Position numbers and translations under genes: made by a program. Source: Alteriqipengyuania flavescens (GTDB lineage Bacteria; Pseudomonadota; Alphaproteobacteria; Sphingomonadales; Sphingomonadaceae). From it: a DNA stretch of 64,000 bases. The notes under the pieces were generated by a model. The model worked only from the letters and a program-made list of their open reading frames with translations, ran no database searches and had not been told where the DNA came from. Positions 1 through 64,000 of the stretch are shown here, in pieces (the stretch's first letter is position 1; the number at the start of each line of letters is the position of its first letter). The stretch lies in NCBI RefSeq assembly GCF_030406725.1, contig NZ_CP129107.1, positions 868,001 through 932,000 of the forward strand, given 5' to 3'.

Positions 1-288
1 CTCGTTGTAACCGAGCTGCTCCAGGTCGCGGAAGGCCACGAACTTCATCGAGTGGCAGGCCGAGCAGACTTCCGAATAGACCTTGTAGCCGCGCTGCAGC
101 TGCGCGATGTCCCACGATCCGAAGGCGCCGTTGGTCTTCAGGTCGAGATGCTTGGGATGCTTGTGGAAGGCATGCTCCAGCGATTCCTCGGCCGGCTCGG
201 TGGCCCAGGTATAGGCCCCGGTGACGAAGGCGATCAGGGCGACGAGGGCGAAAACGAGCCCCGTGGCGATTCCGAATAGGCGGACCAT
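1..288 (-). CDS. petC: cytochrome c1 of the bc1 complex (partial, N-terminal part)
   Basis: This is the first 96 codons of cytochrome c1, the membrane-anchored haem c subunit that passes electrons from the Rieske protein to soluble or membrane cytochrome c. The frame is open from an ATG at 288 to the window edge. An N-terminal hydrophobic stretch (residues about 3-26) acts as the export signal. The covalent haem motif CSACH lies at residues 75-79, followed by SMKF. It follows petB by 26 bases, as expected for a petABC operon. The haem-ligand Met and the C-terminal anchor lie beyond the window. Confidence 0.93.
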   Translation of the reverse strand, partial: MVRLFGIATGLVFALVALIAFVTGAYTWATEPAEESLEHAFHKHPKHLDLKTNGAFGSWDIAQLQRGYKVYSEVCSACHSMKFVAFRDLEQLGYNE

Positions 289-314
289 AGCGTTGTCTTT
301 CCTGTCTCGTCTTC

Positions 315-1607
315 TCAGACCGCCGGAGCGGTGTTTTCGCCCAGCACGGCCTTCTTGTCCTCACCCAGCACCGCCTCGGTGATCGAGTACGGCAGCGGCT
401 CGGGCCGCTCGATCGAGGAGACGATCGGCAGGATCACCAGGAAGTGGAGGAAGTAGTAGATCGTCGCCAGCTGGCTCAGCATCACGTAGGGCTCTTCCGC
501 CGGGGCGCCGCCGCAGTAGAACAGTACCGCCATCGCCGGGATCAGGCCGAACCAGAAGAACTTGCGGAACAGCGGGCGATAATGGCCGCTTCGCACCGGG
601 CTGCGGTCCAGCCAGGGCAGCAGGAACCACATCAGGATCGCCGCAAACATCGCCAGCACGCCCCACAGCTTCGCCGGGAGGATGAAGTCGAAGGTGAAGG
701 CGCGCAGGATCGCGTAGAACGGCCAGAAATACCATTCGGGCACGATGTGCGCCGGCGTGGAGACCGGGTTCGCCTCGATATAGTTGTCCGGGTGGCCGAG
801 GTAATTCGGCAGGTAGAACACCATGATCGAGAACAGGATCAGGAACACGCCCAGGCCGAAGGCATCCTTCGCCGTGTAATACGGGTGGAAGGGCACGGTG
901 TCGCTTTCCTGCTTCACCTCGATCCCCGTCGGGTTGGACGAACCCGGGATATGCAGCGCCCAGACGTGGAGGATGACGACACCCAGGGTCACGAACGGCA
1001 GCAGGAAGTGCAGGCTGAAGAAGCGGTTGAGCGCGGCGTCGTCGGGCGCATAGCCGCCCAGCAGCCAGATCTGCAGCGGTTCGCCCACCAGCGGGATCGC
1101 GCCGAACAGGCCGGTGATCACTTTCGCGCCCCAGAAGCTCATCTGGCCCCACGGCAGGACGTAGCCCATGAAGGCAGTCGCCATGGCGAGGAGGAAGATC
1201 ACCACGCCGAGGATCCAGATCATCTCGCGCGGGGCCTTGTACGAGGAGTAGAAGAAGCCGCGGAAGATGTGGAGGTAGAGGACGACGAAGAAGAAGCTCG
1301 CCCCGTTGGCGTGCATGTAGCGGATCATCCAGCCCCAGTTGATGTCGCGCATGATGTGTTCGGTCTTCGCGAACGCGACGCTGGCGTCGGCGGCATAGTG
1401 CATCGCGAGCACGATGCCGGTGACGATCTGCAGCACGAGGCAGAAGCCGGCGAGGACGCCGAAATTCCACATGTAGTTGAGGTTGCGCGGCACCGGATAG
1501 CCCGCGCCCACCGCGTTGTAGACCAGCCGCGGCAGGGGCAGCTTTTCATCCACCCATTTCGTGAAGCCGTTGGCCGGCGTGTATTCCTTTGCCCAGGGAA
1601 AGCTCAT
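315..1607 (-). CDS. petB: cytochrome b of the ubiquinol-cytochrome c reductase
   Basis: A 430-aa integral membrane subunit that carries haems bL and bH and forms the quinol-oxidising and quinone-reducing sites. The two haem-ligand pairs have the family's 14-residue spacing: His99/His113 and His200/His214. The Qo-site motif PEWY is at residues 290-293. The N-terminal eight-helix core and the C-terminal third are both present, so it is the full-length bacterial form, not the split b6/subunit IV type. The ATG at 1607 fits the family's N-terminus; the longer open frame upstream only reads through the petA end. It sits 11 bases downstream of petA and is probably cotranscribed. Confidence 0.97.
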   Translation of the reverse strand: MSFPWAKEYTPANGFTKWVDEKLPLPRLVYNAVGAGYPVPRNLNYMWNFGVLAGFCLVLQIVTGIVLAMHYAADASVAFAKTEHIMRDINWGWMIRYMHANGASFFFVVLYLHIFRGFFYSSYKAPREMIWILGVVIFLLAMATAFMGYVLPWGQMSFWGAKVITGLFGAIPLVGEPLQIWLLGGYAPDDAALNRFFSLHFLLPFVTLGVVILHVWALHIPGSSNPTGIEVKQESDTVPFHPYYTAKDAFGLGVFLILFSIMVFYLPNYLGHPDNYIEANPVSTPAHIVPEWYFWPFYAILRAFTFDFILPAKLWGVLAMFAAILMWFLLPWLDRSPVRSGHYRPLFRKFFWFGLIPAMAVLFYCGGAPAEEPYVMLSQLATIYYFLHFLVILPIVSSIERPEPLPYSITEAVLGEDKKAVLGENTAPAV

Positions 1608-1618
1608 GGTATCCTGCC

Positions 1619-2230
1619 TCAGCCGATCGTCACGGTGGTGTCGGAGATGGTGTATTCGGGCACCTCCAGGTTCGTCGGCGCCGGACCTTTGCGGATGCGC
1701 CCGGCGGTGTCGTAGTGCGAGCCGTGGCACGGGCAGAAATACCCGCCGAACTCGCCCTTGTTCTCACCTTCGGCGGCGCCCAGCGGCACACAACCGAGGT
1801 GGGTGCACACGCCCATGGTGATGAGCAGGTCGCGGTGCCCTTCCAGCGTCCGGTCCTCGAGCGACTGCGGATCGCGCAGGCTGCCGACCGGCACGGAGTT
1901 CGCCTCGGCCATTTCGGTCTCGGTCAGGCGGCGGACGAAAACCGGCTGCTTGCGGAAGATCGCCTTGATCGCCTGGCCGGGCTCGATCGCCCCGACATCG
2001 AGTTCGGTGCTGGCTTCGGCGAGCACGTCTTTCGACGGGGCCATCTGGCTGACTAGCGGATAGATGACTGCCAGCGCGCCGACGCCGCCGAAGCTGGCCG
2101 CCGCGATGTTGATGAAATCGCGTCGCCGCACGCCGTCGCCTTCGGCCACGTGGGTGTAAGCGGTCTGCTTTTCGACGCTGTCGCCTCCGGCGCTATCCAG
2201 CGGGTCTGCGGCGGCGGTGGTATCGGCCAT
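1619..2230 (-). CDS. petA: Rieske iron-sulfur protein of the bc1 complex
   Basis: A 203-aa ubiquinol-cytochrome c reductase iron-sulfur subunit. A twin-arginine-like motif (RRRDF at residues 35-39) precedes the single transmembrane anchor at about 43-60, matching the known Tat-dependent insertion of Rieske proteins. The [2Fe-2S] ligands are visible as CTHLGC (Cys142, His144) and CPCHGSH (Cys166, His169), with Cys147 and Cys168 forming the usual disulfide. First gene of petA-petB-petC. The 183-base gap to pgeF upstream should hold the operon promoter. The ATG at 2230 is chosen because the upstream extension is basic, low-complexity and unlike the family. Confidence 0.97.
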
Positions 2231-2413
2231 GGTTCCTGCCCTGTTGCGGTCCTGCACCGGATGGCGCGGGATCGGAAATTCGGTTGCAGCGCTGAAGCGC
2301 CGGAAGCTGTGCGCCGCGTGTCGCGAACATGCGCGGCGGCGCACGGCTTTGCGGCGCACATAGCGGGGGCGTCGCCGCCTGCCAACCGCGATTTTGCCAC
2401 ATTCCGTGCGTTT

Positions 2414-3172
2414 CTATGCAACCGCGATGGCGGACAGCTGCCGGCCATAGGTCGGCTCGCCGCGATGCGTTGCGCGGCGGTAGGAATAGAAGCGGTCTTC
2501 CTGGCCGTAAGTATCCTCGCCGAGGACATCGACCGTTTCCACCCCCGCATCGGCCAGCGCCTTCGCGACATAGCCGGCGAGATCGAACTGCAGGTGGCCG
2601 GGCTTGCCGGGCGCAAAGAAGCGGGCGGCGGCTGCATCGAATTGCCCGCGCATATCCTCCCCAACCTCGTAGCTTTCCTGCGCGATGCACGGGCCAACGG
2701 CGGCAGCAATCGATTCGCGCCGCGCGCCGAGCGCCACCATCGCTTCCACCGTATTGGCGAGCACGCCGTGCAGCGCCCCGCGCCAGCCCGCGTGGGCCGC
2801 GCCGACTACGCCGTGCTCGCGGTCGGCCAGCAGCACCGGAGCGCAGTCGGCCGTGACGATGCCGAGCAGCAGGTCCCTCTCCGCGGTGACGAGTGCATCG
2901 ACATGCGGCCGGTCGCGCATCGCGAAAGCCTGCCTGACAATGGCGACATCGGGCGAATGGACCTGGTGCGGGGTCAGAAGCGTGGCTCCGGGCGCGATGG
3001 CGGCCGTTGCCCGCGCGCGATTTTCCGCAACGGCCAGCGGATCGTCCTTCGCCCCGATGCCGCATTGCAATCCGCCCATCTCGCCGGTCGAGACGCCGCC
3101 GTCGCGGGTGAAGAACCCGTGCGGCACGCCGTCGAGGGCGCCGGCGGCCAGCGGAGCGCAGTTGCCTGCCAT
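2414..3172 (-). CDS. pgeF: PgeF/YfiH family protein (laccase-domain, peptidoglycan editing factor)
   Basis: A 252-aa protein of the multicopper polyphenol oxidase/YfiH family. In E. coli the homologue removes wrongly incorporated L-Ser from peptidoglycan precursors, while other members show purine nucleoside phosphorylase activity, so the exact substrate here is open. Family signatures are visible: GFFTRDGGVS near the N-terminus, HQVHSPDV and AHAGWRG in the middle (the metal-binding His residues) and FYSYRR near the C-terminus. Only 10 bases separate it from the pepN stop, so the two are probably cotranscribed. Confidence 0.9.
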   Translation of the reverse strand: MAGNCAPLAAGALDGVPHGFFTRDGGVSTGEMGGLQCGIGAKDDPLAVAENRARATAAIAPGATLLTPHQVHSPDVAIVRQAFAMRDRPHVDALVTAERDLLLGIVTADCAPVLLADREHGVVGAAHAGWRGALHGVLANTVEAMVALGARRESIAAAVGPCIAQESYEVGEDMRGQFDAAAARFFAPGKPGHLQFDLAGYVAKALADAGVETVDVLGEDTYGQEDRFYSYRRATHRGEPTYGRQLSAIAVA

Positions 3173-3182
3173 GTCCTGCGCC

Positions 3183-5837
3183 TCAGCCAAGGCTGCGCTG
3201 GACCTGTTCGTAGGTGTCGCGCGACAATTTGTCCGCCGCGGCAACCCGTTCGAGTTCGGCGCGCATCAGCCTGGAGCGTTCCGGATCGACCTTCTTCCAG
3301 CGGCCGAGCGCGGGGACGAAGCGCGCCGCCGTCTGCGCGTTGATCGGATCCAGCTTCAGGATCAGGTCGGCGATCATCCGGTAGCCCGCACCGTCCGCCC
3401 GGTGGAACCCGCGCGGGTTGCCGGCAAAGGCCATGTAGAGCGAACGGACGCGGTTGGGGTTCTTCAGCGTGAATTGCGGGTGATCCGCCAACGCCTCGAC
3501 GTGCTCGACCACGGAAGGGTGGAGCGACGTCGCCTGCAACGCGAACCACTTGTCCACCACCAGCGCGTTGTCCTTGAACCGGTCGTAGAACTCCAGCAGC
3601 TTGCCGGTCCTCTCCGGCGTGTCGAGCCCGGTCAGCACCATCAGCGCGCCCTGCCGGTCGGTCATGTTGTCGGCCCGGTCATACTGGCGTGCGGCCAGCT
3701 CTGCCGCCTTGTCGGGATCGCTCGCGGCAAGGTAGGTCAGCACCAGCGTCTTGAGCTTGCGCGCGCCCTTCGCCTCCGCCTCGAGCGAGAACGGCACCGC
3801 CTCTGCCCGCTCGTACACGCGGTAAAACTCGCTCGCCAGTTCGCGGCCGAGCCACGCTTTGAGGTCTTCGCGCACATCGCTGAGCGCGACAGGGTCCGCC
3901 GCGTCGACCTGTTCGATCAGGTACGTGACGCCCGGCAGCATCAAAAGCTCGCCGCGCATCAGGTCGTCCAGCCCTTCGTCGGTGAGGGCGGAGAGCGTGG
4001 CCTCACGGATCGCCTCGCGCCCCTTTTCCTCTTCCGTGCCCGACAGCTTGCCGGTCACGACGCCGACGATATGCCCGACCACCAGCTCCTGCATCGCTTC
4101 GTATCGGGCAAAGGCATCGTCATCTTGCGCCGCGAGAAAGACCAGTTCCTCGCGCGACAGATCCCGCTCGATGCGGACCGGGGCGGAAAACCCGCGGTTG
4201 ATCGACAGGACCGGCGGACTGTCGATGCCGTTAAAGGTGAAATCCTGCCGCGCTTCGTCCAGCACGACCAGCTGCTCGCCTGAATGGGTGCCGCTCGCCT
4301 TGTCGAACAGGGCTATCTTGAGCGGGATCGGCATGGGCTTCTTGTCCGGCTGGCCGGGCGTGGGCGGTACCTCCTGCGCCAGCGAGAGCGTATAGGTCGA
4401 ACCTTCGTGGCGGGATTCGACCGTCACTTTGGGCGTGCCTGCCTGTTCGTACCAGCGGCGGAACTGGGTGAGGTCGAGCCCCGCCCCGCGCTCGATCGAG
4501 GCGACGAAATCCTCGCAGGTCGCGGCCTCGCCGTCATGCGTGTCGAAATAGATGTCCGTCCCGGCACGGAATTTCTCCGGCCCGGCCATGGTGCGCATCA
4601 TGCGGATCACCTCTGCACCCTTGTTGTACACGGTGGAGGTATAGAAGTTGCTGATCTCGCGATAGGAATCGGGCCGGATCGGATGGGCCAGCGGGCCGCT
4701 GTCTTCCGGGAACTGGATGCTGCGCAGGACGCGTACATCCTCGATCCGCTTCACCGGTTCGCTGTTCATGTCCTGGCTGAACAGCTGGTCGCGCAGGACG
4801 GTGAAGCCTTCCTTCAGGCTCAGCTGGAACCAGTCGCGGCAGGTGATCCGGTTGCCGGACCAGTTGTGGAAATATTCGTGCGCGATCACGCCTTCGACCG
4901 CGTCGAAATCGCCATCGGTCGCGGTCTCGACATCGGCGAGGACGTATTTCGTGTTGAAGACGTTGAGGCCCTTGTTCTCCATCGCCCCCATGTTGAAATC
5001 GCTGACCGCGACGATGTTGTAGATGTCGAGATCGTATTCGCGCCCGAAAGTCTCCTCGTCCCATTTCATCGAGGCCTTGAGCGAATCCATCGCGTGCTGC
5101 GTGCGCCCTTCGTCGCCTTCGCGCACGAAAATGGCGAGATCGACGGTGCGCCCACCCATCGTGGTAAAGCTGTCGCGATTGGCGACGAGATCGCCGGCGA
5201 CCAATGCGAAGAGATAGGACGGCTTGGGCCAGGGATCGTGCCATTCGGCCCAGTGGCGCCCGTCCGCGCTCTCGCCGCTGTCGGTGTTGTTGCCATTGGC
5301 GAGCAGCACCGGATAATCGGCCTTGGAAGCTTCCATGCGCACCGAATAGGTCGACAGGACATCGGGCCGGTCGGGGAAGAAGGTGATGCGGCGGAAACCC
5401 TCCGCCTCGCACTGGGTGCAAAGAATCCCTCCGGAAGCGAACAGGCCCATCAGCTGCGAATTGGCCGACGGGTCGATCGTCGTGGCGATGGAGATCGTGT
5501 GGCTGTCGCCCGGCAGGGTGACGAGCAGGTCGTCCCCGTCCATCGTCCAGCTATTTACTGCCTCTCCGTCGACCTCGACCCAGTCCGGCTCCAGCCCGTC
5601 GCCGTTGAGGCGGATGGTGGGCGACGCATCGGCGGCAGGATTACGCTCGACCGTCAGGGTGGAGACGACCTTTGTCTTATTGGCGTCGAGATCAAAATGC
5701 AGCCGGGTCTCGGGCACGAGCCATTCGAACGGCCTGTAATCCTTGCGCCGGATTATCGCGGGCTCCTTCGGCTCGGGCGGGGCGTCGGCCAGCTGGGGAT
5801 TGCCGTCGGCGGTGCTGGGGGTGCGGGCGATGTCCAT
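3183..5837 (-). CDS. pepN: aminopeptidase N (M1 family, alanyl aminopeptidase)
   Basis: An 884-aa zinc aminopeptidase, close to the 870 residues of E. coli PepN, acting on N-terminal residues of cytosolic peptides. The exopeptidase motif GAMEN lies at about residue 283 and the zinc motif HEYFH at about 318, followed by the downstream Glu region (LKEGFTVLRDQ). The large helical C-terminal domain typical of PepN is present and there is no signal peptide. It heads a likely two-gene unit with pgeF and is divergent from the SDR gene at 5891, with 53 bases between starts. A second, secreted M1 peptidase begins at 63289. Confidence 0.96.
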   Translation of the reverse strand: MDIARTPSTADGNPQLADAPPEPKEPAIIRRKDYRPFEWLVPETRLHFDLDANKTKVVSTLTVERNPAADASPTIRLNGDGLEPDWVEVDGEAVNSWTMDGDDLLVTLPGDSHTISIATTIDPSANSQLMGLFASGGILCTQCEAEGFRRITFFPDRPDVLSTYSVRMEASKADYPVLLANGNNTDSGESADGRHWAEWHDPWPKPSYLFALVAGDLVANRDSFTTMGGRTVDLAIFVREGDEGRTQHAMDSLKASMKWDEETFGREYDLDIYNIVAVSDFNMGAMENKGLNVFNTKYVLADVETATDGDFDAVEGVIAHEYFHNWSGNRITCRDWFQLSLKEGFTVLRDQLFSQDMNSEPVKRIEDVRVLRSIQFPEDSGPLAHPIRPDSYREISNFYTSTVYNKGAEVIRMMRTMAGPEKFRAGTDIYFDTHDGEAATCEDFVASIERGAGLDLTQFRRWYEQAGTPKVTVESRHEGSTYTLSLAQEVPPTPGQPDKKPMPIPLKIALFDKASGTHSGEQLVVLDEARQDFTFNGIDSPPVLSINRGFSAPVRIERDLSREELVFLAAQDDDAFARYEAMQELVVGHIVGVVTGKLSGTEEEKGREAIREATLSALTDEGLDDLMRGELLMLPGVTYLIEQVDAADPVALSDVREDLKAWLGRELASEFYRVYERAEAVPFSLEAEAKGARKLKTLVLTYLAASDPDKAAELAARQYDRADNMTDRQGALMVLTGLDTPERTGKLLEFYDRFKDNALVVDKWFALQATSLHPSVVEHVEALADHPQFTLKNPNRVRSLYMAFAGNPRGFHRADGAGYRMIADLILKLDPINAQTAARFVPALGRWKKVDPERSRLMRAELERVAAADKLSRDTYEQVQRSLG

Positions 5838-5890
5838 GTCGGGTGCGTCTCTATCCTTTCGCGTGGGTGCTCAGATGGTAATACGCACGC

Positions 5891-6667
5891 ATGGCGCAAA
5901 TGTTCATTTTCGGGCTCGGCTATTCGGCGAAGCGGATTGCAGCGGCGCTGGAAGCGCGTGGTTGGCAGGTGGTCGCCACCGGCAGCGACGGGGCGCTGGA
6001 CTTCGCCGATGGCGACGCGGTGCGCAAGGCGCTGGGCGCATCGAGCCATGTGCTGAGTTCCGTCCCGCCCGACCGCAACAGCGATAACGACCCGGTGCTG
6101 GAAGCCTATGGCGATGCGCTGGATCATGACTGGCTCGGCTATCTCAGCTCGACCGGGGTCTATGGCGATACCGGCGGGGCGTGGGTGGACGAGGGATCCC
6201 CCACCGGCGGCGGGCGGCGCACCGCGCGCGCCGCTTGCGATGCGCAGTGGCTGGCGCGCGGGGCGCGGGTGTTCCGCCTGCCCGGTATCTACGGCCCCGG
6301 CCGCAGCGCGCTCGACAAGGTGCGCGATGGCAGCGCCCACCGCATCGACTTGCCGGGACAGGTATTCAGCCGCATCCACGTGGAGGATATCGCCGCCGGC
6401 GTGGTCGCCGGGCTGGACGGGGAGGCGGGCGCCTACAACCTCGGCGACGACCTGCCCGAGAGCCACAATGCGGTAACCACGGAAGCCTGCCGCCTGCTTG
6501 GCGTCAGCCCCCCGCCGCTGCAGACGATGGACGAGGCCGGCCTGTCGCCGATGGCGCGCGGATTTTATGCCGAGAACCGCCGGGTCGCAAATGGCAAGGC
6601 GAAGCGGATACTGGGCTGGCAGCCGCGCTACCCGACCTATCGCGAAGGGCTGCGCTCGCTGGTCTGA
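5891..6667 (+). CDS. SDR-type NAD(P)-dependent epimerase/dehydratase-like protein (YeeZ-like)
   Basis: A 258-aa atypical short-chain dehydrogenase/reductase. The N-terminal nucleotide-binding turn is FGLGYSAKR, and the motif YLSSTGVYGD followed by WVDE is characteristic of the YeeZ-like branch related to NAD-dependent epimerases. The substrate is unknown. It is divergent from pepN and its last 31 bases overlap the end of the convergent exporter gene. The assignment is at family level only. Confidence 0.85.
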   Translation: MAQMFIFGLGYSAKRIAAALEARGWQVVATGSDGALDFADGDAVRKALGASSHVLSSVPPDRNSDNDPVLEAYGDALDHDWLGYLSSTGVYGDTGGAWVDEGSPTGGGRRTARAACDAQWLARGARVFRLPGIYGPGRSALDKVRDGSAHRIDLPGQVFSRIHVEDIAAGVVAGLDGEAGAYNLGDDLPESHNAVTTEACRLLGVSPPPLQTMDEAGLSPMARGFYAENRRVANGKAKRILGWQPRYPTYREGLRSLV

Positions 6668-7611
6668 AGGGGCGCTGCCTTGCGCCGCGCGCGCAGGGCC
6701 AGGACCATGCCGAGCACCGCGAGCCCCATCCCGATGGCGGTCAGCGGCGTCCACCGATACCCCTCCAGCACGGTCGACAGCAGCATCGCCACGGAGATCG
6801 TCAGGATCGAATTATAGGCCGTACGCCCCGCCCCGATCTGGCGGACGAGGTTGTAGTGCAGCGGGAAAGTGACGACCGACCCGACCAGCGCAAGATAAAC
6901 GATCCCCGCCCAGAATTCGGGCCGCTCGGGGATCGGCGGCGGGCCTGCGGTCAACAGCGCGAAGCCGAGGTCGAAGGCGGTTCCGTACAGCATGGCCCAT
7001 GCCAGCAGGCTCACCATCGGCACGCCGCGCCCTGTCGGGTTGGCCTGCACCACGTTCGCGATGCTGGCGGCGAGGATGCCCAGCATGGCGAGCGCGATGC
7101 CCCAGCCGACATTGCCGCCGATGACGCCCGCGTCGGGGTTCGCCTGCCATTCGTGGAACAGCAGGAAGGACACGCCGACGATCGCGACCACACTGCCGAG
7201 TATGAAGCCGCCTTTCACCCGTTCGCCCAGGAATCCCCGCGCGAACAGGGCGTTGGGCACCATTAGCAGGCCGAACATCAACGCGACGATGCCGGAGGTG
7301 ACGTAAAGCTCTGCATGATAGACGAACAGGAAGTTGCCGCTGAACTGGGCGAGGCCGACGAAGATCGCCAGCTGGTGTTCCGGTCCGGTCAGGCGAATGC
7401 GCCGTTTCATCAGCAGGGCGACAAGGAACAGCGCCGGCGTCGCGAGCGCGAAGCGGTAGAACACGGACCACGCCGCCGGCACCCCGTCGATCTGGCCGGT
7501 GATGACGTACCATGTCGAACCCCAGATCGTGCCGGTCAGCAGGAAAGGGACAATGACGGAAGGGGTCAGCAGCGGGTGATCCGCCGTGGACCCGCCGGCA
7601 TTCGCCCTCAT
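6637..7611 (-). CDS. DMT superfamily (EamA) metabolite exporter
   Basis: A 324-aa inner-membrane protein with about ten hydrophobic segments arranged as two EamA repeats, the layout of the drug/metabolite transporter superfamily. The substrate cannot be read from sequence; relatives export amino acids, nucleosides or drugs. The ATG at 7611 overlaps the stop of the upstream threonine aldolase by four bases (ATGA), so translation is probably coupled. That pairing makes an amino-acid-related substrate possible but unproven. The 3' end overlaps the convergent SDR gene. Confidence 0.9.
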   Translation of the reverse strand: MRANAGGSTADHPLLTPSVIVPFLLTGTIWGSTWYVITGQIDGVPAAWSVFYRFALATPALFLVALLMKRRIRLTGPEHQLAIFVGLAQFSGNFLFVYHAELYVTSGIVALMFGLLMVPNALFARGFLGERVKGGFILGSVVAIVGVSFLLFHEWQANPDAGVIGGNVGWGIALAMLGILAASIANVVQANPTGRGVPMVSLLAWAMLYGTAFDLGFALLTAGPPPIPERPEFWAGIVYLALVGSVVTFPLHYNLVRQIGAGRTAYNSILTISVAMLLSTVLEGYRWTPLTAIGMGLAVLGMVLALRARRKAAPLQTSERSPSR

Positions 7612-8603
7612 AGCGATGCGATCGCCTTGCCGAGCGCGCGGGCCGCATCCTGGTCGCTGTCCCACGCGGCAACGAAGCGCGCGGCCTCCGCCCCCCAGTC
7701 GTAAAAATCGAAGCCCTGGGTGCGCAGCGCCTCGCGTTCCTCTGCGGTCAGGCGCACGAAGACCTCGTTCGCCTCAACCGGGTGGAGCAGCCGGGCCTTC
7801 GCATCCTCCGCAATCGCCTGCGCCGCCGCATTGGCGAGCCGCGCATTCTCCAGCCACAGGTCGCCTTCCAGCATCGCCAGCAATTGCGCGGCGAGGTAGC
7901 GCCCCTTGGACTGCAGGTGCCCCGCCCGCTTGCGGCGATAGCGCACGGCGTCGGCCATCGCCGGATCGAAGAACACGATCGCTTCCGCGCTCATCCCGCC
8001 GTTCTTGACGCAGCCGAAGCTGAGCGCCTGCGCCGGGCCGACCGCGTCACTCGGCGCGCAGCCAAGGAAGGCGACGGCATTGGCAAAACGCGCGCCATCG
8101 ACATGCAGGCCCAGCCCGCGCTCCTGCGCCAGTGCGCCGATGGCGGCCAGCTCCTGCGGCGTGTAGCTGCGGCCGTATTCGCTGGCCTGCGTGACGCTGA
8201 TCGCGTGGGGCTGGACCTGGTGCACATCGTCACGGATCGGGTCGATCACCGCGCGGACGGCTTCCGGCGTCAGCTTTGCGCCCTCTCCATCGGCCAGGAG
8301 CAGCTTCGCGCCGTGGAGGTAGAAACCCGGCGCGCCGCCCTCATCCATCTCGATATGCGCCTCGCGGTGGCAGACCACGCCGCCGTGGGGCGGCACCATC
8401 GCCGACAGGGCAAGGCAGTTCGCCGCCGTGCCGGTCGCCACCCACAAGGCCGCGACTTCCCGGCCGAAGACTTCGCCGAACGCGGCGTCGAGGCGCTGCG
8501 ACACGCCGTCCCCGTCATACGGGGAATCGACTTCGTCCGCTTGGCGCATCGCCTCCCACAGGGCGGGATGCACACGGGCGGCGTTGTCGGACAGGAAGCG
8601 CAT
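7608..8603 (-). CDS. low-specificity L-threonine aldolase family (PLP-dependent)
   Basis: A 331-aa fold-type I PLP enzyme predicted to cleave L-threonine or allo-threonine to glycine and acetaldehyde. Visible hallmarks are the N-terminal FLSDN, the motif HVDGARFANA that holds the PLP-contacting Asp, and SFGCVKNGG, whose Lys is the predicted Schiff-base residue. Length fits the family (about 330-350). It is translationally coupled to the downstream DMT exporter. Its start codon overlaps an EcfG-like promoter facing the opposite way (8604-8629). Confidence 0.9.
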   Translation of the reverse strand: MRFLSDNAARVHPALWEAMRQADEVDSPYDGDGVSQRLDAAFGEVFGREVAALWVATGTAANCLALSAMVPPHGGVVCHREAHIEMDEGGAPGFYLHGAKLLLADGEGAKLTPEAVRAVIDPIRDDVHQVQPHAISVTQASEYGRSYTPQELAAIGALAQERGLGLHVDGARFANAVAFLGCAPSDAVGPAQALSFGCVKNGGMSAEAIVFFDPAMADAVRYRRKRAGHLQSKGRYLAAQLLAMLEGDLWLENARLANAAAQAIAEDAKARLLHPVEANEVFVRLTAEEREALRTQGFDFYDWGAEAARFVAAWDSDQDAARALGKAIASL

Positions 8604-8629
8604 GGAACGCCCCTAGCCTGCGCGGCGTT
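8604..8629 (+). promoter_or_regulatory. candidate EcfG-type (general stress sigma factor) promoter for the small acetyltransferase gene
   Basis: GGAAC at 8604-8608 and CGTT at 8626-8629 are separated by 17 bases, within the 16-17 spacing reported for alphaproteobacterial EcfG/SigT promoters. The element lies 22 bases before the TTG start at 8652, leaving room for a short leader that contains AAGGAG. It is a motif match only. Confidence 0.4.
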
Positions 8630-8651
8630 GAGCGCAAGAAGGAGAACACAG

Positions 8652-8945
8652 TTGGACAAGCTCGAGATTACCACGCACGAAACCGCCGGCGGCGGCGAAT
8701 ATCGCGCCACGCCCGAAGGCAGCGCGCACACCGGCAAGCTGACGTGGCGGAACGAGGGCGAGAATATCCGCAACGCTAACCACACGCTCGTCCCGCGCGA
8801 GATCGGCGGACAGGGTGTGGCGGCGCGGCTGGTCGAACGACTGGTCAGCGATGCCCGCGAACAGGGCTTCAGGATCCGCCCGACCTGCTCCTATGTCGCC
8901 AGCAAGTTTGCCGAGCATCCGGAATGGAGCGACCTCAAGGCCTAG
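8652..8945 (+). CDS. small GNAT-type N-acetyltransferase (YidJ/Gcn5-related family)
   Basis: A 97-aa protein resembling the small, single-domain acetyltransferases in which a compact acetyl-CoA site (here REIGGQGVAARLV, the Q/RxxGxG/A-type loop) is nearly all that remains of the GNAT fold. The start is a TTG at 8652, preceded by AAGGAG at about 8639-8644 at good spacing; the frame stays open far upstream but antisense to the aldolase, so the longer reading is rejected. The last four bases overlap the convergent acyl-CoA dehydrogenase gene. An EcfG-like promoter lies just upstream. Confidence 0.85.
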   Translation: MDKLEITTHETAGGGEYRATPEGSAHTGKLTWRNEGENIRNANHTLVPREIGGQGVAARLVERLVSDAREQGFRIRPTCSYVASKFAEHPEWSDLKA

Positions 8946-10111
8946 CGCCGTTGGTCGAAGCGGCGGCCGACGAGACTGGCGGCGATATTCGTCTTCTGCA
9001 CGTCGATACTGCCGCCCGCGATGCCCCAGGCGAACCCGTCGCGAAGGCGCTGTTCCATCGCGTATTCCTTGGAATAGCCGTAGCCGCCCATCACCTGCAC
9101 GCCGAGGCTGGTCACCTCGCGCACCATCTCGTTGGAGAAGCATTTCGCGAGGCTGCTTTCGTATTGCGTCGGCAGGCCGTAGGGCTGCGCGTCAGCATGG
9201 GCGGCGGCGCGCCAGATCAGCATGCGTGCGGCCTCCACCTTCATCGCCATTTCGGCAAGTTTCAGCTGCACCGCCTGGAAATCGACGATCGGCTTGCCGA
9301 ACGCCTCGCGTTCCTGGGTGTAGGCCAGCGCCTCTTCCAGCGCCGCCGCCGCAACCCCCAGGCCCATGGTGGCGTTGCCGCACCGTTCCAGCCCGAAAGC
9401 GCTCATCAGCTTCCCGAACCCGCCCGCGCCAATGATGAGGTTTCCTTTCGGAACGCGGACATCCTCCAGCACGATGTCGGCCGAGGGGATGCCGCGAAAG
9501 CCCATCAGCTCCTCGCGCTTGCCGAAGCCGACCCCGTCCGCATCCTTCGGCACCACGACCGCGCCGATGCCCTTCGCGCCTTCGATCCCGTCGAACCGGC
9601 AATAGGTGATGTAGTAATCCGAATGCCCCGCGCCCGACGACCAGCGCTTGGTGCCGTTGAGCACGAAATGATCGCCGTCCGCGCGTGCGGTGGTGGCAAG
9701 GTCGGTCAGCGCGGTGCCCGCGCCGGGTTCGCTCATGGCGACCGCCACGATTTTCTCGCCGCGCACGACTTGCGGGATGATCTGCGCCTTCAGTTCGGCC
9801 GAGCCGAATCGCTCGATCGTGCGCACCGGGCCGGTCAGCGCCTCGAACACCGGGAAAGCGACCGCGACGGAGATTTGCGCGAACTCCTCCAGCACCGCGA
9901 GCGCGGTCAGGTGCCCCAGCCCGAGCCCGCCGTATTCTTCCGGCAGGTTGATGCCGAGGAAGCCCAGTCCGCCATATCGCCGCAGCACGTCCGCCGGCAC
10001 CGGCGCATCCTCCCGCTCCAGACGCCGGGCAAGCCCGGGCAGCTCCGCCCGCGCGAATTTCCGCGCAGCCTGCTGGAGCTCGCGCTGGTCGGGTGTGAGG
10101 TCGAAAGTCAT
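8942..10111 (-). CDS. acyl-CoA dehydrogenase family flavoprotein
   Basis: A 389-aa FAD-dependent acyl-CoA dehydrogenase, full length for the family. The FAD/substrate region AMSEPGAGTALTDL and the C-terminal segment QVMGGYGYSKEYAMEQ are clear. The catalytic Glu of medium-chain enzymes (in YEGT) is replaced: the aligned segment here is GIAGGSIDVQ. A Glu in GLERCGN aligns instead with the position used as base by isovaleryl-CoA and long-chain dehydrogenases. The enzyme is therefore probably active, perhaps on branched or long substrates. No beta-oxidation partners are adjacent; ETF is encoded at 25402-27180. Confidence 0.93.
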   Translation of the reverse strand: MTFDLTPDQRELQQAARKFARAELPGLARRLEREDAPVPADVLRRYGGLGFLGINLPEEYGGLGLGHLTALAVLEEFAQISVAVAFPVFEALTGPVRTIERFGSAELKAQIIPQVVRGEKIVAVAMSEPGAGTALTDLATTARADGDHFVLNGTKRWSSGAGHSDYYITYCRFDGIEGAKGIGAVVVPKDADGVGFGKREELMGFRGIPSADIVLEDVRVPKGNLIIGAGGFGKLMSAFGLERCGNATMGLGVAAAALEEALAYTQEREAFGKPIVDFQAVQLKLAEMAMKVEAARMLIWRAAAHADAQPYGLPTQYESSLAKCFSNEMVREVTSLGVQVMGGYGYSKEYAMEQRLRDGFAWGIAGGSIDVQKTNIAASLVGRRFDQRR

Positions 10112-10264
10112 GGATTGTGGCTAGAGCGCGCCCCTATGAGAGGCAAGCGCCCGCTCCCGACGGGAGCCAAAGCGCGACCGCGCGCCCGGACCGGCCTCGC
10201 AGGCGTCGGCCGAGCGTAGCGAAGGCCCCAACGCCGGAGAGAACAGCCGGGAGGAAAAGAGAAA

Positions 10265-10339
10265 TGGTGCCACGAGAGAGAATTGAACTCTCGGCCTCAC
10301 CCTTACCAAGGGTGCGCTCTACCACTGAGCTACCGCGGC
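10265..10339 (-). tRNA. tRNA-Thr (anticodon GGU)
   Basis: On the minus strand a full cloverleaf can be drawn: a 7-bp acceptor stem beginning GCCGCGG, a D arm GCTC/GAGC, an anticodon stem CACCC/GGGTG around loop TTGGTAA (anticodon GGT), a 5-base variable loop, a T arm GAGAG/CTCTC, discriminator A and an encoded CCA. Total 75 bases including CCA. The neighbouring 10112-10264 contains no recognisable gene. Confidence 0.95.
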
Positions 10340-10442
10340 ACGCCATTTCGTCCCCGTTCGCCTGTGCGAAGAGAGCGGGGCGCGCATTGGCGACGGGGGC
10401 GGTTCTTGTCAAGCGCCGTATGACGCGGCACAGCCCGTGCCG

Positions 10443-10610
10443 ATGAACAAATCCGACGACCAGCTTAGCCGCGAAGAGCGGCTTGCCGCCAAGCTGCGCG
10501 AGAACCTGCACCGCCGCAAGGCGCAGGCGCGCGCCCTGAAAGATGCGCCGGATGGCCAACGGCAAACCGCTGGGGCCAAGACGCTTTCCAAAGGCGATTC
10601 GGAAAGCTAG
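10443..10610 (+). CDS. small basic conserved hypothetical protein (55 aa)
   Basis: A 55-codon frame from ATG 10443 to TAG 10610. The N-terminal half is a charged helix with the pattern SREERLAAKLRENLHRRKAQ, which I recall from short conserved proteins in many alphaproteobacteria, often placed near housekeeping genes. There is no signal peptide, membrane segment or known domain. It ends 42 bases before gpmA and may share its transcript. The function is unknown; the basic amphipathic helix could bind nucleic acid or a partner protein, but that is only a guess. Confidence 0.7.
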   Translation: MNKSDDQLSREERLAAKLRENLHRRKAQARALKDAPDGQRQTAGAKTLSKGDSES

Positions 10611-10652
10611 GTCCGGCGCTCTCTCCCCCGCGGCCCGAAATACGGAGCAAAC

Positions 10653-11339
10653 ATGCCCAAACTGATCCTCGTTCGCCATGGCCAGAGCGAATGGAACCTC
10701 GCCAACCGTTTCACCGGCTGGTGGGATGTCGACCTGACCGACAAGGGCGTGGAAGAGGCAAAGGCCGCCGGGCGCCTGCTCGCGGAAAAGGGCGTGCTGC
10801 CGACCTGCGCTTTCACTTCGCTGCAGACGCGCGCGATCAAGACGCTGAACCTTGCCCTGGAAGAATGTGACCGGCTGTGGATCCCCGTGACGCGCGACTG
10901 GCACCTTAACGAGCGACACTATGGCGGGCTGACGGGCCTAAACAAGCAGGAAACCCGCGACAGGCACGGCGACGAGCAGGTTCACATCTGGCGCCGCAGC
11001 TTCGACGTGCCGCCGCCGGAAATGGAAGCGGGCAGCGAGTTCGATTTGACGGGTGACCCGCGTTACGCCGGGATCGAGGTGCCGCGCACGGAAAGCCTGA
11101 AGCTGACGATCGAGCGCGTGCTGCCCTATTGGCAGGACCATATCCTCCCGGTGCTGGAAAGCGGCGAAACGGTGATCATCTCCGCCCACGGCAATTCGCT
11201 GCGCGCGCTGGTGAAACACCTTTCCGATATTTCGGACGACGACATCACCGGGCTGGAAATTCCGACCGGTCAGCCGATCGTTTACGATTTCGACGCAGGA
11301 ATGCAGCCCGGGGAACGCTATTACCTCAAGGATAGCTGA
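10653..11339 (+). CDS. gpmA: 2,3-bisphosphoglycerate-dependent phosphoglycerate mutase
   Basis: A 228-aa histidine phosphatase-fold enzyme interconverting 3- and 2-phosphoglycerate in glycolysis/gluconeogenesis. The phosphohistidine motif [10 protein letters not shown] is at residues 6-15 (catalytic His9), [12 protein letters not shown] is the family's substrate-binding segment, and the second catalytic His is in [14 protein letters not shown]. The length fits the dPGM family, slightly short of E. coli GpmA (250). It precedes purE by 21 bases, so it may share a transcript with the purine genes. Confidence 0.95.
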
Positions 11340-11360
11340 GAGGGCCGAAGGGGGACGCAC

Positions 11361-11843
11361 GTGAACAGCAAGGTCGCCATCGTGATGGGCAGCCAGTCGG
11401 ACTGGCCGACCATGGAATGCGCCGCGAAGGTGCTGGAGGAACTGGGCGTCGAGCACGAGGCGCGGATCGTTTCCGCCCATCGCACGCCGGACCGGATGGT
11501 CGAATTCGCCAAGGGGGCCGACGCCGATGGCATCGCTGTCATCATCGCTGGGGCAGGCGGCGCGGCGCACCTGCCGGGCATGATCGCGGCCATGACCCAC
11601 TTGCCGGTGCTGGGCGTGCCGGTGCAGTCCAAAGCGCTGTCCGGCATGGATAGCCTGCTCTCCATCGTCCAGATGCCCGCCGGCGTCCCCACCGGGACGC
11701 TCGCCATCGGCGAGGCGGGCGCGACCAATGCCGGCCTGCTGGCTGCATCCATCGTCGCCTTGCAGGACGAAGGCCTGTCGCAGCGGCTGAAGGACTGGCG
11801 CCAGGCCCGCAGCGACTCCGTGAGCGAAAGGCCCAAAAGCTGA
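11361..11843 (+). CDS. purE: N5-carboxyaminoimidazole ribonucleotide mutase
   Basis: A 160-aa class I PurE, converting N5-CAIR to CAIR in purine synthesis. The substrate loop GSQSDWPTM near the N-terminus and the segment SAHRTPDRM are diagnostic. It forms the usual pair with purK, whose ATG shares one base with the purE stop (TGATG), implying coupled translation and a stoichiometric pair. The start at 11361 is a GTG in the context gggggacgcacGTG. Confidence 0.96.
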
Positions 11844-12898
11844 TGCTGAAACCCGGCGCCACGATCGGCATCCTGGGCGGCGGGCAGCTCGGCCGGATGA
11901 TGGCGGTCGCTGCCGCGCAGCTCGGCTATCGCTGCATCGGCTATGCGCCCGAAGGCGACAACGTGGCCGCCGAAGTCTCGGCCGATTTCTTCACCAACCG
12001 CTGGGACGATACCGCCGCGCTCGCGGCCTTCGCCAAATCGTGCGACGCCGTGACGTGGGAGTTCGAGAACGTACCGCTCGCCGCGGTCGAGGCGATCCCG
12101 GCAGCCATGCTCGCGCCGGCGAAGATCGCGCTCGAAAAGGCGCAGGACCGGTTCTACGAGAAGAACTTCATCCGCGACCTGGGCGGCAAGACGGCGGCCT
12201 TTGCGCGGGTCGATTCGCCCTTCGACCTCGAAAGCGCACTCGACCGGCTGGGCGCGCCCGGCATCCTGAAGACCCGGCGCGACGGTTATGACGGCAAGGG
12301 CCAGTGGCGCCTCAGCTCCGCCCGCGACGCCGACGGGCTGCGCCTGCCCGAACAGCAGCTGATCTACGAGGAATTCATCGAGTTCAGCGCCGAATTCTCC
12401 GTCATCCTGGTACGCGGACGCGATGGCGATACGAAGTTCTGGGATTCGCCCCTCAACGTCCACGAAGGCGGCATCTTGCGCACCTCCACCGTGCCCGCCC
12501 CCGCCGATCTGTCCGGCCAGATCAAGCAGGCCCGCAAGCTGGCATCCGAAGCCGCCGACGCGCTCAATCACGTCGGCGTGCTGACGTGCGAATTCTTTGC
12601 CACCGGCGCCGGACCGATCTTCAACGAAATGGCGCCCCGCGTGCACAATTCGGGCCACTGGACGATAGAGGGCGCGGTCACCAGCCAGTTCGAAAACCAC
12701 ATCCGCGCGGTTGCCGGTTTGCCGCTTGGCGACACATCGCTGCGCGCGCCAAGGGTGACGATGGAAAACCTCATCGGCGACGATATCAAACGCATCGATA
12801 CGATCCGCGCAGAGCCCGCCGCGCACCTGCACCTCTACGGCAAGAACCGCGCCGCCGAAGGGCGCAAGATGGGCCACGTGACCCGGCTGGAAGGGTGA
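11843..12898 (+). CDS. purK: 5-(carboxyamino)imidazole ribonucleotide synthase
   Basis: A 351-aa ATP-grasp enzyme that carboxylates AIR with bicarbonate and ATP to give N5-CAIR, the substrate of PurE. The N-terminal GILGGGQLGRM, the ATP-grasp segment KTRRDGYDGKGQWR and the catalytic region NEMAPRVHNSGHWT are all clear. The start overlaps the purE stop by one base and the stop overlaps the folA start by one base, so purE-purK-folA-ribF is one tightly coupled unit. Confidence 0.96.
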   Translation: MLKPGATIGILGGGQLGRMMAVAAAQLGYRCIGYAPEGDNVAAEVSADFFTNRWDDTAALAAFAKSCDAVTWEFENVPLAAVEAIPAAMLAPAKIALEKAQDRFYEKNFIRDLGGKTAAFARVDSPFDLESALDRLGAPGILKTRRDGYDGKGQWRLSSARDADGLRLPEQQLIYEEFIEFSAEFSVILVRGRDGDTKFWDSPLNVHEGGILRTSTVPAPADLSGQIKQARKLASEAADALNHVGVLTCEFFATGAGPIFNEMAPRVHNSGHWTIEGAVTSQFENHIRAVAGLPLGDTSLRAPRVTMENLIGDDIKRIDTIRAEPAAHLHLYGKNRAAEGRKMGHVTRLEG

Positions 12899-13401
12899 TG
12901 CGCGCCGGCGGCAGGAAAGGGCCGAAGCTGACCTGCATCGTCGCCCGTGCGGCGGACGGGACCATCGGCCACGACAACGCGATGCCGTGGCACATCCCCG
13001 CCGACTTGCGCCGGTTCAAGGCGCTGACCATGGGCGCGCCGATGATCATGGGGCGCAAGACCTTCGACAGCCTGCCCGGCATCTTGCCCGGTCGCCGCCA
13101 CATCGTGCTGACCCGTGACACCGACTGGGAAGCGGAAGAGGCCGACGTGGTGCATTCGGTGGAAGAGGCGCTCGCCGCGGTGCATGGCCCGCGCGCCTCG
13201 ATCATCGGCGGGGCGGAAATCTTCGCGCTGTTCCTGCCACTGGCCGACCGGGTCGAGATCACCGAGGTGCACGAGCATTACGGCGGCGACACGCAGATGC
13301 CCTTCCCCGGCGACGACTTCACGCTGACGATGCGCGAAGACCACCCGGCCACCGACAAGACGCCCGCCTACAGCTTCATCACGCTGGAGCGCAGCTCTTG
13401 A
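12898..13401 (+). CDS. folA: dihydrofolate reductase
   Basis: A 167-aa NADPH-dependent reductase making tetrahydrofolate. DHFR signatures are present: the Met20-loop region GTIGHDNAMPWHIPADLRRF, the NADPH motif IMGRKTFDSLPG, and IIGGAEIF. The ATG at 12898 overlaps the purK stop by one base and the stop overlaps the ribF TTG by four bases. In many bacteria folA pairs with thyA; here it sits between purine and flavin genes, so the unit supplies several cofactors needed for one-carbon metabolism. Confidence 0.94.
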   Translation: MRAGGRKGPKLTCIVARAADGTIGHDNAMPWHIPADLRRFKALTMGAPMIMGRKTFDSLPGILPGRRHIVLTRDTDWEAEEADVVHSVEEALAAVHGPRASIIGGAEIFALFLPLADRVEITEVHEHYGGDTQMPFPGDDFTLTMREDHPATDKTPAYSFITLERSS

Positions 13402-14330
13402 GCGCGACGCGGCTAGAGCATACCGAGCCTGTCCCCGAAGACTTTCGCGGCGGCATCGTCGCGCTCGGCAATTTCGACGGGTTCCATCGCGGGCACCAGG
13501 CCGTGGCGGGCGAGGCGATCGCGTGGGCAAAGGCGGAAAGCCGCCCGGCCATCGTCGCCACGTTCGATCCGCACCCGGTGCGGCACTTCCGCCCCGATAC
13601 GCCGCCCTTCCGCCTCACCACGCTGGACCAGCGGCAGGAGCTGTTCGGTGCGCACGGGGCCGATGCGATGCTGGTGTTCAATTTCGGGGTCGGGCTGGCC
13701 GCGACATCGCCCGACGATTTCGTCGCACTGCTTGTGGAACGCTTCGGCGCGCACGGCGTGGTGACGGGCGCGGACTTCACCTTCGGCAAGGGCGCGGCGG
13801 GATCGGTCGCCACGCTGGCCGCGCATCCGGGTATCGAGGCCCGCGTGGTCGAAGCGGTGAACGCGGGCGAGGAAATCGTCTCGTCCAGCCGCATCCGCGA
13901 GGCGCTGAAAGCGGGCGACCCGCAGGAAGCCGCGCGGCTGATGACCCGCCCCTTCGCCATTCGCGGCATCGTGCAGCACGGCGACAAGGTGGGCCGCACC
14001 ATCGGCTATCCCACCGCCAACCTTGCGCTCGACCATTACCTGCGCCCGAAATACGGCATCTACGCCGTCACCGCCTCGATCATCGGCGAGCCGGGGGACC
14101 GGCTGCTGAAAGGCGCGGCGAACCTCGGCATCCGGCCGCAATTCGATCCGCCCAAGGAGTTGCTGGAGCCATTCTTCTTCGATTTCGGCGAGGACCTCTA
14201 CGGCCGCGAGATCGAGGTCGCGCTGCACCATTTCATCCGCCCGGAAGCGAAGTTCGACGGGCTGGACGCGCTCACCGCGCAAATGGCGCGCGATTGCGAC
14301 GAGGCGCGGCGGCTGCTCGCCCATTACTAA
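13398..14330 (+). CDS. ribF: bifunctional riboflavin kinase / FAD synthetase
   Basis: A 310-aa enzyme making FMN and FAD. The N-terminal nucleotidyltransferase domain shows GNFDGFHRGHQ (the HxGH-type motif) and SSSRIREAL; the C-terminal flavokinase domain shows GRTIGYPTANL. The start is a TTG at 13398 overlapping the folA stop as TTGA; family alignment begins only a few residues later and no ATG is in place, so the TTG is favoured. Followed after 43 bases by ileS. Confidence 0.94.
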   Translation: MSATRLEHTEPVPEDFRGGIVALGNFDGFHRGHQAVAGEAIAWAKAESRPAIVATFDPHPVRHFRPDTPPFRLTTLDQRQELFGAHGADAMLVFNFGVGLAATSPDDFVALLVERFGAHGVVTGADFTFGKGAAGSVATLAAHPGIEARVVEAVNAGEEIVSSSRIREALKAGDPQEAARLMTRPFAIRGIVQHGDKVGRTIGYPTANLALDHYLRPKYGIYAVTASIIGEPGDRLLKGAANLGIRPQFDPPKELLEPFFFDFGEDLYGREIEVALHHFIRPEAKFDGLDALTAQMARDCDEARRLLAHY

Positions 14331-14373
14331 CGGCTTTATCCGCAGCCCCGTTTGCCCTAACGCGCGGCGCATC

Positions 14374-17300
14374 ATGAGCGACGACAGCACCTCCAAGAAA
14401 TCCGTAGGGAAAGACTACAGGGACACCGTCTTCCTGCCGAAGACCGATTTTCCCATGAAGGCCGGCCTGCCGCAGAAGGAGCCGGGCATTCTGGCGCGCT
14501 GGGAAGAAGAGGGGCTGTACCAAAAGCTGCGCGAGGCCCGGCAGGGTCGCGAGAAGTTCATCCTCCACGACGGCCCGCCTTACGCCAATGGCGACATGCA
14601 CATCGGCCACGCGCTGAACCATGTGCTGAAGGACATGGTTGTGCGCACGCAGAGCCTGGCCGGCAAGGACGCGCCTTACGTGCCCGGCTGGGATTGCCAC
14701 GGCCTGCCGATCGAATGGAAGGTGGAGGAACTCTACCGCAAGAAGAAGCGCAGCAAGAAGGACGTTCCGGCCAAGGAATTTCGCGCCGAATGCCGCGAAT
14801 ATGCGCAGCACTGGGTGGATGTGCAGCGCGAACAGCTGAAGCGGCTGGGCATCGGCGGGCGGTGGGTTAAGCCCTATCTCACCATGCGGCCCGAGGCCGA
14901 AGCGCAGATCGTGCGCGAGCTCCACAAGTTCGCCGAAACCGGCCAGCTCTATCGCGGCGCGAAGCCGGTGATGTGGAGCCCGGTGGAAGAAACAGCACTG
15001 GCCGATGCCGAGGTCGAATACCAGGACCTGACCGACAGCCCGCAGATCGACGTGGCGTTCGAGATCGTGGAATCGCCGATCCCGGAACTGGTCGGCGCGC
15101 ACGCGGTGATCTGGACGACGACGCCGTGGACGATCCCGGTGAACCAGGCTTTGGCGTATGGGCCGGTAATCGAGTATGTGCTGGTTACTCTCGACATCAA
15201 CGCACATGGTGCGAATGAAGCGCGAGACGCCTTCTTGCAGGCCAACCCTAATTTCGATCTGGGAGCCGATCCGAAAATCTTGGTTGCCAAACCGCTTCTG
15301 GAAGATTTCGGGAAGCGTCTCGATGCCTCGCTGAAATCCCTTACTGGCGACGCCGACTACCGGCTCGACGATTTTGAAGACGCAAAGTCTATCAAAGGCT
15401 CCGACCTGGCCGGAACCATCGTCCGCCACCCGATGCACCGTCTCGGCGGGTTCTATGCCAAGCCGCGCCCGATGCTGGCGGGCGATTTCGTCACCACCGA
15501 CAGCGGCACGGGCATCGTCCACATGGCGCCCGACCATGGCGAGGACGATTTCGAACTGTGCCGCGCGAACGGGATCGACCCCGTCTTCGCGGTCATGTCC
15601 GACGGGCGCTATCGCGACGACTGGCTGTGGCTGGGAGCCAATGACCTTAACGATAATGGCGACGAGCGTCGCCGCAGCGTCATCAACAAGCCGTTCAACG
15701 CGCCCGACGGACCGATCTGCTCCGACCTTCGCGAAGTGGGCGCGCTGCTGAGCGCGTCGGCCGATTACGCCCATTCCTATCCCCACTCGTGGCGCTCCAA
15801 GGCCAAGGTCATCTACCGCTGCACGCCGCAATGGTTCATCGCCATCGACCGCGACCTACCTCCCCTCCCCGCGGGGGAGGGGCCGGGGGTGGGGGGTGCC
15901 ACGTCCGCAAGTGCCGAACACCCATCCCCAACCCCTTCCCTCAAGGGAAGGGGCTCAACCCTCCGCTCCACGGCCCTTACCGAGATCGAGCGGGTTCGCT
16001 TCGTGCCCGAAAAAGGCCGCAACCGCCTGCGCTCGATGGTCGAAAGCCGTCCCGACTGGCTCATCAGCCGCCAGCGCGCATGGGGCGTGCCGATCGCGCT
16101 GTTCGTCCACCGGGAGAGCGGCGAGCTGCTGGTCGACCGGCAAGTCAACGCGCGCATCCAGGATGCCATCGCCGCCGGCACCGTCGATGCCTGGGAAGAA
16201 GGCCGCGCGGCTGAATTCCTCGGCCCTGACCGCGACGCGCAAGATTACGAGATGGTCGGCGACATCCTCGACGTGTGGTTCGACAGCGGCTCCACCCATG
16301 CCTTCGTGCTGGAATCGGACGAGTGGCCCGAACTGCGCAGCCCCGCCGATCTCTACCTCGAAGGCAGCGACCAGCATCGCGGCTGGTTCCAGTCCTCCCT
16401 GCTCGAAAGCTGCGGCACCCGCGGCCGCGCGCCTTACGAGGCGGTGCTGACCCACGGCTTCACCATGGACCCCAAGGGCATGAAAATGTCCAAGAGCCTC
16501 GGCAACACGGTCGATCCGCTCAAGGTCATGGAGCAATACGGCGCGGACATCATCCGCCTGTGGGCGCTCAGCGTCGATTACACCGAAGACCACCGCATCG
16601 GTGACGAGATCCTGAAAGGCGTCGGCGACCAGTACCGGCGCCTGCGCAACACGTTCCGCTACCTCCTCGGCGCGCTCGACGGCTTCGAGGAAAGCGAGCG
16701 GGTGGACGTGGCCGAAATGCCGGAGCTGGAGCGGTACGTGCTCGGCCTGCTGGGCAACGTGGACGAAACGCTGCGCCGCGCGACGGACGATTTCGACTTC
16801 AACCAGTATGTCCGCGCGCTGGTCGATTTCTGCAACGAGGACCTGAGCGCCTTTTTCTTCGATATCCGCAAGGACCGGCTGTATTGCGATGCGCCCGGCA
16901 GCATGGAGCGGCGCGCCTATCGCACCGCGCTCGACACGCTGTTCCACGCGCTGGTCCGATACGCCGCGCCGGTGCTGGTGTTCACGGCAGAGGAAGTCTG
17001 GGGCACCCGCTTCCCCGATGCGGGCAGCGTCCACCTGCTGGAATGGCCGGAAGTGCCGGCGAGCGACATCGACAGCGCGCGCTGGACCGCCCTGCGCGAC
17101 CTGCGTGAACGCGTGATGGAAGCCATCGAACCCTTGCGGCGGGAAAAGACCATCCGTTCCGGCCTCGAAGCCGATGTCGCCGTGCCCGCGTCCGCCGTGC
17201 CGGACGGCTTCACCGATGCGCAGCTGGCAGAGCTGTTCATCACTGCGTCAGTCACCCGCGACGATAGCGAGGCAGTGACCGTCACCCGCTCCACCGACCA

Positions 17301-17385
17301 CAAATGCGGCCGTTGCTGGCGCCTGTTGCCCGAGGTTTCGGAAGACGGCGCACTGTGCGGTCGCTGCGCGGAGATGGTGGCATGA
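14374..17385 (+). CDS. ileS: isoleucyl-tRNA synthetase with in-frame palindromic repeat insertion
   Basis: A 1003-aa class I synthetase charging tRNA-Ile, slightly longer than the usual 930-960. Class motifs HIGH (in GDMHIGHALNH) and KMSKS (GMKMSKSLG) are intact, the CP1 editing domain lies between them, and a C-terminal zinc finger (CGRCWRLL...LCGRC) is present. Two features explain the extra length: residues about 495-530 are encoded by GC-rich palindromic repeats (15860-15953), and residues about 268-345 in the editing domain come from a stretch with more A/T-ending codons than its surroundings. The reading frame is unbroken, so the gene is probably functional. Confidence 0.95.
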   Translation: MSDDSTSKKSVGKDYRDTVFLPKTDFPMKAGLPQKEPGILARWEEEGLYQKLREARQGREKFILHDGPPYANGDMHIGHALNHVLKDMVVRTQSLAGKDAPYVPGWDCHGLPIEWKVEELYRKKKRSKKDVPAKEFRAECREYAQHWVDVQREQLKRLGIGGRWVKPYLTMRPEAEAQIVRELHKFAETGQLYRGAKPVMWSPVEETALADAEVEYQDLTDSPQIDVAFEIVESPIPELVGAHAVIWTTTPWTIPVNQALAYGPVIEYVLVTLDINAHGANEARDAFLQANPNFDLGADPKILVAKPLLEDFGKRLDASLKSLTGDADYRLDDFEDAKSIKGSDLAGTIVRHPMHRLGGFYAKPRPMLAGDFVTTDSGTGIVHMAPDHGEDDFELCRANGIDPVFAVMSDGRYRDDWLWLGANDLNDNGDERRRSVINKPFNAPDGPICSDLREVGALLSASADYAHSYPHSWRSKAKVIYRCTPQWFIAIDRDLPPLPAGEGPGVGGATSASAEHPSPTPSLKGRGSTLRSTALTEIERVRFVPEKGRNRLRSMVESRPDWLISRQRAWGVPIALFVHRESGELLVDRQVNARIQDAIAAGTVDAWEEGRAAEFLGPDRDAQDYEMVGDILDVWFDSGSTHAFVLESDEWPELRSPADLYLEGSDQHRGWFQSSLLESCGTRGRAPYEAVLTHGFTMDPKGMKMSKSLGNTVDPLKVMEQYGADIIRLWALSVDYTEDHRIGDEILKGVGDQYRRLRNTFRYLLGALDGFEESERVDVAEMPELERYVLGLLGNVDETLRRATDDFDFNQYVRALVDFCNEDLSAFFFDIRKDRLYCDAPGSMERRAYRTALDTLFHALVRYAAPVLVFTAEEVWGTRFPDAGSVHLLEWPEVPASDIDSARWTALRDLRERVMEAIEPLRREKTIRSGLEADVAVPASAVPDGFTDAQLAELFITASVTRDDSEAVTVTRSTDHKCGRCWRLLPEVSEDGALCGRCAEMVA
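15860..15953. repeat. GC-rich palindromic repeat pair translated within ileS
   Basis: Two hairpins flank a G-rich/C-rich spacer. The first has arms CCCCTCCCC (15862-15870) and GGGGAGGGG (15874-15882) around GCG. The second has perfect 10-bp arms CCCCTTCCCT (15932-15941) and AGGGAAGGGG (15944-15953) around CA. The spacer halves (about 15883-15898 and 15919-15931) are also roughly complementary, so the whole unit can fold as one large structure. It has the build of the dispersed intergenic palindromes I recall from sphingomonads, here lying in frame in a coding region. Confidence 0.85.
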
Positions 17386-17936
17386 GCGGTCCCATGCCTG
17401 CCAACACCACGCGCAACCGGATGATCGGGTTTGCCATCGCGGCGGTGATCTTCGTGGTCGACCAGTGGCTGAAATGGCTGGTCGACGGCCCGCTCGGCCT
17501 GAAACGCATCGGCGACCAGCTGGAGCTGATCCCGTTCTTCGATTTCACGCGGGTCCACAATTACGGCGTGTCGATGGGCATGCTGCAGGCGGATTCGCCG
17601 GAAATGCGCTGGGGCCTCGTCGCCGTGACGGCCGCCATCGCCATCGCCGTTGCCGTCTACATGTTCTTCCAGCGCCGCTTCATCGACATCCTGCCGCTTG
17701 CGCTCGTCCTCGGCGGCGCGCTCGGCAATATCGTCGACCGCTTCCGCTGGGGCTACGTGCTCGACTACGCCGACTTCCACATCGGTACGTTCCGCCCCTT
17801 CCTGATTTTCAACCTGGCCGACGCGGCCATCACCATCGGCGTCGTCATCCTGCTTGCCACCAGCCTGTTCATGGGCGAGAAGCCGGACGACGACGCGGCG
17901 GAGGCCTCCGAGGCTTCGCCAAAGGAGACGACATGA
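17382..17936 (+). CDS. lspA: lipoprotein signal peptidase (signal peptidase II)
   Basis: A 184-aa inner-membrane aspartyl protease that removes signal peptides from diacylglyceryl-modified prolipoproteins. Four hydrophobic segments are visible, with the two catalytic Asp regions GNIVDRF and FNLADAAI. The start overlaps the ileS stop as ATGA, an ileS-lspA arrangement common across bacteria. Its own stop overlaps the next gene, which itself encodes a lipoprotein. The extreme C-terminus is an acidic cytoplasmic tail. Confidence 0.96.
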   Translation: MSGPMPANTTRNRMIGFAIAAVIFVVDQWLKWLVDGPLGLKRIGDQLELIPFFDFTRVHNYGVSMGMLQADSPEMRWGLVAVTAAIAIAVAVYMFFQRRFIDILPLALVLGGALGNIVDRFRWGYVLDYADFHIGTFRPFLIFNLADAAITIGVVILLATSLFMGEKPDDDAAEASEASPKETT

Positions 17937-18349
17937 CCAAGCGCACCCTCGCCCTCGCCCTGATCGCCGCCGGCAGCACCTCGCTGGCCGCATGCGGCAG
18001 CACCGACGTGCTGGACCGCGACCGGCCGGACGAATTCGCCGTGCAGCGCCAGGCGCCGCTGGTGGTCCCGCCCGACTTCAATCTCGAACCGCCCGCACCC
18101 GGCGCCCCGCGCCCGGCCGAAGGCACCGCCTCGCAGCAGGCGCTCGAGGCCCTGTTCGGCGGCCCCGCCCCGCGCAGTGACGCGGAAACCGGCGCCCTGA
18201 ACGAAGCGGGCCGCGCGATGCCGGGCATCCGCAGCGCCGTGGGCGACGAGGAAACGAACACGGTCGCCAAGGGCGCCGTAACGCGCGATATCATCGCCGC
18301 ACCCGCCGGTGCGGGCGCCGAAGCGCAGGCGATCATTCCGGGCGCCTGA
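17933..18349 (+). CDS. DUF3035 lipoprotein (BamF-like)
   Basis: A 138-aa lipoprotein with a signal peptide ending in the lipobox LAAC (Cys21). The motif RPDEFAVQRQAPLVVPPDF is the hallmark of the DUF3035 family; the alphaproteobacterial member BamF is a component of the outer-membrane beta-barrel assembly complex. The rest is Ala/Gly/Pro-rich and probably disordered. It overlaps lspA as ATGA. The assignment to the BAM complex is by family knowledge, not shown by this sequence alone. Confidence 0.85.
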   Translation: MTKRTLALALIAAGSTSLAACGSTDVLDRDRPDEFAVQRQAPLVVPPDFNLEPPAPGAPRPAEGTASQQALEALFGGPAPRSDAETGALNEAGRAMPGIRSAVGDEETNTVAKGAVTRDIIAAPAGAGAEAQAIIPGA

Positions 18350-18400
18350 GCGCCTCTGCAATCGGCTCCGGAACAGGCTTTACGCTGAGCGCCTGCGGGA

Positions 18401-19888
18401 TCAGTCCTGCGCCCTGCGCAGGCGGTCCGCCAGCACTTTCAGCGTCGGCTTCTGCCCCTGGGCCAGCAGGCTGGCGCGGAACAGGCGGCCGAGGAGGATG
18501 AATTCCAGCGCGGTGAAGGCGGCCAGCAGCAGGCCGACCGCGGCCATTTCCCACATCGGTATCCCCGTCCCCAGCCGCGCCAGCACCGCGAAGGGCGTCC
18601 ACAGCGGGATCCACGTCAGCAGCCGCTCTATAAAGCCGCCGCCGCCCATCACCGTTGTCTGCAGAAGGTAGAAGACCGGTAACATCAGCGCGAGCATCAC
18701 CGGCATGAAGAAGCCCTGCGCCTCGCTCATCGTGTCGCACATCGCCCCGATGGCGAGCAGGATGATCGAGATCATGATGTAGCCGACGACGAAGAAATAG
18801 ATCATCGCCAGCACGACGGAAGGCGAAGTCAGCGGGGCCAGCGCGGGGCGGATCATGTCGGCGATGGCGCCTTGCGTGAAGAACACGGCCACGGCGGCGC
18901 AGGCGACCCATACAGCCACCATCGACAGGCCGATGGCGACCGTGCCGATCAGCTTGCCGTACATCAGCTCGTCCGCGCGGACACAGGCGAGGACCGATTC
19001 GATCAGTTTGTTCGAGCGTTCCTCCACGCTGCTCTGCAACATCCAGCTGCCCGACAGCAGCAGGCTCATGAGGAGGACATAGGACAGGCCGAGCGGGATG
19101 ATCGAGCGGACCAGCACCGCTTCGCGCGCGCCGCCGCCGGGTTCGGGCGTGGTTACGGCGATGGCCGGTGCGGCCTGCTGGATCAGGCCAGCGGTATCGG
19201 CCGACACGCCCTGCTGCGCCAGCAGGCGATTGCGGAGGTCGGTGGTCAGTTCGTCCTGCAACGTGGTGACGAAATCGGTGCGCGGGCGCTCGTTCGACCA
19301 CAGGCGCACCTGCGGGTTCTGCGCGTAGTCCTCGCCCAAAAGGACGACGATGTCGGCGCCCTGGCTATCGTCTTCCGCGTCCAGCAGCGCATCGACCTCT
19401 CGCTGGAAGTCCTCCCCGCTCGCGCCGGTCAGGGTCGCCGGGGGATCGACGAAGGCGAAGTCGCGTTCGGGCGGGTCGTAAGACGGCGTGTCTTCCGCCA
19501 TCACACGGTCGAGGGCGGCAATCGCGCCTTCCACCCCGCCCGCATCGCGGAAGGCTGCGACGTCGGCATCGGTGTACCACCGGTCGGCGCTGGCCCACGG
19601 GGCATCCGGCGCTGCATCCTGCAAGTCGAAGCGCTGCGCATGACGGGCGAGGGAGCGCAGCACCTGCCGATCGTAATCGCGGCCGAACCGCTCTTCCACC
19701 GCAGCCGCTGCCGCGCCGCCGGACCGGTCGACGAACATGACGCGGGACGCTTCGTCATCATCCATCGCCCGGCCGATGACGGGGCCGAGCAGCAGGGCGA
19801 CGGGGATAAACAGCAGCGTCAGCCAGAAGCTGCGCATCGTGGCGATCTGGCGGAATTCGCGCTTGGCGACGAGCAGGATGTTGGTCAT
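18401..19888 (-). CDS. ABC-2 type transporter permease (NatB-like)
   Basis: A 495-aa membrane protein with one N-terminal transmembrane helix (about 20-40), a large extracytoplasmic domain (about 45-255), then a cluster of five or more hydrophobic helices. This is the ABC2_membrane_3/NatB layout, seen in sodium, drug or unknown-substrate exporters. Its start overlaps the stop of the ATP-binding gene as ATGA, so the two form one transporter. The substrate is not predictable from sequence. Confidence 0.9.
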   Translation of the reverse strand: MTNILLVAKREFRQIATMRSFWLTLLFIPVALLLGPVIGRAMDDDEASRVMFVDRSGGAAAAAVEERFGRDYDRQVLRSLARHAQRFDLQDAAPDAPWASADRWYTDADVAAFRDAGGVEGAIAALDRVMAEDTPSYDPPERDFAFVDPPATLTGASGEDFQREVDALLDAEDDSQGADIVVLLGEDYAQNPQVRLWSNERPRTDFVTTLQDELTTDLRNRLLAQQGVSADTAGLIQQAAPAIAVTTPEPGGGAREAVLVRSIIPLGLSYVLLMSLLLSGSWMLQSSVEERSNKLIESVLACVRADELMYGKLIGTVAIGLSMVAVWVACAAVAVFFTQGAIADMIRPALAPLTSPSVVLAMIYFFVVGYIMISIILLAIGAMCDTMSEAQGFFMPVMLALMLPVFYLLQTTVMGGGGFIERLLTWIPLWTPFAVLARLGTGIPMWEMAAVGLLLAAFTALEFILLGRLFRASLLAQGQKPTLKVLADRLRRAQD

Positions 19889-20820
19889 GCGGCCATCTGC
19901 GCTGCGGGCGTTTCGGGATCGCTACCCACCAGGTGCACGAACACCTCGTGAAGAGAGGGGCGGTGCACTTCGAACCCGCGCAAGGCCACGCCCGCACCGG
20001 ACATCCGCTCCAGCACGTCGGCGGCGGCGACACCCTGTTCGAGCTCGAGATCGTAGCGCGTCCAGCCGTCGCCTTCGGCCTGCGCCTCGTGCGAGGACGC
20101 GACGCCGGCAATGCTGCCGAGCGACTGGCGGGCGACAGCGGAGATACGCGACGGCATCACGCCGCGCGCCTTTTCGAGCGTGCCTTCGAAGCGCTTGGTC
20201 CCCTTGCCCAGCAGGAGCAGACGGTCGCACAGGCGTTCGGCGTGCTGCATGACATGGGTCGAGAAGACCACGGCCGCGCCCGTCCCGGCGGAGCGCAGGA
20301 TCTCGTCTTCCAGCAGGCCCTGGTTGACCGGGTCGAGGCCGGAGAACGGCTCGTCGAGGATCAGCAGCTGCGGCCGGTTCACCAGCGATGTCGCCAGCTG
20401 GACCTTTTGCGCCATGCCTTTCGACATATCGGAAATCTGCGACTTCGCCCGGTCGGCCAGCCCGAAGCGGTCGAGCAGCTCGAGCCCGTGGGCCTTGGCA
20501 TCGGCGCGCTCCATGCCTTTCAGCCGCCCGAAATAGACGATCGTGTCGATCGCGCTCATGGTGCCGTAAAGGCCGCGCTCTTCGGGCAGAAAGCCGATCT
20601 CGTGCGTATGGCGGCGACCCGGCGCTTCGCCGAACACAGCGATGCGGCCGCTGGTCGGGCGGATGATGTCGAGCACCATTCGCAATGTTGTCGTCTTGCC
20701 CGCACCGTTCCCGCCGAGGAATCCGTAGATTTCGCCCGGCTCGACCGCGAAGCTGAGATCGTCGACGGCGGTCACGCCATCGAAGCGCTTGGTCACGTGG
20801 TCGATTTCGAGAATGGGCAT
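19885..20820 (-). CDS. ABC transporter ATP-binding protein (NatA-like)
   Basis: A 311-aa ATPase. Walker A is GGNGAGKTTT and Walker B LLILDEPFSG. The signature is degenerate: ISDMSKGMAQKVQLA carries SKGM in place of SGGQ, as is usual in the NatA/DUF4162 branch. A C-terminal accessory domain of about 90 residues follows the nucleotide-binding core. It drives the permease encoded immediately downstream. It lies 36 bases after the CBS-domain gene, so all three could be one transcript. Confidence 0.92.
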   Translation of the reverse strand: MPILEIDHVTKRFDGVTAVDDLSFAVEPGEIYGFLGGNGAGKTTTLRMVLDIIRPTSGRIAVFGEAPGRRHTHEIGFLPEERGLYGTMSAIDTIVYFGRLKGMERADAKAHGLELLDRFGLADRAKSQISDMSKGMAQKVQLATSLVNRPQLLILDEPFSGLDPVNQGLLEDEILRSAGTGAAVVFSTHVMQHAERLCDRLLLLGKGTKRFEGTLEKARGVMPSRISAVARQSLGSIAGVASSHEAQAEGDGWTRYDLELEQGVAAADVLERMSGAGVALRGFEVHRPSLHEVFVHLVGSDPETPAAQMAA

Positions 20821-20856
20821 CGGGCTCCCCTGCGATGGTCCGGATGATTGCGGCGT

Positions 20857-22161
20857 TCAGCCGCCCCCGTCGCGGCGGGTGACGAGTAGCTTGTCGATCC
20901 GGCGGCCGTCCATGTCGACCACTTCGAACTGCCATCCCTGGTCGAGGAACAGTTCGCCTTCCTTGGGCAGCTTCTTCAGCACCGACAGCGCATAGCCGGC
21001 GGCGGTGGAAAATTCGCGGTCGTCGGCGAGTTCGAGCGAGAGCTGGTCGGCCAGCCGATCGGCCGGGCATGCGCCGGATACCAGCCAGCTGCCGTCCTGC
21101 CGCTCCACCATCATCGGGCCCTCGCCTTCGTCCTGCACGCTGGCGAAATCGCCGACGATGGCGGTGAGCAGGTCGGCCGGGGTGACGATCCCTTCCAGAT
21201 GGCCGTATTCGTCGTGCACCATCATCATCGGCACTTCGGCGTCCTGCAGCGTGCGCAGCGCGTCGAGCGCGTCGAGCTGGTCGGGAATGATCGAAGGCTT
21301 GCGCATCAGCGAGGCGAGATCGACGTCCTGATCTGCCAGCAACAGGGCGAGCACTTCACGCACCTTGACCACGCCGAGCACCTCGTCGCTCGATCCAGCG
21401 GCGACCGGCAGCAGCGAATGGTTGCTGGCGGCGATTGCCTTGCGGATTTCCTTCACGCTGGCATCGCGGTCGAGCCAGTCGAGCTCTGTCCGCGGCGTCA
21501 TCAGTTCGCGCACCGGGCGGTCGTGCAGCTTCAGCACGCCGGCCAGCAACGCCTCGCTTTCCTCCTCGATCACGCCGGTGCGCGTTGCCTCGGCAAAGAT
21601 CATCTGCAGTTCCTGCGCCGAAAGCCCGTGTTCGCTCTTCTTCCGGATGCCGAGGAGGTGGACGATGATCGACGAAGACTTGTCGAGCAGCCACACGAAC
21701 GGCGCGGCGACCCGGGCAAGCAGCCACATCGGACGCGCCATGGCCAGTGCGATGGTTTCCGCCGAACGAAGCGCGAGCTGTTTGGGCACCAGTTCGCCGA
21801 TGACGAGGCTGGCGTAGGTTGTCACCGCAATGACCAGCGCGAAGCCGAGATCGTCCGCGAAATCGGCATCGATGCCGAGGCCGGCCAGCCGCTCACCCAC
21901 CGGACCGCCCAGGCTCGCGCCGGAATAGGCGCCCGCGATGATGCCGATCAGCGTGATCCCGATCTGGACGGTTGAGAGGAACTTGCCCGGATTCGCCGCC
22001 AGCGCGAGCGCGGTCTGCGCCGCCTTGCTGCCCTTGTCCGCCGCGATCGAGAGCCGCGCGGTGCGCGCGGACACGATGGCAAGCTCGGACATGGCGAAAA
22101 CCCCGTTAAGGAGAATCAGTCCGGCGATGATGAAGAGGTCGGGCCAGGGAAAGGGTGTCAC
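20857..22161 (-). CDS. CNNM/CBS-pair membrane protein (TlyC/CorC family, 'hemolysin' family)
   Basis: A 434-aa protein with an N-terminal DUF21/CNNM transmembrane domain of about four helices (residues 5-190), a tandem CBS pair (about 205-330) and a C-terminal CorC_HlyC domain. Members are linked to divalent cation, mainly magnesium, transport; the old 'hemolysin' name is misleading. I chose the GTG at 22161 because the family starts just before the first helix (FPWPDLFIIAGLILLNGVF). The frame stays open to 22308, but that extension would cover the whole gap to the divergent OmpA gene. Confidence 0.88.
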   Translation of the reverse strand: MTPFPWPDLFIIAGLILLNGVFAMSELAIVSARTARLSIAADKGSKAAQTALALAANPGKFLSTVQIGITLIGIIAGAYSGASLGGPVGERLAGLGIDADFADDLGFALVIAVTTYASLVIGELVPKQLALRSAETIALAMARPMWLLARVAAPFVWLLDKSSSIIVHLLGIRKKSEHGLSAQELQMIFAEATRTGVIEEESEALLAGVLKLHDRPVRELMTPRTELDWLDRDASVKEIRKAIAASNHSLLPVAAGSSDEVLGVVKVREVLALLLADQDVDLASLMRKPSIIPDQLDALDALRTLQDAEVPMMMVHDEYGHLEGIVTPADLLTAIVGDFASVQDEGEGPMMVERQDGSWLVSGACPADRLADQLSLELADDREFSTAAGYALSVLKKLPKEGELFLDQGWQFEVVDMDGRRIDKLLVTRRDGGG

Positions 22162-22301
22162 GCTTCCCGCTCTGCCGGAAAATTCAGCCCTGCGAAAGCC
22201 TCGCGCTGCCTGAATTGCCGGAACCGGCCCCGTTTCCGCGAGTTTCAGGGTCGCAACGGGCCATATCTCACGGCCCCGAGGATTGAAGAGGGATACAGAT
22301 A

Positions 22302-23000
22302 ATGACAATCAAGAAGACCCTGACCGCATCGGTCGCCGCGCTTTCGCTCGTTTCGCTGTCCGCCTGCGTCACCGACCCGAACACCGGCAAGCAGACCTGG
22401 TCGCGCACCGCCGCCGGCGGCGTGCTCGGCGGTACGCTTGGCTACCTGCTGGGCGACCTGATCGGCGGCAGCACCGCAGCCCGCATCATCGGCGCCGGCA
22501 TTGGCGGCACCGCGGGCGCCGTGGTCGGCAAGCAGTTCGACGACCAGATCAAGGAACTGGACGAGATCGCGCAGGGCACCGGCGTGGACGTGGAAGAACT
22601 GGGCGACCAGGAAGCCATCCTCGTCCGCCTTCCCGACGGCGTGACCTTCGCCACCGGTTCGGCCAGCATCAGCCCGACTTTCCGGGCGACGCTCGACGAC
22701 GTGGCCGACGTGCTGGTCCGCTATCCGAACAGCCTGATCGACGTGTACGGCTTCACCGATACCACCGGCTCGACCAGCCTCAACCAGAACCTGTCGGTGC
22801 AGCGCGCCGAAGCCGTGGCCAGCTACCTTGCCGCGCGCGGCGTCGCCCGCAACCGCATGGCGACCGCCGGTTATGGCGAGCAGTACGATTACCTGCGCGT
22901 GAAGACGGCCGACAACGTGTCGGAACCGCTCAACCGCCGCGTGGAAATCAAGATCGTCCCGATCAGCCAGGACGACGTGGCCGCAGCGCGCAGCCAGTAA
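22302..23000 (+). CDS. OmpA family outer-membrane lipoprotein (YiaD-like)
   Basis: A 232-aa lipoprotein with signal peptide and lipobox LSAC (Cys22), a glycine-zipper region at about 38-78 and a C-terminal OmpA peptidoglycan-binding domain (about 105-225) including YGFTDTTGSTSLNQNLS and NRRVEIKI. It should anchor in the outer membrane and bind peptidoglycan non-covalently. The start is ATG with AGAGGGA about 8 bases upstream. A strong terminator follows. Divergent from the CBS-domain gene. Confidence 0.94.
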   Translation: MTIKKTLTASVAALSLVSLSACVTDPNTGKQTWSRTAAGGVLGGTLGYLLGDLIGGSTAARIIGAGIGGTAGAVVGKQFDDQIKELDEIAQGTGVDVEELGDQEAILVRLPDGVTFATGSASISPTFRATLDDVADVLVRYPNSLIDVYGFTDTTGSTSLNQNLSVQRAEAVASYLAARGVARNRMATAGYGEQYDYLRVKTADNVSEPLNRRVEIKIVPISQDDVAAARSQ

Positions 23001-23020
23001 TACGCCCGGTCCAAATCGAG

Positions 23021-23048
23021 AGGGGCTGGCCCGCGGGCCGGCCCCTTT
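23021..23048 (+). terminator. intrinsic terminator after the OmpA gene
   Basis: An 11-bp GC-rich stem, GGGGCTGGCCC paired with GGGCCGGCCCC (one G-U pair) around a short loop, is followed by TTTT, 21 bases after the OmpA stop codon. Confidence 0.85.
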
Positions 23049-23067
23049 TCGTTTGCGCCGCCTTCCA

Positions 23068-23853
23068 TCAGGTGGGCTGGGAGTAGCGCCCGGCCCGGTC
23101 CGCCAGGTGCTCGGCCGCAGCGGCATGGATGCCGGGTGCGCTGACCAGCAGGCCGAAGCTTCGCGGATCGCGCTTGTTGTAGGCCAGCGTCTTCCCGAAC
23201 GCGTCGCTCACCGCGGCGCCCGCTTCGCGCGCGATCAGCGTCGCGGCGGCGATGTCCCACTCGTAGCCCCAGCGCAGCGTGGCGAGGATGTCCGCCTCGT
23301 CCGCCGCCACCATCGCCACGCGCAAGGCGATGGAATTGGGCTTGGCGACGGTGGTCAGCATCCGGTCTTCTGCCGGAAGGCTGTCCGCCGGGATGCGCGC
23401 CCCTTCGAACTTCGTACGCTTGCTGGCGCGCAGCCGCTCGCCGTTGCGCCACGCGCCCTTCCCCGCCGTCGCGCTCCACACTTCGTCGCGTGCCGGCGCG
23501 ACGAGCGTGCCGATCAGCGGGCGTCCGCCGCTCACCAGCGCGACCGAGACCGCCCAGCCGGGCCGCCCGCGCAGGTAATCGCGCGTACCGTCGATCGGGT
23601 CGACCACCCAGCACAGGCCCTTGGTCAGCCGCGCGGGCTTGTCCGCCGTCTCTTCCGACAGCCAGCCTGTCGCCGGAAGCAGTGCGGCCAGCTCGCGGCG
23701 CAGGAAGCTGTCGACCTCGATATCGGCGGCGCAAACGGGGCTGCCGGGAGATTTTTCCCACGATTCGACGCGATGGCCGTCACCGGGCCATTGCCGCTTG
23801 GCGATCTGCCCGGCTTCGCGGACGATCTGTTCGAAACGCATGCTGTCGATCAT
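23068..23853 (-). CDS. inositol monophosphatase family phosphatase (IMPase/CysQ-like)
   Basis: A 261-aa metal-dependent phosphatase. The diagnostic motifs are EE in [21 protein letters not shown] (metal-binding DPIDGT) and the C-terminal [15 protein letters not shown]. Relatives act on inositol phosphates, 3'-phosphoadenosine 5'-phosphate (CysQ) or histidinol phosphate; the sequence alone does not settle which. No cysteine-assimilation or inositol genes are adjacent. The ATG at 23853 is favoured over an upstream extension that is not family-like. Confidence 0.88.
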
Positions 23854-23989
23854 GGGACCTGCCCTGAGGCAGATGGCGCGCGCCGGAACGCATTGCAAGC
23901 ACGCACGCTACATGCTTAAGCGCACCGCAAACCAGCAGCGCACCCCCTGCGCCGCACTTTCACGATCCAAACCGGAAGGCCAGTCCGCC

Positions 23990-25189
<1,200 letters not shown>

Positions 25190-25401
25190 TGCGCGCGCCC
25201 TGCGGGGCGCTTCCATCCCCCCGTGTGCGATTCGCCGGCCAGCCCCGGCCCCTTGGCCATGCGCGGTTGACGTTACGGTAAAGCGGGGGCGCGGGGGCCG
25301 CCCTTGACCTTGGCCGATCCGGAACGCAAAGCCTCCAGCATCATTCGTTAAACGAGCGGCTAAAACGGTCGCACAACCGCAGAAAAGAAGGGATTTCACC
25401 C

Positions 25402-26148
25402 ATGAAAATCCTCGTCCCCGTCAAGCGGGTGATCGATTACAACGTGAAGCCGCGGGTCAAGGCCGACGGGTCCGGCGTCGACCTCGCCAACGTCAAGATG
25501 AGCATGAACCCGTTCGACGAAATCGCAGTCGAGGAAGCCATCCGCCTGAAAGAGGCCGGCAAGGCGGAAGAAATCGTCGCCGTGTCGATCGGCCCGGCCA
25601 AGGCGCAGGAAACGTTGCGAACCGCCCTTGCCATGGGTGCAGACCGCGCGATCCTCGTTGAAACCGATGACGAGGTCGAACCCCTCGCGGTCGCCAAGAT
25701 CCTGAAAGCCATCGCCGAAGACGAACAGCCCGGCCTCGTGATGCTGGGCAAGCAGTCGATTTCCGACGACAGCAACCAGACCGGCCAGATGCTCGCCGCG
25801 CTGATGGACCGGCCGCAGGGCACGTTCGCCAACACGGTCGAGGTCGACGGCGACTACGTTACCGTGAAGCGCGAGATCGACGGAGGCCTGGAAACCGTGA
25901 AGCTTTCGCTTCCCGCGATCGTCACCACCGACCTGCGCCTCAACGAGCCGCGCTATGCTTCGCTGCCGAACATCATGAAGGCGAAGAAGAAGCCGCTCGA
26001 CACCAAGACCCCGGCGGATTTCGGCGTCGACATCGCGCCGCGCCTGACCACGACCAACGTGTCGGAGCCGCCCGTGCGGCAGGCCGGCGAAAAGGTCGAA
26101 GACGTCGATGCGCTGGTCGCCAAGATGAAGGCCATGGGCATCGCCTAG
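25402..26148 (+). CDS. etfB: electron transfer flavoprotein beta subunit
   Basis: A 248-aa AMP-binding subunit of ETF, the carrier that takes electrons from acyl-CoA and other dehydrogenases to ETF-quinone oxidoreductase. It starts [16 protein letters not shown]. The family signature region [34 protein letters not shown] (in two parts) is present. AAGAAGGGA precedes the ATG. It precedes etfA with a 102-base gap that holds a palindromic repeat. The acyl-CoA dehydrogenase at 8942 is one possible donor. Confidence 0.96.
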
Positions 26149-26165
26149 GACAAATCACCCAACCG

Positions 26166-26231
26166 CCGTTCGTGCTGAGCCTGTCGAAGCACGGTCGCGC
26201 CAACGCCCTTCGACAAGCTCAGGGCGAACGG
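26166..26231. repeat. dispersed palindromic repeat between etfB and etfA
   Basis: Two 27-base arms, beginning CCGTTCGTGCTGAGCC (26166-26192) and ending AGCTCAGGGCGAACGG (26205-26231), are imperfect reverse complements with a 12-base loop. This sequence class (TGAGC...TGTCGAAGC palindromes) is, as I recall, widely scattered in sphingomonad genomes. It lies inside the etfBA unit, where its hairpin could modulate readthrough or mRNA stability. Confidence 0.85.
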
Positions 26232-26250
26232 ACAACAGAGGTAAGATACC

Positions 26251-27180
26251 ATGAAAACTCTCGTTTGGGTCGAACACGACAACAGCGAAATGAAGGACGC
26301 CACGCTGGCGACCGTCACCGCCGCATCGAAACTGGGCGACGTCGACCTCCTCGTCGCCGGATCGGGTTGTAGCGCCGTGGCTGACCAGGCCGCGAAGATC
26401 GCGGGCGTGGGCACAGTCCACCTCGCCGACGATGCCGCCTACGAACACGCGCTGGCAGAAAATGTCGCGCCGCTGGTCGCCAAGCTGATGGACGGCTTCG
26501 ACGCCTTCCTCGCGCCCGCCACCACCACCGGCAAGAACATCGCCCCGCGCGTCGCCGCCCTGCTCGACGTGATGCAGGTGTCGGACATCCTGTCGGTCGA
26601 AGGCGACAAGACCTTCACCCGGCCGATCTATGCCGGCAACGCCATCGCCACGGTGGAATCGAGCGACCCGAAGCTCGTCATCACCGTGCGCGGCACGGCC
26701 TTCGACAAGGCCGATGCGGAAGGCGGATCGGGCAGCGTCTCGGCGGTCGAGACCACCGGCGATGCCGGCCTGTCGAGCTTCGTCAGCGCGGAAATCGCCG
26801 AGAGTGAGCGCCCTGAACTGACCAGCGCCAAGGTCATCGTGTCCGGCGGCCGCGCGCTGAAGGATGCCGAAACGTTCGAGCAGATCATCACCCCGCTCGC
26901 CGACAAGCTCGGTGCGGGCATCGGCGCATCGCGCGCCGCGGTGGATGCAGGCTACGTGCCCAACGATTACCAGGTCGGCCAGACCGGCAAGATCGTGGCG
27001 CCCGAAGTCTACATCGCCGTCGGCATTTCCGGCGCGATCCAGCATCTGGCCGGCATGAAGGATTCCAAGACCATCATCGCCATCAACAAGGATGAAGACG
27101 CTCCGATCTTCCAGGTCGCCGACATCGGTCTCGTCGCCGATCTCTACAAGGCGGTGCCGGAACTGACCGAAAAGCTCTGA
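26251..27180 (+). CDS. etfA: electron transfer flavoprotein alpha subunit
   Basis: A 309-aa FAD-carrying subunit of ETF. The N-terminal domain starts [15 protein letters not shown]. The C-terminal FAD domain contains [23 protein letters not shown] and [21 protein letters not shown], all diagnostic. A normal AGAGGTAAG ribosome binding site lies just upstream, downstream of the repeat. A strong terminator follows, closing the transcription unit. Confidence 0.96.
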
Positions 27181-27202
27181 ACTACAACAGCTTGACGATT
27201 GA

Positions 27203-27243
27203 CCCCCCGGACCCGCCACTACTGCGGGGACCGGGGGTTTTTC
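27203..27243 (+). terminator. intrinsic terminator after etfA
   Basis: Arms CCCCCGGACCCGC and GCGGGGACCGGGGG pair around a short loop and are followed by TTTTT, 23 bases after the etfA stop. Confidence 0.88.
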
Positions 27244-27244
27244 T

Positions 27245-27322
27245 ATGCGCTCAATAATCTTTTTCACGTCCATCGCGCTCGCTGCGACGGCATTTCCTGC
27301 GCCCGCTTCAGCGCGGCGCTGA
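27245..27322 (+). pseudogene. signal-peptide-like mini-ORF, possible remnant of a small secreted protein
   Basis: ATG 27245 opens a 25-codon frame with a basic N-terminus, a hydrophobic core (IIFFTSIALAATAF) and an Ala-x-Ala cleavage-type end (PAPASA), then RR and a TGA. A shift into the neighbouring frame just after would add about 20 residues ending at 27390. It lies directly under the etfA terminator. It may be a decayed gene or chance; no ribosome binding site is convincing. Confidence 0.3.
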
Positions 27323-27478
27323 GAATAGTGCCTGCTGTGGACTTTAATGGGCGACCGTTCGACAACACCTACGTAAGCACTCTCACGTAGCGCGACGGCA
27401 ATCGCTAGCCTTCGATTCCCGCTCGTTAACCATACCGCGCTAACCCCGCCCCGACAGGGTTACGGGGGTTTCGCAACA

Positions 27479-28087
27479 ATGCGTCACGAAAAGATCGATG
27501 TAGAGGGTGCTACCGAGGTAAAGCGGTCGCGGCCGCAGGTGCTGGAGCGGGCGGAGGACCTGCTCGAAAAGACGCTGTTTGCCAGCCGCTGGCTGATGGC
27601 ACCGTTCTACTTGCTAATGATCGGCGCGCTCGGCATGCTGCTCGTCAAGTTCGCGCAGGAAAGCTGGCACATCGTCACCCATACGCTGTTCGTGAGCGAG
27701 GCCGATGCGGTGCTCGCCGTGCTCTAGCCGATCGACATCACGCTGACGGGCAACTTGCTGCTGATGGTGCTGTTCGCGGGTTACGAGAACTTCGTCTCCA
27801 AGATGGATGTCGCCGACCACGAAGACCGGCCCGACTGGATGGGCAAGGTCGATTTCTCCGGCCCCAAGCTGAAGCTGGTCGCTTCCATCGTCGCGATTTC
27901 GGGGATCAACCTGCTCAAGAACTTCATGGCGCTGGAGCCCGGCATCGTGAACGGCGAGAAGCAGGACCAGCTGTTCTGGCTCGTCACGATCCACATGGCC
28001 TTCGTCGGCAGCGGCGTGCTGCTTGCCTACATGGACAAGCTGACGATCAGCTCCAAGATGATCGAGAAGCAGACGAACAAGCTATAG
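27479..28087 (+). pseudogene. UPF0114 (YqhA) family membrane protein interrupted by an in-frame TAG
   Basis: Reading 27479-28087 in one frame gives 202 codons that match the UPF0114 family end to end: FASRWLMAPFYLLMIGALGM (helix 1), LTGNLLLMVLFAGYENFVS (helix 2 with the family's GYENFVS), AASIVAISGINLL-like helix 3 and a C-terminal helix ending LAYMDKLT. Codon 83 (27725-27727) is TAG, between helices 1 and 2, where E. coli YqhA has Ser. There is no frameshift and both sides are well conserved, so the lesion is recent, a sequencing error, or is read through. The function of the intact family is unknown. The 3' end overlaps the convergent acetyltransferase by six bases. Confidence 0.85.
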
Positions 28088-28615
28088 GGTGTCGGCGCGG
28101 GCTGCGCGGCGTTCGAACAGGTCGAGCGTGTCGCCGTCCTTTTCGATGGACCGCATAAGGGTGAAACCGAGCGTTTCGGCGAGTTTTACCGAGGCTGCAT
28201 TGCCGCGAGTGATCATGCACACGCTGCGGCGGCCGAACTCGGTATCGAACCACGCGTAGATCGCGCGCATCGCTTCCGATGCGAGGCCTTTCCCGCCCGC
28301 TTCGGGCCGCATGATCCAGCCGGCTTCCGGGCCGTCGTCGAAATCCTCCCCGATATCGCGGAAGGTGTGGAAGATGCCGGCCTGGCCGATGATCCGCCGC
28401 TCGCCCGCTTCACGCACCAGCAGCATGCCGTAACCGTGCAGCAGCCAGCTCCCGCCGTTCTTCTGGAAACGTTCGAAAGTGCGCGCAGGCTCGCTCGGCG
28501 GGCCGAGGTAGCGCGCGGTTTCCGGATGCGAGATGATTTCGTGAGTTTCGCGCCAGTCGCCGGCCTCGGGCAGCCATAGCTCCAGCCGCTCGGTCACAAG
28601 GAACGGCGCGCTCAC
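28082..28615 (-). CDS. GNAT family N-acetyltransferase (RimJ/RimL-like)
   Basis: A 177-aa acetyltransferase of the Acetyltransf_3 type: TERLELWLPEAGD at the N-terminus, GWIMRPEAGGKGLASEAM as the acetyl-CoA loop, and ITRGNAASVKLAETLGF at the C-terminus. Relatives acetylate ribosomal protein N-termini or small substrates. The start is a GTG overlapping the DUF445 stop as GTGA; an ATG-started longer frame would run antisense-like through the DUF445 gene and is rejected. Confidence 0.88.
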   Translation of the reverse strand: MSAPFLVTERLELWLPEAGDWRETHEIISHPETARYLGPPSEPARTFERFQKNGGSWLLHGYGMLLVREAGERRIIGQAGIFHTFRDIGEDFDDGPEAGWIMRPEAGGKGLASEAMRAIYAWFDTEFGRRSVCMITRGNAASVKLAETLGFTLMRSIEKDGDTLDLFERRAARADTL

Positions 28616-29865
28616 CACAGTTGCGTCAGCCCGTGTAGCGTCAGGCCAACGAGGCCGCCCACCAGCGTGCCGTTGATGCGGATGAACTGCAGGTCGCGCC
28701 CGACCGCGCCTTCCAGCCGGTCGGTCAGCGTGCGCGCATCCCAGCGGCGTACGGTTTCCGACACCAGCTGCACGATCTGGTCGCCGTGGCGGGTGGCGAC
28801 GCCCACGGCGGTGCGGCGGGCGAAACGGTTGATCTGCCACTGCAGGCGTTCGTCCTCGCGCAGGGCGTTGCCGAGATCGTCGAGGCTTTCGGCGAATTGC
28901 GCGCCGAGCGAGCTTTGCGGATCGCGCGCCCGCTTGATCAGGCTCTGGCGGATCCGCTCCCACACGCGCTGCCACCATTCCGCCACCGCCGGGTTGGCGA
29001 TCAGCTCGTTCTTCAGCTTCTCCACGCGGGCGCGGAAATCCTCGTCATGCTGCAAGTCGCGGGCGAGGGTTTCCAGCCCCTCTTCCAGCTTGTCGCGCAG
29101 CGGATGGTTGGGATCGACCAGCACTTCGGCCAGCAGCTTGTAAAGCCCGTCGAGCACGGAATTGGCCAGCCGCTCGTCCAGCCCGGTGAAGCGCAACAGC
29201 GCATTCGCCCGGTCGTGGATCATGTCGCGCACCATCGTCTCGTTGTCTTCCAGGACCAGCCCGGCCCAGCGGATGGTGCTGTCGACGAGCGGCAGGTGCT
29301 TGCGGTCGGCCATGGCGACTTCCATCATCCGCCCGAACAACGGCGCGACTTCGATCCGTTCGAGCTGGCTGGCGAGACCGGAGCGGACCTGCGTGCCGAG
29401 CCGTTCGGGATCGAGCGATTCGAGCAGTTCGGCGAACAGCTCGGTCGCGCCCGCACGGATGCGCGATGGTCCTTCCCGGCCCGGTTCGGACAGGAAATTG
29501 CCCGCCGCCCCGGCGAGGTTCATGTCCTTCATCCGCCGCGCCACGACCTGCGGGATGAGGAAATTCTCGCGCAGGAAGACCGCCATCGTGTCGGCGATGC
29601 GGTCCTTGTTCTCCGGGATGATCGCCGTGTGCGGAATCGGCAGGCCGAGCGGGCGGCGGAACAGCGCGGTGACCGCGAACCAGTCCGCCAGTCCGCCGAC
29701 AAGGCCGGCCTCGGCAAAGGCATGGACATAGCCCCATGCCCAGTGCGCGCCTTCGAACCGGCCGGAGACGAGGAAGACGGCGGCCATTACCACCAGCATG
29801 CCGGTGGCGGCGATCCGCATCCTTCGGGCGCGGTCCTGCAACAGGGGCGAAGCGGCGGCGGTCAT
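28612..29865 (-). CDS. DUF445 membrane protein (YjiN-like)
   Basis: A 417-aa protein with a transmembrane helix near the N-terminus (residues about 15-35), a long helical, charged middle, and a C-terminal hydrophobic end (GTLVGGLVGLTLHGLTQL). ADWFAVTALFRRPLGLPIPHTAIIP is the DUF445 signature. The function of the family is unknown. It lies 9 bases after the RND permease stop, so it probably belongs to the efflux transcript, with the acetyltransferase coupled downstream. Confidence 0.9.
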   Translation of the reverse strand: MTAAASPLLQDRARRMRIAATGMLVVMAAVFLVSGRFEGAHWAWGYVHAFAEAGLVGGLADWFAVTALFRRPLGLPIPHTAIIPENKDRIADTMAVFLRENFLIPQVVARRMKDMNLAGAAGNFLSEPGREGPSRIRAGATELFAELLESLDPERLGTQVRSGLASQLERIEVAPLFGRMMEVAMADRKHLPLVDSTIRWAGLVLEDNETMVRDMIHDRANALLRFTGLDERLANSVLDGLYKLLAEVLVDPNHPLRDKLEEGLETLARDLQHDEDFRARVEKLKNELIANPAVAEWWQRVWERIRQSLIKRARDPQSSLGAQFAESLDDLGNALREDERLQWQINRFARRTAVGVATRHGDQIVQLVSETVRRWDARTLTDRLEGAVGRDLQFIRINGTLVGGLVGLTLHGLTQLW

Positions 29866-29874
29866 GGCCGCGGC

Positions 29875-32800
29875 CTATTCGGCCGGCTGAAGTCCGTCTT
29901 CGGCGCGAGTTTGTATGGTCCGGGTATCATCACCTTTCCTGTAACTCAGGAAACGCTGGCTTAGCCATGGCCCCATGCGTTTTTCGATGCCGTCGGCCAG
30001 GCTGAAGCCCGCTGGGACGATCAGCAGCGTTAGCACGGTGGATAGCAGCAGCCCGCCGATCACGACCGTACCCATCGGCGCGCGCCATGCGCCGTCCGCG
30101 CCGATGGAAACGGCAGTCGGGACCATGCCCGCGCCCATCGCCACCGTGGTCATCACGATCGGCTGGGCGCGCTTGCGGCCCGCATCGATGATGGCATCGA
30201 ACTTGCGCACGCCCTGCGCCATCTCCTCGATCGCGAAGTCGACCAGCAGGATGGAATTCTTCGCGACGATCCCGAACAGCAGCAGGATGCCGATGAACAC
30301 CGGCATGGAGATCTGCTGGCCGATCAGGTTGATCGCGATGATCCCGCCCAGCGGCGCGAGCAGCAGCGAACCCATGTTGACCAGCGGGCTCATTAGCCGC
30401 TGGTACAGCAGCACCAGCACCGCGAAGACCAGCAGGATACCGGTAACGAGCGCGGTCTGGAAATCGGCGATCAGATCGGCCAGGAACTCCTCGCCGCCGG
30501 CCGCCTGGGTGCTGACCCCGGTCGGCAGATTCTGCATCGCGGGCAGGGCGTTGATCCGCTGGGTCGCGGTGCCGAGATCGGCGCCGGGCGCAAGGTCCGC
30601 GCCGATGAAGACGCGGCGCTGACGGTCGTAGCGCTGTATTTCGGTTGGTCCGGCCCCGAAGCTGATTTCCGCCACCCGCTCCAGCGGCACGGAGCCGCCG
30701 GTCGCGGTGGGCACCGGGAGATTGCGGATCGTGTCGAGATTGCCGCGTCCGCTTTCGGGCAGCATCACGCGGATCGGCACCTGGCGGTCGGACAGGGAGA
30801 AGCGCGCGGCGGACTGGTCGGTTTCGCCGATGGTGGCGATTCGGATGGCCTGGCTGAGCGCAACGGTGGTCACGCCGAGCGAAGCGGCAAGGTCGGCGCG
30901 CGGGGTGATGATGAGTTCGGGCCGCTGCAAGTCGGCCTCGACCCGCGGCTGGCGCACGACATCGAGCCCGCGCATCTCTTCGACTACCAGCTGCGCGGTA
31001 TTCGAAAGCAATTCGGGATCGCTTCCCTGCAGCAAAACAGTGATGTCACGTCCAGAACCGCCGCCCGGCCCCTGATTGTTCTGGAAGCTCACCCGCGCAT
31101 CGGCGATGTCGGAGAACAGCAGCGCCGTCTCGCGCTCGAAATCCTGGCTGTTGCGCACGCGGTCTTCGCGCAGGGTGACATTGAGGTTGGCATCGCCTTC
31201 GTTGACATTGACGAGGACGTCCTCGACCTCCTGCTGCTGTTTCAGGATGTCCTCGACCTGGTCGGCGACTGCTTCGGTCTGCTCCAGCGTGGTGCCGGGC
31301 ACCATCGAGATGCGCACGCGGCTGAAGTCGAGGTTCACGTCGGGGAAGAACTGCACCGGCGTCGCCGTGATGGCGAGGATGGTCATGACGAAGGACATCA
31401 GGCCCACGCCCATCACCTTGACCCGGTTGTCCGCAAAGCGCGCCCGGAACCGGCCCGAACGCCAGCGGTACCACGCGCCGAAGCGGGTCGAACCGAAGAT
31501 GCCGAGGATGACCTTGCGCAGCACCCACGCAAAGCCGCTGGTGACGTACCACGCGATGACGGCGGCGAGGATCAGCAGCAGGAACATCCGGATCAGGCCG
31601 AGGCCGATGATCGGCTGCAGGAACTGGTTGCTGTGGTAGTAGAGCAAGCCGGTGATGCCTGCGAAGACGAGGCCGATAACCGTGAAAATCACGATGCCGA
31701 ACGGGTATTGCCACCAGCGCGCGTGGACTTTCTCCAGCCCGGCACGGATGCGCTCGGCGCCGCTGCGGTCCAGCGTCCAGCGCAACAGCCGGTCGTAACG
31801 GTCGATCCACGGCCCGTTGGCGTGGTCGGCATGGCCGTGCGATTTCAGGAAATAGGCCGCGATCATCGGCGTGATCATGCGCGCGACCGCAAGGCTCATC
31901 AGCACTGCGACCACCACGGTGAGGCCGAAATTCTTGAAGAACTCGCCCGCGATACCGGGCATCAGGCCGACCGGCAGGAACACCGCGACAATAGAGAAGG
32001 TGGTGGCGACCACGGCGAGGCCGATCTCGTCCGCCGCGTCGATACTGGCCTGGTAAGCCGTCTTGCCCATGCGCATGTGGCGCACGATGTTCTCGATCTC
32101 CACGATCGCATCGTCGACCAGCACCCCGGCGACGAGGCCCAGCGCCAGCAGGCTGAGCGAATTGAGCGTGAAGCCCAGCAGGTCCATGAACCAGAAGGTC
32201 GGGATCGCCGAAAGCGGAATGGCGAGCGCCGCGATGATCGTCGCGCGCCAGTCGCGCAGGAAGAAGAACACCACGATCACCGCCAGCACGGCGCCTTCGA
32301 TCATGGCCGCCATGGAGGAGGAATACTGCCCCTTGGTGTACTGCACCTCGTTATCGAGCTCGACGATGTCGACGCCGGGGTTCTCTTCCTCGATCTGCCT
32401 GATGACTTCCTGCGCCGCGTCATAGACGCTGACGTCGGATTCGCCCTTCGCGCGGGTCAGGCCGAACGTGACCACGGGCTTGCCGTTGACCTTGGATATG
32501 GAGGTGATTTCGCTGTTGCCATCGGTCACGTCGGCGACATCGGTCAGCTTGATCGTGCGGCCGCCGCCCAGTGAGATATTGCGCTGGCCGAGCTCGTAGG
32601 CGGTTTCCGCATTGCCGAGCACACGGACCGACTGGCGCGAGCCGGCGATTTCCGCCTGGCCGCCGCCGGCATCGAGGTTGCTCTGCCGCAGCACCGAGTT
32701 GATCTGCGCCGCCGTGACGCCGAGCGACTGCATGCGTGCCGGGTCGAGGATGACGCGGATTTCACGGTCGACCCCGCCGCGCCGGCCGGCAGAGGCCATG

Positions 32801-33318
32801 CCGGGCACCGCCAGTAGCCGCTTCGACACGACATCGTCGACGAACCAGCTGAGCTGCTCCATCGTCATGTCTTCCGATTCCACGGCGTAGCTGGCGAAGG
32901 GACGACTGGAGTTCTGGACGCGGAAAACCCGCGGCTCGAGAATGCCGTCTGGCAAGTCGCCGCGGATCTGGTCGACCGCCGCCTTCACCTCGTTCACCGC
33001 GACGTTCACGTCGACGCCGATCTGCATGCGCACGACCGTCTGGCTGAAGCCTTCGCTGACCTGCGATTCGATCAGGTCCACGCCCTCGACCGTGCTGACC
33101 GAGGATTCCACCTTTTCGGTGATCTGCGTGTCGAGCTCGCTCGGCGCGGCGCCGGGCTGCGAAATGCCGACGATGACGACCGGGAAATCGACGTCCGGGT
33201 CGTTCTGCACTTCCATCCGATTGAAACTGAGGATGCCGGCAAATGTCAGCGCCACGAACAGGACGATCGGGACGACCGGGTTGCGGATCGACCAGGCGGA
33301 GATGTTGCGGAAATTCAC
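29875..33318 (-). CDS. RND efflux permease (AcrB/MexB-type) with extra transmembrane insertion
   Basis: An 1147-aa inner-membrane proton-driven pump. The RND pattern of two halves, each a transmembrane helix, a periplasmic porter domain and a helix cluster, is clear. The proton-relay pair is in GVLVDDAIVEIEN (Asp402, Asp403). It is about 100 residues longer than AcrB (1049). The excess is at about residues 516-630, between the two halves, with two additional hydrophobic segments (about 540-560 and 572-600). The start is GTG at 33318, matching the family N-terminus NFRNISAWSIRNPV, 7 bases after the adaptor stop. No outer-membrane channel gene is nearby. Confidence 0.94.
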   Translation of the reverse strand: MNFRNISAWSIRNPVVPIVLFVALTFAGILSFNRMEVQNDPDVDFPVVIVGISQPGAAPSELDTQITEKVESSVSTVEGVDLIESQVSEGFSQTVVRMQIGVDVNVAVNEVKAAVDQIRGDLPDGILEPRVFRVQNSSRPFASYAVESEDMTMEQLSWFVDDVVSKRLLAVPGMASAGRRGGVDREIRVILDPARMQSLGVTAAQINSVLRQSNLDAGGGQAEIAGSRQSVRVLGNAETAYELGQRNISLGGGRTIKLTDVADVTDGNSEITSISKVNGKPVVTFGLTRAKGESDVSVYDAAQEVIRQIEEENPGVDIVELDNEVQYTKGQYSSSMAAMIEGAVLAVIVVFFFLRDWRATIIAALAIPLSAIPTFWFMDLLGFTLNSLSLLALGLVAGVLVDDAIVEIENIVRHMRMGKTAYQASIDAADEIGLAVVATTFSIVAVFLPVGLMPGIAGEFFKNFGLTVVVAVLMSLAVARMITPMIAAYFLKSHGHADHANGPWIDRYDRLLRWTLDRSGAERIRAGLEKVHARWWQYPFGIVIFTVIGLVFAGITGLLYYHSNQFLQPIIGLGLIRMFLLLILAAVIAWYVTSGFAWVLRKVILGIFGSTRFGAWYRWRSGRFRARFADNRVKVMGVGLMSFVMTILAITATPVQFFPDVNLDFSRVRISMVPGTTLEQTEAVADQVEDILKQQQEVEDVLVNVNEGDANLNVTLREDRVRNSQDFERETALLFSDIADARVSFQNNQGPGGGSGRDITVLLQGSDPELLSNTAQLVVEEMRGLDVVRQPRVEADLQRPELIITPRADLAASLGVTTVALSQAIRIATIGETDQSAARFSLSDRQVPIRVMLPESGRGNLDTIRNLPVPTATGGSVPLERVAEISFGAGPTEIQRYDRQRRVFIGADLAPGADLGTATQRINALPAMQNLPTGVSTQAAGGEEFLADLIADFQTALVTGILLVFAVLVLLYQRLMSPLVNMGSLLLAPLGGIIAINLIGQQISMPVFIGILLLFGIVAKNSILLVDFAIEEMAQGVRKFDAIIDAGRKRAQPIVMTTVAMGAGMVPTAVSIGADGAWRAPMGTVVIGGLLLSTVLTLLIVPAGFSLADGIEKRMGPWLSQRFLSYRKGDDTRTIQTRAEDGLQPAE

Positions 33319-33325
33319 GTTGCGA

Positions 33326-34537
33326 TCACCGGCGCGGGGCGACCGGACGCACGGTCTCCCCTTCGTTGAGGAAGCCGCCGGCGCGAAGCACGACACGCTC
33401 TGTGCCGCTGAGGCCGGAGGCGATAGCCACGCCGTTCTGCGTGATCAGGCCGGTTTCCACCGCGCGGCGGACGATCTTGTTGTCCTCGCCGATGATGAAA
33501 ACGTAGCTGCCTTCGTCGTCGCTCATCACCGCGCTTTCGGGCAGCAGCGGCGCGACCAGCGTGCCGCTGTTGATGGTCGCGGTGGCAAAGCCGCCGGGCT
33601 TGAGCGCCTCGTTATAAGACAGGGCGATGCGCGCCGTGCCCTGCCGGTTCTGCTGGTCGATGGTCGGCGCGATCTGCCAGACCTGGCCGGAAAATTCGCG
33701 GTCGGTCCCGACCGGCTGCACGGTGGCGGCGGTGCCGGTGGCGATGCGGGCCAGCTCGGCCTCGCCCACCTGCGCCAGCATTTCCATTTCGCCGCCGCGG
33801 GCGATGGTGAAGAGCGAGGGCGTGCCGGCGCTAACCGTCTGGCCGGGCTCGACGCTGCGCGACAGGACGAGGCCGGAGACCGGGGCATAGATGTTGAGGC
33901 GGGCGTTGCGGGCCTGCAATTCGTTCAGCTGCGCGCGGGCGACCTGCACCCGGGCACGGGCCGCATCGCGCGTTGCGGTGAGGCGGTCGACATCGGCGGT
34001 GGAGATGAAACCGCGCTCGACCAGCTTGAGGGCGCGTTCGAGATTGCTCTGCGCAAGGTCGAGATCGGCCTGCGCCACGCCGATCTGGGCACGGGCGGCA
34101 GCGGCCTGCTGGTTCTGGACGGAGCGGTCGATGCTCACGAGCACCTGCCCCTGGCGCACCCAGTCGCCGGCATCGGCGTTGACGGATACGACGCGGCCGC
34201 CTTCACCGACGACGCCGACGCTGGTTTCGCGGCGCGCGGCGATGGTGCCGGTCGCGCTCAGCGTGCCTTCGATGGTGGTCCGGCCCGGCGCGACGACGGT
34301 CACTGCCGGGGCTTCTTCGGCATTGCCGGTGTCGGCGGGGGCGCCGCCGCCCTTGATCATGGCATAGGCAGCGATGGCCGCCAGCAGCGCGATAACGACG
34401 GCGATGATGATGATCCGCCGCCGCTTGCGCCGGTCCGCATCGTCGGTAGTGTCGATTTCGACACGGCTGTCCGTATCCGCGGCAATCTCGTGCTGCGGGC
34501 GCCATTTATCTTTTTCCACGCCGGTTTCGTAATTCAT
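33326..34537 (-). CDS. RND efflux periplasmic adaptor (membrane fusion protein)
   Basis: A 403-aa HlyD/AcrA-type adaptor. It has an acidic and then basic cytoplasmic N-terminus, one transmembrane anchor (IIIIAVVIALLAAIAAYAM, about 41-59), a biotinyl-lipoyl-like half (VVGEGGRVVSVNADAGDWV), an alpha-hairpin rich in Ala, Gln and Leu (about 140-215), the second lipoyl half (LNIYAPVSGLVLSRSVEPG) and beta-barrel domains. It is not a lipoprotein, unlike AcrA. First gene of the efflux operon; a candidate operator overlaps its predicted promoter. Confidence 0.93.
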   Translation of the reverse strand: MNYETGVEKDKWRPQHEIAADTDSRVEIDTTDDADRRKRRRIIIIAVVIALLAAIAAYAMIKGGGAPADTGNAEEAPAVTVVAPGRTTIEGTLSATGTIAARRETSVGVVGEGGRVVSVNADAGDWVRQGQVLVSIDRSVQNQQAAAARAQIGVAQADLDLAQSNLERALKLVERGFISTADVDRLTATRDAARARVQVARAQLNELQARNARLNIYAPVSGLVLSRSVEPGQTVSAGTPSLFTIARGGEMEMLAQVGEAELARIATGTAATVQPVGTDREFSGQVWQIAPTIDQQNRQGTARIALSYNEALKPGGFATATINSGTLVAPLLPESAVMSDDEGSYVFIIGEDNKIVRRAVETGLITQNGVAIASGLSGTERVVLRAGGFLNEGETVRPVAPRR

Positions 34538-34567
34538 CTCTTAGTGCCCCATGGCGGATCGGGCCGT

Positions 34568-34587
34568 GTGTTATCTTAATATAGCAC
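34568..34587. promoter_or_regulatory. candidate operator palindrome upstream of the RND efflux operon
   Basis: A 20-bp imperfect palindrome (GTGTTATC on one side, GATAGCAC-like on the other, around TTAA) matches its reverse complement at 16 of 20 positions. It overlaps the predicted -10 of the efflux operon, 31 bases before the adaptor start. The size and position fit a dimeric TetR- or MarR-type repressor site, but no regulator gene is adjacent. Confidence 0.45.
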
Positions 34588-34600
34588 CCCCGGCAAGCAA
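34573..34600 (-). promoter_or_regulatory. candidate housekeeping promoter of the RND efflux operon
   Basis: On the minus strand TTGCTT (34600-34595) and TAAGAT (34578-34573) are 16 bases apart. This is the only A/T-rich block in the 232-base gap upstream of the adaptor gene. Motif evidence only. Confidence 0.35.
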
Positions 34601-34704
34601 CATTCCGCGCTTAGCCCGGGTGGTTTGCCTGAGCAATCGCCGCCCCGACCGGGGGTGCAACTCCCTCGACAAGTGACGTGAAACGGCCACAGGGCGCAAG
34701 ACAA

Positions 34705-34735
34705 GGGGCAGCCCGGCGCACTGCCGGACCGCCCC
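34705..34735 (-). terminator. intrinsic terminator after the GlsB-type gene
   Basis: On the minus strand GGGGCGGTCCGGC pairs with GCCGGGCTGCCCC (13 bp, two G-U pairs) around a 5-base loop, followed by TTGTCTTG. It closes the 34770-35033 gene. Confidence 0.75.
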
Positions 34736-34769
34736 TGCCAAAGCTGCCGAAACAGCTAGAGAATGTGTG

Positions 34770-35033
34770 TTAGCGTACCCGACCGCGCTGGATCAGGTTC
34801 ACGATGGCGAGCAGCACGATGGCGCCGAGGATCGCGACGAGCAGGCCCGTAAGCGAGAATTCCTGCACGCTTCCGGCAACGCCGAACTGGTTGGCGATCA
34901 GATTGCCGATAACCGAGCCGATGCAGCCGACGATGACGTTCCAGATGATGCCCATCGATGCGTCGCGGTTCATCACCATGCTCGCGAGCCAGCCGGCCAC
35001 ACCGCCGACGATAATTGCAATAATCCAACCCAT
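34770..35033 (-). CDS. GlsB/YeaQ/YmgE family stress-response membrane protein
   Basis: An 87-aa transglycosylase-associated-type membrane protein with three hydrophobic, glycine-rich segments: IIAIIVGGVAGWLASMVM, MGIIWNVIVGCIGSVIGNLI and LTGLLVAILGAIVLLAIVNLI. Members are small inner-membrane proteins induced by stress in several bacteria; no enzymatic role is established. AGGAGGT precedes the ATG at ideal spacing. It is monocistronic, with an EcfG-type promoter upstream and a terminator downstream, which fits general-stress control. Confidence 0.93.
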   Translation of the reverse strand: MGWIIAIIVGGVAGWLASMVMNRDASMGIIWNVIVGCIGSVIGNLIANQFGVAGSVQEFSLTGLLVAILGAIVLLAIVNLIQRGRVR

Positions 35034-35081
35034 ACGTACCTCCTGTTTATTATTATGGCCTGCATGGCCTATGCCGGGTGA

Positions 35082-35106
35082 AACGGCATTGTCCCGCAGA
35101 CGTTCC
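35082..35106 (-). promoter_or_regulatory. EcfG-type (general stress response) promoter of the GlsB-type gene
   Basis: On the minus strand GGAAC (35106-35102) and CGTT (35085-35082) are exactly 16 bases apart, the consensus for EcfG/SigT promoters of alphaproteobacteria. A start about 8 bases downstream would give a leader of about 40 bases ending in AGGAGGT. The stress-protein target supports the call. Confidence 0.65.
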
Positions 35107-35146
35107 CGATTTCGTCGCGCAACATTTCGGGAGGAGAACGGAAACG

Positions 35147-35173
35147 GCCCGCCGCGCAGGACGCGCGGCAGGC
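35147..35173 (-). terminator. intrinsic terminator after sciP
   Basis: On the minus strand GCCTGCCGCGC pairs with GCGCGGCGGGC around a 5-base loop, followed by CGTTTCCGTT. It lies 37 bases beyond the sciP stop and separates it from the GlsB promoter. Confidence 0.65.
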
Positions 35174-35209
35174 CGGATCAGTCGGATTATGCCGCCTGCG
35201 CGGCCCGGA

Positions 35210-35509
35210 TCAGTACTTGAGCTGGCGATCGTAGAGATCGCGGTAATGCTGGATGCGCGTGACCCGCAGGCCCTGCATGCCGGACCGATCGACCGCGCGC
35301 TGCCACGAGGCGAACTCTTCCAGGGTGAGGTTGTAGCGTTCCAGCACCTCGTCAATCGTCAGCAGGCCGCCGTTTACGGCCGCGACGACTTCCGCCTTGC
35401 GGCGCACCACCCAGCGCTTCGTGCTCGGCTTGGGCAGGTCCTTGAGCGAGAGCGGCTCGCCGAGCGGGCCAATCACGTGTTCGGGGCGGATTTTCTGGTT
35501 CTCGATCAT
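35210..35509 (-). CDS. sciP: DUF1153 protein, SciP-type CtrA inhibitor
   Basis: A 99-aa small helical DNA/CtrA-binding protein. The DUF1153 core is clear: RPEHVIGPLGEPLSLKDLP, TKRWVVRRKAEVVAAVNGGL, and YNLTLEEFASWQRAVDR (a helix-turn-helix-like segment). In Caulobacter SciP binds CtrA and blocks its transcriptional activation after division. That role is inferred here. The ATG overlaps the stop of the upstream 105-aa gene as ATGA. Confidence 0.92.
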   Translation of the reverse strand: MIENQKIRPEHVIGPLGEPLSLKDLPKPSTKRWVVRRKAEVVAAVNGGLLTIDEVLERYNLTLEEFASWQRAVDRSGMQGLRVTRIQHYRDLYDRQLKY

Positions 35510-35823
35510 TCGTATCCTCGGTCGCCGGTGGCCGCCGTTGTCGGGTGAGAGGCAGCAATGCCACCCGTGATTTTGCCATTTGATAAAGCGTGTTGGTTAA
35601 TTTGCCGTTTGCCATGTTCGGCAGGCACGATGTCGTCCAGCGAGCCAAGCTTGCCGAAACTGGTCGGGCGCCGCCAACCCGATGGCCGCATCAGCAGCGC
35701 CAGCTCCCGCTGGGCGGCGAGGCGCGCAGTCAGCTCCGGCCAGGCGATCGGGCGCAGGGCCTCCTCGTCGGCGAGCGCAGGCGCATCGATCGCCGTGAAG
35801 GAATCGTGGTTGGCTTCGTTCAT
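35506..35823 (-). CDS. conserved hypothetical protein coupled to sciP (105 aa)
   Basis: A 105-codon frame from ATG 35823 whose stop overlaps the sciP start by four bases, strong evidence that it is translated. The N-terminus is acidic; LRPIAWPELTARLAAQRELA forms an amphipathic helix; GKRQINQHALSNGK near the C-terminus resembles a segment I recall from short sphingomonad proteins at this locus. There is no membrane segment or catalytic motif. The function is unknown; the pairing suggests a link to CtrA/SciP control. Confidence 0.72.
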   Translation of the reverse strand: MNEANHDSFTAIDAPALADEEALRPIAWPELTARLAAQRELALLMRPSGWRRPTSFGKLGSLDDIVPAEHGKRQINQHALSNGKITGGIAASHPTTAATGDRGYE

Positions 35824-35930
35824 GACCCTGCTGTTACCCGCTAGAGGTCAAGAACTTGTAAAATGGCGCTTTACCCTTCCTTGAGAGTTCAAGGCCGGCG
35901 GATAGCGCGCGCATCGCACCCCCTTTGCGC

Positions 35931-35955
35931 GGCCCCTTCGCTGGTGTAAGGGGCC
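35931..35955 (+). promoter_or_regulatory. stem-loop containing the mnmA ribosome binding site
   Basis: Perfect 8-bp arms GGCCCCTT (35931-35938) and AAGGGGCC (35948-35955) enclose a 9-base loop. The right arm holds the AAGGGG ribosome binding site and ends three bases before the mnmA ATG, so folding would hide it. Confidence 0.45.
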
Positions 35956-35958
35956 TGC

Positions 35959-37140
35959 ATGCCCGCAAATCCTGCGATTCCTGCCGCCGGCCTTGGTGCC
36001 GAAGACGCTGCCGCGCTGTTCGACCTGCCGCGCGCGGCGGCCGACTGCCGCATCGTCGTCGCCATGTCGGGCGGGGTCGATTCCTCGGTCGTCGCCGCGC
36101 TGGCCCATGCGAGCGGGGCGGAAGTGATCGGCATCACGCTGCAGCTGTACGACTATGGCGCGGCCACCGGGCGCAAGGGCGCGTGCTGTGCGGGCGACGA
36201 TATTGCCGACGCGCGCGCCGTGGCGGACCGGCTGGGTATCGCGCACTATGTCTTCGACCATGAAAGCGCCTTTCGCGAAGACGTGGTCGAGAATTTCGCC
36301 GACGAGTATCTCGCCGGGCGCACCCCGATCCCCTGTATCCGTTGCAACATGGGGCCCAAGTTCACCGACCTGTTCAAGATGGCGCGCGATCTGGGCGCCG
36401 ATTGCCTCGCGACCGGACACTACGTCCGCCGCGTGATGGGTGCGGGCGGCCCCGAATTGCACCGCGCCGCCGATCCCGCGCGCGACCAGAGCTATTTCCT
36501 TTACGCGACGACCGACGACCAGCTCGACTACCTGCGCTTTCCGCTGGGCGGACTGCCCAAGGCGCAGGTGCGCGCGCTGGCCGACGCCTACGGCCTGCGC
36601 AACGCGGCCAAGCCCGACAGCCAGGACATCTGCTTCGTGCCCGACGGCGATTACGCCAGGATCGTCACGAAGATGCGGCCCGAAGGCGCGCGCGGCGGGC
36701 CGATCGTCCACGCCGAAACGGGCGAGGAACTGGGCCGCCATCCGGGCATCATCCACTTCACCGTTGGCCAGCGCCGCGGGCTGGAGATCGGCGGTCAGGC
36801 CGAACCGCTCTATGTCGTTGGCGTGGATGCGGAAAAGGCGGAGCTGAAGGTCGGGCCCAAGCGCCTGCTCGCCGTGACCGCCGCCACGGTGGTGGAAACC
36901 AACCGCATCGGCGCGCTGCCCGATGCGCCGCTGACCGCCAAGGTCCGCAGCCTGTCGAAGCCGGTGCCGGTCACGCTGGACGGCGCGATCGGCGGCGGCG
37001 CGAACATCCGCATCGTTTTCGAGACGCCCGAATACGGCGTCGCGCCGGGCCAGGCGGCGGTGATCTATGCCGGCGACCGGGTGGTCGGTGGCGGCTGGAT
37101 CGACGCGACCGAATCCGCGGCGCGGGCGCTCGCCGCTTGA
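35959..37140 (+). CDS. mnmA: tRNA 2-thiouridine(34) synthase
   Basis: A 393-aa ATP-dependent thiolase installing sulfur at wobble U34 of tRNA-Lys, -Glu and -Gln. The PP-loop [15 protein letters not shown] lies near residue 38. The catalytic cysteines appear in [11 protein letters not shown] and [11 protein letters not shown], and TGHYVRR and [15 protein letters not shown] are typical. The N-terminus is about 30 residues longer than E. coli MnmA. The next gene overlaps the stop as TTGA. Confidence 0.95.
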
Positions 37141-38072
37141 GCTTCTGGCGCGGCAGGCCGGGGCAGGTGCCGCCCGCCGCGCTCGTCCTGCTCGGCCTGT
37201 TCTTCGCCCTGCCCTTCGCGCTCTATTTCCTGCCCCGGTCCGGAATCGGACAGCAGGCCTACGAACCGCCGCGCTATGAAACCCGGTGGGAGGTGCCCGC
37301 GGGCGAGGCGGACAGCGCGCCGACGAAAGGGATGACGCTGGGCGCCAATGGGTACGGCACAGTGACCGATGCCCCGCAGGCTCTCGCCACTCAGCCGCCG
37401 CCCGGCTCGACACTGGGACGATACCCGGACCCGCTCGTTGCGCACGATGTCGCCCGGTTCTTCGCCGCCTTCCCCGTCCGCACATGGCTCAATCCGCCCG
37501 AGGACGGCGTCATCACCTGCACGCTGGAAGGGCCGGCGATGTGGCAAGGCCATCTCGAATTGCGCGACGGGTGCCTTCTTTTCATCGACGACAGGGGCGC
37601 GCCGCCCGCACTGGCGCTGATCGCCGGAGCCGGAGCGTTTCGCGATCCCGAAGGCTACCTCGCCATCGGCCTGGCGGAAGGCGAGGCGCAATACCGCATC
37701 CGGGTGGGCGAGCGGGGCGGGACTTACGAAGGCCACGGCTGCTCGCGTCCCGATTACATCCCAGCGCCGGCAGGGCTGGCGAAGGCCTGCGGCGTGAAGC
37801 GCATGGTCAATATCGCGCAAGTGACGCGCGAAGCGTGGTGTTCGCCCGAAACGCTGGAGCGGCTGGAGGCGCAGGGCGACGATTACCGGCGATACGAGGC
37901 GGCGCGGCAGGAAGCCGAGGCGATCTGCCGCGCCAAGCAGGCTGCAACGCCCGCCGGACGTCCGGCAGAACCGTGCCAGCCGAATTCCCCGCCCGCCCCG
38001 TTGCCGTACGATCTCCACAATCCCGGCTGCAAGCTTCCCGATGGATTCCGCGAACGCTTGCTGGCAGAGTAG
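37137..38072 (+). CDS. hypothetical protein with one N-terminal membrane helix (311 aa)
   Basis: The frame is open from a TTG overlapping the mnmA stop (TTGA); an in-frame GTG at 37167 is a possible later start. A transmembrane helix ([16 protein letters not shown]) near residue 20 is followed by a probably periplasmic domain with scattered cysteines ([29 protein letters not shown]). I do not recognise the family. [32 protein letters not shown] suggests a helical C-terminal half. The stop abuts the convergent 38073 gene with no gap. Confidence 0.7.
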
Positions 38073-38429
38073 TCAGCCGTCCCAGCTTTCCAGCACGCAG
38101 CCATAGCCTTCGCGATAGGTCGCGGTCTGGCTTTCGAGCAGCGGGAAGCTGGCGGTGACGCTTTTCGCCTCCGCATCCTCGCTCAGCGAAATCAGCTCCA
38201 TGCCGGGCTCGAAATCCTTTTCGCAATCGCCCAGCGAGCGCCCGCCGACATAGCGGCAGGAACACGCCACCCGCGCGCCATAGGACGTGCCGGCAATGGC
38301 ATAGCCCTTCGCCGTGTCTTCATAGGTGAGCCACGCCGCGCCCACGGCGACCAGCACTGCCACGAACAGGTAAGGCCAGATACGACTGCGCGTATTGTCC
38401 GTCTTTCGTGTGCGCTTTGCGGTTGCCAT
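38073..38429 (-). CDS. membrane-anchored conserved hypothetical protein (118 aa) beside a serine hydrolase
   Basis: A 118-aa protein from ATG 38429: basic N-terminus, one transmembrane helix (IWPYLFVAVLVAVGAAWL) and an outer domain with ACSCRYVGGRSLGDC and TYREGYGCVLE. As I recall, a similar module (a Cys-containing GR motif followed by YREG.GC) forms the N-terminal extension of some sphingomonad serine hydrolases. Here it is encoded divergently, 17 bases from the start of a serine hydrolase gene. The function is unknown. Confidence 0.7.
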   Translation of the reverse strand: MATAKRTRKTDNTRSRIWPYLFVAVLVAVGAAWLTYEDTAKGYAIAGTSYGARVACSCRYVGGRSLGDCEKDFEPGMELISLSEDAEAKSVTASFPLLESQTATYREGYGCVLESWDG

Positions 38430-38446
38430 CCTGCCTGCTCTCGCCA

Positions 38447-39598
38447 ATGAAGCGCCCCGAAATGATGCGCCGCCTATCCCCTATCGCCGCCACCGCCTTC
38501 GCGCCAGCCCTGCTGCTGGCCGCCTGTTCTCCCGAGGCGGAAACGGGCCCCGCGCCGCTGACCGAAGAGGCGCTGGCCGCCGTCACCGACAATGCCGGCG
38601 CCCCGCGCGAGCAGCTGGCGCGGCAGGTAGACGACCTGTTCAGCGATCCGCTGGTGGCGGAAACCCGCGCGGTTATCGTCGTCGCCAATGGAGAGCTGGC
38701 GGCGGAGCGGTACGGCGAAGGCTACGGGCCGGAAACGCGCTTCATTTCCTGGTCGATGGCAAAGACGGTCACCGCCGTGCTGATCGGCATGCTGGTTTCG
38801 GAAGGCAAGCTCGACCTCGACCGCGGACCGCCGATCCCGGCCTGGCGCCGTACAGGCGACCCGCGCGGGGACATCACCCTGCGCCAGCTGCTGCAGATGC
38901 GCAGCGGCCTGCGCCACACGGAAGCGGGCGATCCGGTCTACGAATCGGACGAGGTTCGCATGCTGTTCCTCGACGGGCGCGACGACATGGCCGCCTGGGC
39001 CGAGGCGCAGCCGCCGGAAGCGGGCGCGGGCGCGAAGTTCGAATATTCTTCCAACACCACGGTCATCCTCGCCGATATCGCCGCGCGGGTGCTGGCGGGA
39101 CAGGATGCGAGCCCCGAAGAACGGCGCGCGGCGGTCGCGGGTTACTTGCGCGAACAGCTGTTCGGTCCGCTCGGTATGGATTCCATGCTGCCCGAATTCG
39201 ATGCGGGCGGCACGCTGATCGGCGGCAGCCTGATGCACGCCACCGCGCGCGACTGGGCCAAGTTCGGCGAATTCCTGCGGCGCAAGGGGCGCACGGCCGA
39301 CGGGGTGCAGCTGGTGCCCAAGGCGTGGGTGGAGTTCATGACGCGCCCCTCCCCGCGCGAGGAGCAGTACGGTGCGCAGACCTGGCTCAACCGCAAGCCG
39401 ACCAATGGCGATCCGGTGCTGTTCCCCGGCACCGGTGCGGACACGCTGTTCTCGATGGTCGGCCACCTCGGCCAGTATGTCATCGTCTCGCCCGACCAGG
39501 GGCTGACGGTGGTCCGGCTGGGCAAGACGCAGGATGCCGAGCGCGCGCCGCTGGTGAAGGCGCTGGGCGACATCGTCGAGCTTTACCCTTCCAGGTAA
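38447..39598 (+). CDS. serine hydrolase, class C beta-lactamase family lipoprotein
   Basis: A 383-aa penicillin-binding-protein/beta-lactamase fold enzyme. The signal peptide ends in LLAAC (Cys27), so it is a predicted lipoprotein. The catalytic SxxK is SMAK (Ser103-Lys106) in ISWSMAKT, the YxN-type element is YSSN, and GHLGQY stands where KTG is usual. Members include esterases, peptidases and beta-lactamases; this sequence does not show which. Start at ATG 38447, with in-frame ATGs at 38462 and 38465 also possible. The 3' end overlaps phzF by 16 bases. Confidence 0.88.
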   Translation: MKRPEMMRRLSPIAATAFAPALLLAACSPEAETGPAPLTEEALAAVTDNAGAPREQLARQVDDLFSDPLVAETRAVIVVANGELAAERYGEGYGPETRFISWSMAKTVTAVLIGMLVSEGKLDLDRGPPIPAWRRTGDPRGDITLRQLLQMRSGLRHTEAGDPVYESDEVRMLFLDGRDDMAAWAEAQPPEAGAGAKFEYSSNTTVILADIAARVLAGQDASPEERRAAVAGYLREQLFGPLGMDSMLPEFDAGGTLIGGSLMHATARDWAKFGEFLRRKGRTADGVQLVPKAWVEFMTRPSPREEQYGAQTWLNRKPTNGDPVLFPGTGADTLFSMVGHLGQYVIVSPDQGLTVVRLGKTQDAERAPLVKALGDIVELYPSR

Positions 39599-40377
39599 AA
39601 GCTTCCTTCGACCACCGTCACGCAATTGCCGCCGAGCCATGCCGTCGCGCCGTCGCGGCGGCAGGTGAGCGTACCGCTCCGCGCGCTCGCCTGGTGCGCG
39701 GTGAAGTTGTCGCGTTCCAGCCTTTCGGTCCAGAAATGGGTCAGCACCGCATGGGCGGAGCCTGTGACGCTGTCTTCGTCCACCCCGCCGCCCGGCACGA
39801 ACACGCGGCTGAGGACGTCACTCCCTTCCCCCGGCGCGGTGCAGATGAACTGGTCGTTCCCCAATGCGCCAAGGCCGCGCAGGTCGGGATCGAGCGCGCG
39901 TACCGTTTCGGCGCTGTCGTAAAGGAAGACGTTGTATCGCGTGTCGTTGCGCCAGACTTCCTGCGGCTCCACGCCCAGCAGGCGGACCGCCTCGTCCCAC
40001 GGCTCCGGCGCGGTTTCGATCAGCGGCAAGCCGACTTCGTAGCCCGCATCGACCCGGCGTACTTCGAGATTGCCGGCCAGCCGCGTGCGGAAGGTCACCC
40101 GGTCGCCGCCATCCTGCCCCAGCAGAACGTGACCGCTCGCCAGAGTAGCATGGCCGCATAGCCGCACTTCCTCGGTCGGGGTGAACCAGCGCAATTCGTA
40201 ATCGGTCTCTCCGCCCGCATCGGGGATGACGAAGGCGGTTTCGGCGAACATGTTCTCCGCCGCGATGGCCTGCAGCACCTCGTCGTCGAGCCAGCTTTCC
40301 AGCGGCATCACCGCCGCCTGGTTGCCGGTGAAGGGCCGGTCGGCAAAGGCATTGACGTGGGTGTACGGCAGTTTCAT
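39583..40377 (-). CDS. PhzF family isomerase
   Basis: A 264-aa two-lobed epimerase-like protein. MKLPYTHVNAFADRPFTGNQAAV is the classic start of the family, ENMFAETAFV carries the catalytic Glu, and RLCGHATLASGHVL is the second conserved block; GGGVDEDSVTGSAH is the matching C-terminal block. Most PhzF homologues outside phenazine producers have no known substrate, and no phenazine genes are present. The start overlaps the upstream CDF gene as ATGA. Confidence 0.92.
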   Translation of the reverse strand: MKLPYTHVNAFADRPFTGNQAAVMPLESWLDDEVLQAIAAENMFAETAFVIPDAGGETDYELRWFTPTEEVRLCGHATLASGHVLLGQDGGDRVTFRTRLAGNLEVRRVDAGYEVGLPLIETAPEPWDEAVRLLGVEPQEVWRNDTRYNVFLYDSAETVRALDPDLRGLGALGNDQFICTAPGEGSDVLSRVFVPGGGVDEDSVTGSAHAVLTHFWTERLERDNFTAHQASARSGTLTCRRDGATAWLGGNCVTVVEGSFYLEG

Positions 40378-41327
40378 GCGCCGTCCTCGCCGCTGGCCAG
40401 CGCGGCAAATTCATCCTGTTCCACCAGCGTGTTGCCCGGTTCGTCCACATGGCCCGCGGGGTCGATGTGGATGAACAGCTCCAGACCTGGGAATTCGCGC
40501 AGCAGGTCTTCCTCGACCCGCTCGATGATGTCGTGCGACTGGCCCACGGTCATTTCCTCCGGCAAGTCGACGTGGAACTGCGCGAAATCGACATGGCCGG
40601 CGGTGCGCGTGCGCAGGTCGTGGAGATTGGCGAGCTCCGGATGGCGCGCGGCGACTTCCACGAACCGGCGCCGCTTCGCCTCGGGCCATTCGCGGTCGAG
40701 CAGGTGGTCCAGAGCCTCGCGCGAAGCCTGCCACGCATTCCACCCCAGCCAGCCAGCGATGGCGAGGCCGAAAACGGGGTCCGCCCCGGTGATCCCGGCA
40801 TAGCTATCCAGCGCGAGCGCCGCGATCACCGCAAGGTTGAGCAGCAGGTCGCTCTGGTAATGGGCATGGTCGGTCTTGATCGCGACCGAATTGGTCCGCG
40901 CCACGACATAGCGCTGCCACGCCAGCAGGGCGAAAGTCAGCACGATCGCCACCACCGACACGCCGATGCCTTCCGCCGGCGCCTCCACTCTCGCGCCGGC
41001 GAGCAATTGCTGCGTGCTGCGCAGAAGGATGCCGAAGGCGCTGAGTGCGATCAGCATGACCTGCACCAGCGCGGCGATCGATTCCGCCTTGCCGTGGCCG
41101 AAGCGATGCTCCCTGTCCGCGGGCTGGGAGGCGTACCAGACGCCGAATAGCGTCACGAGGCTGGCGACGAGGTCGAGCGCGCTGTCGGCAAGGCTGCCGA
41201 GCATGGCGGCAGATCCCGTCTTCCACGTAGCCCACGCCTTGAGCGACACCAGCACCACGGCAACGGTGATCGAAGCTGCCGCCGCACTCTTGGCGAGGCT
41301 CGTTTCGGCTGGCGCGCGCGCGGTCAC
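40374..41327 (-). CDS. cation diffusion facilitator family metal transporter
   Basis: A 317-aa CDF efflux protein with six membrane helices and a cytoplasmic C-terminal domain. Metal-site motifs are visible: DSALDLVAS in helix 2, HRFGHGKAESIAAL in the loop, and TDHAHYQSDLLLN (HxxxD) in helix 5; relatives such as FieF export zinc or iron. The GTG at 41327 overlaps the pdxH stop as GTGA and matches the family N-terminus; an ATG at 41351 would add eight residues. Confidence 0.93.
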   Translation of the reverse strand: MTARAPAETSLAKSAAAASITVAVVLVSLKAWATWKTGSAAMLGSLADSALDLVASLVTLFGVWYASQPADREHRFGHGKAESIAALVQVMLIALSAFGILLRSTQQLLAGARVEAPAEGIGVSVVAIVLTFALLAWQRYVVARTNSVAIKTDHAHYQSDLLLNLAVIAALALDSYAGITGADPVFGLAIAGWLGWNAWQASREALDHLLDREWPEAKRRRFVEVAARHPELANLHDLRTRTAGHVDFAQFHVDLPEEMTVGQSHDIIERVEEDLLREFPGLELFIHIDPAGHVDEPGNTLVEQDEFAALASGEDGA

Positions 41328-41950
41328 GGGTACAACATCCGGCTGGTCCATTCCACATCCGGCCCGCCGCGTTCGAACACGCGCCGCTCGTGCATGCGGT
41401 ATTCGCGGTCCTGCCAGAATTCGATCCGCGTCGGGCACAGGCGGAAACCGGTCCAGTGCCGCGGGCGCGGCACGGGGCCGTCGGCGCCGTAACGCTCCTC
41501 CAGCTCGGCGACGCGGCGCATATAGACCTCGCGCGAAGGCAGGGTGCGCGACTGGTCCGATGCGGCGGAGGCGATCTGCGATTGCGGGTGGCGCGAATGG
41601 AAATATTCGTCTGCCATCGCGTCGCTCACCTGTTCCAGCGGGCCTTCGATGCGGATCTGGCGGCGCAGGCTCTTCCAGTGAAACAGCATCGCGGCCTGGC
41701 GGTTGGCGAGGATTTCGCCCCCCTTTCGGCTTTCCGCGTTGGTGTAGAACACGAAACCGCCGCCCGTGCCGCAATCCGGCCCGTGACCTTTCAGCAGCAC
41801 CATCCGCACCGATGGCGCCCCGTCCGGCGTGGCGGTGGCAAGCGCCATGGCATTGGGATCGTTCGGCTCGCTGTCCTTCGCCTCGGCGAGCCACGCGTCG
41901 AACGTGCCGAAGGGATCGGCGGCGGGAATGCCTGCCGCGCTAGCCGACAC
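41324..41950 (-). CDS. pdxH: pyridoxamine 5'-phosphate oxidase
   Basis: A 208-aa FMN enzyme making pyridoxal 5'-phosphate. Signatures are SEPNDPNAMALATA, RMVLLKGHG, FYTNAESRKGGEIL, FHWKSLRRQIRIEG and the C-terminal PTRIEFWQDREYRMHER. I chose the GTG at 41950 because family proteins start close to DPFGTFDAWL; an ATG at 41986 would add a Pro/Arg-rich stretch unlike the family. First of the coupled pdxH-CDF-phzF unit, divergent from the J-domain gene. Confidence 0.93.
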   Translation of the reverse strand: MSASAAGIPAADPFGTFDAWLAEAKDSEPNDPNAMALATATPDGAPSVRMVLLKGHGPDCGTGGGFVFYTNAESRKGGEILANRQAAMLFHWKSLRRQIRIEGPLEQVSDAMADEYFHSRHPQSQIASAASDQSRTLPSREVYMRRVAELEERYGADGPVPRPRHWTGFRLCPTRIEFWQDREYRMHERRVFERGGPDVEWTSRMLYP

Positions 41951-42141
41951 GGGAAAACCCTTGCCCCGTGGCCGTGGGACCCGCAAACGGGATAACGCGT
42001 TGTCGCAAGAGGATCATGGCACCCCCTTACCACCCCCTTCGCCTGAGGAAAGGCCGCAGCCACGAGGCGGCGCCCGCAAGAGGCCCGGAAGCGGCTCGAG
42101 GCCACTTGCCGCGCGCGAGTGGGTTGCCTAACTAACACACC

Positions 42142-43107
42142 ATGGCCGATCCCTACACCACACTGGGCGTATCCCGCTCCGCCAGCGAGAAGGACATCAA
42201 GTCCGCCTATCGCAAGCTGGCGAAGGAACTCCACCCCGACCGCAACACCGACAATCCGCAAGCGGCGGAGCGATTCAGCGAAGTCACCAACGCCTACGAC
42301 CTCCTGTCCGATGCGGACAAGCGCGCGCGCTTCGACCGGGGCGAGATCGACGCGAATGGCGAGCCGGTTAATCCGTTCGCCGGTGGCGGGTTCGGCGGCG
42401 GCTTCAATCCCAGCGGCGGCAGGCCTGGCGGTCCCGGTGGGCAGGGCGGTTTCCGCGCGCAGGATTTCGGCGCGGAAGGCGTGGACCTGGGCGATTTGTT
42501 CGAAGGGCTGTTCGGCGGCGGGAGTGGCGCCCGGGGCGCAGGCGGCGGCTTCGGCCGGCAGAGCGCCGGCACGCGGCGGCCCCCGCCGGTCGGCGCGAAT
42601 GTGCAGTACCGGCTGCGCGTCCCCTTCGTCGATGCGGCCGCGCGCAAGGACCAGCGCATCACATTGTCCGACGGCAAGACCATCGACCTCAAGCTTCCCG
42701 CCGGGGTCGAGGACGGCACGCAGATGCGCCTCAAGGGCAAAGGCGAGCAGGGGCCGGGCGGCGCCGGCGACGCGCTCGTCACCATCGGCATCGACGGCCA
42801 CCGCTTCTTCCGCCGCGACGGCGACAATATCCGCATGGACCTGCCCATCACGCTCGACGAAGCGGTGAACGGCGCGAAGGTCCGGGTGCCCACCGTGGAT
42901 GGCGCGGTGATGTTGACGATCAAGCCGGGCAGCAATGGCGGCACGGTGATGCGCCTGTCGGGCAAGGGCTTCTCGAAGAAATCGGGCGGGCGCGGTGACC
43001 AGCTCGTCACACTGGAAATCCAGCTGCCCGACGATGTCTCCGCCCTGAAGGACCGCCTCGGCGACTGGACCGACGGCCGCGACGTGCGCAAGGACCTTAC
43101 CGCCTGA
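42142..43107 (+). CDS. J-domain co-chaperone of the CbpA/DnaJ type, without zinc finger
   Basis: A 321-aa DnaJ-like protein. The J-domain has the invariant HPD in ELHPDRN; a Gly/Phe-rich linker (about 80-150) follows, then the two C-terminal substrate-binding domains ([24 protein letters not shown]-type [15 protein letters not shown]). The CxxCxGxG zinc repeats of true DnaJ are absent, which makes it CbpA-like. It should stimulate DnaK. Its stop overlaps the next gene's ATG by one base. Confidence 0.93.
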
Positions 43108-44078
43108 TGGCGAGCGAGGCGATCCGCGAGGAGGAAGAGCCTCACGCCGGGCCGCCGGTTCCCAACCATACGCCCGAAGGCCGCCGCCGGGCGGCGCTCA
43201 TGCACCGGCTGGAGAAGCATCGCGGCCCGATCGAGCGCGGCCGGGACATATTCAAGCGCGTAATCGTCGGCACCTATAACGACGGTTTCATCCATGCAGG
43301 CAACCTTGCCTACATGGCCATGCTGGCGATCTTTCCCTTCTTCATCCTGGGCGCGGCGCTGTTCACCCTGGTGGGCGAAGACGGGGACCGCGCCGCTGCC
43401 ATCGATGCGATCCTGTTCGCCCTGCCTCCGGTGGTCGCCAACGTGATCGAGCCGGTCGCCCGCAACGTGGTCGATGCCCGCAACGGCTGGCTGCTGTGGG
43501 CGGGCGGCTTCTTCGGCCTGTGGACGGTCGGTAGCCTGATCGAGACCATCCGCGACATCCTGCGCCGCGCCTATGGCACGGAGGCGACGCTGAGCTTCTG
43601 GCGCTACCGCCTCATTTCCAGCGGCGTGATTGTCGGTGCGGTCGTTCTGCTGATGGTCTCGCTGCTGTTGCAGGTGATGATCGGCGCCATCAGCGAAGCT
43701 GTCGAGGCGACCAGCCCGTGGCTGACCGACCTGATATCCAGCCTCGCCCTGTCGCGTTTCGTGCCCGCGCTCGGCCTGTTCCTGTCGATCTACCTCTTGT
43801 TCTACTCGCTCACCCCGGCGCATTACCGCGTGCGGCGCTATCCCAAGTGGCCGGGCGCGCTTGTCGTTACGGCATGGTGGGTTGCGGTGACGCTCGCCCT
43901 GCCCCCGGTGCTCGCCAACCTGTTCACCTACGATCTCACCTACGGCAGCCTTGCCGGGGCGATGATCGCCCTTTTCTTTTTCTGGCTGGTGGGCCTAGGG
44001 ATGGTCGTGGGCGCACAATTGAACGCAGCGCTGGCCGAAACGCCCGAGGAACAGGCGGTAGCGGCGCAGGCGGCATGA
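43107..44078 (+). CDS. YihY/BrkB family inner-membrane protein
   Basis: A 323-aa protein with about six hydrophobic helices and a charged cytoplasmic N-terminus. GNLAYMAMLAIFPFFILGAALF and YRVRRYPKWPGALVVTAWW are typical of the YihY family, once mislabelled RNase BN. The role is unproven, possibly transport. It is coupled to the J-domain gene (TGATG) and precedes fabI by 19 bases. Confidence 0.92.
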   Translation: MASEAIREEEEPHAGPPVPNHTPEGRRRAALMHRLEKHRGPIERGRDIFKRVIVGTYNDGFIHAGNLAYMAMLAIFPFFILGAALFTLVGEDGDRAAAIDAILFALPPVVANVIEPVARNVVDARNGWLLWAGGFFGLWTVGSLIETIRDILRRAYGTEATLSFWRYRLISSGVIVGAVVLLMVSLLLQVMIGAISEAVEATSPWLTDLISSLALSRFVPALGLFLSIYLLFYSLTPAHYRVRRYPKWPGALVVTAWWVAVTLALPPVLANLFTYDLTYGSLAGAMIALFFFWLVGLGMVVGAQLNAALAETPEEQAVAAQAA

Positions 44079-44097
44079 CCAAGGGTACGGAGCGAAT

Positions 44098-44901
44098 ATG
44101 GGCGGTTTGATGGCTGGCAAGCGCGGCCTCATCATGGGGCTGGCGAACGACAAGTCGCTGGCATGGGGGATCGCCAGGGCGTGCCACGAGCACGGCGCGG
44201 AACTGGCCTTCTCGTTCCAGGGGGAGGCGCTGGAGAAGCGCGTCCGACCGCTTGCCGAGCAGGTCGGCAGCGATTTCCTGATCCCCTGCGACGTCTCCGA
44301 CATGGACGCGATGGACCGCGCCTTTGCCGCCATTGAGCAGCGCTGGGGCAAGCTGGATTTTCTCGTCCATGCCATCGGCTTTTCCGACAAGTCGGAACTG
44401 CGCGGGAAATATGTCGACACCAGCCTCGACAATTTCCTGATGACGATGAACATTTCCGCCTATTCGCTCGTCGCCGCAGCCAAGCGCTCCGCGCCGCTGA
44501 TGACCGATGGCGGCAGCATCGTAACGCTGACCTACTACGGCGCGGAGAAGGTGATCCCGCATTACAATGTGATGGGCGTGGCCAAGGCGGCGCTGGAAAC
44601 CAGCGTGCAGTATCTTGCCAACGACCTCGGCCCGCAGAACATCCGCGTGAACGCGATCAGCGCCGGCCCGATCAAGACGCTTGCCGCCAGCGGAATCGGC
44701 GATTTCCGCTACATCCTGAAATGGAACGAGCTGAATTCGCCCATGCGCCGCAACGTCACGATCGACGATGTCGGCGGGTCGGGCCTGTATTTCGTGTCCG
44801 ACCTGTCCAGCGGCGTGACCGGCGAAACGCACCATGTCGATGCAGGCTACCACGTGGTCGGCATGAAGCAGGAAGACGCGCCCGATATCGCGCTCGACTA
44901 G
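44098..44901 (+). CDS. fabI: enoyl-[acyl-carrier-protein] reductase (NADH), FabI
   Basis: A 267-aa SDR enzyme completing each elongation cycle of fatty acid synthesis. The nucleotide loop is GLANDKSLAWGIA, and the active site is the FabI arrangement TYYGAEKVIPHYNVMGVAK, with Tyr and Lys six residues apart. The C-terminal TGETHHVDAGYHVVGM is typical. Length matches the family (about 260-270). Last gene of the J-domain/YihY/fabI run; convergent with the 124-aa gene. Confidence 0.96.
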   Translation: MGGLMAGKRGLIMGLANDKSLAWGIARACHEHGAELAFSFQGEALEKRVRPLAEQVGSDFLIPCDVSDMDAMDRAFAAIEQRWGKLDFLVHAIGFSDKSELRGKYVDTSLDNFLMTMNISAYSLVAAAKRSAPLMTDGGSIVTLTYYGAEKVIPHYNVMGVAKAALETSVQYLANDLGPQNIRVNAISAGPIKTLAASGIGDFRYILKWNELNSPMRRNVTIDDVGGSGLYFVSDLSSGVTGETHHVDAGYHVVGMKQEDAPDIALD

Positions 44902-44911
44902 GCGCGCGTCG

Positions 44912-45286
44912 CTAAAGCAGCTTGCCCGTCAGCAGGTCGTAGAACAGCGCGATCCACACCAATGCGAAGACATAGAACACGCCGGTCTTGAAGGGCGCGC
45001 GCGGCCGCGCCAGCTGCGGGTATCCGGCGGGCCATTGCAGCAGCACCTTCGCACCCAGCGGCGGGTCGGGCACGGCGGAATTGAAGGCGGCCCGCGTCTC
45101 GCGCCGGATGCTGCCGTCCTCGAAAGAGATCACGGCCAGGAAGCCGCCGTCTTCCAGCACGTGGCTCGACACCGTGCCGAAGGCGCGCCGCGTGCCCTTC
45201 ACCAGCCGCAGCAAATCCGGCCAGCCGACCCGCACGAGTACGTAGAGCCCGGCCGCGATGCCGAGGATGAAGATCGCATCCAGCAT
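44912..45286 (-). CDS. small membrane protein, DUF3592-like (124 aa)
   Basis: Two hydrophobic helices (AIFILGIAAGLYVLVRVGW and VFYVFALVWIALFYDLL) flank a soluble segment (residues about 35-95) whose pattern, VLEDGGFLAVISFEDGSIRRETR...GAKVLLQWP, resembles DUF3592-type domains. The family is not firmly recognised. It starts 11 bases after the wecC stop and is probably cotranscribed with wecBC, so an envelope role is possible. Confidence 0.7.
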   Translation of the reverse strand: MLDAIFILGIAAGLYVLVRVGWPDLLRLVKGTRRAFGTVSSHVLEDGGFLAVISFEDGSIRRETRAAFNSAVPDPPLGAKVLLQWPAGYPQLARPRAPFKTGVFYVFALVWIALFYDLLTGKLL

Positions 45287-45297
45287 GGCGGCAGGGC

Positions 45298-46605
45298 TTA
45301 GCCTGCCGCGCGCCGCTCCTCAATCGCAGGGGTTTGCGCAGCCGGCTGGTCAGGCCAGATGCCGCGCGTGTCGTATACCGCCTTGGCGCTGCGTTCCTCC
45401 AGCGGCACGGAGCGGAACAGGTCGTGGTCGACCAGCACCACCAGCACGTCGCAGGTTTCGAGCGCGGTATCGATGTCGACCAGCTCCGCCCCGGTGTCGG
45501 TGAATTCGATCGGCAGTTTCTCTGCGTAAGGCTCCACCACCTTGACACGCTCACCGTAACGCCGCGCCAGCGTTGCCGCGACGAGGCGAGCGGGGCTTTC
45601 GCGGAAATCGTCGATATTCGCCTTGAAGGCGAGGCCGAGGCAGGCGATTTTTGCGTGCGGATGGGCATCGACCAGCGCGCTCGCCTGGCGGATCGCGTGG
45701 TGGATCTTGCCGTCGTTCACACCGCGGGCGGTGCGGATCAGCGGCGTCTGCTCCGGCGCGCCGTGGACGATGAACCACGGGTCCACCGCGATACAGTGGC
45801 CGCCGACGCCGGGGCCCGGCGACAGGATGTTCACGCGCGGATGCCGGTTGGCGAGGCGGATCACCTCCCACACATCCATGTCCATCGCGTCCGCCACCAT
45901 CGACAATTCGTTGGCGAAGGCGATGTTCACGTCGCGATAGGCGTTTTCGACCAGCTTGGTCATTTCCGCGCTGCGGGCATCGGTGGTGACGCAGGTGCCG
46001 CGCACGAAACGCTTGTAGAAGGACAGCGCCTTGCGCGCACAGCGCGGCGTGATCCCGCCGATCGAGCGGTCGTTATGGGTCAGTTCTTCAAGGATCTTCC
46101 CCGGCAGCACGCGCTCGGGGCAATAGGCGATCGCGATGTCGGGCGTGCCATCGGCCAGGCCCGGCATCGCCAGGTCCGGCCGCGCTTCGGCCACGAGATC
46201 GCGAATCGTCTCTGTCGTGCCGATCGGACTGGTCGATTCAAGGATGATCGTGTCGCCTGCTTTCAGCACCGAAGCGACCGCACGGGCGGCGCTTGCGACA
46301 TAGGACAGGTCGGGCGTGTGGTGCCCATCCTTGGCAAAGGGAGTCGGCACCGCGATCACGAAGACGTCTGCGGGCACCACTTCGGTGGATGCGCGCAGCT
46401 TGCCGTTCTTGACCACCGCCTGCACCAGCCCGTCGAGATCGACTTCCTCGATATGGATTTCGCCGCGATTGATCGTATCGACCACGATCCGCGACACATC
46501 CATGCCGGTCACGTCCATCCCGCTGCGGGCGATGATCGCGGCCGTAGGCAGGCCGATGTAGCCGAGGCCGACGACGCAGACGGTGGGTGCGGTTTCTCCG
46601 CGCAT
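45298..46605 (-). CDS. wecC: UDP-N-acetyl-D-mannosamine dehydrogenase-type nucleotide sugar dehydrogenase
   Basis: A 435-aa NAD-dependent UDP-sugar 6-dehydrogenase that would oxidise UDP-ManNAc to UDP-ManNAcA. VVGLGYIGLPTA is the NAD loop; VPTPFAKDGHHTPDL, YCPERVLPGKILEEL, and GPGVGGHCIAVDPWF (with the catalytic Cys) are the class blocks. The pairing with wecB upstream supports ManNAcA specificity. Transferases and a flippase for the product are not in the window. Confidence 0.92.
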   Translation of the reverse strand: MRGETAPTVCVVGLGYIGLPTAAIIARSGMDVTGMDVSRIVVDTINRGEIHIEEVDLDGLVQAVVKNGKLRASTEVVPADVFVIAVPTPFAKDGHHTPDLSYVASAARAVASVLKAGDTIILESTSPIGTTETIRDLVAEARPDLAMPGLADGTPDIAIAYCPERVLPGKILEELTHNDRSIGGITPRCARKALSFYKRFVRGTCVTTDARSAEMTKLVENAYRDVNIAFANELSMVADAMDMDVWEVIRLANRHPRVNILSPGPGVGGHCIAVDPWFIVHGAPEQTPLIRTARGVNDGKIHHAIRQASALVDAHPHAKIACLGLAFKANIDDFRESPARLVAATLARRYGERVKVVEPYAEKLPIEFTDTGAELVDIDTALETCDVLVVLVDHDLFRSVPLEERSAKAVYDTRGIWPDQPAAQTPAIEERRAAG

Positions 46606-46675
46606 TACCAAAAACTCCCGTTTGTTCGGGAGGATCAATCGCAGAATGAGGTAAATTAAACGGTAAGGATGCGCC

Positions 46676-47827
46676 CTATTCCGCCAGCAGGTCGGCGATG
46701 CGCTGCGCGCTTTTGCCGTCGCCGAAGGGATTGTGCGCCCGCGCCATGGCCGCATAGGCTTCCGCGTCGTCCAGCAGGCGCGATGCTTCGGCAACGATTG
46801 TGTCGGCATCGGTGCCGACCAGTTTCGCCGTGCCCGCCGCCACGCCTTCGGGCCGTTCGGTCGTCTCGCGCATGACCAGCACCGGCTTGCCGAGCGCGGG
46901 CGCCTCTTCCTGCACCCCGCCGCTGTCGGTCAGTATGAGGTCGGCGATGTCGAGAAGGCGCGCAAAATGCGGGTAATCGAGCGGCTCGATCAGCGCCACA
47001 TTATCGAGGCCCGCCAGCGCATCGTTCATCACGCTGCGCACGTTGGGATTGAGGTGGACGGGGAAGATCACGGCGACGTCAGCGCGCGCGGCGAGGCTCT
47101 TCACGGCCTCGGCAATCGATGCCATGCCGCCACCGAAATTCTCCCGCCGGTGGCTGGTCATGCCGATGATGCGCTTGCCCGCGAAACGCCGTTCGAGATC
47201 CGCCAGGCCGGCGGCCAGCTGCGGCTCCTGCTCCACGCGGTCCACGATCCAGTGCAGCGCGTCGATCACCGTATTGCCCGTCACATGGACACTTTCCGGA
47301 TCGACGTTTTCGCGCAGCAGCGCATCGCGCGACGTTTCCGTCGGGGCGCAGTGCAACGCGGCAAAGCTGCCGATGATCTTGCGGTTCACCTCTTCCGGCC
47401 ACGGATGATACAGGTCGCCGGAACGCAGGCCCGCCTCGACATGGCTCACGGGAATCTTGCGGTAATAGGCGGCCAGCCCGCCGCACATGGCGGTTGCCGT
47501 ATCACCCTGCACCACCACCCAGTCCGGCTGTTCCGCGTCGAGCACGTCGCCGATGCCCGTCAGCAGCCGCGCGGTCAGCGCATCGAGCGACTGGTCGGGC
47601 TGCATCACCGCAAGGTCGTGATGTGGTGCGATACCGGCGATATCCAGCACCTGGTCGAGCATGGCGCGATGCTGCCCGCTGACGCAGACGCGGCTGTCGA
47701 AGCGGTCGTCCGCGTCCAGCGCATGGACCAGCGGGAACAGCTTGATGGCTTCGGGCCGCGTGCCGAAAATCGTGAGGATGCGCTTGGTGGTGGCCGGGAT
47801 AATGGCAGGGGTCATGGCCGGGGCCAT
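46676..47827 (-). CDS. wecB: UDP-N-acetylglucosamine 2-epimerase (non-hydrolysing)
   Basis: A 383-aa GT-B-fold epimerase interconverting UDP-GlcNAc and UDP-ManNAc. The start IFGTRPEAIKLFPLV, QGDTATAMCGGLAAYY, HVEAGLRSGD, MTSHRRENFGGG and LTDSGGVQEEAPALGKP are all diagnostic. The start may be ATG 47827 or ATG 47815; neither has a clear ribosome binding site. Followed after 70 bases by wecC, giving the two-step route to UDP-ManNAcA for a surface polysaccharide. Confidence 0.95.
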   Translation of the reverse strand: MAPAMTPAIIPATTKRILTIFGTRPEAIKLFPLVHALDADDRFDSRVCVSGQHRAMLDQVLDIAGIAPHHDLAVMQPDQSLDALTARLLTGIGDVLDAEQPDWVVVQGDTATAMCGGLAAYYRKIPVSHVEAGLRSGDLYHPWPEEVNRKIIGSFAALHCAPTETSRDALLRENVDPESVHVTGNTVIDALHWIVDRVEQEPQLAAGLADLERRFAGKRIIGMTSHRRENFGGGMASIAEAVKSLAARADVAVIFPVHLNPNVRSVMNDALAGLDNVALIEPLDYPHFARLLDIADLILTDSGGVQEEAPALGKPVLVMRETTERPEGVAAGTAKLVGTDADTIVAEASRLLDDAEAYAAMARAHNPFGDGKSAQRIADLLAE

Positions 47828-47891
47828 AGCGCGGATTGGTTAAGGGCACATTTGCCCTGCGGTTTGCCTTGCCATTGGTCCTGACCCGCGG

Positions 47892-48536
47892 TCAGCCGAT
47901 GAACTGCGTGCTGGCCGGGTCCACCGCGTTGCCATCCGCATCGACTTCCGCCGGTCCGCCGTTTGCGTCCAGCTCGACCGGCTGCGACGGGTCGATCATG
48001 CCGGTATCGGGCGTTTCGTCTGGGAGGGGCTCGCCGCGCTCGGCAGCGAGGCGCGCTTCGTATTCGCGTTCGATCATTTCGACCCGCTCCTGTTCCTCGG
48101 CCGCTTCCGCATCGATCGTGGCGAGGCGCTTCTGCCGCTCTTCCTCGATCAGCTGGCTGAACAACACGCCATCGGAATTGCGCTTCTCGGCATAGGCTTC
48201 CTCGATCATCTTTTGCGTGCAGCCGGTCCAGCCGCCTGAGCCGGTCGGGCTGCAGCTCATGATCCCGAATTCGCCGACCATCTGGAAGCTTTTCGCCCGT
48301 TCGCCCCAGGATTCGTTCTGCGGGCTGTCGCTGCGGCGCAGGTTGGCGGGGATCCGGTAGGGATCTTCCAGCACGCCGCAGACCGTGATGATCTCGTCGG
48401 TCGAGGCGGGGCATTCCTCCCCTTCCTGGATGTAGATCTGGTTGATCTTCACGTCGCCGTCCTGCGCCGCGGCGGGGGCGGACAGGCCGGCGGCGCCGAT
48501 GGCGGCGGCGGAGAGGGCGAGCAGCGGGCGGATCAT
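47892..48536 (-). CDS. secreted hypothetical protein (214 aa)
   Basis: Starts at ATG 48536 with GGAG nine bases upstream. A clear signal peptide (IRPLLALSAAAIGAAGLSAPAAAQ) implies export. The mature part begins with a Cys-containing domain (GEECPASTDEIITVCGVLEDPYRIP), has a middle helix rich in Glu/Arg (EERQKRLATIDAEAAEEQER) and a low-complexity acidic/Pro C-terminus. I do not recognise the family. It sits between coq7 and wecB in the same direction. Confidence 0.78.
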   Translation of the reverse strand: MIRPLLALSAAAIGAAGLSAPAAAQDGDVKINQIYIQEGEECPASTDEIITVCGVLEDPYRIPANLRRSDSPQNESWGERAKSFQMVGEFGIMSCSPTGSGGWTGCTQKMIEEAYAEKRNSDGVLFSQLIEEERQKRLATIDAEAAEEQERVEMIEREYEARLAAERGEPLPDETPDTGMIDPSQPVELDANGGPAEVDADGNAVDPASTQFIG

Positions 48537-48649
48537 GGCGTAATCTCCGTGGCGAATAGGTCGCCGTTGCGTGAATAGGGCGCGATGCCCCGTGAACCTG
48601 TGCTGAAACAGCGCGCGAGGCCCCATGGCAGTTCCGGCGATACGGGCAG

Positions 48650-49180
48650 TCAGATCCGCTCCGACAGGCGGATGGCGATCTTGCAGCCCAGCCGGATCGC
48701 GCCGGACAACAGCGGATAGGCCGGCGCGCTTTCCGCACCGTGGGCGATCGCGGCATCGCGATGCTCGCGCTCGTCCTCGCGGAATTCCTCGATCATGGCG
48801 GACAGTTCGGGATCGTCGCCCCGCTCTGCCAGCCGGTCGAGCTGGTCGGAGTAATGCTTGTCGATTTCGGTTTCGACGGCGGCGGTACATGCCATCGCCG
48901 CTTCGGGGCCGAGCAAGGCGGTCCCGGCGCCGAGCGCGAAGCCGGCGACGTTCCAGAACGGCTGCAGGGCGGTGGGGCGCACTCCGCGGCGGGCCATCAG
49001 CGCATCGAATTTCTCCCGGTGGCCTTCCTCCTGCGCGGCCATTGCGCGGATTTCGGCCGATTGCGGTCCGCGGCTGCCCATCACGGCGAGCTGGCCTTCG
49101 TAAATCCGCGTGGCGCCGAATTCGCCCGCCTGGTCGACGCGGATCATCCGGTCGAGTTCCTCGTCACGTCCCATCGTCAT
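48650..49180 (-). CDS. coq7: demethoxyubiquinone hydroxylase family (Coq7) di-iron protein
   Basis: A 176-aa di-iron hydroxylase for the late ring hydroxylation of ubiquinone. The ligand helices are visible as DQAGEFGATRIYEGQ, QEEGHREKFDALM, AVETEIDKHYSDQL and EFREDEREHRDAAI, giving the two ExxH-type pairs. Length fits the short Coq7 form. The start overlaps the dsbB stop as ATGA. It supports the ubiquinone pool used by the bc1 complex. Confidence 0.94.
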   Translation of the reverse strand: MTMGRDEELDRMIRVDQAGEFGATRIYEGQLAVMGSRGPQSAEIRAMAAQEEGHREKFDALMARRGVRPTALQPFWNVAGFALGAGTALLGPEAAMACTAAVETEIDKHYSDQLDRLAERGDDPELSAMIEEFREDEREHRDAAIAHGAESAPAYPLLSGAIRLGCKIAIRLSERI

Positions 49181-49674
49181 GCAGCTTTCGCCTTTCCGCC
49201 CAGCAGCAGGGCAAAGATCGTCAGGGCGCTAACGCACGAGATCAGGAAGTTGAACCCCGCAAGGCTGATCCCGGCCAGCGTCCACGCCGCCTGGTCGCAG
49301 CGGGTGGTGGGCGCGGCATTCAGGCTGTCGAGCGAGCCGGACAGGTCGGGCGTGAAGGTGGCGCAGCCGGTGATTCCTTCCCACCAGCCGTATTCGACCC
49401 CGGCATGGAACCCGCCGATCAGGCCCGAGGTAAGGATGCCGCCCGCCGCCATGGCGATCCAGAACCGGCGATAGGGCGCGAATGCCCCGACCAGCGCCAG
49501 CGCGATGGCGGCAAGATGCGGCCAGCGCTGCCACCAGCACATTTCGCACGGGTAGAGGTCGAAAACATGTTCGCCGATCAATGCGCCGCCCAGCAGCAAT
49601 GCAGGCACGCCGAGCGCCAGGCGACGCGCAAGCTTTTCCCGCGGCGTTTCCAACCCCGTCCGCCCCATGGCCAC
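49177..49674 (-). CDS. dsbB: disulfide bond formation protein B
   Basis: A 165-aa inner-membrane protein with four helices that reoxidises DsbA using quinones. The first redox pair is in LYPCEMCWWQRWPH (Cys43, Cys46); the second periplasmic pair is Cys104 and Cys126, flanking an acidic loop. It lies three bases after the ctpA stop and overlaps coq7, so quinone synthesis and quinone-dependent oxidation genes are linked. No dsbA is nearby. Confidence 0.93.
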   Translation of the reverse strand: MAMGRTGLETPREKLARRLALGVPALLLGGALIGEHVFDLYPCEMCWWQRWPHLAAIALALVGAFAPYRRFWIAMAAGGILTSGLIGGFHAGVEYGWWEGITGCATFTPDLSGSLDSLNAAPTTRCDQAAWTLAGISLAGFNFLISCVSALTIFALLLGGKAKAA

Positions 49675-49677
49675 CGA

Positions 49678-51039
49678 TCAGTTACCGCGGCGTGCGGTGG
49701 CGGTACCGGTGGTGCGGCGCAGGGTCTTGATCGCGTAGTCGAGCTGGAAATCGTCGATCCCGGCGGCTTCGAGTTCCTCTGCCGTCTGGGTGAAACGCGG
49801 ATCCTGCGCGCGGTCGCGCTCGAGCTCGCGCTCGTCGAGGTCGACTTCGTTGATCAGGCGCCCGCGCAAATCGCTTTCGCGCAGCTGGAAGCGCGCGCGC
49901 TGGGCGGCGTCCGGATCGGACAGCTGCGGCACCTTGATGTCCGGCTCGATCCCGCCTTCCTGCACACTGCGGCCCGAGGGCGTGTAATAGCGCGCCGTGG
50001 TGAGCTTGAGCGCGGTGTCGCGCGTCAGCGGCAGCAGCGACTGGACGCTGCCCTTGCCGAAGCTGCGTTCGCCCATCACGACCGCGCGGCGCTGGTCCTG
50101 CAGCGCGCCGGCCACGATCTCGCTGGCGGACGCGGAGCCCGCATCGATCAGCACGATCATCGGGACGTCGGCCGCCACGTCGCCGCGGAAAGCGGTTTCG
50201 GCGCGGTAGACGGCGTTGTCCTGCCGGTTGCGCCCGCGCTGCGACACGATCTGGCCTTCGGTCAGGAACAGGTCGGACAGAGTCACCGCCTCGTCCAGCG
50301 AGCCGCCCGGGTTGCGGCGCAGGTCGAGGACGAGGCCGCTCAGCTTGCTGCCGTTTTCCTTTTCCATCCGGCGTACGGCTTCGAACACGTCGGACCCGAC
50401 ATCGCGGCTGAATTCGTTGACCGAAACCACGCCGATGCCGCCCGCCATCAGTTCGTGGGTCACCGGCTCCAGTTCGATCAGCCCGCGGGTCACGGTCAGC
50501 TCGATCGGCTCGTCGCGGCCGGCGCGTACGATGGTCAGGTTGACCGGCGTGCCGGCAGGACCGCGCATCTTGCCGACGGCATAGTCGATATCCTCGCCGT
50601 AGATGAGCTCGCCTTCGACATGGGTGATGAAATCGCCCGCCTTGATGCCGGCGGCTTCGGCCGGACTGCCCTTGAAGGGCGAGACGACCTTCACCGCGCC
50701 GTCTTCCATCTGGATGGAAATGCCGAGGCCCTGGTAATTGCCGTCGATCAGCTGGTTCATCCGCTCCATGGCCTGGCCGTCGATATAGCCGCTGTGCGGG
50801 TCGAGCGCGCCAAGCATGCCGTCGATCGCGCCGCGGACCAGGACCTCGTCCTCCACCGGCTCCACATAGGATGCCTTGATGCGCTGGTAGACCGCGAACA
50901 TCTTGTTGAATTCGCTGCCCGCGCGGGCATCGACCTGGGCGATGCTGGCCGTGGTGGCGGGAACCAGCGCGACCGCTGTCACGAGAGCGGCGGTGCGGGC
51001 GACGGCAGCGAGTTTACGCGCGGAGAAGGTCTTTGCCAT
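49678..51039 (-). CDS. ctpA: carboxy-terminal processing protease (S41 family)
   Basis: A 453-aa periplasmic tail-specific protease. It has a signal peptide (to about residue 35), an N-terminal helical region, a PDZ domain (about 90-175, with GLGISIQMEDG) and the Ser/Lys catalytic region GSASASEIVAG ... GERSFGKGSVQ. A role in processing peptidoglycan hydrolases or their regulators is known for the family. It is 115 bases after the EnvC-like gene, a conserved alphaproteobacterial neighbourhood. Confidence 0.94.
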   Translation of the reverse strand: MAKTFSARKLAAVARTAALVTAVALVPATTASIAQVDARAGSEFNKMFAVYQRIKASYVEPVEDEVLVRGAIDGMLGALDPHSGYIDGQAMERMNQLIDGNYQGLGISIQMEDGAVKVVSPFKGSPAEAAGIKAGDFITHVEGELIYGEDIDYAVGKMRGPAGTPVNLTIVRAGRDEPIELTVTRGLIELEPVTHELMAGGIGVVSVNEFSRDVGSDVFEAVRRMEKENGSKLSGLVLDLRRNPGGSLDEAVTLSDLFLTEGQIVSQRGRNRQDNAVYRAETAFRGDVAADVPMIVLIDAGSASASEIVAGALQDQRRAVVMGERSFGKGSVQSLLPLTRDTALKLTTARYYTPSGRSVQEGGIEPDIKVPQLSDPDAAQRARFQLRESDLRGRLINEVDLDERELERDRAQDPRFTQTAEELEAAGIDDFQLDYAIKTLRRTTGTATARRGN

Positions 51040-51154
51040 GGGCGGAAGGATATAGCGCGGCCGAGCTTAATGCCAGCTTATCCGTTCCCCGCCATCGATG
51101 AAGCGCCGGGACGGCCCGATGCGGGACACGAAAGGGGCAGGAAGGCGTGGGCGA

Positions 51155-52375
51155 TTACCGGATCTGGGACAGCGGATTTACCGTCTCGCCATCCTTACGC
51201 AGTTCCAGCGTGACATTGCCCGCCCCGGTCCCGGCAAGGCCGAGCGGCGCGCCGGCCACCACCTCTTCGCCTGTCTCGACATAGAGCGTCAGCAGGCCGG
51301 TGACGAGGCTGGTGAACCCTCCCGCGTGCTCGATGATCACGATCCGGTCGTAACCGCGATAGGGGCCGGCGAAGGCGATCCGCCCCGGGCCTGGGGCGAC
51401 CACTTGCGCGCGGTCGCGAGCGGAGAATGTCAGCCCGTCGCTGCGCACCCCGCCGCGGACCGCGCCGAAGCCGGTGGTGATCGGGCCGGACACGGGGAAC
51501 TGGTAACCGGGGACTCCCACGCTTGCGCTTTCCGGCGAGGGCGAGGCAGTGGCGGGCGCGGACGCCTCTGCCAGTTCCGGCTGGCGCGGACGGAGGCGCG
51601 GGCCGGGAAGTGCGGCCAGGTCTGCGCGCAGGGAGCCGGCATCTTCCAGCCGGCCGACCAGCGCATCGAGGCTGCGGGCTTCTTCGGCCAGTGCCAGCGC
51701 GCGGTCCGATTCGCGCGCCGCAGCGCCCGTCTTGTCGCGCGAGGCGAGGCGCTGGCGCGTTTCCAGCGCGGCGAGTTCCTGCCGCCTTTCCTCAAGCTCG
51801 CTTTCGCCCGCCCGCATCACGCCGGCAGCCTGCCGTGCCTCGCGCTCCAGCGCGCGGCCGCGCTCGATTTCGGCGCGCAGGTCCGCCGTGCGGGCGGAGA
51901 CTTCGGGAATGGTGGAAGCGAGCATCGCGCGCAGGTACACCGCTTCCTTCAGCGATCCGGGGCGCAGGACGGACACCGCGACCGGGCGGCGGGCGAATTG
52001 CTGCAAGGCGCCGGTCAAACGCACGACCGGCTGCTGCCGCTCCGCCAGTCGCCCGCGCAGGAGGGCGCGCTCGCGGGCCAGAAGGGCGAGCCGCGCTTCA
52101 GCAGCGGCGATGCGCGCTTCGCTTTGCTGGATCCGGGCCGCCAGCGCCGCGCTTTCGCGTGCGGTGCGGGCGGCGGCATCCCGTGCACTCGCAGCCTCGG
52201 CCTCAAGCTTTTCCGCCCGCGCGGCGGCGGTGCGACCCTGTTCGCGGGCGCGGGCGAGTGCTTCGCGCGCGTCGCCCGCGTTGGCGACACCGGTGCCTTG
52301 CGCATCGGCGCGCAAGCTCCACCCGCCTGCGGCCAGCGCGGCGATAACGGCAAGGAACAGGACGGTGCGCCACAT
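51155..52375 (-). CDS. EnvC-like murein hydrolase activator (degenerate LytM/M23)
   Basis: A 406-aa protein with a signal anchor at the N-terminus, long coiled-coil segments rich in Ala, Glu and Arg (about 30-260), and a C-terminal LytM domain (about 285-405). The catalytic M23 residues are missing: the HxxxD position reads SDGLTF and the HxH position reads LELR. This is the EnvC pattern, where the domain activates amidases instead of cutting peptidoglycan. Start ATG 52375, four bases after the rlmH stop. Confidence 0.9.
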   Translation of the reverse strand: MWRTVLFLAVIAALAAGGWSLRADAQGTGVANAGDAREALARAREQGRTAAARAEKLEAEAASARDAAARTARESAALAARIQQSEARIAAAEARLALLARERALLRGRLAERQQPVVRLTGALQQFARRPVAVSVLRPGSLKEAVYLRAMLASTIPEVSARTADLRAEIERGRALEREARQAAGVMRAGESELEERRQELAALETRQRLASRDKTGAAARESDRALALAEEARSLDALVGRLEDAGSLRADLAALPGPRLRPRQPELAEASAPATASPSPESASVGVPGYQFPVSGPITTGFGAVRGGVRSDGLTFSARDRAQVVAPGPGRIAFAGPYRGYDRIVIIEHAGGFTSLVTGLLTLYVETGEEVVAGAPLGLAGTGAGNVTLELRKDGETVNPLSQIR

Positions 52376-52379
52376 GGCG

Positions 52380-52802
52380 CTACCCTGCCCGATGATAGGG
52401 ATGGCCTGCAAGGATCGAGGTGGCACGGAAAAGCTGTTCCAGCAGCATCGCCCGCGCCAGCAGGTGCGGCCAGGTCGCGCTGCCGAAAGCGAGCAGCAGG
52501 TCGGCCTCCGCCCGCTCGCCATCGGAATGGCCATCCGCCGCGCCGAGCACGAAGCGCGCCTCGCGTACCCCGTCGTCGCGCCACCGGCCGAGCACGTCGG
52601 CGAGCTTTTCGGAGGAAAGGTCGCGCCCGCGCTCATCGAGCAGGACGGTGCGGAACGGGCTCGGCGGCTCGGCCACCTTGCCGCCCGTTTCCGGCAATTC
52701 GGTCAGTTTCAGAGGCCAGGCGATCCGCTTTGCATAGCGATCGACGAGTTCCGCTTCGGGAGAACGGGCAATCTTGCCCCGCGCAACGACGTGCAATTGC
52801 AT
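52380..52802 (-). CDS. rlmH: 23S rRNA (pseudouridine-1915-N3)-methyltransferase
   Basis: A 140-aa SPOUT methyltransferase acting on helix 69 of the large ribosomal subunit. FVLGAADGHSD, the knot region SATWPHLLARAMLLEQLFRA, and the C-terminal HPYHR are diagnostic. The ATG at 52802 follows a GTG that could also serve as start. It follows rsfS, a common pairing with ribosome maturation genes. Confidence 0.94.
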   Translation of the reverse strand: MQLHVVARGKIARSPEAELVDRYAKRIAWPLKLTELPETGGKVAEPPSPFRTVLLDERGRDLSSEKLADVLGRWRDDGVREARFVLGAADGHSDGERAEADLLLAFGSATWPHLLARAMLLEQLFRATSILAGHPYHRAG

Positions 52803-52846
52803 CACGGCGCGGGTTTCCCCCAGTTCATCGTAAAAGGCTCAGGAAA

Positions 52847-53287
52847 TCAGGCGCGGCCCATCGTGGGGCCTTCTTCGCCGAAGCCCCACATGCGTTCCAG
52901 GTTGTAAAAGCTGCGCACTTCCGGGCGGAAGAGGTGGACGACTACGTCGCCCGCATCGATCAGCACCCAGTCGGCAGCCGGCAAGCCTTCGATCCGCGCC
53001 GGCCCGAAGCCGCCTTTCTTCACCCGCTCCGCCAGCTTCTGGGCCATCGAGGCGACCTGCCGCGTCGAGCGACCCGAAGCGATCACCATATGGTCGGCAA
53101 TCGAGCTCTTGCCTTCGAGCGGGATGGAGACGACTTCCTGCGCCTGGTCCTCGTCCAACGAATGGATGACGAGCTCGTGCAGCGATCCCGCCTCGGCCTC
53201 GATCGGGTCGGTTCCGGCCGCAGTATCAGTCATGGTGGCGGTGCCGGCGCCGTGGGCGCCCGTTTCGGTGGTATGCGCAATATTCAT
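52847..53287 (-). CDS. rsfS: ribosomal silencing factor RsfS
   Basis: A 146-aa protein of the Iojap/RsfS family, which binds ribosomal protein L14 and keeps subunits apart in starvation. ADHMVIASGRSTRQVASMAQKL, DWVLIDAGDVVVHLFRP and FYNLERMW are characteristic. The first about 35 residues are a variable, probably disordered extension; a later ATG at 53233 is possible. In the order nadD-rsfS-rlmH, as in many bacteria. Confidence 0.93.
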   Translation of the reverse strand: MNIAHTTETGAHGAGTATMTDTAAGTDPIEAEAGSLHELVIHSLDEDQAQEVVSIPLEGKSSIADHMVIASGRSTRQVASMAQKLAERVKKGGFGPARIEGLPAADWVLIDAGDVVVHLFRPEVRSFYNLERMWGFGEEGPTMGRA

Positions 53288-53341
53288 CGCGGAAATATAG
53301 GCCTCCGGTCGGGAATGTGGAGTCGCGAGCGATAGGGGCGC

Positions 53342-54004
53342 TCATTCCGCAGCGCCTCCGATCGGATCGAATGTCAGTGAATCGCGCGGGGTACTGCCTG
53401 CATATTGCCGGTGCCAGTACGGGTTCGAGCGGCGGATAGCCGTTGCCGAGCGAGTGTCCGGATCGAACCGCAGGTACACGAGGGCGGGCAGGCTCCCTTG
53501 GCAGGCTTCGCGCAAACCGGCGGCAGTCACGCGGTGGCGCCGCAGCCAGGCCATCGCGGGGCTCGCGAGGGCATCCCCGTCATAGCCGGGGCGGGCGATG
53601 ACCGCAATCGGCATCGTCCGCGCGATCCCCCGCCAGTCGCGCCAGCGGTGGAACTGGGCGAGATTGTCGCTCCCCATCAGCCACACGAATTGCCGCTTGG
53701 GATAGTGCCGCACCAGTGTGCGCAGCGTGTCCACTGTATAAGGGGAACCAAGCTGCCGCTCGATCGCCGTGACCCTGATCGGCGCGCGCCGCGCCTGGCG
53801 CTTCGCCGAGGCCACGCGCGCGTGGAGCGGCGCCATCCCGGCCTTCGGTTTCAGCGGGTTTCCGGGCGAAACGAGCCACCACGCCTCGTCGAGATCGAGG
53901 GCCGACATGGCGAATCGGGTAATTCGCCGGTGGCCGCCATGTGCCGGATTGAAGCTGCCGCCGAGCAAGCCAGTCCATTGGCCCGACGCGCATTTCACAG
54001 GCAT
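53342..54004 (-). CDS. nadD: nicotinate-nucleotide adenylyltransferase
   Basis: A 220-aa enzyme joining ATP and nicotinate mononucleotide in NAD synthesis. GLLGGSFNPAHGGHRRI holds the (H/T)xGH motif and SATAIRRSNPYW corresponds to the ISSTxIR block; WLMGSDNLAQFHRW is also typical. The ATG at 54004 has GGAA just upstream. A TTG at 54040 would add 12 residues. First gene of the long minus-strand series, divergent from the M23 gene. Confidence 0.93.
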   Translation of the reverse strand: MPVKCASGQWTGLLGGSFNPAHGGHRRITRFAMSALDLDEAWWLVSPGNPLKPKAGMAPLHARVASAKRQARRAPIRVTAIERQLGSPYTVDTLRTLVRHYPKRQFVWLMGSDNLAQFHRWRDWRGIARTMPIAVIARPGYDGDALASPAMAWLRRHRVTAAGLREACQGSLPALVYLRFDPDTRSATAIRRSNPYWHRQYAGSTPRDSLTFDPIGGAAE

Positions 54005-54283
54005 TTCCGATTGGGAATCAAGCGACTGGCTCCTCCGCAAGGCGGCTTCGCGACGGACCTAGCAAAGGGCCCGCCGATTGGCGAATTCGGGGGAGAGAAA
54101 GTGAACCGGATAGCAACCATGTGAACGTTTCCAGCGGATGGTTCCCACAGAAAATGTCGGATTTGAACAATTCGTCGCGGAACAGCTTCGATTCGTCCGA
54201 AAGTGACCATGCCCGACCGACTCCACGCCCGAAACCATGCTACCGGCCCCGCCGACGGGACGTAATCACAACGTGGGGTTGCT

Positions 54284-55429
54284 TTGAAAAACTCAGCCAA
54301 GGGCGGCATCAAAGACCGCCTGCGGAGCTGGTTTCCGGATCGCGAGTTCTTCATGCGATCCGAGGGACAGGTCCGCTTCATCAAGATCAGTTCAAAGCTG
54401 CAAATGGTCGCCGCATCGGTTGCGGTGGTCGCCACCAGCGCCTGGCTGGGTTCGATGGGCTACATGGCCATCGACCAGTACATGCAGCAGGCGAACAAGC
54501 AGCATTTGCTGGAGCGCGAGGCGGAAGTCGCCACCGCCAGCAGCCGCATCGAAGCCTATCGCGAAAACGTGGACGAGGTCGCCGAGACGCTGGAGCGCCG
54601 GCAGGATTTCCTCGAGGAGATGAGCCGTGCCCTGCCCGACGACGTGAAGTCGGAAGCCGACACGGTCAGCGATTCCAGCACCGAAGCCGCCGAACTGGTC
54701 GACAAGATCAGCGCGTCCATCCCGGAAGCCGCAGCGCTGGCGAAGATCGAAGCGCGCCAGATCGCGCTGGCGGAACGCATGACCCGCTTCGCCGACCAGC
54801 GCGCCCGCCGAGCCGAGGCTGCGATCCGCGAACTCGGCCTCAACCCGCGCGCCATGCTCGCCGACGCGCAGACCGCACAGGGTGGTCCGTTCATTTCCGC
54901 CGGCGACGTCGATCCGCGCTTCGAGCGCCTCGGCCTCAGCCTTGCCCGCATGCGCGCCCTGGAAGACGGGCTGCGCGCCATCCCGCAGGTCTCGCCCACC
55001 AAGGGTCCGATGGTCTCCTCCAGCTACGGCTATCGCCGCGATCCGTTCACCGGCGCAGGCGCAATGCACAGCGGGCTCGATTTCAAGGGCCCCACGGGCT
55101 CGCCCATCTATGCCGCCGCCGCCGGCCGCGTCAGCTTCGTCGGCACCAAGTCGGGCTATGGCAAGGTGGTTGAAGTCGACCACGGCAACGGCCTGATGAC
55201 CCGCTATGCCCATATGTCCGCCTTCGGCGCACGCGTCGGCCAGGCGGTCGAGGCCGGGACCCGCATCGGCGCGATCGGCAGCACCGGCCGTTCGACCGGC
55301 CCGCACCTTCACTTCGAAGTGCGCATCAACAATCGCGCGGTCGACCCGCGCCCCTTCCTGGAGACCGCCCCCGATGTTCTCGAAAAAGTCCGACGGGCCG
55401 GCCGCGCCCGCACCGCAGCGGAGCGCTAG
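54284..55429 (+). CDS. M23 family metallopeptidase (LytM-type, membrane-anchored)
   Basis: A 381-aa probable peptidoglycan DD-endopeptidase. It has a cytoplasmic N-terminus, one transmembrane helix (about 46-66), a periplasmic coiled coil (about 75-200) and a C-terminal M23 domain with intact zinc motifs HSGLD and HLHF, so it is likely catalytic, in contrast to the EnvC-like protein at 51155. The start is a TTG at 54284 with GGGG upstream. It overlaps the bactofilin gene by 56 bases. Such M23-bactofilin pairs act in local wall shaping. Confidence 0.93.
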   Translation: MKNSAKGGIKDRLRSWFPDREFFMRSEGQVRFIKISSKLQMVAASVAVVATSAWLGSMGYMAIDQYMQQANKQHLLEREAEVATASSRIEAYRENVDEVAETLERRQDFLEEMSRALPDDVKSEADTVSDSSTEAAELVDKISASIPEAAALAKIEARQIALAERMTRFADQRARRAEAAIRELGLNPRAMLADAQTAQGGPFISAGDVDPRFERLGLSLARMRALEDGLRAIPQVSPTKGPMVSSSYGYRRDPFTGAGAMHSGLDFKGPTGSPIYAAAAGRVSFVGTKSGYGKVVEVDHGNGLMTRYAHMSAFGARVGQAVEAGTRIGAIGSTGRSTGPHLHFEVRINNRAVDPRPFLETAPDVLEKVRRAGRARTAAER

Positions 55430-55832
55430 GACCATGGCGAGCGGCAATTCCACCTTCTCGGTGCTGGGCGCCGATGTCACCGTCCGCGGCGATATCGACG
55501 CGTCGGTCGACCTGCATGTCGATGGCAAGGTCGAAGGCGACATCCGCTGCGCTTCCATCGTGCAGGGCGAAGGCAGCGAGATCGTCGGCGGCGTAGAGGC
55601 TGAAACGGCACGCCTGTCCGGGACGGTGCGCGGCACGATCAAGGCGCGCGACCTCGCGATCCTGCGCTCGGCGCGGATCGAAGGCGATGTCCATTACGAT
55701 TCGCTGACCATCGAACAGGGCGCTGTCGTGCAGGGCACCTTCGCGCAGGCCGGATCCCAGCCGGTGGCAGCCAAGACCGCGCCACAGGCAGGCGGCAGCG
55801 ACGAGAAGCCGCACATCACACTGGCCGGCTGA
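55374..55832 (+). CDS. bactofilin (polymer-forming cytoskeletal protein)
   Basis: A 152-aa bactofilin. The DUF583 beta-helix core (about 28-125) has the repeated glycine-spaced pattern GADVTVRGDIDASVDLHVDG ... GSEIVGGVEAE ... GTVRGTIKARDL ... ARIEGDVHYDSLTIEQGAVVQG. N- and C-terminal tails are short and disordered. ATG 55374 is chosen because bactofilins in this group begin MFSK; this gives a 56-base overlap with the M23 gene. A terminator follows. Confidence 0.93.
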   Translation: MFSKKSDGPAAPAPQRSARTMASGNSTFSVLGADVTVRGDIDASVDLHVDGKVEGDIRCASIVQGEGSEIVGGVEAETARLSGTVRGTIKARDLAILRSARIEGDVHYDSLTIEQGAVVQGTFAQAGSQPVAAKTAPQAGGSDEKPHITLAG

Positions 55833-55866
55833 ACCGCCGCAGCACCAGTTCCACGAGTTGGAGAGG

Positions 55867-55894
55867 AACCCCGCCGCAACCCGGCGGGGTTTTT
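55867..55894. terminator. bidirectional terminator between bactofilin and acyl-CoA ligase genes
   Basis: AACCCCGCCG and CGGCGGGGTT form a perfect 10-bp stem around a short loop, with T-rich sequence on the right (TTTTT). It can serve both convergent transcripts. Confidence 0.85.
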
Positions 55895-55909
55895 CCTTGT
55901 CTGGACCGA

Positions 55910-57607
55910 TTAACCCAGCACTTCGGCGCGCAGGGCCTTGCGGTCGAGCTTGCCGATCATGGTCTTGGGCAGGCTGGCACGGATCTCCACCAGCTTCAGC
56001 CGCTCGTGCTTGCCGACGCGGGCGTTGGTCCACTCGCGCAGGCCGTCCGCGCTGATCTCCGCGTCGTCGCCGTGCTGCAGCGTGACATAGGCTGCCGGCA
56101 CCTCGCCGAGATAATCGTCCGGAATGCCGAGCGCGAGCACCTCCTTCACCGCCGGGTGTTCGAGCAGCACGTCCTCGATATGGCTCGGGAACACCTTGAA
56201 CCCGCCGACGGAGATCATGTCCTTGATGCGGTCGACGATCTGGAGGTAGCCCTGCGCGTCGATCACCGCGACATCGCCGGTGCGCAGCCACGTGTCGTTG
56301 CCGCGCCTGGCGAATGCGGTCTCGTCCGCATCGGGCCGGTTCCAGTATCCGCACATGACCTGCGGCCCGGCGATGACGAGTTCGCCCGGCTTGCCTGCCG
56401 GCGCGTCCAGCTCCGCATTTTCCTTGTCGAGCAATTTCACGCGGGTCGCCGGAAGCGGCTGGCCGATCGTGCCGCTACGGTTCTCGCCTTCGTAGGGATT
56501 GGTCGAGACCACGCCCGAACTTTCGGTGAGGCCATAGCCTTCGACCAGCCGCGCACCGGTGGCCGCGCCGAACTTCTCCTGCACCGGCGCAGGCATCGGG
56601 GCGCCGCCCGAAATGCAGATGCGCAGCGAGGTAAAATCGGTCTTCGCGAATTGCGGATGGTCGAGCAGCGCCTGGTACATCGTCGGCACCCCGGGGAAGC
56701 TGGTCGCGCTGACCCGCTCCAGCGTCTTGAGCGCCTGTTTCGCATCGAAGCGCGGAAGCATGGCGATCATCCCGCCTTTCAGCACGGTGCGGTTGAGGAC
56801 GCAGGTGTTGGCAAAGACGTGGAAGAACGGCAGCACGCCCAAGATCACGTCGGGGTCTTCCGGATCGAACGGGTCGATCGCGTTCACCTGCCGCGCGTTG
56901 GCGGTCAGGTTCTGGTGGCTGAGCATTGCGCCCTTGGGCCGCCCGGTGGTGCCGCCGGTATATTGCAGCAGCGCAAGGTCGGTTTCGGCGTCCAGCGCGA
57001 CCGGATCCGCTTCCTGCGAGCCAAGGAAATCCGCCCAGTGGTGCACATCGGCGCGGTCGGGGATCGCGGTCAGCTGCTTGCGGCCGAGCAGCCGCAGTGC
57101 AAGGCTCTTCACGGTGGGCAGCGCATCGGCCAGCCGCCCGACGACGAGGCCCTTGAGCGACGATGCGTCCAGCACCTTGAGCGCCGTTGGCAGAACCGCG
57201 GCGCTGTCGATGGTGACGAGCAGGGTGATGCCCGAATCCTCGACCTGGTCGGACAATTCCTCGACCGTGTAGAGGGGCGAGAAATTCACTGCGATCGCCC
57301 CGGCGATCATCGTGCCGTAATAGGCGGCGATGTAGATCGGCACGTTGGGCAGGAACAAGCCGATGCGGTCGCCCTTGCCGATTCCGCGCTCCGCCAGGCC
57401 GGCGGCGAAGCGCCGCGCCTCGCGCGCCATGTCCGAATAGGAGAAGCGCCGCCCCATGAAATCCGCCAGCGGCGCATCGCCGCGCCTTGCCGCGCTGCCG
57501 AGGAACATCTCCGGCATGGTGAGCGGCGGCAGGTCCAGGTCCCAGTTACCGGGATGCTGGTAATCGGATGCGGCAGGATGTTCGGGCGCGGCCTTATTGA
57601 CAGTCAT
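55910..57607 (-). CDS. long-chain fatty acid-CoA ligase (AMP-binding)
   Basis: A 565-aa ANL-family acyl-CoA synthetase, FadD-like in length and motifs. The P-loop is YTGGTTGRPKGAM, followed by FFHVFANT, VEGYGLTESSG and the hinge region TGDVAVIDAQGYLQIVDRIKDMI, with the catalytic C-terminal Lys in LPKTMIGKLDRKAL. It activates fatty acids for beta-oxidation or lipid use. Start ATG 57607. No regulator is adjacent. Confidence 0.94.
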   Translation of the reverse strand: MTVNKAAPEHPAASDYQHPGNWDLDLPPLTMPEMFLGSAARRGDAPLADFMGRRFSYSDMAREARRFAAGLAERGIGKGDRIGLFLPNVPIYIAAYYGTMIAGAIAVNFSPLYTVEELSDQVEDSGITLLVTIDSAAVLPTALKVLDASSLKGLVVGRLADALPTVKSLALRLLGRKQLTAIPDRADVHHWADFLGSQEADPVALDAETDLALLQYTGGTTGRPKGAMLSHQNLTANARQVNAIDPFDPEDPDVILGVLPFFHVFANTCVLNRTVLKGGMIAMLPRFDAKQALKTLERVSATSFPGVPTMYQALLDHPQFAKTDFTSLRICISGGAPMPAPVQEKFGAATGARLVEGYGLTESSGVVSTNPYEGENRSGTIGQPLPATRVKLLDKENAELDAPAGKPGELVIAGPQVMCGYWNRPDADETAFARRGNDTWLRTGDVAVIDAQGYLQIVDRIKDMISVGGFKVFPSHIEDVLLEHPAVKEVLALGIPDDYLGEVPAAYVTLQHGDDAEISADGLREWTNARVGKHERLKLVEIRASLPKTMIGKLDRKALRAEVLG

Positions 57608-57696
57608 GTCAATTAAAGTTGCACGACGGAACGGCGGCGGCAAGCGCAAAGGCCTGCCGCCGCTCGATTTTCGCGAATTTCAGTCGGAAAGCGCCC

Positions 57697-58395
57697 TCAG
57701 GCTTCGCCGTCTTCGGCCTCGCGCTTGCGGGCGAGCCATGCTTCGGCCTCGGCTTCCTGCGCGGCTTCGGCGGCATCCTTCACCGCCTGCTCGCGTTCCG
57801 CCTTCAGTTCCTCGATCAGCGCGCTGCGCTCGTCGGCGGCCTTGCCGACATCTTCCTGTGCCGCTTCGAGGCCGGCCTTCTTCGCCGCCTTGGCGACCAC
57901 GGCATCAAGCTCGCGCTGCGAGCACAGGCCGAGCGTCACGGGATCCTTCGCCTGGATGTTCTGGATGTTCCAGTGCGAACGGTCGCGGATGGCGCCAATG
58001 GTGTTGCGGGTGGTGCCGATCAGCTTGGAAATCTGCGCGTCGGAGACTTCAGGGTGGTTCTTGAGCAGCCACTGGATGCCGTCCGGCTTGTCCTGCCGCT
58101 TCGACACGGGCGTGTAGCGCGGGCCCTTGGTACGGCTGACCGAAACCGGCGCGCGCTGCATCACCAGCGCGTGTTCGGGATCGTTCTGGCCCTTTTCGAT
58201 CTCCTCATGCGTCAGTTCGCCCGAGTGGACCGGGTCGCGGCCGGTGTACTTGCTGCTGGCCAGGTCGTCCGCCATCGCCTGCACTTCGAGGATATGCAGG
58301 CCGCAGAATTCGGCGATCTGTTCGAAGGTGAGGGCGGTGTTGTCGACCAGCCACTGGGCGGTCGCGTGCGGCATCAGCGGGGTTGCTTGGGACAC
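57697..58395 (-). CDS. trcR: DUF1013 protein, cell-cycle transcriptional regulator TrcR family
   Basis: A 232-aa protein of the DUF1013 family, named TrcR from work in alphaproteobacteria, where it associates with transcription. The N-terminal half holds two helix-turn-helix-like segments (ALTFEQIAEFCGLHILEV and VSDAQISKLIGTTRNTIGAIRDR), the second followed by WNIQNIQAKDPVTLGLCSQ; the C-terminal 60 residues are a charged Ala/Glu helix. A CtrA-like box and a tetraloop hairpin lie upstream. Confidence 0.9.
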   Translation of the reverse strand: MSQATPLMPHATAQWLVDNTALTFEQIAEFCGLHILEVQAMADDLASSKYTGRDPVHSGELTHEEIEKGQNDPEHALVMQRAPVSVSRTKGPRYTPVSKRQDKPDGIQWLLKNHPEVSDAQISKLIGTTRNTIGAIRDRSHWNIQNIQAKDPVTLGLCSQRELDAVVAKAAKKAGLEAAQEDVGKAADERSALIEELKAEREQAVKDAAEAAQEAEAEAWLARKREAEDGEA

Positions 58396-58423
58396 GTGTG
58401 TCTTCTCCGGCGCAAAATAGAAG

Positions 58424-58445
58424 GGCCGCCCCTTTCGGAGCGGCC
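58424..58445 (-). promoter_or_regulatory. tetraloop hairpin with U-rich tail in the trcR leader
   Basis: On the minus strand GGCCGCTCC, loop GAAA and GGGGCGGCC give a 9-bp stem with a GNRA-type loop, followed by CTTCTATTTT. It has the form of an intrinsic terminator but sits 29-50 bases before the trcR start, so it may be an attenuator or end an unseen short transcript. Confidence 0.5.
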
Positions 58446-58498
58446 ACGTTGGCCCTCCATGTAGGCGGATTTGCCCGCATCGGCAAGCGGGCCGTGGG

Positions 58499-58514
58499 CT
58501 AACCGCCGTTTAAC
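58499..58514. promoter_or_regulatory. CtrA-box-like sequence between trcR and the lipoprotein gene
   Basis: CTAA, seven bases, then TTAAC differs at one position from the CtrA consensus TTAA-N7-TTAAC. It lies 104 bases before trcR and 57 bases before the divergent lipoprotein gene. Confidence 0.4.
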
Positions 58515-58570
58515 CCTTCGCGCCTACCCTGCCCCGCATGGAATCGGATGGCCGGTAAAGGGGACGGGCT

Positions 58571-59275
58571 ATGAAAGGGGTTGCAGGATTGGCATTGGCA
58601 GCGGCGGCGCTGCTGGCAGGGTGCGGGGGCGGATCGAGCAGCGTGACGATCGAGCGTTCTGCCCCGGTCGTGAAGGAAACGCTTGCCCGCGTGGACGGGC
58701 GGATCAACCTCGAAGGCCTGCTGACTTCGCCTCCGGTGGTAAAGACCACGGACGGCAACACCGTGTCCTACCTCATCAAGGGTCGGAACGGAAACGCCGA
58801 TTCGCATATCGTCCTGACGATCGAGGAAACCGGGCCCCAATCCGCCACCGTCGCCATGACGGTCGACATCGCCCCCATCCGGGCGGAGATCGAAGGGCAG
58901 GAAAAGGTCCTCAGCGAAAGCCTGGTCCGCAACGCGCTCCATTCGCAATTGCGCAGGATGGAGCGCGCGCTGGAAACCGGACAGCCGCCGAGCAAGGCGA
59001 GCGACGGCCTCGACCGGGCCATCGCCCTGACCGCGCTTGCCACCGATCCCGAGCAGATCCGCCGCGCCGTCGCGCTCGCGGAGAGCGGCGGCTTCGGCGA
59101 GGGACCGGGCTGGAACGATGGCGGCCCGTCGCGCTGGGACAACGGCGACGAAGCGATGTCGCGGCCGGAATTCCGCGAAGTCGAGGGCACCGAAGTGGAA
59201 GTAAGCGAACCGCGCGGCGAATTCGTCAGCGGCGATTCGGCAAAGGGCGCCTCGCCCGAACCCAGCGACTGGTAA
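58571..59275 (+). CDS. hypothetical lipoprotein (234 aa)
   Basis: A 234-aa protein with signal peptide and lipobox LLAGC (Cys18). The mature part has a probable beta-rich domain (about 25-120) and a helical segment (LVRNALHSQLRRMERAL), then a Gly/Trp-containing, acidic, disordered C-terminus. I do not recognise the family. It is divergent from trcR and stands alone; the 3' neighbour is convergent. Confidence 0.82.
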   Translation: MKGVAGLALAAAALLAGCGGGSSSVTIERSAPVVKETLARVDGRINLEGLLTSPPVVKTTDGNTVSYLIKGRNGNADSHIVLTIEETGPQSATVAMTVDIAPIRAEIEGQEKVLSESLVRNALHSQLRRMERALETGQPPSKASDGLDRAIALTALATDPEQIRRAVALAESGGFGEGPGWNDGGPSRWDNGDEAMSRPEFREVEGTEVEVSEPRGEFVSGDSAKGASPEPSDW

Positions 59276-59315
59276 GCCGCCCCGCTCTCAGGCCCCGCTA
59301 CCCAAGGCCCAATAC

Positions 59316-60326
59316 TTAGGCGTCGAGGACGATCTTCCCGACGAGATCGCCGCTTTCCATATAGGCGTGGGCAGCCGCGGCCTCCGCCAGCGGGAAGCGT
59401 TTCGCCATGATCGGGCGCAGCGACCCGTCTTCGACCAGCGGCCAGGCATTTTCGCGGATATCGTTCGCGAGCAGCACCTTGAACGTGTCGTCGCGCGGGC
59501 GCAGCGTCGATCCGGTCAGGACCAGCCGTTTCTGCATCACCTGCGCCATGTTGATTTCCGCCTGCAGCCCGCCCTGCACCGCGATGGTCACATGGCGACC
59601 GCCGGGCTTCAGGCACTTGATGTTCCGCGCCACGTAATCGCCCGACACCATGTCGAGCACCATGTGCACGCCGGCGCCTTCGGTAATCCGCTCCACCTCG
59701 GCGGCGAAATCGGTCGTCTTGTAATTGATCGCATGGGCCGCGCCGATGCGGCGGGCGGCGGCGCATTTCTCGTCGCTGCCGCAGGTGACGATGATCTCTA
59801 TGTCGAACGCATTGGCAAGCTGGATCGCGGTGGTGCCGATGCCGCTGGTGCCGCCGTGGACCAGGATCGTCTCCCCATCCTTCGCCATGCCGCGCTGGAA
59901 GACGTTGTGCCACACGGTGAACAGCGTTTCCGGCAGGGCCGCCGCCTCGTGCAGGGGCAGTCCGGCGGGCACCGGCAGGCAATGGCCCGCGTGGGCAAGG
60001 CAGTATTCGGCATAGCCTCCCCCCGGGACCAGCGCGCAGACGCGGTCGCCGGCCGACCATTGCGCCACCCCGTCGCCCAGCTCCGCAATTTCGCCCGCGA
60101 TTTCGAGGCCCGGCGTCTTCGGCGCACCGGGAGGCGGCGGGTAGAAGCCCTTGCGCTGGACCACGTCGGGGCGGTTGACCCCGGCATGCGCCACGCGGAC
60201 CAGCACCTGGCCCGGTCCGGGGCGCGGCATGTCGAGCTCTTCGGGCCGCAGGACTTGCGGCTCGCCCGGCGCGTCGTAACCGATGGCGGTCATCGTATCG
60301 GTCATCGTGTCGGACATCGCCCCCAC
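59316..60326 (-). CDS. NAD(P)H quinone oxidoreductase, PIG3 family (medium-chain reductase)
   Basis: A 336-aa zinc-independent MDR protein. VRVAHAGVNRPDVVQRKGFYPPPPG is the PIG3/QOR substrate-side motif, the NADP loop is VHGGTSGIGTTAIQLA, and the central LHEAAALPETLFTVWHNVF is typical. It would reduce quinones or enones with NADPH. Several in-frame ATGs near the N-terminus leave the start uncertain by about 13 residues. Confidence 0.9.
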   Translation of the reverse strand: MGAMSDTMTDTMTAIGYDAPGEPQVLRPEELDMPRPGPGQVLVRVAHAGVNRPDVVQRKGFYPPPPGAPKTPGLEIAGEIAELGDGVAQWSAGDRVCALVPGGGYAEYCLAHAGHCLPVPAGLPLHEAAALPETLFTVWHNVFQRGMAKDGETILVHGGTSGIGTTAIQLANAFDIEIIVTCGSDEKCAAARRIGAAHAINYKTTDFAAEVERITEGAGVHMVLDMVSGDYVARNIKCLKPGGRHVTIAVQGGLQAEINMAQVMQKRLVLTGSTLRPRDDTFKVLLANDIRENAWPLVEDGSLRPIMAKRFPLAEAAAAHAYMESGDLVGKIVLDA

Positions 60327-60426
60327 CCCATCTGCTCGCGGCCCATCTTGTCGCGGTCAAGCATCCCCCGCTTGCCGCTGCCCTGCCATTGACAGAATCC
60401 CGGGGCGGTCACAAGTTTCCTTGGCG

Positions 60427-60642
60427 ATGGACGAAGACGACCTGCCCCGCCGCAAGGGCGATGCCGCCGACCAGCTTCGGCGCGAGGATCTGGACAGCTA
60501 TTCGCGGCACGAGCTCGACGCGCGGATCCATCTGCTGGAAGCGGAGATCGCCCGCGTCGAGGCGCACCGCGACAAGGCATCGGCCCATATGAAGGCCGCC
60601 GACGCGCTTTTCGGCGGCGGGAAGCCCGCCGGCGAGGGATGA
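60427..60642 (+). CDS. DUF1192 small protein (71 aa)
   Basis: From ATG 60427, a 71-aa protein with the DUF1192 pattern: DLDSYSRHELDARIHLLEAEIARVEAH, an amphipathic helix in which a tyrosine and HEL precede a coiled-coil stretch, then KASAHMKAADALF. Family members are widespread in alphaproteobacteria, with unknown role. It ends 158 bases before clpA, and a heat-shock-type promoter starts just after it, so clpA is probably transcribed separately. Confidence 0.82.
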   Translation: MDEDDLPRRKGDAADQLRREDLDSYSRHELDARIHLLEAEIARVEAHRDKASAHMKAADALFGGGKPAGEG

Positions 60643-60651
60643 GCGCCGCCC

Positions 60652-60682
60652 CTCTCGAAATTGCCGATCGGCACCCCATATT
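60652..60682 (+). promoter_or_regulatory. candidate RpoH (sigma-32) promoter of clpA
   Basis: CTCTCGAAA (60652-60660) and CCCCATATT (60674-60682) are 13 bases apart. They match the heat-shock consensus CNCTTGAAA / CCCCATNT with one mismatch in the -35 and none in the -10. The element is about 118 bases upstream of clpA. Confidence 0.6.
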
Positions 60683-60800
60683 GTCGTTAACGATGCAGGC
60701 GCCGTTCAGGCCGCCCTGCCATTCTACTCCCGGCGATTCACCATCGGGCTTAAGCACGCCCCGACAGGAACGCTTTCCACGTCAGACCTATGGATAGGTA

Positions 60801-63188
60801 ATGCCAAGTTTCGCACAAAGCCTCGAAAAGTCCCTCCACAACGCGCTCGCCGCAGCCAGCGACCGACGCCACGAATATGCCACGCTGGAGCACCTGCTGC
60901 TGGCGCTGATCGACGATGACGATGCCGTCGAGGTGATGAAAGCCTGCGGCGTCGACCTCGGCGAACTGGGCGGCGTGGTGCGCCAGTATCTCGACCAGGA
61001 ATACCAGTCGCTGAAAGTGGAGGGCGAAAGCGATCCGCAGCCGACCGCCGGCTTTCAGCGGGTGATCCAGCGCGCCATCCTGCACGTTCAGTCTTCCGGC
61101 AAGGACACCGTCACCGGCGCGAACGTGCTGGTCGCGCTGTTTTCCGAACGCGACAGCTACGCCGTCTATTTCCTGCAGCAGCAGGACATGAGCCGGCTGG
61201 ATGCCGTCAGCTTCATCAGCCACGGCATCGGCAAGGGCGGCAAGCAGCTGGAAAGCCGCACGCCCGAAGGCGCGGACGAAGACGCGATGGACGAGGCGGA
61301 TGCCAAGGCCGGCAAGAAGGAAACCGCGCTCGACCAGTTCACCGTCAACCTCAACAAGAAGGCGGAAGACGGCAAGGTCGACCCGCTGATCGGCCGCGGG
61401 CCGGAAGTCGATCGCACGGTCCAGATCCTCTGCCGCCGCAGCAAGAACAACCCGCTCTACGTCGGCGATCCCGGCGTCGGGAAAACCGCGATTGCCGAAG
61501 GTCTTGCCCGCAAGATCGTGGAAGGCGACGTGCCCGAAGTGTTGCAGGACGCAGTGATCTATTCGCTCGACATGGGCGCCCTGCTCGCCGGCACGCGCTA
61601 TCGCGGCGATTTCGAGGAGCGGCTGAAGCAGGTCGTGAACGAGCTCGAGAGCATGCCCGAAGCAGTGCTGTTCATCGACGAGATCCACACGGTGATCGGG
61701 GCCGGCGCCACCAGCGGCGGGGCGATGGACGCCTCCAACCTGCTCAAGCCCGCTTTGTCGAGCGGCAGCATCCGCTGCATCGGTTCGACCACCTACAAGG
61801 AATTCCGCAACCACTTCGAAAAGGACCGCGCCCTGCTGCGCCGGTTCCAGAAGATCGACGTCAACGAACCGACGATCGAGGATACGGTGGAAATCCTGAA
61901 GGGCCTGCGCAGCGCGTTCGAGGATCACCATAAGGTCAAATACACGCCCGACGCGATCAAGACCGCGGTGGAGCTGTCGGCCCGCTACATCAACGACCGC
62001 AAGCTGCCCGACAAGGCGATCGACGTGATCGACGAAGTGGGCGCGATGCAGATGCTGGTCCCGCCCAGCCGCCGCAAGAAGAAGATCACCGCGCGCGAGA
62101 TCGAGGCCGTGATCGCGACGATGGCGCGCATCCCGCCGAAATCGGTCAGCACCGACGACAAGAAGGCGCTCGAAGGGCTGGAAAAGGACCTCAAGCGGCT
62201 CGTCTTCGGGCAGGACAAGGCCATCGAGGTGCTATCCAGCGCGATGAAGCTGTCGCGCGCGGGCCTGCGCGATCCGGACAAGCCGATCGGCAGCTTCCTG
62301 TTCAGCGGCCCGACCGGCGTCGGCAAGACCGAAGTCGCCCGCTCGCTCGCCAGCATCATGGGGATCGAGCTCAAGCGCTTCGACATGTCGGAATACATGG
62401 AGCGCCACAGCGTCTCCCGTCTGATCGGCGCGCCTCCGGGCTATGTCGGTTACGACCAGGGCGGCCTGCTGACCGATGCGATCGACCAGAACCCGCACTG
62501 CGTCCTGCTGCTCGACGAGATCGAGAAGGCGCATCCGGACCTGTTCAACATCCTGCTGCAGGTGATGGATAACGGCCGCCTGACCGACCATCACGGCAAG
62601 ACGGTGGACTTCCGCAACGTCGTGCTGATCATGACGACCAACGCCGGGGCGGCGATGATGGAAACGCGCGGGATCGGCTTCGGCGACGTGTCGAAGGCCG
62701 ATGCGGGCGAGGAAGCGGTGAAGAAGCTCTTCACGCCGGAATTCCGCAACCGCCTGGATGCCATCGTGCCCTTCGCCTATCTGGGCACCGACACGGTCAG
62801 CCGGGTGGTCGACAAGTTCGTCCTCCAGCTGGAACTGCAGCTGGCCGAGCAGAACGTGGACATCACTTTCGATGCCGATGCGCGCGGCTGGCTGGCCAAG
62901 CGCGGCTACGACAAGCTGTTCGGCGCCCGGCCGATGGCCCGCCTGATCCAGGAAAAGGTCAAGCAGCCGCTGGCGGAAGAACTGTTGTTCGGCAAATTGT
63001 CCGACGGCGGTGAGGTCGCGGTGAGCGTGAAGGACGACAAGCTCGCCTTCGAGCTGACCCCGTCTGCTCCCAAGCCCAAGCGCAAGCCGGCGGCAAAGAA
63101 GAAGGCCGCGCCGAAGACGAAGCCCGCCGCCGATGCCACCGGCGAGGATATTGGCGGCGACGACGGCTGCACCGATACGCAGGACTGA
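60801..63188 (+). CDS. clpA: ATP-dependent Clp protease ATPase subunit ClpA
   Basis: A 795-aa class I Clp/Hsp100 unfoldase feeding ClpP. It has an N-terminal Clp_N repeat domain (about 1-145), first AAA+ module with GDPGVGKTAIAEGL, second with GPTGVGKTEVARSL, and a ClpP-docking loop seen as GIGFGD. No long middle coiled coil is present, so it is ClpA, not ClpB. The C-terminus has an unusual Lys/Ala/Pro tail (KPKRKPAAKKKAAPK) ending acidic. The adaptor gene clpS is not upstream here. Confidence 0.95.
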   Translation: MPSFAQSLEKSLHNALAAASDRRHEYATLEHLLLALIDDDDAVEVMKACGVDLGELGGVVRQYLDQEYQSLKVEGESDPQPTAGFQRVIQRAILHVQSSGKDTVTGANVLVALFSERDSYAVYFLQQQDMSRLDAVSFISHGIGKGGKQLESRTPEGADEDAMDEADAKAGKKETALDQFTVNLNKKAEDGKVDPLIGRGPEVDRTVQILCRRSKNNPLYVGDPGVGKTAIAEGLARKIVEGDVPEVLQDAVIYSLDMGALLAGTRYRGDFEERLKQVVNELESMPEAVLFIDEIHTVIGAGATSGGAMDASNLLKPALSSGSIRCIGSTTYKEFRNHFEKDRALLRRFQKIDVNEPTIEDTVEILKGLRSAFEDHHKVKYTPDAIKTAVELSARYINDRKLPDKAIDVIDEVGAMQMLVPPSRRKKKITAREIEAVIATMARIPPKSVSTDDKKALEGLEKDLKRLVFGQDKAIEVLSSAMKLSRAGLRDPDKPIGSFLFSGPTGVGKTEVARSLASIMGIELKRFDMSEYMERHSVSRLIGAPPGYVGYDQGGLLTDAIDQNPHCVLLLDEIEKAHPDLFNILLQVMDNGRLTDHHGKTVDFRNVVLIMTTNAGAAMMETRGIGFGDVSKADAGEEAVKKLFTPEFRNRLDAIVPFAYLGTDTVSRVVDKFVLQLELQLAEQNVDITFDADARGWLAKRGYDKLFGARPMARLIQEKVKQPLAEELLFGKLSDGGEVAVSVKDDKLAFELTPSAPKPKRKPAAKKKAAPKTKPAADATGEDIGGDDGCTDTQD

Positions 63189-63254
63189 CGCTGCGCCGGC
63201 GCAGAGCGACGCTCGTCGAGCGCGGTTTGCGCCGGATCGGCAGCAGCATTAAGG

Positions 63255-63282
63255 TCTCCCCCGAATTCGTTTTCGGGGGAGA
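63255..63282 (+). promoter_or_regulatory. stem-loop between clpA and the M1 peptidase gene, hiding the latter's ribosome binding site
   Basis: Perfect 11-bp arms TCTCCCCCGAA (63255-63265) and TTCGGGGGAGA (63272-63282) enclose a 6-base loop and are followed by TTTTCTTT. It can end the clpA transcript. The right arm also contains GGGGGAG, the ribosome binding site of the next gene. Confidence 0.6.
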
Positions 63283-63288
63283 TTTTCT

Positions 63289-64000
63289 TTGCGCCACGTC
63301 CTTTTGCCGGCCCTCCTGGCCACTGCCGCCCTGCCGGCCACTGTCCTGCCTGCCGCCGCGCAGGATACGCCCGCCGAATTGCAGGCGCCCCCGCTGGCGG
63401 AGCGGACCTCGGCCAGCGGCTTCGCGCTCACCGCAGCGCAAGCCGCGACGGATCTGCCGCATCTCGACCTGATGCTGAAAGTCGACCCGGCGACCCGCAC
63501 GATCGACGGGATGGCCGATTACACGGTGAAGGCGACCGCGCCCTTGCAGCGCGCCGAATTCGACCTCGACCCCCGTTTCGCCATCACCTCGGTCACGGTG
63601 AACGGCCGCCCTGGGCGCTGGACCAACGATGGCGGGTTCCTGTCCATCGACCTCGGCCGAACCTTGCGCGCCGGCCAGACCGCAAAGGTCACCATCGCCT
63701 GGAACGGCGCACCGCATGTCGCGCGCCGCGCCCCGTGGGACGGTGGTTTCGTGTGGAGCGAAACCCCTGAAGGCGCGCCGTGGATCGCCACGGCGGTGCA
63801 GATGAACGGCTGCGACCTCTTCTGGCCGTGCATCGACCACCCGATCAAGGAAATCGGCCGGCTCGACAGCACCATCGTAGTTCCCGAAGGCCTGACCGCG
63901 GCGGGCAACGGCAAGCTGGTGGGCAGCTCGACCGAAGACGGCTGGACGAGCTGGAACTGGTCCACCCGCAACCCGAACACCTATGCGGTAGCGCTCAACA
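63289..64000 (+). CDS. secreted M1 family metallopeptidase (partial, N-terminal part)
   Basis: An open frame from TTG 63289 to the window edge (237 codons). A signal peptide (RHVLLPALLATAALPATVLPAAAQ) precedes the beta-rich N-terminal domain of M1 peptidases, with PHLDLMLKVDPATRTIDG and, later, GAPWIATAVQMNGCDLFWPCIDHP, the block where cytosolic relatives have the substrate-binding Gln/Cys region. The GAMEN and HExxH motifs lie beyond the window. TTG is chosen because GGGGGAG sits seven bases upstream and no in-frame ATG is near. Distinct from cytosolic PepN at 3183. Confidence 0.85.
   Translation, partial: MRHVLLPALLATAALPATVLPAAAQDTPAELQAPPLAERTSASGFALTAAQAATDLPHLDLMLKVDPATRTIDGMADYTVKATAPLQRAEFDLDPRFAITSVTVNGRPGRWTNDGGFLSIDLGRTLRAGQTAKVTIAWNGAPHVARRAPWDGGFVWSETPEGAPWIATAVQMNGCDLFWPCIDHPIKEIGRLDSTIVVPEGLTAAGNGKLVGSSTEDGWTSWNWSTRNPNTYAVALN

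Follow-up and report, generated by a model that had tools for sequence, protein, structure and literature searches.

The UPF0114 (YqhA) gene analyzed here is, with high probability, an ordinary and fairly young unitary pseudogene of a common yet little-characterized bacterial inner-membrane protein, originating in a nonsense mutation at codon 83 of its frame. Support for this reading comes from the sense codon found at this position in all relatives' loci read, two further radical substitutions at near-invariant leucines (Leu84Pro and Leu129Pro), normal termination on TAG in an adjacent gene, the orthologous position of the gene, the presence of RF1 and the lack of any detected amber-reading tRNA. 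Against it stand a core that still looks constrained (pN/pS 0.13-0.27), mixed relative-rate tests and a single genome for the species and genus. A new mode of reading the code is not favored, an ordinary, recently lost gene being the most likely explanation, and both halves of the frame should be annotated as one pseudogene instead of two proteins.

A UPF0114 frame interrupted at codon 83

The window, a stretch of 64,000 nucleotides, spans positions 868001-932000 of a complete genome (one contig of 2,719,067 bases, 100% complete), which harbors one UPF0114 copy. Translation of the frame at 27479-28087 on the forward strand yielded 202 codons plus the final stop, running from M1 to L82, through TAG at codon 83, and from P84 to L202 before the final TAG, with no indels along its length. 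Each part matches PF03350 on its own (2.6e-7 over profile positions 1-50 for the 5' part; 8.5e-22 over positions 53-117 for the 3' part). When the TAG is read through, the frame matches both PF03350 (124.6 bits against a cut-off of 23.1) and TIGR00645 (174.1 bits against 144.4) over the whole model, and because these scores exceed the curated cut-offs of both families a chance frame is ruled out. The first-pass annotation, which had described one 202-codon UPF0114 frame with TAG at codon 83 and no indel, is borne out by these results. The whole helical membrane protein is hence not encoded by a single uninterrupted frame, the TAG breaking it at codon 83. The distal frame contains in-frame start candidates at 27755 (TTG), 27764 (ATG), 27767 (GTG) and 27803 (ATG), none of which is preceded by a clear Shine-Dalgarno sequence as judged by eye, in agreement with the earlier remark that this fragment lacks a good start.

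Table 1. Coordinates of the UPF0114 locus and adjacent features in the window
Feature	Position	Strand	Remarks
ETF-domain gene	25402..26148	+	ends on TAG where orthologues end
ETF alpha gene (FixB)	26251..27180	+	conserved upstream neighbor
Terminator-like stem-loop, then T run	27203..27245	+	fold of 27185-27250, z -3.06
Proximal UPF0114 part, 82 codons up to premature TAG	27479..27727	+	N-terminal tail, first membrane helix, loop
Premature TAG, codon 83	27725..27727	+	within second membrane helix; sense in 139/139 relatives' loci
Codon 84, Pro	27728..27730	+	relatives Leu (115) or Phe (4) in 119 distinct sequences
Distal UPF0114 frame, 119 sense codons and natural stop	27728..28087	+	without good start of its own
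Codon 129, Pro	27863..27865	+	relatives Leu (116) or Val (3) in 119 distinct sequences
Natural stop of frame, also TAG	28085..28087	+	frame open 163 codons further
GNAT acetyltransferase gene	28082..28624	-	convergent; ends on TAG; overlaps end of UPF0114 frame

The codon aligned with the premature TAG encodes Thr (53), Gly (46), Ser (25) or Ala (15) in relatives and is a stop in none of the 139 loci. These loci correspond to 123 distinct sequences, as some genes were fetched twice, and for the four distinct sequences with alignment gaps at codon 83 the codon was read directly in the locus, the gaps being most likely due to truncation of sequences whose hits start 5' of the true start codon. 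Serine occupies this position in the nearest orthologues, G331 and G284, as well as in L033 (Sphingomonas arenae), L034, L035 and G415, and most of the nearest Ser-carrying orthologues adjoin the same ETF genes. The nonsense mutation put forward in the first-pass annotation is therefore well supported by a sense codon in every locus and by Ser in the nearest orthologues. Within the family search tables an internal TAG occurs in the window only, with base-by-base reading covering the fetched loci. G269 and G230 each show one internal TGA, in both cases where the aligned protein ends. Stops in eight other aligned loci were discarded because none falls within the domain: they either precede the true start or coincide with the normal terminus. 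When the window was scanned by codon usage for same-frame interruptions, 26 candidates emerged, most of them normal gene termini or antisense mirror frames, and the scan provides no count of broken genes.

The TAG is not the only lesion, and the earlier view that the gene is otherwise intact did not hold: the near-invariant Leu84, directly after the TAG, and Leu129 are both replaced by Pro, a residue found at neither column in the 119 distinct relatives that are ungapped at these sites. Across the 33 columns conserved in at least 95% of sequences the window departs at three, including both Leu-to-Pro changes, while the mean among relatives is 0.46 and 9 of the 123 depart at three or more; the third departing column (position 46) is common to the window, G331 and G284. 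At the 19 columns with 99% conservation the window shows no departures. Residues 26-154 include six sites at which the window is alone in departing from a residue common to G331, G284, L034 and L035 (M72V, T73S, the stop, L84P, L129P and A154P). The equivalent counts of lone differences, mostly conservative, are 1 for G331, 3 for G284, 8 for L034 and 5 for L035.

An AlphaFold model of the G331 orthologue (62 aligned sequences, pLDDT 90) predicts helices at residues 3-22, 25-55, 61-93, 113-137 and 146-178. Codons 83 and 84 correspond to G331 residues 70 and 71, both within the modeled helix 61-93. Codon 129 corresponds to residue 116; helix 113-137 is still in its first turn at this point, and a proline may be milder in effect. 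According to the model, the premature TAG falls inside the second membrane helix and not between helices 1 and 2, as had been proposed. Neither sequence matches (up to E 1) nor fold matches (below E 1.3) to solved structures were found, so structure provides no indication of function.

Gene neighborhood, patchy presence and selection

The ETF-domain gene at the upstream end of the neighborhood is, by its position, presumably ETF beta (FixA). The order ETF beta, ETF alpha, UPF0114, DUF445 and AcrB-type pump is common to the window and G284, and L034 keeps the gene order over the part covered and likewise has a GNAT gene at the corresponding position. The ETF side of the neighborhood is also kept in G331 and S. 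arenae, and in L035 UPF0114 lies on the opposite side of the ETF genes. The neighborhood shared with G284 and L034 indicates that the UPF0114 gene of the window is most likely a vertical orthologue in its original place, and the terminator-like hairpin 3' of ETF alpha suggests that it probably had its own promoter. The spacer between ETF alpha and UPF0114 (27181-27478) is about 298 bases long in the window, whereas the spacers of G284 and L034 measure roughly 60-110 bases. The longer spacer contains an ORF of 25 codons (27245-27322) with a signal-peptide-like start and no Pfam match, perhaps a remnant. At the other end of the gene, a CTATAG palindrome (28082-28087) lets both convergent genes, the UPF0114 frame and GNAT, finish with a Leu codon and a TAG stop. 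The nearest relatives differ between genes, being L035 and G284 for ETF-beta (91.5 and 89% identity), L034 for ETF-alpha (85%) and G331 for UPF0114 (77%), and the histories of these genes may accordingly differ.

UPF0114 is patchily distributed, occurring in 50 of the 397 sampled genomes of the sphingomonad family, to which the bacterium belongs, and in 26 of the 96 genera, with 4 of 61 genomes in the genus of G331 and 1 of 40 in that of G284. In the S. arenae orthologue (L033:2765-3327; sequence and coordinates identify its genome with G404/L192) the frame changes at about window residue 51-53, a break of the gene that is independent of the TAG in the window. Furthermore, G113 (L186:797-1072) has kept no more than residues 100-189, the distal portion, of a less closely related copy (37% identical), with nearly 800 bases present upstream. 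A truncated match in G096 is uninformative, since it sits at a contig end. Patchy presence and the independent breakage in S. arenae together point to a gene that the family loses easily, which bears on the role of YqhA.

Over residues 26-154, pN/pS between the window and its relatives is 0.13 (G331), 0.20 (G284), 0.27 (L034) and 0.18 (L035), against 0.10-0.20 among these four orthologues themselves. The terminal branch of the window is the longest in its clade of six (0.42 vs 0.14-0.28). Tajima-type counts gave an excess of changes in the window against G331 (20 vs 5, χ2 9.0, or 19 vs 4, χ2 9.8), 20 vs 18 (χ2 0.11) or, with another outgroup, 18 vs 10 (χ2 2.29) against G284, 19 vs 18 or 14 vs 11 against L035, and 9 vs 19 (χ2 3.57) against L034. 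For the ETF neighbors, with G284 as outgroup, the window is slower than G331 (12 vs 34 and 21 vs 44). From these sequence comparisons, we read the UPF0114 gene as one that would have been constrained for most of its branch and may now be starting to decay, with a possible acceleration. The notion of a very recent mutation finds partial backing in the seemingly constrained core (pN/pS 0.13 against G331) and sits less well with the longest end branch of the clade.

The sequence of events envisaged for the pseudogene starts with a nonsense substitution that would have turned codon 83 into TAG. Translation would end at residue 82, when nine residues of the second membrane helix have been made, and the stub released by RF1 would be without most of the protein. 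The stub is probably non-functional and selection on the gene would have been relaxed, a loss presumably tolerated because the gene appears dispensable in the family.

Decoding of TAG and alternative readings

RF1 is encoded in the genome (487.8 bits against a cut-off of 423.25). The TAG of the ETF-beta gene (25402-26148) lies within 0-3 codons of the end of all five orthologues, so TAG terminates translation in this genome; it is also the stop codon of the GNAT and AcrB-type genes. As the natural stop of the UPF0114 frame is TAG as well, efficient reading of this codon would append 163 residues. A search for an amber suppressor tRNA, recommended in the first-pass annotation, revealed no CTA anticodon among the 40 tRNA genes found in the genome, all of which were read by ARAGORN, and a search for PylS was likewise negative. 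The tRNA-Ile(GAT) and tRNA-Ala(TGC) genes, usually located in the rRNA operon, were not among these 40, and no 16S rRNA was detected in the genome by a search that also failed in 5 of 14 control genomes, so the operon may have been missed or withheld; a suppressor tRNA could conceivably lie within it, outside the 40 genes read. The predicted fold of the 90 bases that follow the TAG does not stand out from that of shuffled sequences (z 0.20), and the stretch including the TAG gave z 1.42.

These observations weigh against the proposal that the TAG is recoded, a fraction of ribosomes decoding it and producing full-length UPF0114 at a lower dose, which we regard as highly unlikely. The distal frame is open to its natural stop with low pN/pS, and the premature TAG is followed by C, which constitutes a leaky stop context in bacteria. 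A survey, in the portion available, makes the case that bacteria tolerate many in-frame stops (PMC7918605). However, the stop is not conserved among orthologues (0/139 loci), none of the tests made on tRNAs, PylS, stop conservation and downstream RNA structure lends support to the programmed readthrough suggested earlier, the same codon terminates both the UPF0114 frame and the ETF-beta gene, and Leu84Pro would probably harm a full-length product. Very improbable, too, is the related idea of a tolerated leaky stop, an intermediate stage in this lineage in which a small full-length dose would delay the loss of a dispensable membrane protein.

A sequencing or assembly error, under which the true genome would carry a sense codon 83 and a functional gene, is unlikely, even if a single affected codon, the lack of indels and the constrained core are compatible with it. 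Leu84Pro and Leu129Pro would have to be errors as well, or be tolerated, and with three damaging changes an error is not an easy explanation. Moreover, the assembly is complete in one contig and none of the 11 neighboring genes, checked against orthologues, contains an internal stop. The error raised in the first-pass annotation is conceivable, but it must also account for the other two changes. A split gene, in which either the 82-residue stub would be functional or translation of a distal protein would start within the frame, is the hardest to credit. The in-frame TTG at 27755 and ATG at 27764, as well as the distal-only copy in G113, speak for it, yet visual inspection shows no clear Shine-Dalgarno sequence at the start candidates, a protein begun internally would lose part of the second membrane helix, and none of the close relatives read has the two halves as separate genes with individual starts.

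Relation to known systems

No established function for UPF0114/YqhA was found in the literature searched under both names. The portions of the reports available mention a missense change in E. coli evolved for inhibitor tolerance (PMC10991953), speculate about a chloride channel (PMC3246468) and note expression that responds to leucine on a plasmid of Buchnera (PMC3229713). In-frame stops are common across bacteria and mostly short-lived on an evolutionary scale, according to the portion of the survey available (PMC7918605), and this short persistence fits the early decay proposed for the window. As in the cases described there, the in-frame TAG is flanked by regions of low dN/dS; the readthrough argument in that part of the survey, in contrast, relies on stops common to orthologues of at least two species, and the stop in the window occurs in no orthologue read.

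With respect to the UPF0114/YqhA family (PF03350, TIGR00645), the read-through frame matches over its whole length and conserves stretches such as GYENFVSK and HEDRPDWMGKVDF, but it differs in the premature TAG in helix 2 and in Pro at two near-invariant Leu positions. The pseudogene reading places the locus alongside the unitary nonsense pseudogenes of bacteria, with which it shares a single copy in a conserved location, a stop absent from the relatives read, further damage and a presumably dispensable gene. It differs from them in its early stage, with one inactivating stop, no indel and a protein still 75-77% identical to the G331 orthologue.
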